Assembly (NCBI RefSeq): GCF_017982655.1
Contig: NZ_JABXYX010000052.1
Span: 1-50,560, forward strand
Direction of reading: 5' to 3'
Length of the DNA stretch: 50,560 bases
Source of the DNA: Brasilonema sp. CT11
Lineage (GTDB): Bacteria; Cyanobacteriota; Cyanobacteriia; Cyanobacteriales; Nostocaceae
Shown one piece after another: positions 1 to 50,560 of the stretch. Numbering within the stretch: position 1 is the first letter of the stretch; each line of letters begins with the position of its first letter. Made by a program: the position numbers and the translations under genes. Below the pieces are notes generated by a model. That model saw only the letters and a list, made by a program, of their open reading frames with translations, did not search any database and was not told the DNA's origin.

Positions 1-1
1 A

Positions 2-127
2 ACTGGCAGTATTCGTCCACAAATTTTACTGTGGGTGCAGGTGCGCGACGCTCAACCATACTCTCTGTCTCAGGGGAGTGCGATCGCCTTTAATTATACT
101 TTAGCGAGAGTGATAAAAGAGGGTTAA
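2..127 (+). CDS. C-terminal fragment of an unidentified protein (5' end outside window)
   Basis: A frame open from the left edge encodes 41 residues and stops at TAA 125-127. It contains the residues SAIAF encoded across a HIP1 site (gcgatcgcc), and its composition (RPQILLWVQVRD...NYTLARVIKEG) looks protein-like. I do not recognise the family. It could be the tail of a gene starting before the window or a chance open frame. Confidence 0.35.
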   Translation, partial: TGSIRPQILLWVQVRDAQPYSLSQGSAIAFNYTLARVIKEG

Positions 128-245
128 TTGGGCGATGAGACAGAGTAACCACACTCCAAGCAGCTGGCGCACTCGCGATGATCGCCCTAAAGTGGTGGGC
201 ATTCCCTACCATCGCCCTTGTTTGCTTGAGAAGAAAGTGAACTAT

Positions 246-1367
246 TTACGACTGGCCTGAGGGGTCTGCTGCGTTAACAAATTCTGGGTGTTCACTCTCT
301 GGACACTGAATGACTTGGTCTGAGTTTGGTCTGTGTTGTCGCTTGAATTCACCCAATTGCACAGGCTGACCTGTTTGTGCTGATTGATTGATTGCACGAA
401 TAATGCGAACATCAGCTAACCCTTCTTCTCCAGAAGGTTCTGGCTCTTTATCTTTGATCACGCAATCTGAAAAGTAAATAATTTCTGCTGCAAACTGGTC
501 TCCAGCAGGAAAAGATTGTTCCTGCGTTTCATCATTGATGGTAATTTGTTGCTTCAATTCGCCTTGATAAGAGTATGCAGAATCCATCCGCAAGTCGCCT
601 TTTGTACCTACAACCTGAAAAGTAGAAACTGCTGCCCCGCCAAAGCTAGAGATAAATATTGCCACTCTCTCTCCAGGAAAACGCATTAGGGCGCTGGTCA
701 TTTCCTCAGCTTTCTCAAAACGCTTTTCTCCAATGCTTGCGCTTAGGGCAACAACTTCAGTGGGTTCATCTTGAAATAGATAGCGGGCAGCATTGATGCA
801 GTATGTCCCCATATCGTAAACAGAACCACCACCATTGGAGATTGGTTCTTTTAACCGCACGTTATCTCCAACAACCTGTTGAGAAAATACGGAGTTAAAG
901 ATGCGCGGGTTACCTATTTTGCCTGAATTAACAATTTCTACTGCCAGCATGTTTGCTTTATCAAAATGCAGACGGTAGGCAATCATTAGTTTTACCTTGT
1001 TTTCAAGGCAAGCGCGAATCATCTCCTCACACTCTTGTTCTGTCACAGCCATTGGCTTTTCGCAAAGCACATGAACACCAGCTTTTGCCGCCCGCACAGT
1101 ATAATCACAGTGGAGATGGTTAGGCAAGGCGATGTAAACTGCATCTATTTCACCACTTTTAAGGTAGTTGTCATACTCTTCGTAAGAGTAAGTTTTTACT
1201 CCATAATGCTTGCCGAGTTTTTGACGCTTGATTGGATCTCCTGAAAACAAGGCAACCAGTTGTGAATTTTCGGTGTGAGCAAAAGCAGGTAAGACGTCTT
1301 CTTGGGCAATCCAACCCACTCCCACAACCGCGTAGCGAATTTTACGCTTGCCGTTTGTCACTGTCAT
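246..1367 (-). CDS. Gfo/Idh/MocA family NAD(P)-dependent oxidoreductase
   Basis: A 373-residue protein. The N-terminal Rossmann fold has a VGVGWIAQ nucleotide-binding loop, followed by LPNHLHCDYTVRAAKAGVHVLCEKP, in which EKP carries the family's conserved Lys. The C-terminal alpha/beta domain contains YRLHFDKAN and GGGSVYDMGTYCINAARYLF, as in the glucose-fructose oxidoreductase / dimeric dihydrodiol dehydrogenase branch. It should be a cytosolic sugar or polyol dehydrogenase; the substrate cannot be read from sequence. The start is well supported: AGGAGG lies 7 nt before the ATG. The last 30 or so residues after GEFKRQHRP are hydrophilic and look like a non-conserved extension. It is transcribed alone, away from the next gene. 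Confidence 0.88.
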   Translation of the reverse strand: MTVTNGKRKIRYAVVGVGWIAQEDVLPAFAHTENSQLVALFSGDPIKRQKLGKHYGVKTYSYEEYDNYLKSGEIDAVYIALPNHLHCDYTVRAAKAGVHVLCEKPMAVTEQECEEMIRACLENKVKLMIAYRLHFDKANMLAVEIVNSGKIGNPRIFNSVFSQQVVGDNVRLKEPISNGGGSVYDMGTYCINAARYLFQDEPTEVVALSASIGEKRFEKAEEMTSALMRFPGERVAIFISSFGGAAVSTFQVVGTKGDLRMDSAYSYQGELKQQITINDETQEQSFPAGDQFAAEIIYFSDCVIKDKEPEPSGEEGLADVRIIRAINQSAQTGQPVQLGEFKRQHRPNSDQVIQCPESEHPEFVNAADPSGQS

Positions 1368-1955
1368 TTATCAACCTCCTAATGTAGTTATTTTTTCTAG
1401 AGTGTAGGGATTTGAATTCCCTTTACTTTTGTACAGTGCAAGGAAGTGCGCCTGTGCATCCTTAAACCTCTTATTTTTTCAACAATCTTGAATTATTTGT
1501 CCTGCAATCCAATCTGTTCTCTATGACTTTGAGGATAGAAAGTAATGACTTTTGCTCCATCCTTCTGGCGACACAGAGGTAGCAGATTTTTTCTAAGCAG
1601 GGTATAAGTCATCCCCAAAGGATGGAGCGTAGACCCCTGAGGGGGCTTCCCGAAAGGTAGCAATTGCAAGAATCGTAGTTTTATGTTTTTTTATATTGAT
1701 CTACTTACAAATAGAAAACATAAGATATAATTTTTGACTATAGGATTCCTACTTAATTTTTGAAGGGAATTCAGTACAGTTTATGTTAAGCGTTCCTGAC
1801 CTTAACTAGTAAGTGTCGCTAGCAGGTGCTGTCACCGCTAGCACCGCTATCGATCGCGTCTGGTGTAGGAGATACGCCACGAAGTGCGAACACAAACCAA
1901 ACCGGATTCCTACATATAAGTTTGATCATTAAACACTTATATTTTATTTTTAAGA
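1368..1955. other. Intergenic region with two inverted repeats
   Basis: This 588-bp divergent promoter region has no convincing gene. It holds an 11-bp inverted repeat (GCTCCATCCTT 1554-1564, AAGGATGGAGC 1618-1628). It also holds a compact hairpin at 1818-1842 (GCTAGC-a-GGTG, loop ctgt, CACC-GCTAGC) followed by GC-rich repeat-like sequence to about 1890. Promoters for both flanking genes should lie here, but I cannot assign boxes with confidence. Confidence 0.6.
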
Positions 1956-2438
1956 ATGAAAAAAGCTTTTAGTTTCTACGGGATTATTCTGGGATCAGTT
2001 TTGCTAAGTATCGTCTTGAGTTTTACGTCAGGGAAAATTTTGGCACAAACTGAAAACTCTGAAGTTAGTGGAGGCAAGGCGGTTATCGAAAATTCTGGCT
2101 CAACGAATACCTGCCCTTACACAATTTCTGTTTTACCTGGTGGAGCAGCAACTTACACTGTTTGCAACAAAACGGGGAAGGGTGAAGTTTCATCTGGGCT
2201 AAGTAAGAGATTTTTTGAGGATATAAAAACTGCCCAGGCACTAGAAAATGTACCATTTACCCCTTGTGTGAAAAGCGCGTCGTTCGGTACAACGACTAAA
2301 GTGAAGTATAAAGAACAAACGTCTCCTGATATTAGTTGTCCTAGTTTTGATTCTAGAGTTACAGACTTATATGAGGATACAGTCAAAATTCAGCAACAGT
2401 TAGGTTTTTCAACAAAGATAAAAAGTAGCTCAACCTAA
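1956..2438 (+). CDS. Small secreted protein of unknown function
   Basis: 160 residues. The N-terminus is a signal peptide: two Lys, a hydrophobic core (FYGIILGSVLLSIVLSFTSG) and a likely cleavage near ILAQTEN. The mature part has four Cys (in TNTCPYTI, YTVCNKTG, FTPCVKS and DISCPSF), enough for two disulfides in the periplasm or outside the cell, and a central GGAATYTVCNKTGKGEVSSGL segment. The final third ends in a KIKSSST tail. I do not recognise the family. The gene is monocistronic and convergent with the chelatase gene; the hairpin at 2455-2491 separates them. No strong ribosome site is visible before the ATG. Confidence 0.65.
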   Translation: MKKAFSFYGIILGSVLLSIVLSFTSGKILAQTENSEVSGGKAVIENSGSTNTCPYTISVLPGGAATYTVCNKTGKGEVSSGLSKRFFEDIKTAQALENVPFTPCVKSASFGTTTKVKYKEQTSPDISCPSFDSRVTDLYEDTVKIQQQLGFSTKIKSSST

Positions 2439-2454
2439 TTAAACTTAAAATGTC

Positions 2455-2491
2455 ATTACTTCGCTTCACTCTTCGGGTGAAGCGAAGTAAT
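2455..2491. terminator. Long perfect hairpin between convergent genes
   Basis: ATTACTTCGCTTCA (2455-2468) pairs exactly with TGAAGCGAAGTAAT (2478-2491), and one further C-G pair closes the loop. It lies 17 nt after the stop of the secreted protein and 31 nt beyond the chelatase stop. There is no clear U-tract, so it may be a bidirectional terminator or a mobile hairpin repeat. Confidence 0.55.
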
Positions 2492-2495
2492 CGCA

Positions 2496-2519
2496 GGGCA
2501 ATATATTGCCCACCCTACA
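2496..2519. repeat. Dispersed GGGCAA-TTGCCC palindrome (GTAGGGTGGGC family)
   Basis: GGGCAATATATTGCCC followed by ACCCTAC. The same GTAGGGTGGGCAATGCCC-type core recurs at 8128-8150, 8895-8965, 9336-9358, 45130-45200 and 45269-45335. Confidence 0.6.
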
Positions 2520-2521
2520 CC

Positions 2522-3640
2522 TTAATGATGATGGTGATGATGATGTGCAACGGCTAACTGGGGATTAATTGCCACAGTTTCTTCTGACAACAACTCGTTA
2601 ATATGAGCGTTTGCCCACTGGGCTGCCATGTATAAGAACTCAGGATCGTCGTTAACGCAAGGCATCTGCACGTAATTTACATCAGAATGCTTTTTCTCTA
2701 AGGCATGAATGATGTGGTGTACATCCAGTAGAGTTTCATGGTTTTCTGTCGCAAAACCAATCGGCATAAATACAATTGCTTTGGCACCTAATTGAATCAG
2801 GTTTTTCGCTGCTTGTTGAGCATTTGGCAGCGTCCATTCAATCAAGGGTGTGTCATGGTTGAGCCATCCGACAGAAATCAGAGGGTAGCGGTAGATTAAC
2901 TTGTCGCGGACTAAGTCGTAGAGTATCTGACTTTCGGTAATTCCAGAGGTGAATCCTTTGGCTTTATGGGGACAACCGTGGTTCATCAGCACAATGCCAA
3001 TTTGAGAAGGTAGGTAAGCACTGGCTAAGTCAGCTGTAATTTTCTCTTCGACTAGATGCGCCATCAAGTCGATGTAAGCTGGTTCATTGTAGAACGAGGG
3101 GATGTAGCGCAGTCCTTTCACCCAATGCTCATCACCCTCTGCTATCTCGGATAAAGCGTTGTTGACTTGTTCTATAGCAATACCGCTGGTGAAGATGGAA
3201 TCTACAACCAGCAGCGGGTAGATGAGTATTTTGTCAAAACCTTGATTTTTGATTTCTGCCAGGACTTGTTTGGGTAGGAAGGGAGCGCAAAAGTTGAAGG
3301 CTTTAAAAACTTGAACACCTTCACCCCACTTGGCTTGTAGGTCTTTTTCAATGCCAGCACGTTGTTTTTCAAAAATAGCGTTGTGTGGGGAAATAAAATC
3401 ATGGTGCTGATGTCCCCACTCATGACGGTCAAATAATGCCAAAAGCTTTGCCAAGGGAGGATACACCCAAGTAGGGACGGGTGCAAATTTTGCTGTCAGG
3501 AGATTTAAGGCTTGTTCATTATAGTTAGCGAAATCTTCGTAGCTTTCGACTTCACCATAACCCATGAGCAATACTGCTACTCGTTGTTGACTGGGCGATC
3601 GCTCATGCGTTGAATCTAGTTTTTCTGGTGTGGCAACCAC
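2522..3640 (-). CDS. HemH-family (class II) tetrapyrrole chelatase with natural heptahistidine tail
   Basis: 372 residues with the ferrochelatase fold signature throughout. The motif MNHGCP places the catalytic His at H221, and FATENHETLLDVH places the catalytic Glu at E302. The 81-residue spacing equals that between H183 and E264 of Bacillus subtilis HemH. It lacks the C-terminal chlorophyll-binding helix of standard cyanobacterial HemH. Instead the last seven codons before the stop (2525-2545) are all His, so it is probably a paralogue that inserts Fe, Co or Ni into a tetrapyrrole, or stores metal. Its substrate is not known. The start is GTG at 3640, supported by a GAGG site 7-8 nt upstream. 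A GGATAGGAT palindrome lies about 136 bp upstream. Alternative: a second housekeeping ferrochelatase. Confidence 0.85.
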   Translation of the reverse strand: MVATPEKLDSTHERSPSQQRVAVLLMGYGEVESYEDFANYNEQALNLLTAKFAPVPTWVYPPLAKLLALFDRHEWGHQHHDFISPHNAIFEKQRAGIEKDLQAKWGEGVQVFKAFNFCAPFLPKQVLAEIKNQGFDKILIYPLLVVDSIFTSGIAIEQVNNALSEIAEGDEHWVKGLRYIPSFYNEPAYIDLMAHLVEEKITADLASAYLPSQIGIVLMNHGCPHKAKGFTSGITESQILYDLVRDKLIYRYPLISVGWLNHDTPLIEWTLPNAQQAAKNLIQLGAKAIVFMPIGFATENHETLLDVHHIIHALEKKHSDVNYVQMPCVNDDPEFLYMAAQWANAHINELLSEETVAINPQLAVAHHHHHHH

Positions 3641-3680
3641 AATTGTTCCTCAATACAACTTCAAAAGTTCTGAGTGCTTG

Positions 3681-3728
3681 CTAAGCAATGAGTCCTTTGA
3701 TGATTTCCACTTCAATCTTGGTACTCAT
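3681..3728 (-). CDS. Possible 15-residue leader peptide upstream of the chelatase
   Basis: ATG...TAG encodes MSTKIEVEIIKGLIA between the putative operator (3776-3797) and the chelatase start (3640). An AAGG lies 11 nt before the ATG. It may be translated as an upstream ORF, may be a gene remnant, or may be chance; there is no direct support. Confidence 0.2.
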   Translation of the reverse strand: MSTKIEVEIIKGLIA

Positions 3729-3775
3729 GGTTCAGCACCCTTAGGTCTTGTTGTTTTCCATACTCGTAAAATTTT

Positions 3776-3797
3776 ATCCTATCCAGGGGGATAGGAT
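3776..3797. promoter_or_regulatory. Perfect 9-bp palindrome, candidate metal-regulator operator
   Basis: ATCCTATCC (3776-3784), spacer aggg, GGATAGGAT (3789-3797). Read on the minus strand the core is TATCCCCCTGGATA: a C-tract flanked by inverted TATC/GATA. This resembles the G/C-tract operators of CsoR/RcnR/InrS copper, nickel and cobalt sensors. It sits 136 bp upstream of the His-tailed chelatase, with the A/T-rich TAAAATTTTA on its downstream side. The resemblance is by eye. Confidence 0.4.
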
Positions 3798-4117
3798 GAA
3801 AAAGTAAAAATAAGTCGTATTTATCATGACTACCCTCTATTTACTACCGAAGATACAGACACAACAATGACTCAAAATGACTTTAGAGGTTTGACATATA
3901 CTTGTTCTGCAAATTGTGTAGCACTTGATAGACTGGAATTGATATGTTGAGTTGTTAATTGTAAGGACAAGTCACCGCTTTGCTGAATTCAAACAGGTTG
4001 AATCTTTTTTTGAATATTGCAAGCCGTTATGTGTCCGAGAAAATATGGTGTTATATGTTTTATTTATAACTAAATATTATACATACCTTGAGGTTAAAGC
4101 TGCTAACAGAAGAAGAA
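3798..4117. other. Intergenic region without a supported gene
   Basis: AT-rich, presumably the promoter region of the + strand hydrolase-like gene. A 65-codon open frame (3952-4149) and a 27-codon one (from 3867) lack ribosome sites and protein-like composition. I see nothing else. Confidence 0.5.
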
Positions 4118-4690
4118 ATGAGTATAATTATTTGCCCTGGAATTCATGAGTCACTTTTCACTCAATGTTTTGTATCAGGGTGGATAGACCAACTTAGAGA
4201 TGAAGTCAAAACGAAAAAAGCAGTAGATGTACTGATGTTTCCGGGTGAGGGTGGTTTAGCTTTATCAGGATTTCATTTATGGCAATTTTTACACAAACAC
4301 TTGCAGGATAGGATAGAATCGCCGGTTGTATTCATTAGCTTTAGTGCTGGTGTTGTTGGGGCAATACTCGCTGCTCATAAATGGCAACAAATTGGCGGTT
4401 ATGTCAAAGCTTTTATTGCTATAGATGGATGGGGAGTTCCTATGTGGGGAAATTTTCCTATCCATCGGATGAGTCATGATTATTTCACCCACTGGAGTTC
4501 TTCTATGCTGGGAAGTGGGCAGAATAACTTTTGTGCAGACCCGCCTGTTGACCATCTGCAAATGTGGCGATCGCCCCAAAGTGTTCAAGGCTACTGTTTA
4601 GACTCTTGTTTTAGCGAATCACCGCCAAAACAGCGTCTGAGTGCGGCTGAGTTTTTGCACTTGCTTTTAAAGCATTATGAAGATAACTAG
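4118..4690 (+). CDS. Alpha/beta-hydrolase-like protein of unknown substrate
   Basis: 190 residues from the chosen ATG (an in-frame ATG at 4088 would add ten residues, but AGAAGAAGAA directly precedes 4118). A buried beta strand, PVVFISFSAGVVGAILAA, carries an S-F-S-A-G nucleophile-elbow-like turn near residue 79. MFPGEGGLALSG may form the oxyanion region, and VKAFIAIDGWGVP is a following core strand. A late His (FPIHRMSHDYFTHWSS) could complete a triad, but I cannot identify the acid with certainty. It is shorter than typical hydrolases, about 250 residues or more. Monocistronic or just upstream of the MFS gene, with a gap of 133 bp. Confidence 0.6.
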   Translation: MSIIICPGIHESLFTQCFVSGWIDQLRDEVKTKKAVDVLMFPGEGGLALSGFHLWQFLHKHLQDRIESPVVFISFSAGVVGAILAAHKWQQIGGYVKAFIAIDGWGVPMWGNFPIHRMSHDYFTHWSSSMLGSGQNNFCADPPVDHLQMWRSPQSVQGYCLDSCFSESPPKQRLSAAEFLHLLLKHYEDN

Positions 4691-4823
4691 TCCGGAAAAC
4701 AGATTTACCAAGTAGGAATGAGTAATGGAAGATCAGGGGATAAGGGAGTCATGAGTTCCCCTGCTTCCCCAACTTCCTTTACTCCTCCCTGACGATGACG
4801 AGTTGCTATCTCAAAAGATTCTA

Positions 4824-6092
4824 ATGTTTCCAACTGAACCTGCTGCTGTTAATAAAGGGTTTACTGCGATTCTCAAAAACCGTGGTTTTATGCTGCTGTG
4901 GATTGGGCAATTGGTATCCCAATTAGCAGATAAAGTCTTTTTTGTTTTGATAATTGCTCTGCTTGAGAACTACCCAGCCCCTGCTGGATTAGCACAAAAC
5001 TCAATGTACTCGACGTTGATGGTAGCGTTTACAGTACCAGCAGTCTTATTTGGTTCTGCGGGTGGTATCTTTGTTGACCGCTTCCCAAAAAAACTCATTA
5101 TGGTTGGCTCTGATATCCTGCGCGGGCTATTAACGCTGTGTATTCCTTTTTTGCCACGAGAGTTTGTTATTCTGCTGATCGTAACTTTTGCCATCTCCAC
5201 TGTGACGCAGTTTTTTGCACCCGCTGAGCAAGCTGCTATTCCGCAGTTGGTTAAAAAAGAAAATTTGATGGCAGCCAATGCGCTGTTTAGCAGCACAATG
5301 ATGGGAGCTTTAATTGTTGGCTTTGCTGTGGGGGAGCCAATCTTAAGTTGGGCGAAAAACTCAATAGGATCAAAATATGGTCAAGAACTGATCGTAGCAG
5401 GATTGTACCTGTTGTCTGCGGGCGTCATGCAACCCATTAATTTTAGAGACAAGGTATCTTTTGACAAGAATCAACCAGCCATCAATGCCTGGGCTGACTT
5501 TAAAGAGGGTTTGCGTTATCTCAAGAAAAACCGTCTTGTGTTGAATGCTATGCTGCAACTGACGACATTATACTGTGTGTTTGCAGCATTAACAGTACTG
5601 GCTATTAGATTAGCAAAAAAGTTTGGCTTAGAAGAAAAACAATTTGGCTTTTTCTTGGCAGCAGCTGGGATAGGTATGGTTTTGGGAGCAGCGATTTTAG
5701 GTAACTGGGGTGAAAAAGTTCAGCGCAAGCCCTTACCCCTGATTGGGTTTTTAATTATGGCGCTGGTTTTAGGAGTGTTCAGTTTTACTAACAACTTGCT
5801 CTTAGCTTTAGCACTTTGTGCATTGTTGGGTATAGGCGCTGCTTTCATTGGGGTACCAATGCAAACTCTGATTCAACAGCAAACACCACCGACAATGCAT
5901 GGTAAAGTATTTGGGTTTCAAAATCATGCCGTGAACATAGCCCTCTCAGCACCACTGGCAATCACCGGTCCACTCACTGATGCTCTTGGGTTGCGAATTG
6001 TGCTTGTGGGAATGAGTATTATCGTAGTGACTGTCGGCGTTTGGGCTTGGCAAAACAGTCGTCGAGTATTGCGAGACATTTTTCTAAAATGA
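4824..6092 (+). CDS. MFS transporter (EntS/MFS_3-like exporter)
   Basis: About 422 residues with roughly twelve hydrophobic segments. The N-terminal RGFMLLWIGQLVSQLADKVFFVLIIALL and GGIFVDRFPKKLIMVGSDILRG (the MFS loop 2-3 motif, D-R-x-x-K-K) are typical of small-molecule exporters. The middle TQFFAPAEQAAIPQLVKKENLMAANALFSSTMMGALIVGFAVG is characteristic of the EntS/MFS_3 subgroup. Substrate unknown. ATG 4824 is preferred to an in-frame TTG at 4803. The stop is 113 bp before ilvB on the same strand; that gap is AT-rich and ilvB probably has its own promoter. Confidence 0.82.
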   Translation: MFPTEPAAVNKGFTAILKNRGFMLLWIGQLVSQLADKVFFVLIIALLENYPAPAGLAQNSMYSTLMVAFTVPAVLFGSAGGIFVDRFPKKLIMVGSDILRGLLTLCIPFLPREFVILLIVTFAISTVTQFFAPAEQAAIPQLVKKENLMAANALFSSTMMGALIVGFAVGEPILSWAKNSIGSKYGQELIVAGLYLLSAGVMQPINFRDKVSFDKNQPAINAWADFKEGLRYLKKNRLVLNAMLQLTTLYCVFAALTVLAIRLAKKFGLEEKQFGFFLAAAGIGMVLGAAILGNWGEKVQRKPLPLIGFLIMALVLGVFSFTNNLLLALALCALLGIGAAFIGVPMQTLIQQQTPPTMHGKVFGFQNHAVNIALSAPLAITGPLTDALGLRIVLVGMSIIVVTVGVWAWQNSRRVLRDIFLK

Positions 6093-6205
6093 ATTTTCTA
6101 TTTTTTACAGGAAATGTTTTTGCTATTGTATTAAGCTTTTCAATTAAAATGAAGTTTTAACTACAAAGAGTTAGCATTAACTTAGCTATTGCGTGAGGTT
6201 TGACT

Positions 6206-8101
6206 GTGCGTTCGCCTTCTCAAATTAGTCTCCCACAAACCGAAAATCAGAGCATCTCCAATATTTTGATCTCGCCCGTCGTGACGCCCAGGCGTGCATC
6301 AGGTGGTTTTGCTTTGCTTGATAGTCTCCAGCGACACGGCGTTGAGTATATTTTTGGTTATCCAGGTGGTGCAATCCTGCCGATTTACGACGATCTGTAC
6401 AAAGTAGAAGCTGCCGGTGGTGAGATTAAGCACATTTTGGTAAGACACGAACAAGGTGCAGCACACGCCGCCGATGGTTATGCCCGTGCTACGGGGAAGG
6501 TAGGAGTGTGCTTTGGAACTTCGGGTCCTGGGGCGACGAATTTAGTGACGGGCATCGCCACTGCCTATATGGACTCAATCCCGATGGTTATTGTCACCGG
6601 ACAGGTATCACGGGCGGTAATTGGTACCGATGCGTTTCAAGAAACTGATATTTACGGAATTACCCTACCAATCGTCAAGCACTCCTATGTGGTGCGTGAC
6701 GTTAAAGATATGGCGCGAATTGTTGCTGAAGCATTCCACATCGCTAGCACTGGACGTCCGGGACCAGTTTTGATTGATGTTCCCAAGGATGTGGCGCTTG
6801 AGGAATTTGACTATGTGCCTGTGGAACCGGGAAAAGTGAAGTTACCGGGGTATCGTCCCACGGTGAAGGGTAACCCACGTCAGGTTTGTGCAGCAATACA
6901 ATTAATCCGCGAAAGTCGCCGTCCGTTGTTGTATGTGGGTGGAGGTGCGATCGCCTCTAATGCCCACGAAGAAGTAAAACAATTGGCAGAAATGTTTCAT
7001 ATCCCCGTCAGCACAACGTTGATGGGTATCGGTGCTTTTGACGAACATCATCCCCTGTCTCTAGGAATGTTAGGTATGCACGGCACCGCATACGCTAACT
7101 TTGCTGTCACAGATTGTGATTTGCTGATTTGTGTCGGTGCAAGATTTGATGACCGCGTTACAAGTAAGTTGGATGAATTCGCTACCCGTGCTAAGGTCAT
7201 TCACATTGATATCGATCCTGCAGAGGTAGGTAAGAACCGCGTTCCAGATGTACCTATCGTTGGTGATGTACGAAAAGTGCTGACTGATTTGTTACGCCGC
7301 TGTCAGCAAACAGGTATCAGCACCATACCGAGCCAAACCCAAGAATGGCTGAACCTGATCAACCGCTGGAAGGAAGAATATCCTTTGGAGGTGCCACACC
7401 ATGCTGACAGTATCTCACCGCAAGAGGTGATTGTAGAACTTGGTCGCCAAGCACCCGACGCCTATTACACAACAGATGTTGGTCAACATCAAATGTGGGC
7501 GGCACAATTCCTCAAGAATGGTCCACGGCGGTGGATTTCCAGTGCTGGTTTGGGAACGATGGGTTTCGGTTTACCCGCAGCAATCGGCGCTAAGGTGGGG
7601 GTTCCTGATGAAGAAGTCATCTGTATTAGCGGTGATGCCAGTTTCCAAATGAATTTACAGGAACTGGGAACAGCAGCACAATATGGTATCAATGTCAAGA
7701 CTGTTATCCTAAACAACGGCTGGCAGGGAATGGTGCGCCAATGGCAACAAGCCTTCTACGGCGAGCGTTATTCATCCTCGAATATGGAAGTGGGAATGCC
7801 AGACATTGAGTTCCTGGGAAAGGCGTATGGCATCAAGGGGATGGTGATTAAAAACCGGGAGGAGTTGAAAGATGCGATCGCCGAAATGCTAGCACATGAC
7901 GGTCCAGTTATCGTCAATGTCCACGTCACCAGAGACGAAAACTGTTACCCAATGATCGCTCCTGGAAAGAGCAACGCTCAGATGATTGGCTTACCACGTC
8001 AGCCAAAGAAAGCTTCGCTAGAGCCAGTTTTCTGCAACAACTGCGGTGCGAAAAACGCGCCCAATAACAGCTTCTGCCCTGAGTGCGGTACGAAGTTGTA
8101 G
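6206..8101 (+). CDS. ilvB: Acetolactate synthase large subunit with C-terminal zinc ribbon
   Basis: 631 residues. It condenses pyruvate with pyruvate or 2-oxobutyrate using thiamine diphosphate, the first step of branched-chain amino-acid synthesis. Visible are the catalytic Glu region ([21 protein letters not shown]), the FAD/central domain, and the ThDP-Mg motif starting [14 protein letters not shown] and ending at LNNGW. GTG 6206 is chosen because GAGG lies 8 nt upstream; the in-frame TTG at 6200 would be too close to it. After the normal end ([11 protein letters not shown]) comes a 25-residue double CxxC module (CNNCGAK...CPECGTKL), a predicted treble-clef/zinc ribbon that the catalytic core does not need. 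The small subunit is not in the window. Confidence 0.95.
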
Positions 8102-8127
8102 AGCGATTGTGGTTCAAGAATAATTAT

Positions 8128-8150
8128 GTAGGGTGGGCAATGCTCACCCT
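8128..8150. repeat. GTAGGGTGGGCAATGCTCACCCT palindromic repeat
   Basis: Near-perfect palindrome (AGGGTG...CACCCT) 26 bp after the ilvB stop. It may act as its transcription end and belongs to the dispersed GTAGGGTGGGC family. Confidence 0.55.
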
Positions 8151-8174
8151 TAATATTTGCAACGTCTTGACCTC

Positions 8175-8813
8175 TCAATGAGCAGCGATTGCTACATCAT
8201 CATGTGATTTTAAAGCAGTAGACAACCTACAGGAGCTTTCCGCCCAGTTCCCCAAATGTTCAAAGCCGAACTTCAACAATTTATCACTGCCGAAAGCAAC
8301 AGCACCTGTACCACCCACAAGAAGTGCGCCCATAACAAGTGGACCTCCAACTGCTGATGTGACAACTGCAGTTGCGGCTGCTCCGGTAACGCTACTACCC
8401 ATCATTCCAGCTAGTGCAGTTATTAGACCGCCTAATCCCAACTGAGAAACGGCTGATGCGGTTCCGGCATAACCAGCCAACGCCCCCGCACCTGCGGTAG
8501 AAGCAGATGCAACCGCCTTAGTAATTGTGAAGGTTGAGATTGCTCCTTTCTCAATCGCTTCCCAAGTCGAATTATCAGTGCCCGTTAACTTATCGGAGTA
8601 AGCCCTACAAATCGTTTCCGGCGTTATTTCCAGAAAGTTTTTTGCATCTTTAACAAGTTGCTTATTGAATAGGAGTTTCTCAATATACTTTGGCGATATA
8701 AAGTCCAAAGGAGTAGAAGCAAATGCAGGTGCTGCTGAAGTAAAGCTCAGATGAAGTGTGATTATCAGAGCAATCAGGAATACAGATAAGATTCTTTTTA
8801 ACCAATTAAACAT
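8175..8813 (-). CDS. Exported protein with Gly/Ala-rich membrane-like region, function unknown
   Basis: 212 residues. A Sec signal (KRILSVFLIALIITLHLSFTSAAPAFAS) is followed by a charged segment (DFISPKYIEKLLFNKQLVKDAKNFLEI). Next is a long Ala/Gly-rich hydrophobic block, about residues 97-175 (VASASTAGAGALAGYAGTAS, GLGGLITALAGMMGSS, GGPLVMGALLVGGTGAVAFG), resembling glycine-zipper membrane-inserting proteins. Two Cys lie outside the block (ETICRAY, ESSCRLS). The tail is hydrophilic. I do not recognise the family. It is convergent with ilvB. Confidence 0.6.
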   Translation of the reverse strand: MFNWLKRILSVFLIALIITLHLSFTSAAPAFASTPLDFISPKYIEKLLFNKQLVKDAKNFLEITPETICRAYSDKLTGTDNSTWEAIEKGAISTFTITKAVASASTAGAGALAGYAGTASAVSQLGLGGLITALAGMMGSSVTGAAATAVVTSAVGGPLVMGALLVGGTGAVAFGSDKLLKFGFEHLGNWAESSCRLSTALKSHDDVAIAAH

Positions 8814-8860
8814 AGTTCATTACACTTTGAGTAAGATCGATAACCTTCGTACAGTACCCA

Positions 8861-8979
8861 TACAGCGGTTTTCATATGAATAGACCACAAATCGTAGGGT
8901 GGGCATTGCTCACAAAAGCCTACGTGATAGATATTTGAGATATTGATGAGCAATGCCCACCTTACAGAAAACCGCTGTA
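8861..8979. repeat. 119-bp palindromic element (MITE-like)
   Basis: The outer arms TACAGCGGTTTTC (8861-8873) and GAAAACCGCTGTA (8967-8979) are exact inverted copies. The inner arms GTAGGGTGGGCATTGCTCA and TGAGCAATGCCCACCTTAC also pair. A half copy (tacagcggttttc...aaggtgggcaatgctcaccctt) occurs at 9321-9358. No transposase is present; it looks like a non-autonomous mobile hairpin. Confidence 0.7.
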
Positions 8980-9320
8980 AATGGGGATCGTAAATATTGA
9001 GGGTTGACGTTGAGTTTCCTTGCGTCAAACTGACACTTTCTACCTTGCGGGAAGCTGCCCAGAGGGCGTCTAGAACCGGGGGAACGGAACCCTGCGCAGA
9101 AGTGTCCTCCCTAACCTACGATTAATTTTTACTGTTTAATCGGTTACCTCGGCAGTTATTGTCTCTGACGTAAAGTATGTGCGTTTTGTTGCCAAAATGC
9201 CTAGCAATTTGTTGCGTATGAGATCAAATACATTTAATGTAGAGCACGTAAATGTAATGTCTCTACAACATAGGTGGGTATTAACAGCGGATTTAGTATT
9301 ACAACTGAGGATTCATCACT

Positions 9321-9358
9321 TACAGCGGTTTTCTCTAAGGTGGGCAATGCTCACCCTT
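9321..9358. repeat. Partial copy of the 8861-8979 palindromic element
   Basis: TACAGCGGTTTTCTCTAAGG followed by TGGGCAATGCTCACCCTT: one outer arm fused to a GTAGGGTGGGC-type core. Confidence 0.6.
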
Positions 9359-9574
9359 GTATCTTTTTGACATTCAGTAGAATTTTACCTAAGGGGCGAT
9401 CGCCTACTTAGGATTATTTAGTGTTGCGTTGAGGCGGTTTAAAGCGGCTAATTAATATCGCCTGTACTTGAACGAAAAGACCGGTATTTGATCAGGTAAA
9501 ACTACTGAGTTTCCATTCCTGAGTTGTGAGTCTCTACGTCTTACAACTCAGGACTGATGACTTAGGACTCAGGA

Positions 9575-10225
9575 CTAATTAGAAACCGGCACATTTTTAA
9601 ATGCCGCAGTATCTGGAACAAAAACGTCTATGCTGTTAACACCCTCAGGAATTCTTAACCAGACATAAGCATCAGCTGAAGCTTGAGCACGCAAAGAAGA
9701 TAGATCAACACTACCCGTTGAGCGTTTGACGTCAACTCCTTTATAAGTCTCGCTTGTATCAGGATTACGTGCTGTTGTGGTGTAGACTCCTACAGATTCA
9801 CCAGGATTAATTCCATCTGTAGCAAGGCGACGGATACGCATCTGCAGATTCACGACATCACGGTTTCTTGTTTCTGGATCTTTAATCCGGTTAAGCGATA
9901 GTAACTCTACTTCTGCTTTCCTTCCAAAAGAAGGTTGTACAAATTCACCAGGTTTAATAGCACTACCAGTGGAGGCTGTTGATTGTGCTGTTGTGGTTGA
10001 AGATGAAGACGCAGGCGCTTCTGGTGACTTAGATGTGGTGTTGCCAGGAGTAGTACTGGTTTCTGAACTGGAAGTTTTTTGGGTAGAAGTGGTGGCGTTC
10101 CTATTACCAGCACTTGCAACATTCAACGTCTGTTGTAGGGTGAAAACTTGGTAAGCGGTATAGCCACTGCATAATAAAGCCAAAGTCGAGAGTAAGACAG
10201 CGACACTAGATAAGAATGTACTCAC
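9575..10225 (-). CDS. Membrane-anchored protein with Ser/Thr-rich linker, DUF4352-like domain
   Basis: 216 residues. A single N-terminal transmembrane helix (FLSSVAVLLSTLALLCSGYTAYQVF) is followed by a disordered Ser/Thr/Ala-rich linker at about residues 38-90 (TTSTQKTSSSETSTT, SSSSTTTAQSTAS). A C-terminal beta-rich domain follows (KAEVELLSLNRIKDPETRNRDVVNLQMRIRRL ... AYVWLRIPEGVNSIDVFVPDTAAF). The plan (anchor, linker, extracytoplasmic beta sandwich) resembles DUF4352/Telobox-type exported proteins. Function unknown. The stop lies within heptamer repeats, and the gene is separated from the MOSC gene by about 100 bp. Confidence 0.65.
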   Translation of the reverse strand: MSTFLSSVAVLLSTLALLCSGYTAYQVFTLQQTLNVASAGNRNATTSTQKTSSSETSTTPGNTTSKSPEAPASSSSTTTAQSTASTGSAIKPGEFVQPSFGRKAEVELLSLNRIKDPETRNRDVVNLQMRIRRLATDGINPGESVGVYTTTARNPDTSETYKGVDVKRSTGSVDLSSLRAQASADAYVWLRIPEGVNSIDVFVPDTAAFKNVPVSN

Positions 10226-10329
10226 ACCAGAACCTCTATTTTGTATCTCTACATATACAAGTTTGTCAATCTATCGATTTTGTCATGCTGTGAGTAAATT
10301 TGGGTAATGAGTTGCTAATCTTTAAAAAT

Positions 10330-11136
10330 TTAGCTTAAGTGGCTTTGGCTGACACTCAGAATTTTGACCTCATCTCCTTGATGTAATATTTTTCCTGCTT
10401 CTGATGCAGGTATATTTGTATTCACGCTTAACTTGTAGAAATGATTGAAACGGGTTGACGTTGTCCAAGATGGTAGAGAATCCTTGCGCTTAGCCACAAA
10501 CACCTTCTGAAAATGAGTTGTCACCTTTCCTGTTTGAGAATCTCGTGAGGGAACGATGCAACGCTGACAAGGATTCACTCCTTCAAACAAGACTTCTCCC
10601 ACTTGAAAGTGAACATACTTTCCTGCTTCAGTAAATAATTGATCTTCCCAAAACGCTGGAACTCCACCAATTTCTATATTCGCTCGCATACGGAGTCGCA
10701 TTTCATCAACACTCATATTAGGAAACCAGGAAGCGACTTCTTCAAGTGTGGCTGTACTAACCACGGTGGGTCCTTTAGCATTAAGATCGTCTGGAAAACC
10801 AGTTATTGTGTTTTGGATTAACTTAACTGGAAAACCAAAGTAATCACTTAACCAGGCTTCTAGAGAGGGTTGCTCATCATCAAGGTGAAAAATAGCTTTT
10901 TCGTCAGTTCCCTGAATGTGTAGGGAGAGTGTTTTTAAGTTAGGATCAAACGTTGATCGCAGCAAGTGAATCTTGGCATTGCGCTTTGCATTGACAAAAT
11001 GACCTTGTTCATCAAATAAGGCAAACTCTCTGTCATGCTCAAGTGCGCCACTCTCAAGAATTCTTGCTTGATTTAGATCAATCTTGTCGAGAGATTTAAT
11101 TGGGTAAATAGAAATCGCTTCGAGGTAAGGTGACAT
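10330..11136 (-). CDS. MOSC domain protein (N-terminal beta-barrel plus MOSC)
   Basis: 268 residues from ATG 11136; an in-frame TTG at 11178 would add 14 residues and is less likely. The N-terminal MOSC_N domain starts ISIYPIKSLDKIDLNQARI and includes DREFALFDEQGHFVNAKRNAKIHLLR. The MOSC domain contains MRLRMRANIEIGG, FTEAGKYVHFQVGEVLFEGVNPCQRCIVPSRDSQTG, with the conserved Cys in NPCQRC. Family members carry sulfur to molybdenum cofactor or act as Moco-dependent mARC-type reductases. The exact reaction here is unknown. It follows the nuclease gene on the same strand with a 45-bp gap and may be cotranscribed. Confidence 0.85.
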   Translation of the reverse strand: MSPYLEAISIYPIKSLDKIDLNQARILESGALEHDREFALFDEQGHFVNAKRNAKIHLLRSTFDPNLKTLSLHIQGTDEKAIFHLDDEQPSLEAWLSDYFGFPVKLIQNTITGFPDDLNAKGPTVVSTATLEEVASWFPNMSVDEMRLRMRANIEIGGVPAFWEDQLFTEAGKYVHFQVGEVLFEGVNPCQRCIVPSRDSQTGKVTTHFQKVFVAKRKDSLPSWTTSTRFNHFYKLSVNTNIPASEAGKILHQGDEVKILSVSQSHLS

Positions 11137-11181
11137 AATAAAATTGCTTTCACGAGGCTTGCAAAACTCGCTACTCAAATT

Positions 11182-11736
11182 TTAAATGTTCTTGTATAAA
11201 CTCCTGTATTCCCAAGGCTTGACAAATTTCGCATCACTCCAGACTCCTCGCCGACTATTTTGCGCCTGAAGTTCAGCTTGTTCAATGATATTTCTGCTGG
11301 GACACTTGTTTAAATAAGGACGGAAAACAAGCGCTAATCCCTCTCGTACTAATACTTCTTGGATAAAAGTCCCATTGGGCAAACGAATTTCAGCTACTTT
11401 GCGTCCGTACCTGTCGCTATCGGTGATATTTAGTTTGACGCGATCGCCTCCTTGATTCACCAGTTGCTGCACTCGTTCTTGCGCCTTTGCTCCCCAATCA
11501 AATTGATTACGAAGAACAGAACTTTTACTTTGCTTTTCTTTCTTAGAGTGCGGGATTTCCGGTGCATCCACACATGCAAACCGCACACTGATTTTGCTCC
11601 CCTTGGCGTCTTTCACCGCGATAGTATCGCCATCACTGACTTTTTGCACTAAGTCACCAGAGGGAAAAATGCGATCACAGCTCATCAAACCAAAAATGAG
11701 GGTAGCTGCACAAAGCCAAATCAACGCCTGTTTCAT
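11182..11736 (-). CDS. Thermonuclease-like (SNase) lipoprotein
   Basis: 184 residues. A lipoprotein signal with lipobox LMSC (lipidated Cys near residue 20) places it on the outer face of a membrane. The staphylococcal-nuclease fold has the Ca-binding and catalytic set in order: VSDGDT (Asp), VRFACVDAPE (Arg, Asp, Glu) and DRYGRKVAEI (Arg). It therefore appears intact as a Ca-dependent DNA/RNA endonuclease. The C-terminal ENS-like AQNSRRGVWSD is also typical. Located upstream of the MOSC gene in the same orientation. Confidence 0.88.
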   Translation of the reverse strand: MKQALIWLCAATLIFGLMSCDRIFPSGDLVQKVSDGDTIAVKDAKGSKISVRFACVDAPEIPHSKKEKQSKSSVLRNQFDWGAKAQERVQQLVNQGGDRVKLNITDSDRYGRKVAEIRLPNGTFIQEVLVREGLALVFRPYLNKCPSRNIIEQAELQAQNSRRGVWSDAKFVKPWEYRSLYKNI

Positions 11737-12130
11737 TTGTCTGACAATATATTTCCTATAAAATCATATATCTTCTGTTGTATGACTGTTTTTCACTTTT
11801 TATAACTCTCAAAGTCTAAGTTCTTATATACCAATCCTATTTGATTTGTGTGAAAGTGTCTGCGCGTAGCGCAGAAATCGCGCGTGCTCAAATTCCCGAC
11901 TTCTTTAAGAAGTCGGGAATTTTGTTATTCACGTATACGCAAAGCGGACGCCTGACTCTTTAAGAGTTATCAGTTATCATTTCATAGCAAAGGGATCTAA
12001 ATCCCCCACCAGCCCGCCTGTTTACTGTTCACCCTTCGGGGAGAACCTTCGGTTCCGCTGCGCTAACGCCAGATGCCTACGGAGGGAAACTCTCCTGCAG
12101 CACTGGACTCACTGTTCACTGGTGAGAGTC
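11737..12130. other. Intergenic region with repeats, no gene
   Basis: Between a divergent nuclease promoter and the GH57 3' end. It contains GC-rich dispersed repeat sequence (tctgcgcgtagcgcagaaatcgcgcg near 11859, ggggagaaccttcggttccg near 12037) and the hairpin at 11891-11924. Confidence 0.55.
11891..11924. terminator. Palindromic hairpin with T-run (dispersed repeat)
   Basis: AATTCCCGACTTCTT (11891-11905) and AAGAAGTCGGGAATT (11907-11921) are inverted copies, followed by TTTG and TTATTCACGT. A related copy in the opposite orientation lies at 45402-45434, so this is a repeat family as well as a possible terminator. Confidence 0.55.
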
Positions 12131-14839
12131 TTAGCCCAACTGACTTAACCAAGTACTCACTTCTACCCCTAATTTTTGCCCCAGCTTCAACAACTGACGG
12201 TACTGAGCGCTATCCTGACTTTGAGCAGTTTTAGCCATAAACAGTGGCACAATCTGACTGTGCAAACAACTGAAGTATAGTTCTTGAGAGCGCTCAAGAG
12301 AGATACCAAGATTTAACTGATTTGCCACATCAATTAATCGTTCTAGCCGTTGCAAATCTGCATCAAAAGCCCCGCTGGGATCGTGCAAGAATTGCCACAG
12401 AGAACGCAATATTAACTGCTCTAATATCTGCTTACCTTCGCGAATATTTAGATGACAATGCAGGTGCTTGGCTTCTGTGGCGATCGCCTCTAACTCGACA
12501 ATGTGATTCCAACTTGATTGCGGTTCAGCAATGTCTTGCTCAAGTAAGCGTAAATTTATCATACACCGAGATCCCAAAGCAATTTCTGCTGCAACCTGCA
12601 ACTCTCGCGGTGCTGGGACTTCATCACGGTGATACGCCATCAATACACCATAATTATCACGATATGCTTGAGTATAAAGTTGGTCTAATCGTGACAAAGT
12701 TTCTTGACTCAACAAATGCATGAGTCGATGGCGTTCTTCTGCGAATAGATTCCGCAAGTTGAAAGATTCTTCACCAAACAACTGAGTCATGGCTCGTATC
12801 GTGTGAGCCGCACTAGCCTCTTGAAGTGCCCCAAACAGCTTTTCTTTTAACTCAGTGTAAGCCAGTCGTCCCTCGAAGGGTTGAATGCAACAATGGAAAT
12901 CCCAACCACCAAGATGCAGAACTGCAAACACTAAATGCTCGCTTTCCCAGGTAATCTCTGAGACGAGGTTCAAATTTCCCACAGCCAGAGTCAATGATCC
13001 CATCCGTTGCAATTGGTAATCGAGTTCGTTGGCGGTGTAGCAATAAACCCGCTTTTTATGTAGATGAGAATGCTTGCTGGAACCATGATGTCCATTTTGT
13101 GAAGACGCTGTATGCGACGTCTCTACAGGTTTGTGGTTGGTAAAGAGTGAGGTTATGGCGTATTGGGCAGCAACTTGTTTAAAGCCGACTTGAGCCGTTA
13201 GCACCAACTGGCGATAAACTTCACCACCATGTTTGAACGAATCAACATTGCTGGGTGCTTGGTTTAGGCGTTTGAGGAAGCCTTTTTCCAACTGTACGCC
13301 AGAGACATCCCCTGCTAGTTCCAAAGCACGCGCCGCGTAACGCAGAATTTGCGTTCCTTCTGGACGCGAAAGTTCTTCAAAAAACCACCCACAACTGGTG
13401 AACATCAGCAAAGCATGACGTTGCATTTCCAATAGGCGCAGGGCGTCTACTTGTTCACTGGCTGTGAGTTTACGAGTTTGGTGACGCAACAGGAAGCGAC
13501 TCACGTTTTCTGGAGAGCGATCGCGTATGACTTGGATATATTCATCTCGTGCCTGCCAGGGATCAACGAAAAAGTGTCTGCCATGCTCTTCATACACCAC
13601 AACGAGGCGATCCCGCAGCCAATTCAACGCATCCCGTAAAGGGCGACGCCATTTTTGGTGCCATGTGCCGCCACCACCGCAACCACAATCATCTTGCCAT
13701 CTATCAACGCCGTGAGCGCAACTCCATGCTGTGACTGACTTAATTTCCACTTCCCATGTGGGAGTATTTAAGCTGAGGTAGTGGGCAAAGTTGCTGACTG
13801 TCCAACCCCAATCGGGAAACTCTTTTTTAAAGGCGTAGGCTAATGTTTTTTCAGTTCCTGCCTTGTGATGTCCAAAGGTTTCCCCATCTGTGGCGACAGA
13901 AATTAACTGTGCAGGACGATGATCCCCGCGCACAGCTGAACCAATGCGTCCAGCTAAATGATTGGAATTGAACAGGACATCACTAAAGCCCATATCCCGC
14001 GAGATGGGACCATCGTAGAAGAAGATGTCGATGTAGGGGCGGGATTGAACAGATGAGTTATCTGATCCTGCCTCTACTTCTAATTCCTCAGTCTCTTTCA
14101 AAAAGCAACGATAGGGGCGTGTGGGATCAATCTGACTCCCACCAACTTCGTACCATTCAGGGTTGGGATTATCCTGGGTGGGCAAAAGACGACAACGTTG
14201 TGCTTGTGATGGTGCAAGCACAATAAAGCGAATCCCCTCATCAACTAAAGCTTTCAACGTGGCGTAGTCTACAGCAGTCTCTGCCAGCCACATTCCTTCG
14301 GGATCACGTCCAAAGCGGGAGCGGAAGTCTTCTTTGCCCCAGCGAATCTGGGTGTATTTATCACGCTCATTTGCCAATGGCATGATGATGTGGTTATATA
14401 CTTGCGCGATCGCATTGCCATGTCCGTTTAGGCGATAGCAACTTTTAGCGTCTGCTTCCAAAATTCGCTGATAAACCTCTACATCGTGGCGTTCTAGCCA
14501 CGACATCAGCGTTGGTCCTATATTAAAGCTCAAATACTCATAATTATTTACGATCCCCACCACTTCGCCGCGCTCATTGAACACTTTGGCAAAGGCATTG
14601 GGGCGATAACATTCATGGTGAATTCGTTCGTTCCAATCATGGAAAGGCGCTGCACCAGATTGGCGTTCAATCGCGTCTATATAAGGGTTTTCGCGTGGTG
14701 GTTGATAAAAATGGCCATGAACGGTGACGTAAACACCTGTAGCCTGTCTCAGGGGATCGGGCATTTGGGTGTTTTTGATATTTTCAGGTGGCGTCAAGTT
14801 TAAACCAGTACTAGCTGGTAGTTCAGCAGCAGAAGTCAT
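12131..14839 (-). CDS. Glycoside hydrolase family 57 / DUF3536 protein
   Basis: About 902 residues from ATG 14839 (an upstream in-frame start would add 28 poorly conserved residues). The N-terminal GH57 barrel has YVTVHGHFYQPPRENPY (region I HxHxxQP-like), WNERIHHECYRPNAFAKV, EGMWLAETAVDYATLKALVDEGIRFIVLAPSQA (WLAE carries the presumed nucleophile) and SVATDGETFGHH (region with the presumed acid). The C-terminal half is DUF3536-like and largely helical, with a His-rich loop (SSQNGHHGSSKHSHLHKK). GH57 enzymes act on alpha-1,4/1,6-glucans; the exact activity (amylase, branching or 4-alpha-glucanotransferase) is open. Nearby sucrose synthase fits a sucrose-to-glycogen theme, by inference only. 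Confidence 0.88.
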   Translation of the reverse strand: MTSAAELPASTGLNLTPPENIKNTQMPDPLRQATGVYVTVHGHFYQPPRENPYIDAIERQSGAAPFHDWNERIHHECYRPNAFAKVFNERGEVVGIVNNYEYLSFNIGPTLMSWLERHDVEVYQRILEADAKSCYRLNGHGNAIAQVYNHIIMPLANERDKYTQIRWGKEDFRSRFGRDPEGMWLAETAVDYATLKALVDEGIRFIVLAPSQAQRCRLLPTQDNPNPEWYEVGGSQIDPTRPYRCFLKETEELEVEAGSDNSSVQSRPYIDIFFYDGPISRDMGFSDVLFNSNHLAGRIGSAVRGDHRPAQLISVATDGETFGHHKAGTEKTLAYAFKKEFPDWGWTVSNFAHYLSLNTPTWEVEIKSVTAWSCAHGVDRWQDDCGCGGGGTWHQKWRRPLRDALNWLRDRLVVVYEEHGRHFFVDPWQARDEYIQVIRDRSPENVSRFLLRHQTRKLTASEQVDALRLLEMQRHALLMFTSCGWFFEELSRPEGTQILRYAARALELAGDVSGVQLEKGFLKRLNQAPSNVDSFKHGGEVYRQLVLTAQVGFKQVAAQYAITSLFTNHKPVETSHTASSQNGHHGSSKHSHLHKKRVYCYTANELDYQLQRMGSLTLAVGNLNLVSEITWESEHLVFAVLHLGGWDFHCCIQPFEGRLAYTELKEKLFGALQEASAAHTIRAMTQLFGEESFNLRNLFAEERHRLMHLLSQETLSRLDQLYTQAYRDNYGVLMAYHRDEVPAPRELQVAAEIALGSRCMINLRLLEQDIAEPQSSWNHIVELEAIATEAKHLHCHLNIREGKQILEQLILRSLWQFLHDPSGAFDADLQRLERLIDVANQLNLGISLERSQELYFSCLHSQIVPLFMAKTAQSQDSAQYRQLLKLGQKLGVEVSTWLSQLG

Positions 14840-14916
14840 GAAGTTATTCCAAAAAATAAACAGTCCTTGCAGTTGCTTTCTTTGATAATGCTGATAAACC
14901 TTCCTACAGCGGCATT

Positions 14917-15048
14917 TCAACAACAGTTAGTTTCAACAGCAACTATGATATCAAACCAAATTCCGAGGTAGTGGTGTTCGTGTTGGGGGTAATCTGCATT
15001 ATCAAGCAGCGCTTTGCCCGATGCAATCAACCTATTGACATAAGCCAT
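14917..15048 (-). CDS. Possible 43-residue small protein upstream of GH57 gene
   Basis: ATG 15048 to TGA 14917 encodes a segment beginning MAYVNRLIASGKALLDNAD and including HEHHYLGIWFDIIVAVETN. The frame is open for about a dozen further codons upstream. The composition is protein-like, unlike most short frames here. No good ribosome site is seen, so it may be a gene fragment. Confidence 0.25.
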   Translation of the reverse strand: MAYVNRLIASGKALLDNADYPQHEHHYLGIWFDIIVAVETNCC

Positions 15049-15409
15049 GTTAGCAGGCTTCGTCGTTGGTACTGTTAAAAATTTAATTGTCTTTTAATAT
15101 ATTAAACCCCATCCTTGGTGTAAAATCTGAAGTTTATTGGAAACTTTTGCAACGAAACATTTCAAATTGTACTTATATCGCAATCTTATTTTACAAATCT
15201 CTGTCGAGAAAGCAAATAGTTAAATCTAAGAACTCCTTAATTAGAGGACTGGGGGTATCCTAGAGTTTGATCTATGGGAGTGCTCGGTGTTGTAGTGTAA
15301 TATATTCAAAACTCAGGATTCTGTTGTACAGAAAACTCATTGCTCAGGACTCGCAGAGGAGTTCTAAGCTTACACATCTGTTTCTAATACTTTCACCTTA
15401 AAATGACAA
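15049..15409. other. Intergenic region upstream of the Ca2+/H+ antiporter
   Basis: AT-rich divergent region with no gene recognised. Two CTCAGGA(T/C)T heptamer-like units occur near 15310-15350. Promoter boxes cannot be assigned reliably. Confidence 0.5.
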
Positions 15410-16501
15410 ATGTCAGGTAAAAACATTGTATTTTTGGTTTTGTTACTGTTTATTCCGGTTTCCATAGCGGCTCATTACTTAGAGTGGGGAGAGTTAGCAG
15501 TTTTCATCACAGCTGGTTTAGCTATTTTGCCCTTAGCAGGTTGGATGGGGACAGCCACAGAAGAAGTGGCTGTCGTGGTTGGTCCAACAGTAGGGGGGTT
15601 GCTAAACGCCACCTTTGGTAACGCCACAGAACTGATTATTGCCTTAGTTGCCCTAAACGCCGGACTGGTTAATGTCGTCAAAGCCAGTATCACGGGATCA
15701 ATCATCGGTAACTTACTGCTGGTGATGGGTCTTTCCATGTTTTTGGGTGGAGTGCGCTACAAAGAACAGACGTTTCAGCCAGTTGTAGCGCGAGTCAACG
15801 CTTCTTCTATGAATTTGGCGGTCATTGCGATTCTACTGCCCACAGCGATGAAATTTAGCTCTCAAGTAATTGAGGAAAAAACTCTGCAAAATCTGTCCCT
15901 TGCGGTTGCTGTGGTACTCATTATCGTCTATGCCCTAACTTTGTTATTTTCCATGAAAACCCACACTTATCTTTACGATGTGGGTATGGCAGAAACAGAC
16001 GAAGAGGAAACACATCTCAAGAAACCAAATATTTGGTTGTGGACTGGGGTTTTACTAGTATGTACCCTCTTAGTTGCATTGGAATCAGAATTGCTAGTTG
16101 ATTCTTTAGAAGTAGCTACATCACAGTTAGGTTTGACAGCACTTTTTACAGGGGTAATCGTCGTACCTATTATTGGCAACGCTGCTGAACACGCAACAGC
16201 TGTGACAGTAGCTATGAAAAATAAAATGGATCTTTCTGTTTCTGTGGCGGTGGGATCAAGTATGCAGATTGCCCTGTTTGTTGCTCCCTTTTTAGTTTTA
16301 GCAGGGTGGGTACTTGGTCAACCGATGGATTTAAATTTTAATCTTTTTGAATTAGTAGCTGTGGTTGTAGCGGTGTTCATTGCAAATAGCATCAGTTCCG
16401 ACGGTAAGTCAAATTGGTTAGAAGGTGTACTACTCTTAGCCGCGTATGCAGTGTTGGGGTTTGCTTTCTACTTCCTTCCGTTTGTTGATGGTATGGCTTG
16501 A
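15410..16501 (+). CDS. cax: Ca2+/H+ (cation/proton) antiporter, CAX family
   Basis: 363 residues with about eleven hydrophobic segments in two homologous halves. Each half carries the CAX alpha-repeat: PTVGGLLNATFGNATELIIALVAL (c-1) and VVPIIGNAAEHATAVTVAM (c-2), with GNATE and GNAAEH supplying the acidic ion-binding residues. An acidic loop, ETDEEETHLKK, separates the halves, as in VCX1/CAX proteins. It should export Ca2+ or another divalent cation from the cytoplasm in exchange for protons. Length is normal for the family. A hairpin at 16531-16564 follows the stop. No strong ribosome site precedes the ATG. Confidence 0.93.
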   Translation: MSGKNIVFLVLLLFIPVSIAAHYLEWGELAVFITAGLAILPLAGWMGTATEEVAVVVGPTVGGLLNATFGNATELIIALVALNAGLVNVVKASITGSIIGNLLLVMGLSMFLGGVRYKEQTFQPVVARVNASSMNLAVIAILLPTAMKFSSQVIEEKTLQNLSLAVAVVLIIVYALTLLFSMKTHTYLYDVGMAETDEEETHLKKPNIWLWTGVLLVCTLLVALESELLVDSLEVATSQLGLTALFTGVIVVPIIGNAAEHATAVTVAMKNKMDLSVSVAVGSSMQIALFVAPFLVLAGWVLGQPMDLNFNLFELVAVVVAVFIANSISSDGKSNWLEGVLLLAAYAVLGFAFYFLPFVDGMA

Positions 16502-16530
16502 GAATAGCTTAGCTGCAATATATAGATGAT

Positions 16531-16564
16531 CCCCTGAACCACCCTTAGTAGGATAGGTCAGGGG
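16531..16564 (+). terminator. Hairpin downstream of cax
   Basis: CCCCTGA (16531-16537) pairs with TCAGGGG (16558-16564). It lies 30 bp after the cax stop and is followed shortly by TATTTTT (about 16573-16579). Plausible factor-independent terminator. Confidence 0.5.
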
Positions 16565-16802
16565 CTTCGCTCTATTTTTCGCCACTTCCTCATGTTTTTC
16601 AATTAAAATTAGCAAAAAAATGCGGAAACAAAGTTCCTGAATATGAATAATATCCATAGAATAATACTGAGTAACTCATGCCGACTGCTGTCCTAGGTAC
16701 GCATTACCAAGAAGCGAAAACCACTTCTTCTGAATGAGTGATTTCTTTGGCAGTCTAAATACGGTTGAAACTTATGAAAAATAGTTTTATAAATTAATTT
16801 AT

Positions 16803-17126
16803 ATGGCAAATCAAGAACAACCATTAGCAAAGCCTGAGTCACAGCCTAAAGCACAACCTACATCCCATCAGGCATTACAACCATTAGCACAATCTGTCAA
16901 GATGAAAGCTGTCTCTAGTTCAGGTCTACCTACTCTACGGTTTGGTAACACAGGAAGCACTGTAAGAACCTTACAGCGACTTTTAATATCTAATGGCTAC
17001 TTTGTTCAAATTGATGGAGTTTTTGGCGCGCTGACAGAAGTTGCTGTTAAAGCTTTCCAGAGTTCACGCGGTTTAGGAGCGGACGGAGTCGTTGGTCCTA
17101 GAACTTGGGCTCTATTGTCAGGTTAG
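16803..17126 (+). CDS. Small peptidoglycan-binding-domain protein
   Basis: 107 residues. A disordered Gln/Pro-rich N-terminus (residues 1-35, repeats of QPL/QPT) is followed by one PG_binding_1 domain, about residues 42-106. It reads LRFGNTGSTVRTLQRLL, IDGVFGALTEVAVKAFQSSRGL, DGVVGPRTWALLSG, the standard three-helix fold that binds cell-wall glycan. No catalytic domain and no obvious signal peptide are present, so how it reaches the wall is unclear. It is a paralogue of the gene at 17690: the two domains share DGVFGALTE-AVKAFQ and DG-VG-RTW. No clear ribosome site. Confidence 0.78.
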   Translation: MANQEQPLAKPESQPKAQPTSHQALQPLAQSVKMKAVSSSGLPTLRFGNTGSTVRTLQRLLISNGYFVQIDGVFGALTEVAVKAFQSSRGLGADGVVGPRTWALLSG

Positions 17127-17689
17127 TCAAAAATTGAGTCGATATGCTATGTAATTATGGATTGTGAAACTTTTGCTCACTCATAATTCGTATTTTTTTT
17201 GTAATTAATTTCTCTGGATTTGTGGAGTAAAACTTTTAGATTTGATGAGTATTCTATATTTGATGTATTTTGTACATACCTTGACAAGTAAGCTGTTGCG
17301 CCTATAATTTGCATATTGCGATACGCGTAGCGTCAAGCCTATGACTAACGTCACGCTAGTCCCTAAGAGGGACGCTGCGCAAACGCTATCGGCTTATCGC
17401 ATGCAGGCGGCTCCTATGGCTACGCCACGCCTTCAGCGAACGGAGCATCGCAAGACTTTGATTTGTTCAAAGCAATACAAATGACAAATGACTTTTGACA
17501 AAGGACAACCTTCACAAGTCCGCAGTCCATTTTGAATGCATTACAACTTAACAGATACTGGGAAATCATATTTTGCTGATTCTTTTCAAAGAATTTATCA
17601 GATTTTTTTATTTTCCAGTACTGTCTATTCCGGAACACCAGCAATTTTTCCTGTGAAAGGAAACATGGGTGTTAGTAAAATGAAATACA
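17127..17689. other. Intergenic region with GC-rich repeat block
   Basis: 563 bp between the two peptidoglycan-binding genes. The AT-rich sequence is interrupted by a GC-rich block at 17316-17455. A ribosome-site-like AAAGGAAAC with ATG at 17665 leads into a different frame from the downstream gene. No separate gene is supported. Confidence 0.5.
17316..17455. repeat. GC-rich dispersed repeat block
   Basis: Contains tcacgctagtccctaagagg, gacgctgcgcaaacgc, tatggctacgccacgcc and ttcagcgaacggagc. The TCCC-GGGA-GCTGCGC-AACGC arrangement matches the small insertions seen inside cobG (35009-35045) and cobL (34209-34256), and patches at 25905-26030. Short internal hairpins such as gtCCCTaagAGGGac. 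Confidence 0.55.
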
Positions 17690-18472
17690 ATGACAGATAT
17701 TGCCCTGCTGATGACGAGCGTGTTAACAACAGGACAACTGTCTCCGACCATTGCACCGGAACTGCGATTAGTTCAGCGAGACAATAACAAGGAGAAGTTA
17801 ACACAAAGACAGCTATCTCAGATAGTGTCAACTGCTCAAATTACACCACCTGAATTTGTGCAGCCAGATATGGCTGCTCAAGCTGCTACGTTGATCACAA
17901 GTATAGAAAACAAAAGTATACTTCATCCAGCCCAAATCAATATTGGTTATAAAAGTTCTCCTAATATAGCTAGAGCAAAGAATTTTCAGGTCGCCGCAAA
18001 GGACACAACAGAAGATATCATTACAGACACTCAATGCTTTCATCTATGCGCAGAGCCAGAAATACTTTTGCCCTTTGATGCTATTCCTCAATTGGTAGCA
18101 GAGTGGGAACACACTGTCCGAAATTTTAAAAAAAGTCCGCTTAAAGAAAGTCAGAAGATTATGCTTGCTTCTACTTATTTTTTCGGGTTACAAGTAGCTT
18201 CAGAATCTTCAGCTAAAACAGTTATTGACCAAAGAAAGCAAATAGTTCCTCAAATAGATACTAGCCAATCTTTGCCAATTTTGCGTTTTAGTAGCTCGGG
18301 TGTTGCTGTAAAAGTCTTGCAACAATTATTATCGTCTAATGGTTATAGTATTCGAGCAGATGGGGTTTTTGGTGCCTTGACAGAAGCTGCTGTTAAAGCT
18401 TTCCAAAACAAACGAAATTTAGGAGTGGATGGCATAGTTGGTCAAAGAACTTGGTATGAATTGACAAAATAA
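17690..18472 (+). CDS. Peptidoglycan-binding-domain protein, longer paralogue
   Basis: 260 residues. About 190 N-terminal residues of unknown fold (ALLMTSVLTTGQLSPTIAPE; later a CFHLCAEPEI segment with two Cys) precede a C-terminal PG_binding_1 domain, about residues 195-259. That domain reads LRFSSSGVAVKVLQQLLSS, ADGVFGALTEAAVKAFQ and DGIVGQRTWYELTK, and closely matches the 16803 gene. The start is uncertain: ATG 17690 has no ribosome site. ATG 17665, preceded by GAAAGGA, lies in another frame that runs only to 17787, so a recent frameshift is possible. A perfect 17-bp hairpin follows the stop. Confidence 0.75.
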   Translation: MTDIALLMTSVLTTGQLSPTIAPELRLVQRDNNKEKLTQRQLSQIVSTAQITPPEFVQPDMAAQAATLITSIENKSILHPAQINIGYKSSPNIARAKNFQVAAKDTTEDIITDTQCFHLCAEPEILLPFDAIPQLVAEWEHTVRNFKKSPLKESQKIMLASTYFFGLQVASESSAKTVIDQRKQIVPQIDTSQSLPILRFSSSGVAVKVLQQLLSSNGYSIRADGVFGALTEAAVKAFQNKRNLGVDGIVGQRTWYELTK

Positions 18473-18477
18473 CCAAT

Positions 18478-18522
18478 AGTGATTTGTCATTTGTCTTTTG
18501 GAATAACAAATGACAAATCACT
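18478..18522. terminator. 17-bp perfect hairpin between convergent genes
   Basis: AGTGATTTGTCATTTGT (18478-18494) and ACAAATGACAAATCACT (18506-18522) are exact inverted copies around an 11-nt loop. They fill the 56-bp gap between the peptidoglycan-binding gene and susA. Likely a bidirectional terminator built from TGACAAA-type heptamer repeats. Confidence 0.65.
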
Positions 18523-18528
18523 GAAACC

Positions 18529-20949
18529 TTAACGATACTTATGCTGTTCTAATAATTGTTGTGCTCTTGGCTTGTAAATTAAATAGAACAAAGCCTCGAT
18601 GTAGCGCAGCAAATCCTCCCGATTCTCTTTGGAAATAAAGTTCCAAAAACCATAAATGCGTGCTAATGATAGCAACTTAGAAGTGTGAATTTTCCATGTA
18701 TAAGTGCTATAAACTCGGTCAATGGCATGTTTGGAGATTTCATTCCAATAATTGGGATTTTGTCCGCACTTGTGGACAAACTCAAGAACTTTTTCGGCTG
18801 TTTCTTCTAAATTTGTTGGGTTGATGTAAAAACCGTTTACCTTATCTTGAATGATTTCTAATGGTCCACCAAATTGCGTAGCAAAAGTTGGTAATCCCGA
18901 AATCATCGATTCTAAAATTGTCAAACCAAATGCTTCAAACAAAGCAGGTTGTACAAAGATTCCTTGGTGGTCAGCAATGACCCGATAGATTTCGCCAGAG
19001 TCAGATTTGCTCAAACGCACACCCAGCCAGCGAATTTTACCATAGAGATTGTACTGCTCTATGATTCGGTAAAGTTTGACAATCTCATCGCGTTCTTCGT
19101 TGTCGCCTGATTCTTCTACACGCAACTTACCCGCTATCAAAATCAGGTTACATTGGTCCTGCAACTGTTGACTGCGACCAAAGAATTCGGCTAAACCAGT
19201 GAGGTTCTTAATGCGGTCAAGACGCGCCATTGAGAAAAGTGGGCGCTTGGTTGGATCATCAAGTCTACCAAAAATTTGAGAGTCGTCTTCCAGAGTGAAG
19301 AGCATTTCTTCTAATCTGAGGCGATCGCTCTCAACTCTGTCTTGCGTACGAGTATATGGGAAATAAGCATTTTCGTTGACTCCAGGCGGTACCACGTTAA
19401 ACTTAGGACTAAACAGTTCAACGCCATTGACAACGTGGTATAGTTCTGGCATTGTAAAGCACTTGAGTGACTCGTACTGTCCTACACTATCCGGCGTGCC
19501 CACAATTTCTTGGTAAGTGCTGCTGATGATAAAGTTGGCTGCATTCATCGCCAACAAGTCAGCGCTGAATTGTAACGAAAAATGATATTTCTCCTCCAAA
19601 TCTTGCCAATACAAATTACTGAACAAGTATTTGGACTTTTCTATGGCATGGGCAATGTTACACTGTGTGACACGCAGTTTGCGTGCCAGCAAAAACGCTA
19701 CCAAATTTCCATCACTATAGTTACCAACAATTAAATCTGGTTTACCCTGAAACTCTGCTAGCAGTTCTTTTTCGGAATCAATGGCGAAGGTTTCCAGATA
19801 GGGCCAAAATTCAAACCGCGAAATCCAGTTTTGTGTCATATTGGGATTGAATTCCCGCAAAGGCACTCGCAAAATCCAGGCGTTCTCAGTATCGTGGACT
19901 TTTTCTAGGCGCTGGTTACAAAGGGTGCCGTCACTGTTGGGGATAAGGCGGCTGAGAATAATCACCTTTGGCTTGACATTCAATCCTTCTAAACCAGCCA
20001 ACATCACATCTTCTTGCAACTGCTTCTCCAAGTTCTTCGCTTGGTCGAGGACGTAAACCACTTGACCCCCAGTGTCGGGACGTCCCAAAACTCCTTCTTG
20101 CCCAAACCAACCGTGGGCAGAAACCAAGACGATTCTAAAAATCATCGGGATGCGAGAGATGAAAGCTTCCAAGGTCTGGGGGTCGGGAGAGTCAATCAAT
20201 TCATCCAGAATACTCAAGCTTTCTTGGACTCGCTGGGCAGTATGCCCCCAACCCGGTTCAAAGCCCATCACTTGCATCTCAAATCGGAATTCTTCGTAGG
20301 GTTCCTCACTGGGACGAGAACTGACGAAAGAGATAGCTTGTTTGACTTGATCAGACAGTTGCTGCTGTGACTGAATTCGCCGGTTGATAAGCAGTTGAAC
20401 GCCGTTGTATTGGTGTAGGCGCAAGAAGTTAAACAAGCCTTCTAACCATTCCTTCGGGTCAGCAAACAGCTTACTGGATAAATAGCGGTTGAGAAACTGT
20501 ACCCCCTTACCAATATTTTTTGGATCGCGAATCACCGGGGTGTAATCGTTAAATGGACCAAAATCCAATTCCAAGAGGTCGCCTTCGTTCGGGTGATGCC
20601 GATTGACCAGGCGATCGCGCAAATCCAACAGTTCCTGAACCGTCATCGGCTGTACACTTAAGTCGCCTGTCAGTCGGTAAACCTCTTGACTAGCAATCTT
20701 TGGTCGTATGATGAAGCAGAGGCTTGATTCCTCTTGAATGATTTCTTGAGTGTAGTAAACAAGTTTTGCTAAATGAGAAGCAGTGTAAAATTGCTCAGGT
20801 TTTTCGTACTTAGAGCAATATTCACCATATAAATTGAGTATGTCGTTCCGCAGCAAGTATTTTTTTTCTTGCTGACGTAACTCACTGATCAGGGAACGCA
20901 AATCACTTTTTTCTTCACTATCTAGTACAGCTTGAAGTAATTCTGACAT
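18529..20949 (-). CDS. susA: Sucrose synthase
   Basis: 806 residues from ATG 20949, the length I recall for Anabaena SusA; a longer frame from 21015 adds residues unlike the family. It reversibly cleaves sucrose with UDP/ADP to nucleotide-glucose and fructose, feeding glycogen and diazotrophic carbon supply. The N-terminal regulatory domain is about residues 1-270. GT-B catalysis is shown by HGWFGQEGVLGRPDTGGQVVY (donor-side Gly loop), LFSMARLDRIKNLTGL and FVQPALFEAFGLTILESMISG (E-x7-E motif). Unlike sucrose-phosphate synthase it has no phosphatase domain. A GTA-N8-TAC site lies 83-96 bp upstream of the ATG. Confidence 0.95.
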   Translation of the reverse strand: MSELLQAVLDSEEKSDLRSLISELRQQEKKYLLRNDILNLYGEYCSKYEKPEQFYTASHLAKLVYYTQEIIQEESSLCFIIRPKIASQEVYRLTGDLSVQPMTVQELLDLRDRLVNRHHPNEGDLLELDFGPFNDYTPVIRDPKNIGKGVQFLNRYLSSKLFADPKEWLEGLFNFLRLHQYNGVQLLINRRIQSQQQLSDQVKQAISFVSSRPSEEPYEEFRFEMQVMGFEPGWGHTAQRVQESLSILDELIDSPDPQTLEAFISRIPMIFRIVLVSAHGWFGQEGVLGRPDTGGQVVYVLDQAKNLEKQLQEDVMLAGLEGLNVKPKVIILSRLIPNSDGTLCNQRLEKVHDTENAWILRVPLREFNPNMTQNWISRFEFWPYLETFAIDSEKELLAEFQGKPDLIVGNYSDGNLVAFLLARKLRVTQCNIAHAIEKSKYLFSNLYWQDLEEKYHFSLQFSADLLAMNAANFIISSTYQEIVGTPDSVGQYESLKCFTMPELYHVVNGVELFSPKFNVVPPGVNENAYFPYTRTQDRVESDRLRLEEMLFTLEDDSQIFGRLDDPTKRPLFSMARLDRIKNLTGLAEFFGRSQQLQDQCNLILIAGKLRVEESGDNEERDEIVKLYRIIEQYNLYGKIRWLGVRLSKSDSGEIYRVIADHQGIFVQPALFEAFGLTILESMISGLPTFATQFGGPLEIIQDKVNGFYINPTNLEETAEKVLEFVHKCGQNPNYWNEISKHAIDRVYSTYTWKIHTSKLLSLARIYGFWNFISKENREDLLRYIEALFYLIYKPRAQQLLEQHKYR

Positions 20950-21031
20950 AGCAACTTGTGAGATAATTGTAGGTTTTGGATTGCGGCGTTTGACTGAGCA
21001 ATAGCTAATAATCAACTGCCCCTGGGTAATC

Positions 21032-21045
21032 GTATAAACAACTAC
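21032..21045 (-). promoter_or_regulatory. Candidate NtcA-binding site upstream of susA
   Basis: GTA-TAAACAAC-TAC matches the NtcA consensus GTAN8TAC exactly. It is 83 bp or more upstream of the susA ATG, but no clear TAN3T -10 box sits about 22 bp downstream. About a dozen such 6-base matches are expected by chance in 50 kb. NtcA is known to control sucrose metabolism genes in Anabaena. Confidence 0.35.
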
Positions 21046-21689
21046 TACACCTTGGCAATTAGCAATTATTACTATTGTGAGTATCTTTTAACCTCTCTAC
21101 CTTTTTACGTTTATCTTAGTATATGAGTATTTTGCACTCTAACTAAAGACGTACTCTTTCGTTGTTTTTGTCTTCAACAAAACGGGAAACATCAAGTGAT
21201 TATCCAAAATATGTGATTTTAAGCACTAAGCATTATAATGAAAAAAGCAAATCTCATTTAAAGAATAAACTATTACCTACTGCCATATAACCTTCGCTTA
21301 GATTGCCAGGGTAAATATCTTTGGAAGTACTAATCAAAGCTCCTTTCGTCCTATCCTGTTTTAGCGTGATGATTACTGAAATAACTGAAACAAAAGTTTC
21401 TATTGTTATTTTATAGTTAGCGAAGAATAGAAATTTAATTCAAGGAACATTCAGTCATTTATTATACAAATGAAAGATTTATTCAAATATTTCTAATTTC
21501 AGCATATTCTTTAAAGCAATGTCAATTTTTCTGGCTGAGCATCCATAACACGCAAAGAGCCTTTTGTTCGAGAATAAAGATAAAAAATTACCCTAAAAAT
21601 TTTGTTAACAAAATCCCCCAAACTTGAGTTGGGGGATTTCGCTTTGATTACTAAGTTGGCTTCTTGTCAAGAACTAACAATCATCTCAG
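21046..21689. other. AT-rich intergenic region, no gene seen
   Basis: Between susA and tRNA-His. It includes the tRNA terminator at 21611-21639. Nothing else recognised. Confidence 0.5.
21611..21639 (-). terminator. Terminator downstream of tRNA-His
   Basis: AAATCCCCCAA and TTGGGGGATTT form an 11-bp stem with a 7-nt loop. On the minus strand it is followed by TTGTTAACAAAATTTTT, 51 bp beyond the tRNA 3' end. Confidence 0.6.
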
Positions 21690-21763
21690 GGCGAACGATG
21701 GGAGTCGAACCCACCAGTGGAGGAACCACAAACCTCTGCCTTAACCGCTTGGCTACGCTCGCC
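21690..21763 (-). tRNA. tRNA-His (GTG anticodon)
   Basis: The reverse complement folds as a cloverleaf. The acceptor GCGAGCG/CGTTCGC has an additional encoded G-1:C73 pair, the identity element of tRNA-His. The D arm is AGCCAAGCGGTTAAGGCA, the anticodon loop is TTGTGGT (anticodon GTG), and the T-loop is GGTTCGACTC. CCA is not encoded. Confidence 0.95.
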
Positions 21764-21877
21764 ATTATGATCCATATTATAACAGCTAGCTGCTGAATAG
21801 ATCAAGTGCTTTTGCCAAAGGAACGGACTTCAATAATCTGGAGTCAAAATATCTATGGCAAATAGCAGTTGAAACAA

Positions 21878-22258
21878 ATGAGAGCTATCACTATTATTAC
21901 ATGCCTGGGAGCGGTCGGAGTAGCAGTCTTGGGTATAGCAATGGCGAATACAAATCCCAGTCAGGCCAAATATGAAGAGTATGCAGTACAAACCCTGAGC
22001 GAGTACTTGAAAAGCAATGTCTGTAAGAAAAGCCCAAATATATTAGAAAATTTAATACGAATGAACTGCGATAAACTGCTAGAAGCAGCAAACCCACGTA
22101 TGAGGGAAATTATCTCCATTAGTACTGAAAAACAAGATTTTCTCATTTTTAGTGTTTACCGCACAGATTTGAAACTTAATAATTGGGTACCTTCTTATAA
22201 ATTTGAAACGGTGGGGGCTTTTGAAAATTTCTACACATACAACGCCCAAAAGCAATAA
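21878..22258 (+). CDS. DUF4359 protein
   Basis: 126 residues from ATG 21878 (a TTG at 21869 would add three). An N-terminal membrane or signal segment (ITIITCLGAVGVAVLGIAMA) is followed by NPSQAKYEEYAVQTLSEYLKSNVC, a Cys pair (NVCKKS, RMNCDK), then FLIFSVYRTDLKL and YKFETVGAFENFYTY. This pattern (NPSxxxYExYA...FSxYRTDL...FETVGxFxNFYTY) is the cyanobacterial DUF4359 family as I know it. Function unknown; the mature part should be periplasmic or thylakoid-lumenal. No strong ribosome site. Confidence 0.75.
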   Translation: MRAITIITCLGAVGVAVLGIAMANTNPSQAKYEEYAVQTLSEYLKSNVCKKSPNILENLIRMNCDKLLEAANPRMREIISISTEKQDFLIFSVYRTDLKLNNWVPSYKFETVGAFENFYTYNAQKQ

Positions 22259-22447
22259 CTTAGCCAAAAATAATAACAACTTTGGATAGAACTACTTAGA
22301 TAGCAAGTCTTCCCCAGGATCAAGGTTTCAGCAAGCTGCCGCCATTAACATTTTGTAAACAGAGTAGGAATTTTTCCGATTTCAAGAGTCTGATTCAAGA
22401 TACTCCGAATAAATTGGCATAAATACCTAAAAGAAAGGAGAACTATT

Positions 22448-23134
22448 GTGTTTTTTCATAAAAAAGAAACAATTCGACCTGTTAACATTGCCGATCCAAA
22501 TCCACGTTTTGCTCAACTGCTTTTAGAGCAATTTGGTGGCGCTACAGGTGAATTAACAGCGGCTTTGCAATACTGGACGCAATCCTTACATTGCGAACAT
22601 GCCGGAATTAAGGATATGTTGCAAGATATTGCTATCGAAGAGTTTAGCCACTTAGAAATGATTGGTAAGCTCATCGACTCTCATACCAAAAATGTTGACC
22701 AAACTGAAGCTTACAAAAGTACCTTGTTTGCTGTGCGGGGTGTTGGACCTCACTTGCTAGATAGTCAAGGTCAAGCTTGGTCAGCAGCTTATATTAATGA
22801 AGGTGGTGACGTAGTGCGTGATTTGCGGGCAGACATTGCGGCTGAAGCTGGCGCACGTCAAACTTACGAGTCATTGATTAAGCTAGCTCCTGATGAAGGA
22901 ACCAAAGAGGCACTTGTTCATCTTCTGACTCGGGAAATTTCTCATACTCAAATGTTCATGAAGGCGTTGGACTCTTTGGGTAAGTTAACAGACCCATTCT
23001 TTGGTAATATCCAACCTGATAGCACTGTAGACATTTACTACAACTTGTCTACCAATGGTAAGGATGAGCGCGGTCCTTGGAACGAGGAACCTACTTTCCG
23101 TTACATTGCTGACCCCGTTGCAGAACAAAAGTAA
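22448..23134 (+). CDS. Manganese catalase
   Basis: 228 residues, the length of the compact cyanobacterial Mn-catalases (KatA/KatB type). It disproportionates H2O2 at a di-Mn centre in a four-helix bundle. Metal ligands are visible: E35 in GELTAALQYW, E65 and H68 in IEEFSHLEM, the Glu in IAAEAGARQTYE and the His in REISHTQMF. The C-terminal tail wraps subunits together and ends ERGPWNEEPTFRYIADPV. The GTG start is well supported by AAGGAGAA about 7 nt upstream. Monocistronic, with a hairpin at 23186-23208. Confidence 0.93.
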   Translation: MFFHKKETIRPVNIADPNPRFAQLLLEQFGGATGELTAALQYWTQSLHCEHAGIKDMLQDIAIEEFSHLEMIGKLIDSHTKNVDQTEAYKSTLFAVRGVGPHLLDSQGQAWSAAYINEGGDVVRDLRADIAAEAGARQTYESLIKLAPDEGTKEALVHLLTREISHTQMFMKALDSLGKLTDPFFGNIQPDSTVDIYYNLSTNGKDERGPWNEEPTFRYIADPVAEQK

Positions 23135-23185
23135 GCTGAGAAATAAGCCGCTATCTAACAATATTCTCAATTAATCCTTACAACA

Positions 23186-23208
23186 GCCAGGAACTAACAG
23201 TTCCTGGC
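23186..23208 (+). terminator. Hairpin downstream of Mn-catalase
   Basis: GCCAGGAAC, loop TAACA, GTTCCTGGC: a perfect 9-bp stem 52 bp after the stop, with a weak downstream T-run (CATTTTC). Confidence 0.6.
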
Positions 23209-23299
23209 AATACTCATTTTCTATCTATTGCCATATAGTGACTTAATTTAACCTACGCTATATTTAATCAATCGAAACATTTGAGTAACGCCCTTGGTA

Positions 23300-24055
23300 A
23301 TGGCATCTGCACATTTACTGGTATCCCACGGAAGTCACGATCCGCGTCCGGAAATTGCTATGCAACATCTGGTACAACTGTTATGTCATAAGATACAAAG
23401 CGATTTACTCACTATGACAACTGGAGGTATAACTTCTCAGTTGAAATGTGAAACCTTGGTCGGTACAGCGTACTTGGAATTAAATCCTGAACCCCTGCAT
23501 AAGCAAATCATAAAATTTGCTAAGAATGCTTTAGATTCTGGATGTGATAGTCTCAAAATTCAACCACTATTTCTGTTGCCAGGAGTTCATGTGATGGAAG
23601 ATATTCCAGCGGAAGTTGCACTGGCACAGCAGGCTCTGAGTCAAAATCTTAAGATATTTTTACAACCATATTTAGGCTCTCACCCTGGTTTAGAGTGCTT
23701 ACTAACCAAGCAGTTGATTGCTACAAAAGCAGAAGCAAAAATTCTTTTGGCTCATGGTAGTCGTCGCCGTGAAGGTAATGTTCCAGTAGAAGCAATGGCG
23801 GCGAAGATAGGAGCAGTGGCTGCATACTTGGGTGTGTCTCCTAGCTTGGAAGCACGGGTACAAGAGTTAGTGGCTACTGGCTATAAGAATTTCATGATCA
23901 TACCATACTTTCTATTTCCAGGTGGAATGACGGACGCTGTTGCTCAAAAGCAACAAGAGTTAAAATTACAGTTTCCTGAAGTGAACTTTCAACTGACTGA
24001 GCCTTTGGGAGCAAGTGCAGAATTAGTGGAATTGATTTGGGATTTGTTAAAGTAA
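23300..24055 (+). CDS. cbiX: Sirohydrochlorin chelatase, CbiX long form
   Basis: 251 residues from ATG 23300 (TTG 23294 is two codons upstream). Two homologous halves each carry the chelatase His: LLVSHGSHDPRP (H10) and ILLAHGSRRREGN (H152). Other family signs are IQPLFLLPGVHVMEDIP and MIIPYFLFPGGMTD. It inserts Co2+ (cobalamin) or Fe2+ (siroheme) into sirohydrochlorin; the present context favours corrin synthesis but does not exclude siroheme. There is no His-rich tail. Its TAA overlaps the cobA ATG (TAATG), so the two should be translationally coupled. Confidence 0.9.
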   Translation: MASAHLLVSHGSHDPRPEIAMQHLVQLLCHKIQSDLLTMTTGGITSQLKCETLVGTAYLELNPEPLHKQIIKFAKNALDSGCDSLKIQPLFLLPGVHVMEDIPAEVALAQQALSQNLKIFLQPYLGSHPGLECLLTKQLIATKAEAKILLAHGSRRREGNVPVEAMAAKIGAVAAYLGVSPSLEARVQELVATGYKNFMIIPYFLFPGGMTDAVAQKQQELKLQFPEVNFQLTEPLGASAELVELIWDLLK

Positions 24056-24915
24056 TGAACCGCGAAGACACGTTCGGCGCAAGCCCTCTCCAAGAAAAGG
24101 ATGCGAACCAACAGCAAAAGAAGTGTTTGGGTAAGGTGTACCTAGTAGGCGCGGGACCGGGAGATCCGGGGTTGATAACTCTCAAAGGCAAGAGTTTGTT
24201 AGAGTGTGCGGATGTGGTCATTTATGATGCCTTGGTCAGTCCAGCAATTTTGGCGATGATTAATCCTCAAGCCCAGAAGATTGATGCTGGCAAGCGACGG
24301 GGACGTCATTCAATTTTACAGGAAGAAACAACGCACTTGCTCATTGCTAAGGCACAGGATAATGCCATTGTTGTCAGACTTAAGGGGGGTGACCCGTTTA
24401 TATTTGGTCGTGGTGGCGAAGAGATGGAAGAATTGGTAGAAGCTGGAATTCCTGTGGAAGTTGTGCCTGGTGTGACATCGGGAATTGCTGCTCCAGCTTA
24501 TGCAGGTATAGCTTTGACGCATCGGTTATATAGCTCATCTGTAACTTTTGTTACAGGACATGAGGGTGCAGGTAAGTATCGACCCGCCGTAAATTGGAAT
24601 GCGATCGCCCACGGTTCAGAAACAATCGTAATATACATGGGTATCCACAATTTGTCTCACATTGTCGAACAGTTAACCGAAGCCGGGTTGAATTCAGAAA
24701 CGCCTATTGCTCTGGTACGGTGGGGTACGCGACCGGATCAAGAAGAATTGGTTGGTCACCTGGGAACAATTGTAGAGCAAGTTGAGGCATCTGGGTTTGA
24801 AGCCCCAGCAATTGTTGTCATTGGTTCAGTAGTCAAGATGCACGCCAGTGCAAGGAGTCAGAAGTCAGAAGTCAGAAGTCAGGAGAGAAAAATACTTACA
24901 CAATCAGAGTTATAA
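24055..24915 (+). CDS. cobA: Uroporphyrinogen-III C-methyltransferase (SUMT)
   Basis: 286 residues. It transfers two methyl groups from SAM to uroporphyrinogen III to make precorrin-2, the branch point to siroheme and cobalamin. Motifs: KVYLVGAGPGDPGLITLKG (SAM loop), VVRLKGGDPFIFGRGGEE, VPGVTSGIAAPAYAGIALTHR. ATG 24055 overlaps the cbiX stop and is chosen over an in-frame ATG at 24037. Two oddities: an N-terminal leader of 27 residues before GKVYLV, encoded by repeat-like DNA, and a C-terminal tail (SARSQKSEVRSQERK) encoded by AGTCAGA heptamers. Both lie outside the catalytic core. Confidence 0.94.
   Translation: MNREDTFGASPLQEKDANQQQKKCLGKVYLVGAGPGDPGLITLKGKSLLECADVVIYDALVSPAILAMINPQAQKIDAGKRRGRHSILQEETTHLLIAKAQDNAIVVRLKGGDPFIFGRGGEEMEELVEAGIPVEVVPGVTSGIAAPAYAGIALTHRLYSSSVTFVTGHEGAGKYRPAVNWNAIAHGSETIVIYMGIHNLSHIVEQLTEAGLNSETPIALVRWGTRPDQEELVGHLGTIVEQVEASGFEAPAIVVIGSVVKMHASARSQKSEVRSQERKILTQSEL
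24856..24883 (+). repeat. Short tandem heptamer repeat inside cobA 3' end
   Basis: About four units of AGTCAGA, encoding SQKSEVRSQ. Same class as the heptamer arrays at 41002-41058 and 42371-42416. Confidence 0.75.
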
Positions 24916-25049
24916 GCTATTCCTTACTGTCTAGTTATTTCTGCCGCGCTGTGCTAGATTTCGCAATTGATCATGAGTCAACACCCTTGGGGTCATTCAA
25001 AGTATAGTTTACGGGCATACTTTGATAAGTAAACCGAGGATCAACACTT

Positions 25050-25871
25050 TCAAGTGATTTGTTGAAATGCAACTTGATAGAAATTACAACTTCTTTGGGT
25101 ATTATGGGTAATCTGTGTTGGTAAACTATCAATTTGATTTGTTAGTATTAGGGTTTGTGACTGTCGCCATGCTTGCAAGGCTGAGCGTGCAATTTCTTCA
25201 ACTTTTTCTGCTGCTTCTAATTTCTCGGTTATGGACTTACAAAGCTGAGTAAAAGCTTGTAGCTGGAGCATTTCGCCCAAACCACCCAACTCTATTGCCA
25301 TGAGATTAGCTTCGTGTCGCAAAACAGATTGTTCACTATTTAAAATTAACGATTCTAGGCGTTGCAAACAGTCTTCTACTTCCGTTTGAAACAGTAAGCG
25401 AATAATGTCTTGTAACGCACTCTCTGGTGAGAGAACTGTTATCGTATCCTCAGAAATCAAACAGCCCAAACGATCTTGTAACTCCTCAAAAACTGGATAA
25501 CAAAAGGTTGCTAACCATTGTTCATCGATAGTATAACCTTCTGAATGTAGTTTTACTATTTGGCGTAACCAATCTACTCCAGCTAAAAGTAGGCTTTGCA
25601 AATCAGCGTCAAGTTCTAAAGGGTCTTTCTGAGTTGTCAAAACTTTAAAGTAATCTTCTAATCGGTGAGCTAAAGCACTTAAAGTCCGAAATCCCATCAT
25701 GCCTGCACCACCTTTTATGGAATGAGCAGCTTTCACTCCAGCATTGATTTTTGATAGAGCAATTTCACGATTAAATTTGACTTCTAATAATACAGTTTCT
25801 AGGGTATTGAGAGAGTCAGTTACTTCCTCGAAAAACTGCAACTGGATTTCTAATTCTTTGTCTCGTAACAT
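25050..25871 (-). CDS. Histidine phosphotransfer (Hpt) domain protein
   Basis: 273 residues. The N-terminal Hpt domain, about residues 1-110, has the phosphoacceptor motif AHSIKGGAGMMGFRTLSALAHRLEDYFKVL, as at the N-terminus of CheA-type hybrid kinases. The rest is helical with a central LLFQTEVEDCLQRLESLI segment; no kinase ATP-binding or receiver domain follows. It could be a phosphorelay intermediate for a separate CheA-like kinase, or an orphaned N-terminal piece. The PATAN-REC regulator lies upstream on the same strand, 758 bp away, and is a plausible but unproven partner. No convincing ribosome site precedes the ATG. Confidence 0.82.
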   Translation of the reverse strand: MLRDKELEIQLQFFEEVTDSLNTLETVLLEVKFNREIALSKINAGVKAAHSIKGGAGMMGFRTLSALAHRLEDYFKVLTTQKDPLELDADLQSLLLAGVDWLRQIVKLHSEGYTIDEQWLATFCYPVFEELQDRLGCLISEDTITVLSPESALQDIIRLLFQTEVEDCLQRLESLILNSEQSVLRHEANLMAIELGGLGEMLQLQAFTQLCKSITEKLEAAEKVEEIARSALQAWRQSQTLILTNQIDSLPTQITHNTQRSCNFYQVAFQQIT

Positions 25872-26629
25872 AATCTTTATTCGTCAAGAGTCTTTAGTGA
25901 GACCAGTGCTGCGGGAGGGGAACCCTGGCGCAGGCGACTGGCGTTCGCCTTTGGCGTGCGCTTTGCGCATACCAGAAGGGGGAATCCGATAGCCGTAAGG
26001 CGTGGCGGAGCGCCATAGGGTGATTGTTATTAGTCATCTCCAATTGCCAAAGAAAACATGACTAATTATTGTCGCTATTTAGCAAGTTTCCTGGGTGCTG
26101 TTAATAATCTAATCAAATGAGATAATTTATAATAGCAAATTCTATATTCTGTCAATCGTTGAAGAATATAAAATTGCTTTCACATCCTTATAACTGTCAA
26201 GAGGAGATACTTTACTTGTGATGACCCTAATATATATTGAAGCTAATATAAAAAGCAAAACTGCTCATTATGAGCATTCCTACAAAAGTGATTGTCAAGT
26301 TTTGTTTTTATTATAAGAACCGATGAGTGAAAGTAAACATTAAGATATTGTAGGTTGAAGCCAGTCCGCTCTTGGGGGGGGTTCTCCCCCTTGTAGATGC
26401 CTTTGTTAGGAACTGATGTTTTCCCTTTGCTATCGAAGACACTGCTTTAAATTTCTTTATGGGGAATGTAAAAAATGTTTTCACGCCTACGCACAGCGCA
26501 AGGAAAACGACGTCCTTGTTTCAAGCCCCCAAATCGATAGGGTTCTTAATTTTGAACTTTGAATTTTGAATTTGAGCGTGCGCCTTTGGCGTGCGCCTTT
26601 GGCGCTCAGCGAGTGACCTCACTTATAAA
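25872..26629. other. Intergenic region with GC-rich dispersed repeats
   Basis: Repeat blocks at 25905-26030 (ggcgttcgcctttggcgtgc; cgtggcggagcgcc), at 26371-26392 (G8 run then CCCCC, a short hairpin) and at 26575-26612 (gtgcgcctttggc twice in tandem). No gene is supported. Confidence 0.55.
25905..26030. repeat. GC-rich dispersed repeat block
   Basis: Imperfect short hairpins such as GGCGTGCGCTTTGCGC and GGCGTGGCGGAGCGCC. It shares the gcgttcgcctttggcg core with the cobL insertion and with 26575-26612. Confidence 0.5.
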
Positions 26630-27706
26630 TTATTCAATGTGTTGAGAGATAACTTTCAGCAAATCTACTTGTGTAAAAGGCTTGATTAGATAGCCTGTTG
26701 CTCTAACCATCTTTGCTTTTGCTCTGTCTATCAATCCTGCTCTGCCCGTAACCATAATCACTGGAGTATTCTGAAAGTATGAATGTTTTCGTATCAAGGT
26801 ACACAGTTCATAACCATCTAAGTTTGGCATTTCGATATCTAGTAAAATGAGGTCAGGTTTAATACGGATAATTTGCATTAAAGCTTTTAAAGAGTCATCT
26901 ATTCCGATCACAGAAAATATTTGATTATCTAATAAATTCTTGATGACGTTGATGATAATCGGACTATCATCAACGCAGATTACTGTATAAGTCTTTTTAT
27001 TAAATGGTTTTTGAAAGTTCTGTTGGTGTTGATCATCGTTATTATTAAAATCTACTGTTGGAATGTTGGTAAAATTTGTAAGTTTTTGTTCTATTTTTGC
27101 TTTTGACTGCTTTATTTTTGATGAAAAAGATTGGAATCGGCGTTGTATCCGGCGTGATGTAGTATTTTCCTGTTCTTGTGTTCTATTTTGACAATATTCG
27201 ACTATTAAGCGTAAATCAAGATGGCAGAACTTTGGCATATCATCTAGGACACTTTCCGAAGCAAATTCATAACTCCCCTCTTTTATCTTCAGAAATTGTT
27301 CAATAATTTCTATTGCCAATTGCTCTATTAACATTCCTGCTTGAGCAGGAGTCATATACTTTTGATTCACGAGCCAGCAAATAGCTAAATAATCTGGATT
27401 TTGTATTGCTTGATTGTCAAGTCCAGTTTCAAATAGCGTCTGCAACTGTTTATAAATTCCATTATTGAGAGTAGGAATTTCCTCACTTAAACGGTGTAAA
27501 TGCCTGTAAATGACATCAAACATTTTATCTGTATAACAGGCATAAATCAGTTTACCTTCATCTAAATAGATTGACCAAGAAGCAGATGGGCTAAACACTT
27601 GCCAACAACCACTTAGAGGTTTACTAGTCATTTTTCCTAGTAGAGATAGTGGCTGTAATGCCTGAAAAAATCTGTATCTACCAATAGGAAGAGTCGTCAT
27701 ATTCAT
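26630..27706 (-). CDS. PATAN-REC response regulator (PatA/HmpA type)
   Basis: About 358 residues from ATG 27706; a longer frame adds 31 atypical residues. The N-terminal PATAN/DUF4388-like region, about residues 10-170, includes GKMTSKPLSGCWQVFS and WSIYLDEGKLIYACY. A charged linker follows. The C-terminal receiver domain, about residues 230-358, has VICVDDSP (acid pocket), LILLDIEMPNLDGYELC (phosphoacceptor Asp), PVIMVTGRAG (Thr) and GYLIKPF (Lys). There is no DNA-binding domain, so it acts through protein contacts, as in heterocyst patterning (PatA) or hormogonium motility (HmpA/PilG) systems. Which one cannot be told from sequence. Confidence 0.85.
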   Translation of the reverse strand: MNMTTLPIGRYRFFQALQPLSLLGKMTSKPLSGCWQVFSPSASWSIYLDEGKLIYACYTDKMFDVIYRHLHRLSEEIPTLNNGIYKQLQTLFETGLDNQAIQNPDYLAICWLVNQKYMTPAQAGMLIEQLAIEIIEQFLKIKEGSYEFASESVLDDMPKFCHLDLRLIVEYCQNRTQEQENTTSRRIQRRFQSFSSKIKQSKAKIEQKLTNFTNIPTVDFNNNDDQHQQNFQKPFNKKTYTVICVDDSPIIINVIKNLLDNQIFSVIGIDDSLKALMQIIRIKPDLILLDIEMPNLDGYELCTLIRKHSYFQNTPVIMVTGRAGLIDRAKAKMVRATGYLIKPFTQVDLLKVISQHIE

Positions 27707-27869
27707 AAAGAAAGATTTTTGATTGAAAGAACAACAACGATATGAAGATAGGTACTCGTGGCTAGAGACTAGAAGAATGATGCTATTAGTGACTAGCAAC
27801 TTAGATCTGTATTGACTCTATATTATTGCCACAAAATTGTACTTTGTCTTGTTGAAAAGTTGGTGAAGC

Positions 27870-28121
27870 ATGACTTACACCTGTTTAGACAAAGCAATAA
27901 CAGATGTGAGATTACAGTACTCAATCCCTGAAAACAAAGACCCCTCACCAAAAGCAGAGCAATGCTTGGAGAAGCCTAGTTCCTGGTTCGGTAGCTGTGC
28001 GGATTTAAGGTTTTACTTAGTTTTACTGCTCCTTAATGAAAAATCGGGAGAAATTACAGATAGCTTGTACACAGAGTTTAAGCTACTTATCTACATTCAT
28101 TGTACTGAGGAGTACACTTAG
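27870..28121 (+). CDS. Small hypothetical protein
   Basis: 83 residues, divergent from the PATAN-REC gene. Soluble and mixed in composition, with two Cys near the middle (EQCLEKP, GSCADL) and a helical LRFYLVLLLLNEKSG segment. Not recognised. No strong ribosome site before the ATG; could be a lineage-specific protein or a chance frame. An inverted repeat at 28140-28205 follows it. Confidence 0.4.
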   Translation: MTYTCLDKAITDVRLQYSIPENKDPSPKAEQCLEKPSSWFGSCADLRFYLVLLLLNEKSGEITDSLYTEFKLLIYIHCTEEYT

Positions 28122-28139
28122 TACAACTCATCATTAATA

Positions 28140-28205
28140 GGGTTCGGAAATCAAATTTATGCCAAAACAGGGAAATGAATTATCTCTTAAGCCAATTCCG
28201 AACCC
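28140..28205. repeat. 10-bp inverted repeat with 46-nt spacer
   Basis: GGGTTCGGAA (28140-28149) and TTCCGAACCC (28196-28205), followed by GTTTTATG. Possible terminator of the 83-residue ORF or the ends of a small element. Confidence 0.45.
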
Positions 28206-29282
28206 GTTTTATGGTGACGTGTACTTAGCAGGAGAGTTTACAGCATCATTGGGTATCACAAGAAATTTAGAAAGTGGATAACTATTTATCAAATACATCT
28301 TTATAGAGTATTTTTCCATACAAAACTATTGGATTTTACTAAAATTTCCGCAAACAAGCAGAGGAATATTCCCGCCTCTACCTATTATTCCCATATGGCT
28401 GTGCGCCAAGTTTTACCTAGCCTAAGTAGATGCCTATTTGAATTATAAGAATAGCAAACTCATATGAGTTGTGACTGTGGTCATAACTCATACACCTACG
28501 TTGCGTCATGAGGCGCAAAGGCAACTGTTTCATAAAAAGGTATTTTCATCATACGTACTGGTAACACCATGTGACATTGTTTCGTAACGAATCGTCACCC
28601 TGAAGAGTTTTGAGTGCCACCTTCAACAATTTCCAGTGAAACTCAAAAAATTGAGTAAATAACCTCAAATAAATAGAAAACTTTAGTTAATGGGTAGATG
28701 GTAAGTAATATACTCACTATTATTTAGATTACTATAATTTTAACAAAAAAGTTAAAACACGTATGAAAACTACTATGAGCCAATCAAGAAAACGTTAATG
28801 ATCACTTTGTTTACAGTGTGCTTTGTTAGAGAATTATACATTCTTGTTTTTTCAGTGCTTGTACTTAACTCATTTAAGTACAAAGATAGAATTCATGAAA
28901 TATTTATGTATGGAAGTGTATAAAATCAAATAAAAATAAGTAATCAATAAATAATAGTTTTTTAAACTACATACCAACAATATCAAAAAATAATATAGAT
29001 ACAAACACCATACTTATATCTACAGATAAAGCTACTTACACTCAGATGCAACAGCCTCTACATTGAGCCAAGAGTATATAACTTGAGTGCAAAAGCAAAC
29101 AAGAATGACAATGTATTTATAAATAGTCAGTACGAATTCAACCACAATAAAAAAATATACTGCTACAACATCTAGTTTTTCCAAGGGTGTTGGCAAATTT
29201 GATGTAACTTTGATAAAGCTTATATAATTTAGGAACATCTAAAATGAAAAAATCGTCTCTAGTAATAATGTGAAAAAACTAA

Positions 29283-29300
29283 GAACACTATTGAGTGTTC
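29283..29300. terminator. Short hairpin with nearby T-run
   Basis: GAACACT, loop ATTG, AGTGTTC; TTTTTT follows at about 29315. No gene is identified upstream, so its role is unclear. Confidence 0.3.
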
Positions 29301-29508
29301 CGTTTGTTAGTGATTTTTTGAATTTAAAGCTTTAAGTAAGGCTAGGTAAAATTATATTATTTGACTATTTGTTGCGAATTTTGACTTTCGATAAAATCGA
29401 ATATTCTTAGCTTGACTTTAGCCATTTAGGGCGGTGTAGTTTAAGGTATTGGTCAACCATTCCTTGGATAGTTTGCAAATACTCGCGAAGACTTTAACTA
29501 TTGTAAAT

Positions 29509-30252
29509 ATGAAGCATCTTCTTATTCTTGGCGGAACAGGTGACGCGACAGAATTGGCAGCTAAAGCCTCCGCTATCCCAGAGGTAGAAGTTATCACATC
29601 TTTAGCTGGTCGCACCAGTCAACCACAAGCGCCAGCTGGAATACTACGTATTGGGGGTTTTGGTGGTGAAGCGGGGCTGGTAGAATACTTAATTGAAGCA
29701 AAAATAGATGTAGTGATCGATGCGACTCACCCCTTCGCTAAACAGATATCTTTTCATGCAGCAGCTGCCGCTGCTACTTGTAAAATACCTCATCTGATGC
29801 TGATCCGTCCTGCTTGGGAGCGTCTTCCTAATGATCAGTGGGTTGAAGTTGATAGTGTGGAAGCAGCTGCTGCTGTATTACCTGAATTTGCCAAACGGGT
29901 ATTCCTGACTATCGGTAGGCAGCAACTTGCACCCTTTGCCAGTTTGGAGGATATTTGGTTTTTGATGCGACTGATTGAGCCTCCTGCAACTGAAGCATTG
30001 ATGCCATCAGGGGTGATATTGTGCGATCGCGGTCCCTTTGCCCTAGACAATGAGCGAAAACTCTTGATTTCACATCAAATTGATACAGTCGTGAGTAAGA
30101 ATAGCGGCGGTGATGCCACCTATGCCAAAATTATTGCAGCGCGATCGCTTGGGGTGAGGGTAGTGATGGTAAAGCGTCCAGCAACTCCACCAGGAGAGCA
30201 AGTCAGCGATGTGGAGAGTGCTGTGGCGTGGTTGGTGAATCAGCTACCATAA
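29509..30252 (+). CDS. cobK: Precorrin-6A reductase
   Basis: 247 residues from ATG 29509; the frame is open further upstream but family homology starts at KHLLILGGTGDATELAAKA. It reduces the macrocycle of precorrin-6A with NADPH in the corrin pathway. Motifs: HLLILGGTGDA (nucleotide loop), VIDATHPFAKQIS (signature with catalytic-site His), LTIGRQQLAPF, CDRGPFALDNERKLL and VSKNSGGDATYAKIIAARSLGVRVVMVKRP (signature). Length normal. Isolated from the other cob genes by a toxin-antitoxin block. Its 3' end overlaps the convergent toxin gene by 13 bp. Confidence 0.93.
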   Translation: MKHLLILGGTGDATELAAKASAIPEVEVITSLAGRTSQPQAPAGILRIGGFGGEAGLVEYLIEAKIDVVIDATHPFAKQISFHAAAAAATCKIPHLMLIRPAWERLPNDQWVEVDSVEAAAAVLPEFAKRVFLTIGRQQLAPFASLEDIWFLMRLIEPPATEALMPSGVILCDRGPFALDNERKLLISHQIDTVVSKNSGGDATYAKIIAARSLGVRVVMVKRPATPPGEQVSDVESAVAWLVNQLP

Positions 30253-30599
30253 ATTTGAAACTCTTCTACTACAGCCTGGATTTCATCTGCTGCAACATCT
30301 GCTTGATCAAGCTTGGAGTAAATCAGCAATAGGATAACACTTGTGGGTGACTCAAGCTGATAGATTAATCGATAACCAGCGCTTTTACCTTTTTGAATAT
30401 CACTGTTGCGCACTCGCACCTTAAAAACTGTATAGTCTGTTCCTGAAATCTGATCTCCCACAAATTCGCCTGCTTGGAGTTGTTCAATGACTGGCTGCAC
30501 ATCAGAACGAATTTGACGATACTTTTTGGAGAGAGTGCGTAGTCGGCGCTTAAATTCATCAGTAAACTTAATTTCAACTGAGGGAGGTTCACTCGACAT
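30240..30599 (-). CDS. RelE/ParE-superfamily toxin (type II TA)
   Basis: 119 residues with the RelE/ParE-like pattern. FTDEFKRRLRTLSKKYRQIRSDVQPVIEQLQ gives the two N-terminal helices, and YTVFKVRVRNSDIQKGKSAGYRLIYQLESPTSVILLLIYSKLDQAD gives the beta sheet with R-x-RN-S-x-x-KGKSAGYRLIY. Such toxins cleave mRNA at the ribosome or inhibit gyrase. Its start overlaps the upstream antitoxin by 11 nt, as in TA operons. It is convergent and overlapping with cobK at the 3' end. Confidence 0.8.
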   Translation of the reverse strand: MSSEPPSVEIKFTDEFKRRLRTLSKKYRQIRSDVQPVIEQLQAGEFVGDQISGTDYTVFKVRVRNSDIQKGKSAGYRLIYQLESPTSVILLLIYSKLDQADVAADEIQAVVEEFQIYGS

Positions 30600-30831
30600 C
30601 TATTCCATCCCACAATTCAGAAATTGGTCTGGTTTTACCAGCCGTTGCTTCCCCAAGCGACTTGCGAAGACTCTCTAATACCACTTCCTTAGATTCATCA
30701 TCCTCATCTATCCCTTCTTCAACAAACAATACAATTACCCGGACACGGCTTTGCTTTTCTACGGCTAGGGGTTCGTCTAGAAACAGTTGACCGTTTTTAT
30801 CAATGGTTCCCATCACTTCTTGTGCTTTCAT
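30589..30831 (-). CDS. Antitoxin partner of the 30240 toxin
   Basis: 80 residues. A short N-terminal beta segment (GTIDKNGQLFLDEPLAVEKQSRVRVIVLFVEE), reminiscent of AbrB/DUF2281-type antitoxins, is followed by an acidic helix (ESKEVVLESLRKSLGEATAGKTRPISELWDGIDVE) that should wrap the toxin. AGGAGG... precedes the ATG closely (AGGAGGAAAAG). Overlaps the toxin gene by 11 nt. Confidence 0.78.
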   Translation of the reverse strand: MKAQEVMGTIDKNGQLFLDEPLAVEKQSRVRVIVLFVEEGIDEDDESKEVVLESLRKSLGEATAGKTRPISELWDGIDVE

Positions 30832-30877
30832 CTTTTCCTCCTAGTAGTCTTATACCGAATTGAATATGTCAAGCACA

Positions 30878-31126
30878 TCAACTGGCTTGTGCTAGAGAGC
30901 GTACAGTTAGAATTTCGTCAGCACGCAAGGCTTCAACAGCAGATACTGGAACAGTAACCACTGCAATCGACTCACCCACCGCGTTGAATACTTCCAGTAC
31001 ACAGCCATCTTCTCCACCAGTAGGATGAGGAACAAAATCAACTAACGTTGCAATATCACCGGCTCTAAGCTGATGCTCTGGTAAATCAAGAGTTAGAGCA
31101 ACCTCCTTGTACAACTCAAGCGTCAT
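30878..31126 (-). CDS. DUF4926 protein
   Basis: 82 residues from ATG 31126, chosen because AAGGAG lies 7 nt upstream; a longer frame to 31159 is not needed. The whole protein matches the DUF4926 pattern: LYKEVALTLDLPEHQLRAGDIATLVDFVPHPTGGEDGCVLEVFNAVGESIAVVTVP. It is a small beta-barrel (SH3-like) protein commonly beside toxin-antitoxin or restriction-like genes. Here it lies between two TA pairs on the same strand. Function unknown. Confidence 0.8.
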   Translation of the reverse strand: MTLELYKEVALTLDLPEHQLRAGDIATLVDFVPHPTGGEDGCVLEVFNAVGESIAVVTVPVSAVEALRADEILTVRSLAQAS

Positions 31127-31188
31127 AGCGAGACTCCTTACGAGGTTTGAGGGTGACAAACTGAAATGCTGTTAGGCTGCAACGGCTT

Positions 31189-31482
31189 CTATTCTCTGCG
31201 ACTCTTCCAATATCCAGGCTCTCGACTGCAATGCATCACAGCCAAAATGAGGATGTAGTCTTGCTCAATTGTATAAAGAATTCCATACGGGAATTTTCGC
31301 GTCAGACATCGCCGAATATCCTCATCAATAGGACGCCATCGAGTTGGAGACTCTCTAATTCGATAGATTGCATCCTCAACCGCATCAATAAAAGCCTGCG
31401 CTACCTCAGCACGGCGCTCTGTATAATATTGGACAGCCTCAGCATATTCAGTAAGCGCCTCAGGATGAAATACATACTTCAT
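31189..31482 (-). CDS. ParE-family toxin
   Basis: 97 residues. HPEALTEYAEAVQYYTERRAEVAQAFIDAVEDAIYRIRESPTRWRPIDEDIRRCLTRKFPYGILYTIEQDYILILAVMHCSREPGYW is the standard ParE/RelE plasmid-stabilisation fold: two helices, then a sheet with R-x-x-x-x-FPYGILY and the terminal H-x-x-R-x-P-x-YW. Such toxins act on DNA gyrase or mRNA. It starts within an ATGA overlap with the upstream antitoxin stop. Confidence 0.88.
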   Translation of the reverse strand: MKYVFHPEALTEYAEAVQYYTERRAEVAQAFIDAVEDAIYRIRESPTRWRPIDEDIRRCLTRKFPYGILYTIEQDYILILAVMHCSREPGYWKSRRE

Positions 31483-31709
31483 TGCTCAAGCAATTGCCTT
31501 ACCTGAGCTAATGCTTCTTCCCCAGGAATTGGTTGGACAGAACCACTTCGGACTTCATCTCGCCGTCTTTTTGCCTCTGTAGTCCAAACTGCTTGAATTG
31601 CTGGATCAGTGTTGAATTCCAAGCTTTCAACCAGCTTCTCAGCTAGGAGTGCCCTTGATGCACTGGGCAAAGATAGGACTTCTTCTGTCAGTTGCTCAAT
31701 TGAACGCAT
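31479..31709 (-). CDS. Addiction-module antitoxin
   Basis: 76 residues from ATG 31709. RSIEQLTEEVLSLPSASRALLAEKLVESLE and the C-terminal WTTEAKRRRDEVRSGSVQPIPGEEALAQVR are typical of the putative addiction-module component family usually found before ParE toxins. The 4-nt ATGA overlap with the toxin gene confirms the pairing. Confidence 0.88.
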   Translation of the reverse strand: MRSIEQLTEEVLSLPSASRALLAEKLVESLEFNTDPAIQAVWTTEAKRRRDEVRSGSVQPIPGEEALAQVRQLLEQ

Positions 31710-32028
31710 TGTCAATATGTAGAATGTTGAATCATGCTCACAGTGTAACAACGATGGGCTGTTGGGAGGTATAGAAGAACTGTTAACTTATTGATCCTAG
31801 CCTACGACCGTCATAACTAAAGTCTTATTGCTTCCTGTTCAGTAGGAGTTTTCGTAGTCATGAGTGACATAAATCACTATTGTATATATTGTTAGCTATT
31901 AAAATATTAATTAAGTATTTTTACATAATAAATGCCAACAAATGAAAAAATACTTCCCGGTTAACTAGTATATATAAACTAAGTAAGAAAGATTATCAGG
32001 GTCAATAACTATTTATGAGGTTTAAGTT
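31710..32028. other. AT-rich intergenic region, no gene
   Basis: Divergent promoter region between the TA block and the DUF6232-like gene. I see no repeats or RNA structure of note. Confidence 0.45.
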
Positions 32029-32559
32029 ATGGATCTAAATTTCAATTCCTTCCTACAAGCTTCTGATAATATTGATATTGTTTCAACTGATATTTTATAC
32101 CTTACAGACAAAACTGTCCGTTTTGGTGCTGATGTTTATCAGTTTCGCAATGTAACTGGCTTTGGTATAGGAGAGGTGAAACCTAAAAAAGTTCCATTCA
32201 CAACTATTCTTGGATTGTTCATCTTTGGACTTGTTTTATATCCGTTAAGTAGTTTTTTGGGTGGTTTGGGTACTTTTTTAAGTTTATTAATGTTATTAAT
32301 TCCAGTAGCCATGTTAGTATCTAACTTAACTCAGCCTAAACTTTTTGGACTAAAATTACATCTAAATTCCGGAGAAGGGAAAATCTTTATAACCAATGAT
32401 ACAAAATGGTTAGAGAAGGCAGTTAGTAAATTATATCAATTCATGGAAAATATTCAAGATGGTAGTTCTATGACCATCCAGATTGGAGGAAGTATAACAG
32501 GAAATATTATACAAGGAAGTGAGCGTGTAGAAAATGTATCAAATTATGATAATTCCTGA
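32029..32559 (+). CDS. DUF6232-like membrane protein with C-terminal GNIIQGS motif
   Basis: 176 residues. The N-terminal beta domain (VSTDILYLTDKTVRFGADVYQFRNVTGFGIGEV) resembles DUF6232. Next come a two-helix membrane hairpin, about residues 57-102 (ILGLFIFGLVLYPLSSFL; LSLLMLLIPVAMLVSNL), and a second beta segment (FGLKLHLNSGEGKIFITNDTKWLEKAVSKLYQFME). The last 30 residues contain IQIGGSITGNIIQGSERVENVSN. That motif reappears at the N-terminus of the next gene product. The two genes are 64 bp apart on the same strand and probably cotranscribed. Function unknown. Confidence 0.7.
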   Translation: MDLNFNSFLQASDNIDIVSTDILYLTDKTVRFGADVYQFRNVTGFGIGEVKPKKVPFTTILGLFIFGLVLYPLSSFLGGLGTFLSLLMLLIPVAMLVSNLTQPKLFGLKLHLNSGEGKIFITNDTKWLEKAVSKLYQFMENIQDGSSMTIQIGGSITGNIIQGSERVENVSNYDNS

Positions 32560-32623
32560 TTAGGATATCTAGAAAGAAAAATATTTTCACTTTTAATTAT
32601 TTTAATTAGGAGAAGAACGTAGT

Positions 32624-32995
32624 ATGGCAGATAACTCAATTAGTATTGGCACAGACGCTAAAGGAAACATTATACAAGGAAGTTCTGTTCAAGGAAGTGT
32701 ATCAAACACTATGAACGAAATGCCTGCATCCACTGATTTGAAGACAGCAGAAATTAACACTCTGATACAGCAGCTTAAAACAACAATCGAAGCTGAACCT
32801 GGTTTGGATGTGAAGAGTAAAGAAAGAGCATTGAAATACGTTAAAAAGTTAGGAGAAGCAGCCAGTAATTACAAAGATAAAGATATGAAGGATCAGGCAG
32901 AAGACGCGATTACACTTTTAGAAAAAATATTGTCAGGGTTAAAATCTGGTGCCAGTTTGCTCACATCTATATCTCAGTTATTCAGTATCGGATAA
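32624..32995 (+). CDS. Small protein with N-terminal GNIIQGS motif, partner of 32029 gene
   Basis: 123 residues. The N-terminus (ISIGTDAKGNIIQGSSVQGSVSN) copies the C-terminal motif of the upstream membrane protein. The remainder is helical: TAEINTLIQQLKTTIEA, KSKERALKYVKKLGEAASN, KDQAEDAITLLEKILSGL, ending in a hydrophobic SGASLLTSISQLFSIG. AGGAGAAG lies about 9 nt before the ATG. No family recognised. GN-x-x-x-G beta motifs of this type occur as short adaptor segments in cyanobacterial conflict and signalling proteins. That comparison is my inference. Confidence 0.65.
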   Translation: MADNSISIGTDAKGNIIQGSSVQGSVSNTMNEMPASTDLKTAEINTLIQQLKTTIEAEPGLDVKSKERALKYVKKLGEAASNYKDKDMKDQAEDAITLLEKILSGLKSGASLLTSISQLFSIG

Positions 32996-33052
32996 AACAA
33001 CAATCAGACCGGATTTGACAAAACTTTACCATTTAAACCGAGTCTGCATATG

Positions 33053-34312
33053 TTACGACTTCCTCACCACCCACTGCGTCACTGGTACCATCGGCTTCCA
33101 TCCCAAAAACCCGCCAATGGGAGCAGCCCGTTGAACAGCAACACGAATCAACTCCCCACCTATCTGATTGTGCCATTGCAACAACTTCTGTTCACTTTCA
33201 ACTGTCACAGCATTAGCAACAAAACGCCCACCCGGACGCAAAGCTTCCCAACACACCTCGAATAAACCTTCTGTTGTTGCGCCACCGCCAATAAAGATGG
33301 CGTCGGGTTGAGGCAAATCTTTCAATCCAGCCGGAGCCTTGCCTGCAACAATTTGTAAATAAGGTGTACCAAGAGCGGCGGCGTTGTCAGCAATATATTG
33401 TAGTCGGGTGGAGTTTTGTTCTATGGCGATCGCCCGACACCGAGAATGACTCCGCATCCACTCAATACCAATCGAACCACACCCCGCACCCACATCCCAC
33501 AACAACTGTCCCGGTGTGGGAGCTAAAGCAGAAAGTGTTATTGCTCGCACTTCACGCTTAGTCAACTGTCCATCATGATGATACGCATCATCTGGTAGTC
33601 CTGCTAACCGAGGTAAGGGGAAAACTCCAGCATCAGCAATACACTCTACAGCGATCGTATTCAAATCAGCTATTTCTGTTGTCGTCCATGATGCGGCTGT
33701 GCCTGCGATAATTCTCTCCTGAGAACCGCCCATATGTTCTAAGACGGTAATTTTACTATCACTAAAACCACGTTTTGTCAATATTTCAGCAACAATTGCT
33801 GGGGTTTCCTTGCCTTCGCTTAAAATTAGAAGACGTGCTCCTGGGTAGATAGCCGCTTGGATGAGAGCAGGGGGACGAGCGTTTAAGCTTAATGTCTCTA
33901 CTTCAGTGAGTGACCATCCTAGTCTGGCACAAGCAAGACTGAAAGATGAAGGTGCGGGGATGATAGTCATCTCAGAAATGGGTATATGGCGGGAGAGAGT
34001 GACACCGATACCAAAGCACATGGGATCGCCACTTGCCAAAACGCACACAGATTGACCCCGGCGACGGAGAATTTCTTCTATAGAATGACTGATGGGGGAA
34101 GTCCAGAGGAGTTTTTCTCGTGAATCGTCTGGTGGTAGCATGGCGAGATGGCGTTTTCCCCCAACTATCACTTGTGCACGCTCAATTAAAGAACGGGCGA
34201 TGGGCGTTGTTCGCGCAGCGTGTCCGCAGGACTCAGCTCCGCCAGAGGCGAACGCACTCAATCCCGATAGCCCATCCTCACCAATACCCACTACCGATAA
34301 CCATTTCTGCAT
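33053..34312 (-). CDS. cobL: Precorrin-6Y C5,15-methyltransferase (decarboxylating), CbiE-CbiT fusion
   Basis: About 419 residues from ATG 34312 (a TTG at 34348 is less likely). The N-terminal CbiE methyltransferase reads WLSVVGIGEDGL, VIVGGKRHLAMLP, VCVLASGDPMCFGIGVTLSR and IIPAPSSFSLACARLGW. The C-terminal CbiT Rossmann domain reads LLWDVGAGCGSIGIEWMRSHSRCRAIAIEQN and IFIGGGATTEGLFEVCWEALRPGGRFVANAV. It methylates C5 and C15 and decarboxylates precorrin-6Y. A 16-codon insertion (AFASGGAESCGHAART region, 34209-34256) interrupts the CbiE N-terminus and comes from a dispersed repeat. Divergent from cobG, convergent with the 32624 gene. Confidence 0.93.
   Translation of the reverse strand: MQKWLSVVGIGEDGLSGLSAFASGGAESCGHAARTTPIARSLIERAQVIVGGKRHLAMLPPDDSREKLLWTSPISHSIEEILRRRGQSVCVLASGDPMCFGIGVTLSRHIPISEMTIIPAPSSFSLACARLGWSLTEVETLSLNARPPALIQAAIYPGARLLILSEGKETPAIVAEILTKRGFSDSKITVLEHMGGSQERIIAGTAASWTTTEIADLNTIAVECIADAGVFPLPRLAGLPDDAYHHDGQLTKREVRAITLSALAPTPGQLLWDVGAGCGSIGIEWMRSHSRCRAIAIEQNSTRLQYIADNAAALGTPYLQIVAGKAPAGLKDLPQPDAIFIGGGATTEGLFEVCWEALRPGGRFVANAVTVESEQKLLQWHNQIGGELIRVAVQRAAPIGGFLGWKPMVPVTQWVVRKS
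34209..34256 (-). repeat. In-frame GTTCGC...GCGAAC repeat insertion within cobL
   Basis: A 48-bp block with terminal GTTCGC (34209-34214) and GCGAAC (34248-34253), rich in gctgcgcgaac and ggcggagct. It adds 16 residues between GLS and TPIARSL, which family members normally join directly. Confidence 0.6.
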
Positions 34313-34383
34313 CTGGCGACTAATGGAAGAATCAAGAAGATTTGGCAAAAAGAAGTATGGCTATTATCTCATGCTAAACTACA

Positions 34384-34517
34384 CACTTGGAGTCGGGAAA
34401 GTCCGGTGAAATTCCGGTACTGTGCCGCAGCTGTAATCCGATTTTGCTAGTGCTTAGTAGTTGATAAAACAGCTAACAACCTACAAATTCGGTTAGTCAG
34501 AATGCTGACTCCAAGGG
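34384..34517 (+). ncRNA. Cobalamin (B12) riboswitch
   Basis: Core elements in order: CTTGGAGTC (34386-34394, P1 5' strand), GGGAA, CCGGTGAAATTCCGG, ACTGTGCCGCAGCTGTAA, then a variable arm and the B12-box-like AGTCAGAATGCTGACTCCAAG. GACTCCAAG (34507-34515) closes P1. It lies 72 bp from the cobL start and 60 bp before the preferred cobG start, so cobG-cobH-cobI should be repressed by (pseudo)cobalamin. Confidence 0.93.
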
Positions 34518-34576
34518 TGTCTTGTACACACAGTTGTTATCTGCTCTCTGCGTCGCACGGGGAAGGAGTTGTAGGC

Positions 34577-36121
34577 GTGTCTGGTTGTCCTGGTCTTTTC
34601 TATCAAACGTCCGCACGAGATGGTATTTTATCTCGCATCCGCGTACCTGGAGGAATACTGACTAGTCAGCAGTTTCGTGTCATAGCTGACTTAGCTGACG
34701 AGTTGGGAACTGGTTACACTAATATTACCAATCGTGCCAACCTCCAAATCCGTGCAATCCGTACAGAGATTCCAGCTAATTTTTTAAGAGTCCTACAAGA
34801 TATTGGTATAGCTTCAGCTGTTCCAGAGGTTGATCATCTCCGCAATATCATGGGTAGTCCCACATCTGGCATCGACTTATACGAATTAATTGATACTCGA
34901 CCACTTATCAGCAAATTAGATCACTACATTACCACTCACCCAGAGCTAGCGCCACTTTCACCGAAATTCAGCGTTGCTTTTGATGGCGGTGGTTCTGTGT
35001 CGATTAGCGAAGCTCCCTTTGGGAGCCGCGCAAGGCGCGAACGCTCGAACGATATCGCCCTGACTGCGGTTATGGTTGATAATAACGTTTACTTCCGGCT
35101 CAAACTGAACTTGGGTACATCGCTGTTTGAACCATTTATTGATACAAACATCCTCCTAAAACCAGAAGAGTGTACGGAGGTTGTAGGTGCATTGGCACAA
35201 GTCTATTTGCAGCATCTCAGACTAGAGACTGGAAACACAATTCCTCATCGCAAGTCACGTCAGCCACGTTTTTGGGAGATTTTGAACAACTTAGGTATAG
35301 AAAGATTTCTTCAAGAAGTTGAACGTCATCTTCCCTATCCACTACGGCGTTTTTCTGTCAAAAGCAGTCATACACAAATTAAGGAGGAATATAGAGATAT
35401 TGGATGCAATGTCTATTCTAAATACCAACACATAGGTGTCCATTGCCAACGACACAAAGGATTGTCCTACATTGGTGTTGTCGTACCAGTTGGTAGATTA
35501 AATACTTTACAAATACGTGGGTTAGCGGATATAGCTGAAACCTACGCTAGTGGTACACTAAGGCTGACACCTTGGCAAAATCTTTTGATATCAGATATTC
35601 CTCAACAGTGCATTCCCAATATACAAAGTAAAATTGAAAACTTAGGATTGCATTGGTCTGCAACTAATATTCGCAGTGCCCTAGTTGCTTGCGCTGGTAA
35701 CACCGGATGTGCGTCTTCAGCAACAGATACCAAAAATCATGCCCTAGCATTAGCGCAATACTTGGATGATCGCGTTATTCTTGACCAACCAGTCAACATT
35801 CACTTCACAGGTTGCGAAAAATCCTGTGCTCAGCATAGCAGGAGCGATATTGCTCTTGTTGGTTTCAATATTGAAGATAAAGGGGAAGTGGTGGAAGGTT
35901 ATAAAGTCTGCGTAGGTGATGGTGATAGTCACGAAAAATTTGGACGAGAAATTTACAACTGGGTACCTTTTACAGAATTACCCCAATTGGTAGAACGGAT
36001 GCTGCAAATATATATGGCAGAACGTGATACTTCCAACCCATCATTTGGTGAATTTGTCAACCAATATGTAATTGCAGACTTACAACAGTTGTTTTTTGAA
36101 AGGAGAGTGGTTAGTGGTTAG
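34577..36121 (+). CDS. cobG: Precorrin-3B synthase
   Basis: 514 residues from GTG 34577, chosen because GGAAGGAG lies 8 nt upstream and homology starts at SGCPGLFY. An in-frame ATG at 34502 lies inside the riboswitch P1/B12 box. CobG is a sulfite-reductase-like [4Fe-4S] monooxygenase that hydroxylates precorrin-3A for aerobic ring contraction. Two ferredoxin-like halves: TNRANLQIRAIR and LTPWQNLLISDI. Cluster Cys are C372, C378, C413 and C417 (C-x5-C...C-x3-C). A 12-residue insertion (about APFGSRARRERS) interrupts SISE...NDIALTAV and is repeat-derived. First gene of a cobG-cobH-cobI operon. Confidence 0.92.
   Translation: MSGCPGLFYQTSARDGILSRIRVPGGILTSQQFRVIADLADELGTGYTNITNRANLQIRAIRTEIPANFLRVLQDIGIASAVPEVDHLRNIMGSPTSGIDLYELIDTRPLISKLDHYITTHPELAPLSPKFSVAFDGGGSVSISEAPFGSRARRERSNDIALTAVMVDNNVYFRLKLNLGTSLFEPFIDTNILLKPEECTEVVGALAQVYLQHLRLETGNTIPHRKSRQPRFWEILNNLGIERFLQEVERHLPYPLRRFSVKSSHTQIKEEYRDIGCNVYSKYQHIGVHCQRHKGLSYIGVVVPVGRLNTLQIRGLADIAETYASGTLRLTPWQNLLISDIPQQCIPNIQSKIENLGLHWSATNIRSALVACAGNTGCASSATDTKNHALALAQYLDDRVILDQPVNIHFTGCEKSCAQHSRSDIALVGFNIEDKGEVVEGYKVCVGDGDSHEKFGREIYNWVPFTELPQLVERMLQIYMAERDTSNPSFGEFVNQYVIADLQQLFFERRVVSG
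35009..35045 (+). repeat. In-frame repeat insertion within cobG
   Basis: Contains the hairpin GCTCCC-ttt-GGGAGC (35012-35026) and then gcgcaaggcgcgaacgc. It adds about 12 residues to CobG without breaking the frame. Confidence 0.55.
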
Positions 36122-36179
36122 CAAATAAACAAACAACTAACAACTACTCCCTTCTCGCTACAAAATTACCTATCTTTTT

Positions 36180-36212
36180 TCTTGGCGTCCTTGGCGTCTT
36201 GGCGGTTCGTTT
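36180..36212 (+). repeat. CTTGGCGTC tandem repeat before cobH
   Basis: CTTGGCGTC, CTTGGCGTC, TTGGCGGTTCG in tandem, ending three bases before the cobH ATG. A common cyanobacterial intergenic repeat; it occupies the position where a ribosome site would be expected. Confidence 0.5.
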
Positions 36213-36214
36213 AA

Positions 36215-36844
36215 ATGACTATTAATTATATAAAAAACGGTAACGAAATATATAGCAAATCCTTTGCCATTATTCGCTCAGAGGCAAATCTGTCTGTACT
36301 TGCCCCAGATGTCGCAAATGTTGCCGTGCGTCTGATTCATGCTTGTGGGATGACAGATATTGTTTATGACTTAGCAGCTTCACCAACAGCTGTAGAATCT
36401 GGGCGTACAGCTTTAGCAGCAGGGGCACCGATTTTGTGTGATTGTCGGATGGTAGCAGAAGGTATTACGCGGCGACGACTACCAGCAGACAATTCAGTGA
36501 TTTGCACCCTCAATCATCCCGATGTACCAGAACTTGCTCAAAAACTGGGAACCACCCGTTCTGCTGCTGCTTTGGAATTGTGGCTACCAGTGTTAGAAGG
36601 GGCTGTGGTTACAATTGGCAACGCACCGACTGTTTTGTTTCGGCTACTAGAAATGTTGAGCGCTGGGGCACCAAAACCAGCTCTAATTCTGGGTTTTCCT
36701 GTTGGGTTTGTGGGTGCAGCAGAGTCGAAAGCAGCACTAGCAGCAGATAGTTTTGGTGTGCCATTTATGACATTACATGGTCGGCGGGGTGGAAGTGCGA
36801 TCGCCGCCGCCGCAGTTAACGCCTTAGCAACGGAGGAAGAATGA
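36215..36844 (+). CDS. cobH: Precorrin-8X methylmutase
   Basis: 209 residues. It moves a methyl group from C11 to C12 to give hydrogenobyrinate (CobH) or its cobalt analogue (CbiC). The catalytic His is H42 in RLIHACGM. Other motifs: ILCDCRMVAEGITRRRLP, SAAALELW, VTIGNAPTVLFRLLEML, ALILGFPVGFVGAAESK and TLHGRRGGSAIAAAAVNAL. Length normal. The stop TGA overlaps the cobI start (ATGA), so the two are translationally coupled. No usual ribosome site precedes the ATG. Confidence 0.95.
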   Translation: MTINYIKNGNEIYSKSFAIIRSEANLSVLAPDVANVAVRLIHACGMTDIVYDLAASPTAVESGRTALAAGAPILCDCRMVAEGITRRRLPADNSVICTLNHPDVPELAQKLGTTRSAAALELWLPVLEGAVVTIGNAPTVLFRLLEMLSAGAPKPALILGFPVGFVGAAESKAALAADSFGVPFMTLHGRRGGSAIAAAAVNALATEEE

Positions 36845-37545
36845 TGAACAAAGGTCGTCTTTATGGAGTTGGTGTAGGTCCTGGCGATCCGGAACTTCTG
36901 ACACTAAAAGCACTGCGGCTATTACGTTCTTGCCCAGTGGTCGTCTATCAATCTGCAGACGATAAGCAGAGTATTGCCAGAGGTATTGTAGCCCAATATC
37001 TTCCTGGCAATCAAATCGAGGTACAGTATCATCTTCCCCGCGCTCTTGAACCGTATGCAGCACAACCTATTTATGACCAGGTTGTTATCCCTATAAAAGA
37101 ACATCTTGCTGCTGGACGGGATGTGGTGGTACTGTGCGAGGGCGACCCGTTGTTTTACGGCTCGTTTATGTACGTCTTTACACGACTTTCTGACCATTTT
37201 GAAACAGAAGTCGTGCCAGGAGTGTCTTCACCTATGGGATGTGCTTCAGCACTAGCAGTTCCTCTGAGTTATCGTAACGATGTTTTTAGTGTACTACCAG
37301 CTCCTCTACCAGCCGAAGTTTTGGAAGCACAATTGTTAAATGCTGATGCTGCTGTTATTATCAAGCTGCGACGACATTTTACAAAAGTTCATGATGTGTT
37401 ACATAAGTTAGGGCTGCTGTCACGGGCGCGTTACATTGAGCGAGGTACAATGGCAAACCAGCGAATCGTTTCCCTAGATGATGTAGATCCAGCCCAAGTG
37501 CCTTACTTTTCGATGATTCTGGTACCGAGTAAGAGTCAATTTTGA
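36841..37545 (+). CDS. cobI: Precorrin-2 C20-methyltransferase
   Basis: 234 residues (CobI/CbiL). It methylates C20 of (cobalt-)precorrin-2 using SAM. Motifs: RLYGVGVGPGDPELLTLKALRLLRS, VVVLCEGDPLFYGSFMYVFTRL, EVVPGVSSPMGCASAL and IKLRRHF. The start sits in ATGATGA, overlapping the cobH stop; an ATG three bases later is also possible. Last gene of the riboswitch-controlled operon. A repeat element begins right after the stop, and a strong terminator lies at 37803. Confidence 0.94.
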   Translation: MMNKGRLYGVGVGPGDPELLTLKALRLLRSCPVVVYQSADDKQSIARGIVAQYLPGNQIEVQYHLPRALEPYAAQPIYDQVVIPIKEHLAAGRDVVVLCEGDPLFYGSFMYVFTRLSDHFETEVVPGVSSPMGCASALAVPLSYRNDVFSVLPAPLPAEVLEAQLLNADAAVIIKLRRHFTKVHDVLHKLGLLSRARYIERGTMANQRIVSLDDVDPAQVPYFSMILVPSKSQF

Positions 37546-37761
37546 CCAAGATGGGGGTGTAGGATCGCCAGTACTGTCCCTTGCGCGTGGCACTTTGTGC
37601 CATAGGAGGGTTTCCCGACAGAGGATAAGAGCGTGTGTAGGGGAGCCACTGCCGTGGGCGGGTTTCCCGACTTGAGGCATGTGGCGTGGGGGAAAGAAGG
37701 GATTTTCTTTGTCGGGAAACCCTCTTGCTCTCTCTGGCGATCCTACCCCCAAAACTCTTGG
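37546..37761. repeat. 216-bp inverted-repeat element (MITE-like) after cobI
   Basis: The outer arms CCAAGA-tGGGGGTGTAGGATCGCCAG (37546-37571) and CTGGCGATCCTACCCCC...TCTTGG (37734-37761) are imperfect inverted copies. Nested arms GAGGGTTTCCCGACA (37606-37620) and TGTCGGGAAACCCTC (37710-37724) match exactly, and a third GGGTTTCCCGAC lies near 37660. Non-coding; open frames in it are by-products. Confidence 0.65.
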
Positions 37762-37802
37762 TGTCATAGATTCCACTAATCACATCCCTAGCGCCCCTAA
37801 GC

Positions 37803-37838
37803 AGAAACTCCCTTGGTATACGAGGGAGTTTCTTTTTG
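37803..37838 (+). terminator. Strong factor-independent terminator
   Basis: AGAAACTCCCT (37803-37813), 9-nt loop, AGGGAGTTTCT (37823-37833), then TTTTT. Ends the cobG-cobH-cobI operon and can also serve the convergent gene that stops at 37840. Confidence 0.85.
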
Positions 37839-37839
37839 A

Positions 37840-38880
37840 CTACTCTTGTGGCTTTGGTTTCGGCTTTGGTTTTTCGAACATTGGTTTTTCGGTCATTGGT
37901 TTTTCGGTCATTGGTTTTTCACTAAAATGACCTTTGGGCCTGACTGTATACGGTGGCTTACGTTCGTATCCCCCAACATCCTTACCAGCAGCTCTTTCTG
38001 CGTCCCTCTTCTCCTTCAACGCTGTCGCCTTATCTTCCTTGCTGACTTTTAGGAACTTGGGTGGCTTTTCCAACGGTAGCCCCAGCAATGAATCAAAAGC
38101 AAAAGCATCACGCCCAGGCAGAAATTTAGCTTTGATCTGCACGAAAACCGGCTTGCCTTGCTGTTCTTTGTCAGCCTTGGGATTGAATCTGAACGGCGGA
38201 ACTGGCGCATCCCTCCAAAACAGTGGCAGGTGACTTGCTTTCATGAATTTTACCTTTTTCGCTGGTTCCGATTTTTTTACATGATCCAGCCGCTCTTTGG
38301 TAAAATTTCGGAATATAGAGATGCAGGGAGTAGGGCAAACGGGGATGAACTGCCATAATCCACAGAGTTTAAACTCCATGTCAGAAAGTTCCTCGGATGC
38401 CGCCCCCTTTGTTTCACGTCCTTTGTCAAACCCAACGACTTGAAACGAAACCTGGGCGGGTTGATCGCGTCTAGGGAAGTGGGTAAAACGCGGGTAAACA
38501 ACCAACCGTTGAGTGGCTTCGCCCGTTGCCTGTACTTCTTTCTTTAATGCATCAAATGCTCGCTGTTTCTTGGGCGCGTAAAAGAGAGGATACTCTTTGT
38601 TCCCAATCATGATAGTACTTCTGTTCTCTTCGCTGAAAGCGACTTTCCCAGTAATAACTCCAACAGCTTGAAAGATTGCACCAGGTTCTTCTATTTCCGG
38701 CTTATGCTCGTGATCAGAAGCAGTGGTTTCTTTGGGATCGTCTTTGTGTTCTTGCGCTTGGGCTGTAGTTTGTTCTGAATCAGTGGTTTGTCCCGATTCA
38801 GGTGATACTCCTTCAACGCCACTCAGAGATGGCTCTGAGGGAGTTTTAATGGTGACAATTTCTACTTTTTTAGGTTTCAT
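37840..38880 (-). CDS. Hypothetical protein with acidic N-terminus and EKPMT repeat tail
   Basis: About 346 residues from ATG 38880 (a longer frame to 38979 crosses a hairpin). Residues 1-65 are acidic and disordered (SEQTTAQAQEHKDDPKETT). A conserved-looking core follows: FQAVGVITGKVAFSEENRSTIMIGNKEYPLFYAPK, RLVVYPRFTHFPRRDQPAQVSFQVVGFD, MEFKLCGLWQFIPVCPTPCISIFRN and VFVQIKAKFLP. The core could be two small beta (OB-like) domains. The tail is basic and repetitive (SEKPMTEKPMTEKPMFEKPKPKPKPQE in outline). It may bind nucleic acid, but I do not recognise it. Confidence 0.65.
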   Translation of the reverse strand: MKPKKVEIVTIKTPSEPSLSGVEGVSPESGQTTDSEQTTAQAQEHKDDPKETTASDHEHKPEIEEPGAIFQAVGVITGKVAFSEENRSTIMIGNKEYPLFYAPKKQRAFDALKKEVQATGEATQRLVVYPRFTHFPRRDQPAQVSFQVVGFDKGRETKGAASEELSDMEFKLCGLWQFIPVCPTPCISIFRNFTKERLDHVKKSEPAKKVKFMKASHLPLFWRDAPVPPFRFNPKADKEQQGKPVFVQIKAKFLPGRDAFAFDSLLGLPLEKPPKFLKVSKEDKATALKEKRDAERAAGKDVGGYERKPPYTVRPKGHFSEKPMTEKPMTEKPMFEKPKPKPKPQE

Positions 38881-39190
38881 AATTTTTGATTCTATTATAA
38901 AAAACTTGGGAAAATATCCCAAGTTTTTTGGGATGGAGTGTGTGATCGCCTTTCTTTGACAGAAGTAAAGTTCACACAAAAATAGGCTTAAGCGTTCCTC
39001 TGTAACGGGGCAAAGTCACGCAGTTACTTTCGGCACCAGCACCGCAGAGCCATAGGCGTTGCTGTGGATAAGCCCTTGGATATCATGTAGATCTCACCAC
39101 CTCTATCAATCCAATTTGGCAAAAAAGATTATCCAAATTCATGGTGTGCGCACAGAGTTTTTTTAGAGCTATCCTGACGACATCAAGATA
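38881..39190. other. Intergenic region with leader hairpin
   Basis: Divergent region holding the hairpin at 38899-38929 next to the minus-strand gene and a GC-rich patch near 39000-39070 (gcaccagcaccgcagagcc). No gene is supported. Confidence 0.5.
38899..38929 (-). terminator. Terminator-like hairpin just upstream of the 38880 start
   Basis: AAAAAACTTGGGA (38899-38911) pairs with TCCCAAGTTTTTT (38917-38929). On the minus strand the stem ends in a T-run, then TATAATAG, and the ATG follows 18 nt later. It could be an attenuator or the end of upstream transcription, with TATAAT as a -10 element. Confidence 0.5.
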
Positions 39191-39508
39191 TTGGAGATAG
39201 AGGAAATTCCTGATAATTGCTTTGAGCACTACTATTTCAATAAATATGTGCATAGTGAGCCAGAGAATCAATGCAAAATATTCCGTCATCTGGACGGAGC
39301 AGCTAGGGTTTATCTACAAGATAATTACTTTACACGAAAAACCTCAAAGCTACCAGACAAGAAAAGCTACAAAAAAATCAAGCTTTGGAAAATAGACACT
39401 AGCTTTGGTGTTAAAGCTTGGATTAATCTGATTTCGCTCTTGTGCAACGGTAGCGAAATTATTATTCAATATTTCAATCCAGAAGAATTTGAGCAGATGT
39501 TCGAGTGA
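39191..39508 (+). CDS. Hypothetical protein, possibly truncated
   Basis: 105 residues from a TTG; there is no ATG in this frame and an in-frame TAG lies only about nine codons upstream. The content is protein-like (HYYFNKYVHSEPENQCKIFRHLDGAARVYLQDNYFTRKTSKLPDKKSYKKIKLWKIDTSFGVKAWINLI). It may be the remains of a longer gene whose start was lost. No family recognised and no ribosome site. Confidence 0.4.
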   Translation: MEIEEIPDNCFEHYYFNKYVHSEPENQCKIFRHLDGAARVYLQDNYFTRKTSKLPDKKSYKKIKLWKIDTSFGVKAWINLISLLCNGSEIIIQYFNPEEFEQMFE

Positions 39509-39664
39509 CGTGTTCGAGACTTCAAGGCGTGCTTACCCTAGCAGGCAGAACAAACACAAGAACAAGCTTTGTTCTGATCTAAATTCACAGGTGAATATTC
39601 CCCAAACCTCCTGATTTCCAATACTTGCTCAACATCAAACTCTACTTTGGATTTTAAATTGATA

Positions 39665-40273
39665 CTACAGCCCTGGCATTCCAACGTATCCTGGTAATTG
39701 TTTCATCTGCTTAATCCAAGCAATTATGTTGGGGTAAGCATCTAAAGAGACTTTGCCATCTGGGGCTAGTGCAATGTATGGAAAACACGCAACATCTGCG
39801 ATAGTGGGGCGGTTCAGTTCCAGCCATTGTCGCCCAGTCAAATGCTCATCCAGTATTTTCAGGATTGCATAAGCTCTTTGTGTTGCCAGTTCCACATCTA
39901 ACGGAATTTGAAACAGGTGGTATCGTCTGGCAAATTCAGGTCCGTGACGAATTTCATCTGCAGCAGTGAACAACCACTGCATGACTTTGCTCATGCTTTG
40001 TGCTTCTGTGGGTAACCAATCCTCATCACCGTAACGTCGTGCTAAATAAAGCAGAATGGCATGAGAATCTCGCACCACAACATCCCCATCCACCAGTAGA
40101 GGAATTTGACCAAAGGGATTTAGTTTGAGGAATTCGGGAGATTTGTGTTCGCCACCGCGAAGATCAACCAACACCTGCTCATGCTTAATTCCAAGCAGCG
40201 ACAGCATTAATCGTACTTTATGAGAATTTCCGGATAATTCGACATGATAAAGCTTAATCATAGGATTTTTCAC
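39665..40273 (-). CDS. Glutathione S-transferase family protein
   Basis: 202 residues from GTG, or 198 from ATG 40261. The N-terminal thioredoxin-like domain reads IKLYHVELSGNSHKVRLMLSLLGIKHEQVLVDL (Ser near the GST active site), then NPFGQIPLLVDGDVVVRDSHAILLYLARRYG with the cis-Pro and the DSHAI glutathione-binding loop. The helical C-terminal domain ends LNRPTIADVACFPYIALAPDGKVSLDAYPNIIAWIKQM. A soluble detoxification or thiol-transfer enzyme; substrate unknown. Monocistronic. Confidence 0.88.
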   Translation of the reverse strand: MKNPMIKLYHVELSGNSHKVRLMLSLLGIKHEQVLVDLRGGEHKSPEFLKLNPFGQIPLLVDGDVVVRDSHAILLYLARRYGDEDWLPTEAQSMSKVMQWLFTAADEIRHGPEFARRYHLFQIPLDVELATQRAYAILKILDEHLTGRQWLELNRPTIADVACFPYIALAPDGKVSLDAYPNIIAWIKQMKQLPGYVGMPGL

Positions 40274-40417
40274 GTGATAGCTAGTTCTTTCCCACTACGC
40301 TTATGTATCAGGTAAATTTTTGCACACAACTTCTGTATCTTACAATATTTGACAATATTTGATGGTTTACCCAGGACTCTTCAAGACCGATTCAGAATTG
40401 ACTAGTACAGTGAGTGC

Positions 40418-40431
40418 GTAAATAAATATAC
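40418..40431. promoter_or_regulatory. GTAN8TAC site, candidate NtcA site
   Basis: GTA-AATAAATA-TAC matches the NtcA consensus. It is about 810 bp upstream of the first oxidase-cluster gene and 145 bp from the GST start. The AT-rich context makes a chance match quite likely. Confidence 0.2.
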
Positions 40432-40620
40432 TATTCAATAATGTTGGAACAAACTATAGCAGTCCTAAATGATTTGTAAATATTGATTTAAGACTGTTGA
40501 GTGTCAACTGTTAACAGATCAAACTAACTGTTCACCTATCAAATAGGATTGCTATATCTGTTAGCGTTTGCATAACCCTTGTTGGTATGCTTGATTCTAC
40601 GATTATTTGTGTTATCTTCT

Positions 40621-40652
40621 AAAATAGAAAAAATAGAAAAAATAGAAAAAAA
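40621..40652 (+). repeat. 9-bp tandem repeat (AAAATAGAA)n
   Basis: About three and a half copies with period 9, followed by AAAAAAG. Confidence 0.8.
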
Positions 40653-41001
40653 GTTGATTTGACTGTTCCATTATAACAAAATAAAAAAAATATAAAACTA
40701 TCAAATCACACATAAATTTTATTTACAGAAGTTTAAGATAGGTAACAGTGGTAAACAGTCCTGGGGAATAAATTACCACAAAAATGCAATTAGATTGGGC
40801 ATAGGGCTGCTATTGAACCAGGTTTTTCGTTAAAACCTGTGGCTATTTTCTGACTTAATGATTGAGTATCTGATCCTCAAAGTAGGTATCGAATCATTGT
40901 GCGTGTGAATTGCACGGCGGATGACTCAAACTTCACTTTCTTAAATAGTAGGTTTTGATTCAATCAGTAAACAGTCAACCGTGAACAGCGGAGTCAGTCA
41001 A

Positions 41002-41058
41002 CAGTAAACAGTGAACAGTAAACGACTGATAACTGATAACTGGTAACTGATAACTGTT
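41002..41058 (+). repeat. Two adjoining short tandem heptamer arrays
   Basis: CAGTAAA/CAGTGAA units (41002-41023) followed by ACTGATA/ACTGGTA units (41025-41058). Typical Nostocales short tandemly repeated repetitive sequences. Confidence 0.8.
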
Positions 41059-41238
41059 AAACACTCTCCACAACATCTTAGAGAAAGTTCTAAAGATTGA
41101 TTATCTCAATAATTGACAAACATAAAACGTCGTCAATTTTTAATTGAATTCAGTATGAAAAATGTTGTCTCACAAATATTTACTGAAGACAGGATTTGCA
41201 GTGGCAAGTAATTCAGAATAGATGTCTAGGAGTAGAAT

Positions 41239-41739
41239 ATGTTTGAGTATTTTCCGGCCTTGAATGACCACAATCTACCGTATTCCGATACAGTTCATCC
41301 CATCGTTGTACACTTCGTCATTGCGATGGTATTGTTTGCCTTTGTTTGCGATGTAATTGGTTATTTTACAGGAAAATTCCGTCTTTTTGAAGTGAGTTGG
41401 TGGAATATGTTTTTCGCTACCATTTCCATCTTCGTCGCCATCATTTTTGGTCAGTTTGAAGCAGGTTTGGCAGAACCTTATGATGCTGTTGAGTCAACAC
41501 TAAACATACATACACTGCTTGGTTGGTCGCTTTCAGGAATCCTTGCATCTATTACAGCTTGGCGCTATGTCATTCGTAGCCGAACCCCACATAAAGTACC
41601 GTTTTCTTATCTTACACTAGGACTGATTTTAACTCTTCTGGTTGGCGTACAAGTGTATCTCGGAGACAAACTGGTTTGGGTCTATGGACTGCATACAGTA
41701 CCAGTTATTGAAGCAGTAAAACAGGGGTTGTTGCAATGA
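41239..41739 (+). CDS. DUF2231 membrane protein, first of pair
   Basis: 166 residues, four predicted transmembrane helices. The opening TVHPIVVHFVIAMVLFAFVCDVIGYFTGKFRLFEVSWW is the DUF2231 signature, with His in HP and VH. Further His lie in NIHTLLGW and YGLHTVP. Such paired His in a four-helix membrane protein could bind heme, but this is inference. AGGAG lies 7-8 nt before the ATG. Its stop overlaps the next gene start (ATGA), and both precede the oxidase genes, suggesting an accessory or assembly role or an electron-donor role. Confidence 0.82.
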   Translation: MFEYFPALNDHNLPYSDTVHPIVVHFVIAMVLFAFVCDVIGYFTGKFRLFEVSWWNMFFATISIFVAIIFGQFEAGLAEPYDAVESTLNIHTLLGWSLSGILASITAWRYVIRSRTPHKVPFSYLTLGLILTLLVGVQVYLGDKLVWVYGLHTVPVIEAVKQGLLQ

Positions 41740-42341
41740 ACACTGAAATTATTGATCAATTAAAAACACATGTTGGCGCAAATGGATTGCCCTATGCAAT
41801 ACCAATTCATCCAAATTTGGTTCATCTCACCCTTGGTTTATTTATTCTTGGGATTCTGTTTGATGTCGTTGGTGTACTGTTCCCCTTACAAACTCCAGTC
41901 TTCAAATTTTTGGCAATAAACGCCGTTCGTTCCAACTTCTTTGATGTCGGCTGGTACAATTTGCTGGGTTCAGCCATTATTAGCTTTTTTACCGTGACAG
42001 CAGGTTTTTACGAAATCATGCTGGCAAATCCACTATCTGATGTCAAGAGTGCTTGGGGATTGCAACCAATGGAAACAATGCTCTGGCATGGTGTCGGTGG
42101 TGTCTTGTTATTAGCATTGATTGTTGGCATGACTGTTTGGAGAGGATTGCAGCGCTACGTTTGGTGTAAGGATAAAAGCCAACAAGTGCAGTGGGGTTAC
42201 CTGGTTTCTGGGTTCGCAATCATGTTTGTGATGTACCTTCATGGAACACTAGGAGCGCAACTGGCTGCTGAGTTTGGTGTACATAATACCGCTGATATGT
42301 TGTTGCGATTGGGTCAAAACCCCAATGTACTGCTCAAGTAA
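41736..42341 (+). CDS. DUF2231 membrane protein, second of pair
   Basis: 201 residues, four predicted transmembrane helices. It shares the pattern of the preceding gene: PIHPNLVHLTLGLFILGILFDVVGVLF, a central FDVGWYNLLGSAIISFF, LWHGVGGVLLLALIVG and FGVHNTAD. The His positions correspond to those of its neighbour, so the two are likely paralogues forming a heterodimer. Translationally coupled through ATGA. Separated from coxB by 75 bp of heptamer repeats. Confidence 0.82.
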   Translation: MNTEIIDQLKTHVGANGLPYAIPIHPNLVHLTLGLFILGILFDVVGVLFPLQTPVFKFLAINAVRSNFFDVGWYNLLGSAIISFFTVTAGFYEIMLANPLSDVKSAWGLQPMETMLWHGVGGVLLLALIVGMTVWRGLQRYVWCKDKSQQVQWGYLVSGFAIMFVMYLHGTLGAQLAAEFGVHNTADMLLRLGQNPNVLLK

Positions 42342-42370
42342 ATAATTCTAGTCCTTAGTCATTTGTTCTT

Positions 42371-42416
42371 TGCTAATGACTAATGACTCATGACTAATGA
42401 CTCATGACTAATGACT
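42371..42416 (+). repeat. Heptamer array TGACTAA/TGACTCA running into the coxB start
   Basis: Six to seven heptamers (TGACTAA, TGACTCA). The last units supply an in-frame ATG at 42411 next to the preferred ATG 42417. Confidence 0.8.
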
Positions 42417-43322
42417 ATGAAAATCTGGAATGTTTCGATCATAATTGTAAGTGCGATCGCCCTGACTCTTGTCAGTCTCTGGATAGGGCAGCAGGCATAT
42501 TCTTGGCTTCCTCCGCAAGCCGCCGCAGAATCACAACTGATAGATGATTTGTTCAGCTTTCTCGTCACACTGGGCGCATTCATCTTTCTTGGAGTGACTG
42601 CAACTGTCATATACTCTGTGACTTTTCATCGAGCTGGCAAGTATGACTTTAAAGATGGTCCACCGATTGAAGGGAATATCACAGTCGAAGTTGTCTGGAC
42701 AGTTATCCCAATTTTGCTAGTGTTATGGATTGCAGGCTATAGTTACCAAGTCTACGACCAAATGGCGATTCGCGGTCCAATGGAAGTTGTCCACCTGCAT
42801 ACACCAATGGGGATGGAATCGGCTTATGCAGCACCTATGGACTCCTCAACTGAACCTGTGGAAAACATTGAAGTCAATGCCAAGCAGTGGGCTTGGGTAT
42901 TCCGCTACCCAAATCAAGGTGTTACCAGTACCGAATTGCATTTACCCAGCAATCACCGCATTCATTTAGCAATGCAATCAGAAGACGTGATCCACGGCTT
43001 TTATATTCCCGCTTTTCGACTTAAGCAAGACGTTATTCCTAAACGCACAATTGACTTTGAATTCACTCCCATCCGCGTGGGCAAATATCGATTAACCGAT
43101 TCTCAATTTAGCGGTGCTTACTTCGCTACAATGCAGGCGAATGTAGTTGTTGAGTCTCCCGAAGATTATGATAAATGGCTTGCTGAAGTAGCAACTCACA
43201 AACCATCCCCTGCACCTAATCAGGCAGCTGCTGAATATACCCTGCAAACAAAAGGACTTATCAAAACTGGCTGGCCTGCAGTTAAGCCTGCACAGCCTCC
43301 TCTAGTCAATTACAGCAATTAG
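42417..43322 (+). CDS. ctaC: Terminal oxidase subunit II lacking the CuA site (ARTO type)
   Basis: About 301 residues from ATG 42417 (an in-frame ATG 42411 lies within repeats). Two N-terminal helices (IIIVSAIALTLVSLWIG; LFSFLVTLGAFIFLGVTATVIY) anchor a periplasmic cupredoxin domain with the KQWAWVFRYP aromatic patch. The CuA ligand region reads T-D-S-Q-F-S-G-A-Y-F-A-T-M. D228 and S232 replace the two Cys, Q230 the Glu and F236 the second His; only H193 and M239 remain. It therefore cannot bind CuA, as in quinol oxidases and the cyanobacterial alternative respiratory terminal oxidase (cox3). Followed 51 bp later by ctaD. Confidence 0.92.
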   Translation: MKIWNVSIIIVSAIALTLVSLWIGQQAYSWLPPQAAAESQLIDDLFSFLVTLGAFIFLGVTATVIYSVTFHRAGKYDFKDGPPIEGNITVEVVWTVIPILLVLWIAGYSYQVYDQMAIRGPMEVVHLHTPMGMESAYAAPMDSSTEPVENIEVNAKQWAWVFRYPNQGVTSTELHLPSNHRIHLAMQSEDVIHGFYIPAFRLKQDVIPKRTIDFEFTPIRVGKYRLTDSQFSGAYFATMQANVVVESPEDYDKWLAEVATHKPSPAPNQAAAEYTLQTKGLIKTGWPAVKPAQPPLVNYSN

Positions 43323-43373
43323 TTAGTGGTTGCATACACCAACCACAAATAACTAACAAAGGACAAATGACAC

Positions 43374-45050
43374 ATGACCAATATTTCCGTTAAAGACATC
43401 ATCACCAGTGGTGCAAACCCTGATCACGAAGCTGGAACAGGCTGGAAGCGATACTTCAGCTTTAGCACTGACCACAAAGTCATTGGTATCCAGTACATTG
43501 TCACCGCTTTTGTTTTGTTCCTTGTTGGCGGTATATTTGCAATGGTGATTCGGGGAGAACTGATTACCCCAGAATCAGACCTTGTTGACCGCACAGTCTA
43601 CAATGCCATGTTTACTATGCATGGCACAGTCATGTTATTCGGTTGGACATTTCCAGTATTAGTAGGTTTTGCTAACTACCTTGTGCCGTTAATGATTGGG
43701 GCGCGAGATATGGCATTTCCCCGCTTGAATGCGGTTGCGTTCTGGATGGTTCCTGTGGCTGCTATTTTGCTGATGGCGAGTTTCTTTGTGCCAGGTGGTC
43801 CAGCACAAGCGGGCTGGTGGTCTTACCCTCCTGTCAGTTTGCAAAACCCCTCTGGTCAATTGATAAATGGTCAATTGATCTGGCTTCTAGCTGTGGCAGT
43901 ATCGGGGGTTTCCTCGATCATGGGAGCAGTCAACTTTGTGACAACAATTGTCAAGATGCGGGCACCAGGTATGACATTCTTCCGGATGCCGCTGTTTGTC
44001 TGGGCAGTCTTTAGCGCCCAGATTATTCAACTGTTTGGACTGCCTGCCTTAACTGCAGGTGCAGTCATGCTCCTTTTTGACTTAACAGTTGGAACCAGCT
44101 TTTTTGACCCCGCCAAGGGAGGTAATGCAGTTCTTTTCCAACACTTTTTCTGGTTCTACTCACACCCTGCAGTTTACGTGATCATTCTGCCCGTGTTCGG
44201 GATTTTTTCGGAAATCTTTCCTGTGTATGCTCGTAAACCTCTGTTTGGCTACAGAGTCGTGGCAATTTCATCGTTGTTGATTGCTGGAGTGAGTGCACTA
44301 GTTTGGGTACACCATATGTACGTCAGCGGTACTCCGGGCTGGATGCGGCTGATTTTCATGCTCACCACAATGTTCGTTTCTGTGCCTACAGGTATTAAAG
44401 TCTTTGCTTGGGTTGCAACTATCTGGGGAGGTAAGCTGCGCCTGAATACACCGATGCTATTTGCTTTGGGTGGATTGATATTGTTTGTCTTCGCCGGTAT
44501 TACTGGTATTACCCTTTCCTCTGTTCCAATTGATATTCACGTTAACAATACATACTATGTGGTGGGTCATTTCCACTATGTTCTTTATGGCACGGTGACG
44601 ATGGGGATGTTTGCTGCCATATACCACTGGTTCCCCAAGATGACAGGACGTATGTACAACGAGGGCTGGGGTCAGTTGCACTTTTGGCTGGCATTTATTG
44701 GCACCAATCTTAACTTTTTCCCTATGCATCCATTAGGATTACAAGGAATGTTGCGTCGCGTTTCTTCCTACGCTCCTGAGTATGAATTCTGGAATATTGT
44801 TGCCAGTATTGGAGGGTTTTTACTAGGAATGTCTACTTTACCTTTCATTCTCAATATGATAGCTTCCTGGATGCATGGAAAGCCGGCTCCTGAAAATCCT
44901 TGGCGGGCAATTGGATTAGAATGGTTGGTTTCTTCACCACCACCTGTAGAGAATTTTGAAGAAATTCCTGTGGTAATTTCTGAACCCTACGGCTATGGAA
45001 AATCTGAACCATTGGTAGCTGCTGCTGGTCAAGATCATAATCACAAATAG
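43374..45050 (+). CDS. ctaD: Heme-copper terminal oxidase subunit I (A2-type, ARTO)
   Basis: 558 residues, twelve predicted helices. Low-spin heme ligands H83 (MHGT) and H401; high-spin heme ligand H399 (GHFHY); CuB ligands H264, H313 and H314 (SHPAVY, VHHMY); cross-linked Tyr Y268. The motif is FYSHPAV instead of GHPEV: the D-channel Glu is absent and the YS pair of A2-type oxidases is present. It reduces O2 to water and pumps protons. Together with the CuA-less subunit II the electron donor should be a quinol. The C-terminus has a hydrophilic tail ending in DHNHK. Confidence 0.95.
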   Translation: MTNISVKDIITSGANPDHEAGTGWKRYFSFSTDHKVIGIQYIVTAFVLFLVGGIFAMVIRGELITPESDLVDRTVYNAMFTMHGTVMLFGWTFPVLVGFANYLVPLMIGARDMAFPRLNAVAFWMVPVAAILLMASFFVPGGPAQAGWWSYPPVSLQNPSGQLINGQLIWLLAVAVSGVSSIMGAVNFVTTIVKMRAPGMTFFRMPLFVWAVFSAQIIQLFGLPALTAGAVMLLFDLTVGTSFFDPAKGGNAVLFQHFFWFYSHPAVYVIILPVFGIFSEIFPVYARKPLFGYRVVAISSLLIAGVSALVWVHHMYVSGTPGWMRLIFMLTTMFVSVPTGIKVFAWVATIWGGKLRLNTPMLFALGGLILFVFAGITGITLSSVPIDIHVNNTYYVVGHFHYVLYGTVTMGMFAAIYHWFPKMTGRMYNEGWGQLHFWLAFIGTNLNFFPMHPLGLQGMLRRVSSYAPEYEFWNIVASIGGFLLGMSTLPFILNMIASWMHGKPAPENPWRAIGLEWLVSSPPPVENFEEIPVVISEPYGYGKSEPLVAAAGQDHNHK

Positions 45051-45129
45051 GTTGGGTATAAATAAACCTATTTCTTGTAATCACTGTTGATTGTTCACAT
45101 AGCAATCCTAAATCATAAGAAACAATTCT

Positions 45130-45200
45130 GTAGGGTGGGCATTGCCCAGTAAAAATTTTTCTTTTCACCAGAAAACCTATTTTGGGCAATGCCCACCTTA
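45130..45200. repeat. 71-bp GTAGGGTGGGC inverted-repeat element
   Basis: GTAGGGTGGGCATTGCCCA (45130-45148) and TGGGCAATGCCCACCTTA (45183-45200) are inverted copies. Confidence 0.7.
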
Positions 45201-45268
45201 GGTTTAAGGGAGCATTCCAAATGTGTAAATTTCTTTTACTGAAATCTTGCACCATTCTCAATAACTGC

Positions 45269-45335
45269 AAGGTGGGCACTGCCCACAATCTAAAAATAGG
45301 AGTCGAGCGCGAACAGTAAACAGTGCCCACCCTAC
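45269..45335. repeat. Second GTAGGGTGGGC inverted-repeat element
   Basis: AAGGTGGGCACTG (45269-45281) and CAGTGCCCACCCTAC (45321-45335), inverted copies 70 bp from the first element. Confidence 0.65.
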
Positions 45336-45401
45336 AACATTTGCTACAACATTTGCTAAATCATAAGCCCTACCTTGCCCGCTACGCAAACGTGAATAAC
45401 A

Positions 45402-45434
45402 AGATTCCCGAATTCTTTAAGAATTTGGGAATCT
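45402..45434. terminator. Hairpin, inverted copy of the 11891 repeat
   Basis: AGATTCCCGAATTCTT and AAGAATTTGGGAATCT form a 16-bp stem with one mismatch. It is preceded by CGTGAATAACA, the reverse complement of the sequence flanking the 11891-11924 hairpin. No U-tract on the + strand, so terminator activity toward ctaE is doubtful. Confidence 0.5.
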
Positions 45435-45480
45435 GAACCTATCGATTTTCATAAGTTAAACGTAAAGGAGAATTTAATCA

Positions 45481-46083
45481 ATGGATAGTTCCATCATTTC
45501 AGAACAGATACAAGAACCTTTGCATGAGCATACCCACGACGAAGAAGGCAATAAAATGTTCGGTTTTATTGTGTTCTTACTTTCAGAGAGTGTCATTTTC
45601 TTAAGTTTTTTTGCAGGCTATATTGTCTACAAAACAACAACTCCCGATTGGTTACCGTCTGGTGTTTCTGGATTAGAAATTAAAGACCCTGCTATTAATA
45701 CGGTGATTCTTGTTTCTAGTAGCTTTGTGATTTATTTCGCAGAACGCGCCTTAATACGTCACAATTTGAATCAATTTCGCCTGTTTCTTTTAGCAACAAT
45801 GGCAATGGGAACTTACTTCCTTGTTGGACAGGCGATTGAGTGGAGTCACCTTGCTTTTGGCTTTACCAGTGGTGTTTTTGGTGGAACATTTTACTTATTG
45901 ACTGGTTTTCACGGTTTGCACGTTCTGACTGGGATTATATTGCAAATGATTATTTTTGCTCGTTCGTTTCTTCCGGGCAATTATGAGTCTGGTCACTATG
46001 GTGTGAATGCAACATCTTTATTTTGGCACTTTGTTGATGTGATTTGGATTATTTTGTTTGTCCTCATTTATATCTGGCAGTGA
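45481..46083 (+). CDS. ctaE: Terminal oxidase subunit III (ARTO)
   Basis: 200 residues, five predicted helices, as in the short subunit III of bacterial oxidases. Motifs: KMFGFIVFLLSESVIFLSFFAGYIVY (helix with conserved Glu), GQAIEWSHLAFGFTSGVFGGTFYLLTGFHGLHVLTGI and FWHFVDVIWIILFVLIYI. AAAGGAG lies about 10 nt before the ATG. It completes the oxidase despite the 430-bp repeat-rich gap after ctaD. The GMC oxidoreductase follows 122 bp later on the same strand. Confidence 0.93.
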   Translation: MDSSIISEQIQEPLHEHTHDEEGNKMFGFIVFLLSESVIFLSFFAGYIVYKTTTPDWLPSGVSGLEIKDPAINTVILVSSSFVIYFAERALIRHNLNQFRLFLLATMAMGTYFLVGQAIEWSHLAFGFTSGVFGGTFYLLTGFHGLHVLTGIILQMIIFARSFLPGNYESGHYGVNATSLFWHFVDVIWIILFVLIYIWQ

Positions 46084-46205
46084 AGAAAAGTTGACAAATT
46101 GAAGCAAAATGCCGTTCACACGTTTTGGGGCGATCACTTTTATTTTGAGTTTTCATTTTTGCATTTTGACTTGTTTTTCTAAAACCTTAAAAGAGGAGAA
46201 TTTCT

Positions 46206-47780
46206 ATGATTGTTGATGATCAACACTATGACTTAATTATCATCGGTACAGGTGCAGGTGGGGGTACATTATTACACAAACTTGCACCGACAGGTAAGAA
46301 AATTCTTGTTCTGGAAAGAGGCGATTTCCTACCAAAAGAAAAAGAAAATTGGAGTGCCGTTGAGGTCTTTGGAAAAGCACGCTACAACGCTCGTGAACAG
46401 TGGTACGATATCTCAGGAGATCCTTTTCGTCCCCAAACCAATTATTGGGTAGGAGGTAACACCAAGGTTTATGGTGCTGCTTTGCTACGGATGCGAGAAA
46501 AGGATTTTGAGAAGGTTCAACATCAAGATGGTATTTCTCCAGAATGGTGTGTCAAATACCAGGACTTTGAACCTTACTACAGTGAAGCAGAAAAGCTTTA
46601 CTCTGTCCACGGTAAACAAGGAGACGATCCAACAGAACCTCATCACAGCGAAGATTACCCTTTTGCTCCGGTAAGCCACGAACCCCGAATGCAGCAACTT
46701 TGCGATGCTATCCTTAAGCAGGGGCTGCATCCATCACATCTGCCTTTGGGCTTAAAGCTAAATGAAACCGATACCGATGACAGTGATTGTATCCGTTGTA
46801 AAACTTGTGATGGGTTTCCTTGTAAGGTTGATGGCAAAGGTGATGCTGAGGTGACAGGAATTGTCCCAGCCCTGGAATTGCCGAATGTCACATTAAAGAC
46901 AGAAGCTAAAGTTGTCTGTTTACACACTAGTCCGTCTGGTCGAGAAATTAAAGCTGTTGAAGCGGAAATTGGTGGGCGATCGCATCTGTTTTTCAGTGAT
47001 ATTGTTGTGCTGGCGTGTGGGGCGGTGAACTCAGCGGCGTTGTTGTTGCGATCAGCAAATGAACAGCACCCCACCGGACTTGCCAATAGTTCTGATCAGG
47101 TGGGACGCAACTTCATGAAACACCTGATGACAGCACTGGTGCAACTCAGTCCTAAACCTAACCATACCGTGTTCCAAAAGACGATTTGCGTCAACGATTT
47201 TTACTGGGGATACTTGGATTATGAATATCCAATGGGTCATATCCAGAATACAGGTAGTCTTCTTCAGGAGATGATTCTTACTGAAGCACCACCTTTGTTG
47301 GCTCTTTTGTCAAAATTAACGCCAGGACTTGGGCTGCGGCAGTTGGCATCGCGTACAATTGGTTGGTGGCTGCAAACGGAAGATTTACCCGACTCCAACA
47401 ATAGAGTGCGCGTGGACGGTTCTAAGCTGTATTTGGATTACACGACCAATAATTTTGAGGCTCATGACCGTCTGATTTATCATTGGACAGAAATACTCAA
47501 AGCAGTAGAAAGAACCGAAAACAAATCGGGGTTACCGCTGGACATTTATCCTTATAGCAATACCACGATTCGAGTCGTGGGGCATCAGTGTGGAACTCTC
47601 CGTTTTGGAGAGGACTCGACAACATCTGTTCTTGACCTCAATTGTCGCACCCATGATGTAGATAATCTTTATGTTGTAGATGGCAGTTTCTTCCCATCTA
47701 GTGCTGCTGTGAGTCCTACACTAACGATTATCGCCAATGCCCTGCGAGTTGGCGAACACTTGATTTCACGGTTGAGTTAA
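46206..47780 (+). CDS. GMC-family FAD oxidoreductase with Cys-rich motif
   Basis: 524 residues. FAD-binding Rossmann: YDLIIIGTGAGGGTLLHKLAPTGKKILVLERG. The NYWVGGNTKVYGAALLRMR loop follows. The C-terminal GMC domain includes VVGHQCGTLRFGEDSTTSVLD (catalytic His region) and DNLYVVDGSFFPSSAAVSPTLTIIANALRVGEHL. About residues 195-207 carry DCIRCKTCDGFPCK, a C-x2-C-x2-C-x4-C cluster that could bind a metal or Fe-S centre or form disulfides. Substrate unknown. AGAGGAGAA lies 8 nt before the ATG. It sits right after the oxidase genes and ends before a terminator, so it may feed electrons toward the quinone pool (inference). Confidence 0.85.
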   Translation: MIVDDQHYDLIIIGTGAGGGTLLHKLAPTGKKILVLERGDFLPKEKENWSAVEVFGKARYNAREQWYDISGDPFRPQTNYWVGGNTKVYGAALLRMREKDFEKVQHQDGISPEWCVKYQDFEPYYSEAEKLYSVHGKQGDDPTEPHHSEDYPFAPVSHEPRMQQLCDAILKQGLHPSHLPLGLKLNETDTDDSDCIRCKTCDGFPCKVDGKGDAEVTGIVPALELPNVTLKTEAKVVCLHTSPSGREIKAVEAEIGGRSHLFFSDIVVLACGAVNSAALLLRSANEQHPTGLANSSDQVGRNFMKHLMTALVQLSPKPNHTVFQKTICVNDFYWGYLDYEYPMGHIQNTGSLLQEMILTEAPPLLALLSKLTPGLGLRQLASRTIGWWLQTEDLPDSNNRVRVDGSKLYLDYTTNNFEAHDRLIYHWTEILKAVERTENKSGLPLDIYPYSNTTIRVVGHQCGTLRFGEDSTTSVLDLNCRTHDVDNLYVVDGSFFPSSAAVSPTLTIIANALRVGEHLISRLS

Positions 47781-47806
47781 GTAGAACAGCATAAATAATT
47801 CACATT

Positions 47807-47918
47807 ATGTCATTGCGAATGCAGCGGAGCGGAATGAAGCATAAGCCCTTCGGGCACGCTTCGCGAACGCAAGGGTTTGGGATTGCTTCGCTTGACTCCG
47901 TTACGCTCGCAATGACAT
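47807..47918. repeat. 112-bp repeat with ATGTCATTGCGA inverted ends
   Basis: ATGTCATTGCGA (47807-47818) and TCGCAATGACAT (47907-47918) are exact inverted copies. The interior carries gcttcgcgaacgc and gattgcttcgcttg motifs common in Nostocales intergenic repeats. Confidence 0.75.
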
Positions 47919-47958
47919 ACAGCAGAATTCACAACTGACAAGTCACAATTAACAAAAT

Positions 47959-48011
47959 ACAGGTGGAAAAAGTGCAGCAAGCTTTCACACAATTCCACCT
48001 GTGATTTTTTG
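47959..48011 (+). terminator. Terminator of the oxidase-GMC cluster
   Basis: ACAGGTGGAA (47959-47968) pairs with TTCCACCTGT (47993-48002), followed by GATTTTTTG. Confidence 0.65.
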
Positions 48012-48040
48012 AATACGACAAGTTTCGATTCAATTGAAAC

Positions 48041-48235
48041 TTAACGCTTTTCGGTTCCTTGATTAGCGCCGCCCTCTACAACAGACTCGCTGCTACCGGA
48101 TTCTGGTGCAGCAGACTCTTTACCACCACTTTGAGTCGCAGCCCCTGTCTTGCGGCTTTCTTCGTCAACGGTGGTTTGATAACCACCAGAAGCCGCAGTA
48201 TTTTGTTCTTCTTTTTCGTTTTCTGGATAAGCCAT
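48041..48235 (-). CDS. Small acidic disordered protein
   Basis: 64 residues, almost entirely Glu, Ser, Gly, Ala, Lys and Thr (NEKEEQNTAASGG, AATQSGGKESAAPESGSSESV). No hydrophobic core, Cys or signal peptide. Composition resembles stress-related intrinsically disordered proteins. Function unknown. Lies between the + strand GMC gene and the ATPase gene, same strand as the latter. Start AT-rich, no strong ribosome site. Confidence 0.55.
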   Translation of the reverse strand: MAYPENEKEEQNTAASGGYQTTVDEESRKTGAATQSGGKESAAPESGSSESVVEGGANQGTEKR

Positions 48236-48375
48236 AATGAAAGTCCGTATTTAACACTCCTAACATCTTAGGAAGTATAGGAATGCTATTTCTTCTGTCC
48301 AAGATGTAGTTCTGCTTAATTACTTTATATGTCTTGTGGATGAATTATCATTCATATTCTGTCCGATTAAATATT

Positions 48376-50560
48376 TTACAATTGGAAAACCCAGCGACGA
48401 AAGAGTTCTACGATAATGCGCCAGCGTTCCTCAATTTCTTCAACGACATCATGACGCTTTAATGTATTGAGCGCTTCTTGCAAAGCGGCAATTTCTATAT
48501 TTGTACAATCAGATAACGCTGTAATACTTAATCCTTGTGGTGATGACGCTAACGCCCGAAGTATCGCCTGCTGACCAGCAGCACCCCGCGCCGCCTGACC
48601 CCAAACGCCATCAAAGTAGTAACGTCCACGCTGGAAAAACTCAGAGTCGTTGACAACTGCCTCAACATCCCCTATTGTGAGATTATTATCTCGGGCGCGT
48701 CCTGTGTTAAAAACTTGGTCATTGTAACGGCGGACGAGTTGAAAAGCGACAAGTTGTACTAAATAAGGTTGTCCGTGGGTGAGTTCGTAGATTTTATCAA
48801 GGGCTTCCGGCGTGTAGTCGAGGGGAAAATCTTCGATAGATGGATTTGCAAGAATTTGGTGAGTCGCCCCGGCTTCCATAAAGCCAACTTTGATTGTGAT
48901 CACACTGGCGAAGAAAGGTTGAAAGTAATCGGCTGTCATCTCCTCCAAGGTGTGTAAACCTGCCAGAACAAAGGCGATTTTAGAGCTTTTCTGCGTCAAC
49001 CCCCGGAGATATCCCATAAAATCTAGAGGAATTTTTCCCGCCGACATCAGTTCCTCGATTTTCTCGAACTCGTCTAAAGCGATTATTAAACCCTTAGTTC
49101 CAAGTTCTTGCTCCACCTGTGTCAAGTATCTTCTAAACGTTGGTTGCGGAAGACTCAGCAAATCCTCATTGCTTGGAGGTGGAATTTGCATCACTTCAGA
49201 AATAGCATCAGAAATCGCCATCAGCACTTCTACAACTCCTTGGGAAGCATCTGCAACTTCTAAAAGGTTGACATAAGCTACTTGTACACCTGCTTCTACA
49301 AAACTGGCGACATTCCGCAGGATGGAAGTTTTGCCCATCCGCCTGTGTCCGTAGATAACCACAGATTGGAGTTGAGAACCCCTCATCCACAACTCCTGCA
49401 ACTGTCTGATCAAATCTTCTCGTCCAACAAAGCGATCGCCTACAACTGGATCGCCAATGATGTAAGGATTACTCACAGGCTTGGTGATGGAAATTTTCCC
49501 GACTTCCTTGGCTATTCCCTCCAAGGCTTTTCTCCAAGTCTGGGCAATGTCCACAATTAACCCGCGTTCAGCTTGCGGCAGAGTATCAGCATTATCTAGA
49601 ATTTCTGTGAGTTCCCCTAAAGCACGGTTGAGGGCTAAGGAACGTTGATAAGCAGACTGACTGCGCTGTATAATCTTGGCATTCTCAACGACAGAACGTA
49701 GAGATGTGAGAGTTTGCCAGGTGATTGGGCGCAGCAGAGGTTCTTGTGGAAAGGGAGGAATTTCAACTGTAGCGATCGCGTTTGGTTCTTTTGCTTCGTC
49801 AAAGGATGCTAGAGTTTGGGCGAGGGTGAACATTTCTTCACCGTAGGGAAGAGAACGCACGACTGCAAAAGCCTCCTGAGCTTTCGCTGGTTCTTTTTCA
49901 TGCAGATACCAGAAACCAGCTGCAGTAGCACGGGCAGGAGTGTCTAGACGAGTGTCTACTCTTAAGGAAAGGGAGAAAGGCTCATTCAGATAACGAAAAC
50001 ATAAAAAGCCTCTAAGAAGCTGTAAGTTAATTTGTGCGCTTAAAGAAGCTGAAGCAAAACCTACTAATTTCCAATCAAAAGGGGCTTCAGCTAGCTGAAC
50101 GACACGAAAGACGACTTGCTCTAAAGGCGTTTTTGCTAGCACTTGATTGACAGCTTGAATCACGGGGATGAATTGAAGAGTGTAAGCCAGCAGTTGGTTG
50201 GCATTATGCAAACCAGTCTCCCAGTCTTGACGCAGCCAATTTTTCAACCGAGAAGACAGGGAGTAAAGGGGAAGTGGAGTAATATGGGCAATTTGCCATT
50301 GTCTGTGGGGCGATCGCACAACAAGAGGTAACCCCAAAAGCCAATTTTCCGGACGGAGTATCGCCACGCCTAACGCCACGCCAAACGCCACGCCAAACAC
50401 CACGCGGCCCGCCACGCGGCTCGCCACGCCAAACGCCGCGTCCAACGCCACGCCGCCCGCCACGCCACACGCCACGCCAAACGCCACGCCACCCGCCACG
50501 CCACACGCCACGCCGCACGCCACACCCAACCCCACGACACACGCCACGCACACCCCACCC
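48376..50560 (-). CDS. AAA/STAND-like ATPase with GVAx repeat N-terminus (5' end outside window)
   Basis: At least 725 residues; the frame runs to the right edge. The order is: a tetrapeptide array (GVAC, GVAG, GVAF...) for about 65 residues; a hydrophobic/helical region of about 250 residues (LKNWLRQDWETGLHNANQLLAYTLQF...); then the ATPase. The ATPase has DRFVGREDLIRQLQELW, Walker A GHRRMGKTS and Walker B GLIIALDEFEKIEEL, followed by VLAGLHTLEEM. A winged-helix-like C-terminus ends the protein (GLSITALSDCTNIEIAALQEALNTLKRHDVVEEIEERW). The core resembles ORC/STAND-type ATPases abundant in cyanobacteria. Role unknown, possibly membrane-associated sensing. Confidence 0.8.
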   Translation of the reverse strand, partial: GGVCVACVVGLGVACGVACGVAGGVAFGVACGVAGGVALDAAFGVASRVAGRVVFGVAFGVALGVAILRPENWLLGLPLVVRSPHRQWQIAHITPLPLYSLSSRLKNWLRQDWETGLHNANQLLAYTLQFIPVIQAVNQVLAKTPLEQVVFRVVQLAEAPFDWKLVGFASASLSAQINLQLLRGFLCFRYLNEPFSLSLRVDTRLDTPARATAAGFWYLHEKEPAKAQEAFAVVRSLPYGEEMFTLAQTLASFDEAKEPNAIATVEIPPFPQEPLLRPITWQTLTSLRSVVENAKIIQRSQSAYQRSLALNRALGELTEILDNADTLPQAERGLIVDIAQTWRKALEGIAKEVGKISITKPVSNPYIIGDPVVGDRFVGREDLIRQLQELWMRGSQLQSVVIYGHRRMGKTSILRNVASFVEAGVQVAYVNLLEVADASQGVVEVLMAISDAISEVMQIPPPSNEDLLSLPQPTFRRYLTQVEQELGTKGLIIALDEFEKIEELMSAGKIPLDFMGYLRGLTQKSSKIAFVLAGLHTLEEMTADYFQPFFASVITIKVGFMEAGATHQILANPSIEDFPLDYTPEALDKIYELTHGQPYLVQLVAFQLVRRYNDQVFNTGRARDNNLTIGDVEAVVNDSEFFQRGRYYFDGVWGQAARGAAGQQAILRALASSPQGLSITALSDCTNIEIAALQEALNTLKRHDVVEEIEERWRIIVELFRRWVFQL
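50362..50551 (-). repeat. Degenerate 12-bp tandem array encoding GVAx
   Basis: Repeats of (minus strand) GGCGTGGCGTTT and variants. All three minus-strand frames are open across it. Extends to the window edge. Confidence 0.8.

What the first reader, a model, noticed from the sequence alone, without database searches (positions are those of the whole stretch)
2525..2545. Natural heptahistidine tail on a HemH-family chelatase
Seven consecutive His codons (mixed CAT/CAC) precede the stop of an otherwise complete class II chelatase. Its catalytic His and Glu are spaced exactly as in Bacillus HemH. His-rich stretches are known in nickel and cobalt chelatases and metallochaperones. The protein lacks the cyanobacterial HemH membrane helix, so it may serve Co or Ni (corrin, F430-like) rather than heme. 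The window also carries seven corrin-pathway genes.
Basis: partly seen in the sequence, partly recalled or inferred. Interest (0 to 1): 0.72.

Follow-up and report, generated by a model that had tools for sequence, protein, structure and literature searches.

The report
His-tailed cyanobacterial chelatase with hydrolase partner
Many cyanobacteria carry a second, iron-chelatase-like enzyme that ends in a natural run of histidines and is almost always kept or lost together with one unstudied hydrolase gene, which points to an unknown pigment-handling step tied to photosynthesis rather than to heme or vitamin B12.

Summary
ORF 2522-3640(-), 372 aa, ends in seven His codons (2525-2545). It is a ferrochelatase-fold protein (call it HemH2) beside a separate canonical HemH in the same genome. 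The tail is not private: 134 of 134 distinct clade-A homologues examined have at least five His after the core. A 2021 paper already noted His-rich, CAB-less cyanobacterial ferrochelatases and left them unstudied (PMC8529089, passages), so the tail itself is known.

New here: HemH2 has a near-obligate partner, an unnamed alpha/beta-hydrolase (window 4121-4690, 'c1'), divergently transcribed. Of 291 Cyanobacteriia genomes, 162 have both, 121 neither, 8 one only. In three reduced genomes, by size and kinship non-photosynthetic diatom endosymbionts, hemH2 is broken; c1 is broken in the two where it is detectable. One has the size of RgSB, whose B12 genes are published as undamaged. The window's genome has CobN. 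Corrin synthesis is therefore an unlikely job.

Best reading: a chelatase for a photosynthesis-linked, perhaps chlorophyll-derived tetrapyrrole, the tail loading Ni, Co or Zn. The pairing is shown; metal and substrate are inferred.

The parts
2522..3640 (-). hemH2: 372-aa ferrochelatase-fold chelatase (GTG start), below the NCBIfam hemH cut-off, paralogue of the canonical HemH at G000:C86
2525..2545 (-). C-terminal heptahistidine tail (CAT six times, CAC once)
   Evidence: at least five His after the core in 134 of 134 distinct clade-A proteins
2735..2737 (-). codon of catalytic Glu302 (ENHETLLD); place computed from the residue number
   Evidence: E in 49 of 49 rows
2978..2980 (-). codon of catalytic His221 (MNHGCPHK); place computed from the residue number
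   Evidence: H in 48 of 49 rows
3557..3559 (-). codon of Tyr28 (LLMGYGE), by motif the counterpart of the active-site Tyr13 of B. subtilis CpfC (MAYGTP); canonical cyanobacterial HemH has NLGGP here
   Evidence: Y in 49 of 49 rows; the CpfC motif is visible, but HMMER did not align it to this stretch, so the equivalence is by motif and place, not by alignment
3775..3798 (.). 24-bp inverted repeat (minus strand CATCCTATCCCCCTGGATAGGATA) in the divergent promoter region; only site in the 8.8-Mb assembly with two or fewer mismatches to the motif; conserved upstream of hemH2
   Evidence: 106 of 147 distinct upstream regions against 0 to 4 in three dinucleotide shuffles
4121..4690 (+). c1: 189-aa uncharacterised alpha/beta-hydrolase, partner gene (frame open from TTG 4088)
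4803..6092 (+). MFS transporter; a relative lies next to c1 in several genomes, in some (L221, L222, L223, L234, by my reading) also where c1 is away from hemH2; possible exporter, untested

Best explanation
HemH2 is a second, soluble HemH-fold tetrapyrrole chelatase of cyanobacteria that works with the alpha/beta-hydrolase c1 on a photosynthesis-linked substrate, most likely a chlorophyll-derived chlorin arising in photosystem turnover or photo-stress, and not on heme or corrin precursors. Steps: (1) shown: HemH2 (clades A and B) and c1 are kept and lost together with few exceptions. (2) shown: HemH2 keeps the catalytic His and Glu; by motif it has a Tyr where coproporphyrin ferrochelatases have their active-site Tyr. 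(3) shown by pattern: in the samples used the pair is confined to the photosynthetic class; hemH2 is broken in three reduced genomes taken to be non-photosynthetic endosymbionts, and c1 in the two of them where it is still detectable. (4) inferred: c1 hydrolyses an ester of the pigment and HemH2 exchanges or inserts a metal. (5) inferred: the His tail captures and hands over a divalent metal (Ni, Co or Zn rather than Fe) or buffers it.
For: Pairing: of 291 genomes 162 have both, 121 neither (6 of these have only clade C), 7 HemH2 only, 1 c1 only (Fisher p about 4e-72, not corrected for phylogeny; interrupted hemH2 in G332, G363, G367 counted as present). Phylum sample of 283: 73 of 74 genomes with HemH2 have c1; the only other c1 matches are the broken ones of G584 and G640. 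Eight of nine Nostocaceae without HemH2 lack c1; the ninth has c1 at a contig edge. c1 lies 5' of hemH2 and points away in 22 of 52 loci, which are not all independent. Both are present in some genera and absent in others of the same families f5, f15, f24, f26, f36. Photosynthesis link: G562, G584, G640 (2,794,318; 3,020,309; 3,072,807 bp) carry hemH2 with stops and frameshifts; c1 is broken in G584 and G640, while canonical HemH frames are open in these two. RgSB is given as ~3.02 Mbp, without functional photosystem genes, with B12 genes undamaged and 9 of 10 chlorophyll genes without visible damage (PMC5638926). Metal: conserved tail; c1 directly before CbiM in G302 and G293 and within about 0.5-2.2 kb of it in G224 and G263; c1 after a ureG in G336. 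Fold: CpfC and ferrochelatases best. Expression: Nostoc alr4616 'hemH' rises 8.6-fold after low CO2 with ocp and HLIP genes (PMC7699953, table passage), if alr4616 is HemH2.
Against: No metal or substrate was tested. 115 of 291 class genomes have neither HemH2 (any clade) nor c1, so the step is dispensable for photosynthesis. The tail is missing in 7 of 11 distinct clade-B and all 6 clade-C proteins, and the CbiM linkage is in clade-B genomes whose HemH2 has no tail (L146, L148, L149, L152). CbiM lies near c1 in only 4 of the 6 f24/f39 genomes whose places could be compared (not in G204, G284) and is widespread (219 of 291); c1 beside urease genes was seen once. RgSB's chlorophyll genes may be dispensable but not yet decayed (PMC5638926 reports raised dN), and PMC12903740 counts three missing chlorophyll enzymes, ChlP among them, so the order of loss could be chance. 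The identity of G584, G562 and G558 rests on genome size and kinship; that of alr4616 was not checked by sequence. Four genomes at least 96% complete have HemH2 without detectable c1 (G448, G309, G365, G071).
Confidence: 0.4

Rival explanations
1. Stress-induced second ferrochelatase: HemH2 inserts iron to supply heme (for example for phycobilins or stress heme proteins) when the CAB-anchored HemH is limiting; the His tail raises iron capture.
For: Catalytic His and Glu kept, fold closest to CpfC and ferrochelatases. alr4616, annotated ferrochelatase, is induced by low CO2 (PMC7699953, passage) and by H2O2 in a pkn22 mutant (PMC4518582, passages), if it is HemH2. Loss in endosymbionts without photosystems would fit a bilin supply role.
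Against: A canonical HemH stands in the same genome; HemH2 scores 84.8 against a hemH cut-off of 124.6. The position +8 from Glu302, Glu in the four canonical copies, is I, A, V, S or T in 49 of 49 rows. A heme isozyme does not explain the hydrolase partner.
Confidence: 0.25
2. HemH2 is a Co or Ni chelatase for corrins or an F430-like cofactor.
For: His tail like CbiX-L (PMC5816740, passages); a CbiX Pfam match over its cut-off on residues 264-338 (31.1 bits vs 22); CbiM-type genes beside c1 in some genomes; corrin genes in the window.
Against: CobN in the same genome and over cut-off in 265 of 291 genomes; CobG in the window; hemH2 broken in a genome of RgSB size whose B12 genes are reported undamaged; no cobalamin riboswitch near hemH2 in the window.
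Confidence: 0.06
3. HemH2 is mainly a metal buffer or metallochaperone on a chelatase scaffold; catalysis is secondary or lost.
For: Tails hold up to 29 His; clade-C relatives sit beside ZnuA/ABC-3 or Zip-like genes in five of six loci.
Against: Catalytic His in 48 of 49 and Glu in 49 of 49 rows; the tail varies in length and make-up while the clade-A core stays about 65-100% identical to the window; clade C has no tail.
Confidence: 0.13
4. The tail is an artefact (cloning tag, misassembly) or a private repeat expansion.
For: A C-terminal His run looks like a purification tag; several PDB hits to the tail look like tagged constructs.
Against: Present in genomes of many genera with differing length, codons and interspersed residues.
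Confidence: 0.01

Closest known systems
CAB-less, His-rich cyanobacterial ferrochelatases (JBC 2021, PMC8529089; passages read)
   Same: Same feature: a subset of cyanobacterial ferrochelatases with His-rich C-termini, exclusive with the CAB domain, stated there not to have been identified or studied before. HemH2 very probably belongs to this subset (inference; its sequences were not seen).
   Different: The passages read give no partner gene, clade structure, loss pattern, operator or function; these are added here.
Canonical cyanobacterial HemH (protoporphyrin ferrochelatase with CAB helix)
   Same: Same family and catalytic His/Glu; both in the same genome.
   Different: About 25% identity; NLGGP in place of MGYGE; CAB domain in place of the His tail; present also where HemH2 is absent.
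Coproporphyrin III ferrochelatase CpfC (Listeria, B. subtilis)
   Same: Best structural matches; His and Glu and their spacing; by motif the active-site Tyr.
   Different: About 19-20% identity; no His tail; part of Firmicute-type heme synthesis (recalled).
CbiX-L cobaltochelatase
   Same: Class II chelatase with a His-rich C-terminal region (PMC5816740, passages); HemH2 has a CbiX Pfam match over cut-off on residues 264-338 (31.1 bits).
   Different: MXCXXC motif absent from all 49 HemH2 rows; Ferrochelatase profile far stronger (134 bits).
CbiK cobaltochelatase
   Same: Related chelatase fold (2xvz TM 0.66 by target length).
   Different: Weaker fold match than HemH; Pfam CbiK 11.1 bits, below cut-off.
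Minimal alpha/beta-hydrolases (B. subtilis lipase A, TesA thioesterase), for c1
   Same: Fold (E about 2e-4); invariant Ser75-Ala-Gly, Asp102, His119, Asp120, His145 in 57 rows.
   Different: No Pfam match at E 0.1 for the window copy or 0.01 for three others, no meaningful NCBIfam match; only about 14-18% identity.

Membership tests
Ferrochelatase superfamily (PF00762) | Profile match above the gathering score over the whole domain | tested here: met
   134 bits vs 27, profile 2-315/317
Ferrochelatase superfamily (PF00762) | Catalytic His and Glu | tested here: met
   H221 in 48 of 49, E302 in 49 of 49 rows
HemH equivalog (TIGR00109) | Score above the curated equivalog cut-off | tested here: not met
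   84.8 bits vs 124.6; so not filed as HemH proper
Cyanobacterial protoporphyrin HemH | C-terminal CAB helix with ExxNxR | tested here: not met
   Present in four canonical copies, absent in the eleven HemH2 rows compared
Coproporphyrin ferrochelatase (CpfC) | Active-site Tyr (Y12/Y13) in an MxYG motif | tested here: inconclusive
   Tyr in MGYGE in 49 of 49 rows; matched by motif and place, not by an alignment over this stretch
Coproporphyrin ferrochelatase (CpfC) | Coproporphyrin III as substrate | not testable with these tools
   needs an assay
CbiX-L cobaltochelatase | MXCXXC motif | tested here: not met
   0 of 49 rows
CbiX-L cobaltochelatase | C-terminal His-rich region | tested here: met
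   134 of 134 distinct clade-A proteins
Corrin cobaltochelatase (functional role) | Stands in for a missing CobN | tested here: not met
   CobN over cut-off in G000 and in 265 of 291 genomes, so in at least 143 of 169 genomes with HemH2 A/B; not tabulated genome by genome
Nickel- or cobalt-specific chelatase (functional role) | Metal preference | not testable with these tools
   only indirect neighbourhood evidence

The most novel reading that the evidence does not exclude
HemH2 and c1 form a previously unrecognised cyanobacterial pathway that turns metal-free or Mg-bound chlorophyll breakdown products into harmless transition-metal (Ni or Co) chlorins: c1 removes an ester (phytyl or methyl) and HemH2, loaded by its His tail, inserts Ni(II) or Co(II), which quenches the photosensitiser. 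Nickel chlorins exist as natural products (acyl-tunichlorins from a tunicate with a cyanobacterial symbiont); the review passage seen ascribes the chlorin to the cyanobacterium and the nickel to the tunicate (PMC8074062), which leaves the inserting enzyme open but does not favour a cyanobacterial one. As far as one search shows, no nickel-chlorin chelatase is named in the library.
Probability: 0.07. Interest if true: 0.93.

Novelty: new variant of a known kind. Interest (0 to 1): 0.62.

Why it matters
A chelatase with a built-in metal-binding tail and a co-inherited hydrolase of no named family points to a tetrapyrrole step that I know from no described pathway, yet it is present in 169 of 291 sampled genomes of the class (clade A or B), including one whose chromosome has the length I recall for Gloeobacter violaceus (4,659,019 bp). 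It turns a remark of 2021 (His-rich ferrochelatases exist) into a testable two-gene unit, removes the B12 role as the default guess, and gives concrete knockouts and assays. If the substrate is chlorophyll-derived it bears on how cyanobacteria deal with phototoxic pigments. It also warns annotators who call such genes hemH.

Tried and rejected
Corrin cobaltochelatase replacement: rejected, CobN is in the genome and in at least 143 of 169 genomes with HemH2. Zur and HLR1 sites upstream: not clearly above one mononucleotide shuffle (up to 3 mismatches: Zur 14 vs 10, HLR1 17 vs 22 of 147). Cobalamin riboswitch control of hemH2: none near it in the window, none at gathering score in the ten loci scanned. 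InrS/RcnR operator: a review gives the RcnR site TACT-G6-N-AGTA (PMC7055735, passage); a term search of PMC4235346 returned no passage and the passages of PMC4528141 show no site sequence, so the palindrome at 3775-3798 stays unassigned. It is the only good copy in the assembly, so no regulon could be read from it. An RNA-hairpin reading of the palindrome was not tested by covariation. A search for 'all4615' found no paper. Group II intron as cause of the split hemH2 genes: no Rfam hit in the five pieces; the junctions look like insertion sequences by eye. CbiM presence by itself was not seen to track HemH2 (219 of 291; not tabulated). Not done: no tree of HemH2 against other chelatases; no independence correction of the co-occurrence beyond noting state changes within families.

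Whether this is in print was checked only in an open-access library; most subscription papers are missing from it.

Full report
THE OBSERVATION. The minus-strand ORF 2522-3640 encodes 372 residues and ends in seven His codons (six CAT, one CAC) at 2525-2545 before TAA. It is a ferrochelatase-family protein: Pfam Ferrochelatase 134 bits, with a lesser CbiX match over cut-off on residues 264-338 (31.1 vs 22); NCBIfam hemH 84.8 bits, below its cut-off of 124.6. The same genome has another, canonical HemH at G000:C86 with 404.8 bits, which carries the CAB helix that the window protein lacks. I call the window protein HemH2.

THE TAIL IS CONSERVED. In the Nostocaceae sample 182 of 192 genomes have a best match at E 1.4e-125 or below; nine have no match above the level of canonical HemH, and G049 has only a clade-C relative. 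The listed alignments mostly run to the last residues of the query. Among the 151 distinct HemH2 proteins extracted from loci I sorted three groups: clade A (134, about 65-100% identical to the window), B (11, about 45-60%) and C (6, about 49-50%). All 134 A proteins have 5 to 29 His after the core (median 8), as pure His runs or mixed mainly with Gly, Ser and Asp; 4 of 11 B and 0 of 6 C proteins have five or more. Codons in the terminal runs are mixed. The tail is thus an old, kept feature of clade A, not a private mutation. A 2021 paper on ferrochelatase Fe-S motifs had already seen His-rich C-termini in a CAB-less subset of cyanobacterial ferrochelatases and said that subset had not been identified or studied (PMC8529089, passages).

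ACTIVE SITE AND FOLD. In 49 aligned HemH2 proteins Glu302 is in all, His221 in 48, Tyr28 in all. Tyr28 lies in MGYGE; CpfC has MAYGTP at the end of its first strand (visible, where HMMER set it against another stretch, so the match is by motif), and canonical cyanobacterial HemH has NLGGP. The position eight residues after Glu302, Glu in the four canonical copies, is I, A, V, S or T in all 49. The predicted structure (pLDDT 82.8; residues 1-16 and 366-372, the tail, below 50) matches CpfC and ferrochelatases best (TM up to 0.86 by target length) and CbiK less well (0.66). So it keeps the machinery of a chelatase but with a pocket unlike that of the canonical enzyme of the same genome.

THE PARTNER. 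Divergently transcribed at 4121-4690 is a 189-aa protein (c1) with no Pfam hit and no meaningful NCBIfam hit (other members). Its model (pLDDT 89.8) is a minimal alpha/beta-hydrolase like B. subtilis lipase A and TesA, with invariant Ser75-Ala-Gly, Asp102, His119, Asp120 and His145 in 57 sequences. Among 291 genomes of the class, 169 have HemH2 of clade A or B (interrupted copies in G332, G363 and G367 counted), 6 only clade C, 116 neither. c1, searched with the window protein alone, was found in 163: in 162 of the 169, in 0 of the 6 and in 1 of the 116. Of the seven misses G261, G283 and G456 are 62-69% complete and G272 79%; G309, G365 and G448 stay negative also with the c1 profile. The one c1-only genome, G406, is 91% complete and showed no HemH match of any kind. 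In nine Nostocaceae lacking HemH2, eight lack c1; in G023 c1 starts at base 52 of its contig, so a neighbouring hemH2 would fall off the end. G071, with HemH2, has no c1. In the phylum sample of 283 genomes, 74 have clade A/B HemH2, 73 of these have c1, and the only further c1 matches are the broken ones of G584 and G640; this sample overlaps the class sample, and its c1 profile was built from genomes most of which have both genes. Within families f5, f15, f24, f26 and f36 (as labelled by the tool) both genes are present in some genera and both absent in others, so the association is not one old split. c1 lies 5' of hemH2 and points away from it in 22 of 52 loci examined, several of them from close relatives; in others the two are unlinked yet both present, e.g. 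G248.

A NATURAL EXPERIMENT. The phylum search brought three reduced genomes: G562 (2,794,318 bp), G584 (3,020,309 bp) and G640 (3,072,807 bp), of the same genus label as G558, whose large contig is 4,679,413 bp and whose hemH2 and c1 are intact. These sizes agree with the spheroid bodies EtSB and RgSB (about 3.02 Mbp; EtSB over 200 kb smaller) and Cyanothece PCC 8801 (4.68 Mbp) as given in PMC5638926 (passages and section 6); the identification rests on size and kinship alone, and G640 is assigned only as a member of the group. In all three hemH2 is broken by stops and frameshifts; c1 is broken in G584 and G640, far from hemH2, and not detected in G562. RgSB is reported to have no functional photosystem genes, 9 of 10 chlorophyll-synthesis genes without visible damage though with raised dN, and no damage in its B12 genes; a 2026 paper counts three missing chlorophyll enzymes, ChlP among them, and a complete pseudocobalamin pathway as far as understood (PMC12903740, passages). 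So hemH2 and c1 went with the photosystems, while heme and corrin synthesis stayed. c1 was not found outside the photosynthetic class in the phylum sample: all 75 positive genomes are listed as own, same family, order or class.

METAL. Direct evidence is lacking. In G302 and G293 c1 is followed within about 60 bp by a CbiM gene on the same strand, then CbiQ- and CbiO-like genes; CbiM was confirmed by Pfam in both, CbiQ by NCBIfam in G302, the rest is my reading. In G224 and G263 CbiM is within about 0.5-2.2 kb; in G204 and G284 it is elsewhere. These four linked genomes have HemH2 without a tail. CbiM/CbiQ belong to Co/Ni-type ECF transporters; the NCBIfam CbiM models were below their cut-offs and do not tell Co from Ni. 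In G336 c1 follows a ureG (over cut-off), a ureE-like gene (below cut-off) and, by my reading, ureD- and ureF-like genes; seen once. Against a corrin use: CobN is over its cut-off in the window's genome (1657 bits with neighbours in frame) and in 265 of 291 genomes, hence in at least 143 of the 169 with HemH2; and the window carries CobG. Clade C relatives, without tail or c1, sit beside ZnuA/ABC-3 genes or a Zip-like gene (below its cut-off) in five of six loci, and a HemH2 relative at 50.7% identity lies on a Nostoc plasmid.

CONTROL REGION. Between hemH2 and c1 lies an inverted repeat, CATCCTATCCCCCTGGATAGGATA, at 3775-3798. A repeat with at least 14 of 18 half-site positions is found in 106 of 147 distinct upstream regions (106 of 131 clade A, 0 of 11 B, 0 of 5 C), against 0, 3 and 4 in three dinucleotide shuffles; the regions are not independent. 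In 35 clade-A regions that are more distant or lack it, 24 hold GGGGATGYTA, against 0 in one shuffle. It is the only good copy in the 8.8-Mb assembly; the next has three mismatches. It goes with hemH2 also in G027, where c1 is elsewhere. What reads it is unknown.

EXPRESSION IN PRINT. alr4616, annotated hemH of Nostoc PCC 7120, rises 8.6-fold after a shift to low CO2 together with ocp and HLIP genes (PMC7699953, passages) and rises under H2O2 in a pkn22 mutant (PMC4518582, passages). PCC 7120 also has alr3751 named hemH (PMC8147232, passage). That alr4616 is HemH2 is my inference from there being two hemH genes and from the recalled gene order; I did not see its sequence.

CONCLUSION. Shown: a conserved His-tailed HemH paralogue and a co-inherited hydrolase, found only in the photosynthetic class in these samples and broken in genomes taken to be non-photosynthetic endosymbionts that keep heme and (by published analysis, for RgSB) B12 synthesis. 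Inferred: a photosynthesis-linked tetrapyrrole substrate, most likely chlorophyll-derived, and a divalent metal handed over by the tail. The boldest reading compatible with this is a pathway making transition-metal chlorins to quench phototoxic pigments. The main rival is a stress ferrochelatase.

Noticed in passing
L169/L143 (G363), L170/L153 (G332), L168 (G367:C1:1223792-1225047): hemH2 is interrupted near codon 139 in two genomes of different families, each with the halves on different contigs and, by eye, terminal-inverted-repeat-like junction sequence (insertion sequences), and has a local duplication at the same spot in a third.
   Followed up: partly
L167, L161 (G266, G277): HemH2 with an in-frame insert of roughly 34 residues near residue 173.
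   Followed up: no
L154-L159 (f33 genomes and G049); G090:C7:542953-544014; NZ_CP117772.1:542989-544020: Clade C HemH relatives (about 50% identity, no tail, no c1 in their genomes) beside ZnuA/ABC-3 or Zip-like genes and, by my reading, Dps-like genes; similar copies on a Nostoc plasmid and beside a clade-A copy in G090.
   Followed up: partly
window 34373-34527 (+): Cobalamin riboswitch overlapping the start of the CobG ORF, 30 kb from hemH2.
   Followed up: no
window 22448-23134 (+): Manganese-catalase/ferritin-like protein, below its family cut-off, just before the CbiX/SirB-like ORF.
   Followed up: no
L165/L200 (G252:C100:8417-9370): A second HemH2-like gene in G252 in which the catalytic His is replaced (MTYGSP), a possible degenerate or altered paralogue.
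   Followed up: no
window 1956-2438 (+): Small secreted-looking protein with no Pfam hit next to the hemH2 3' end; among the 32 loci compared its cluster held only the window and L061.
   Followed up: no
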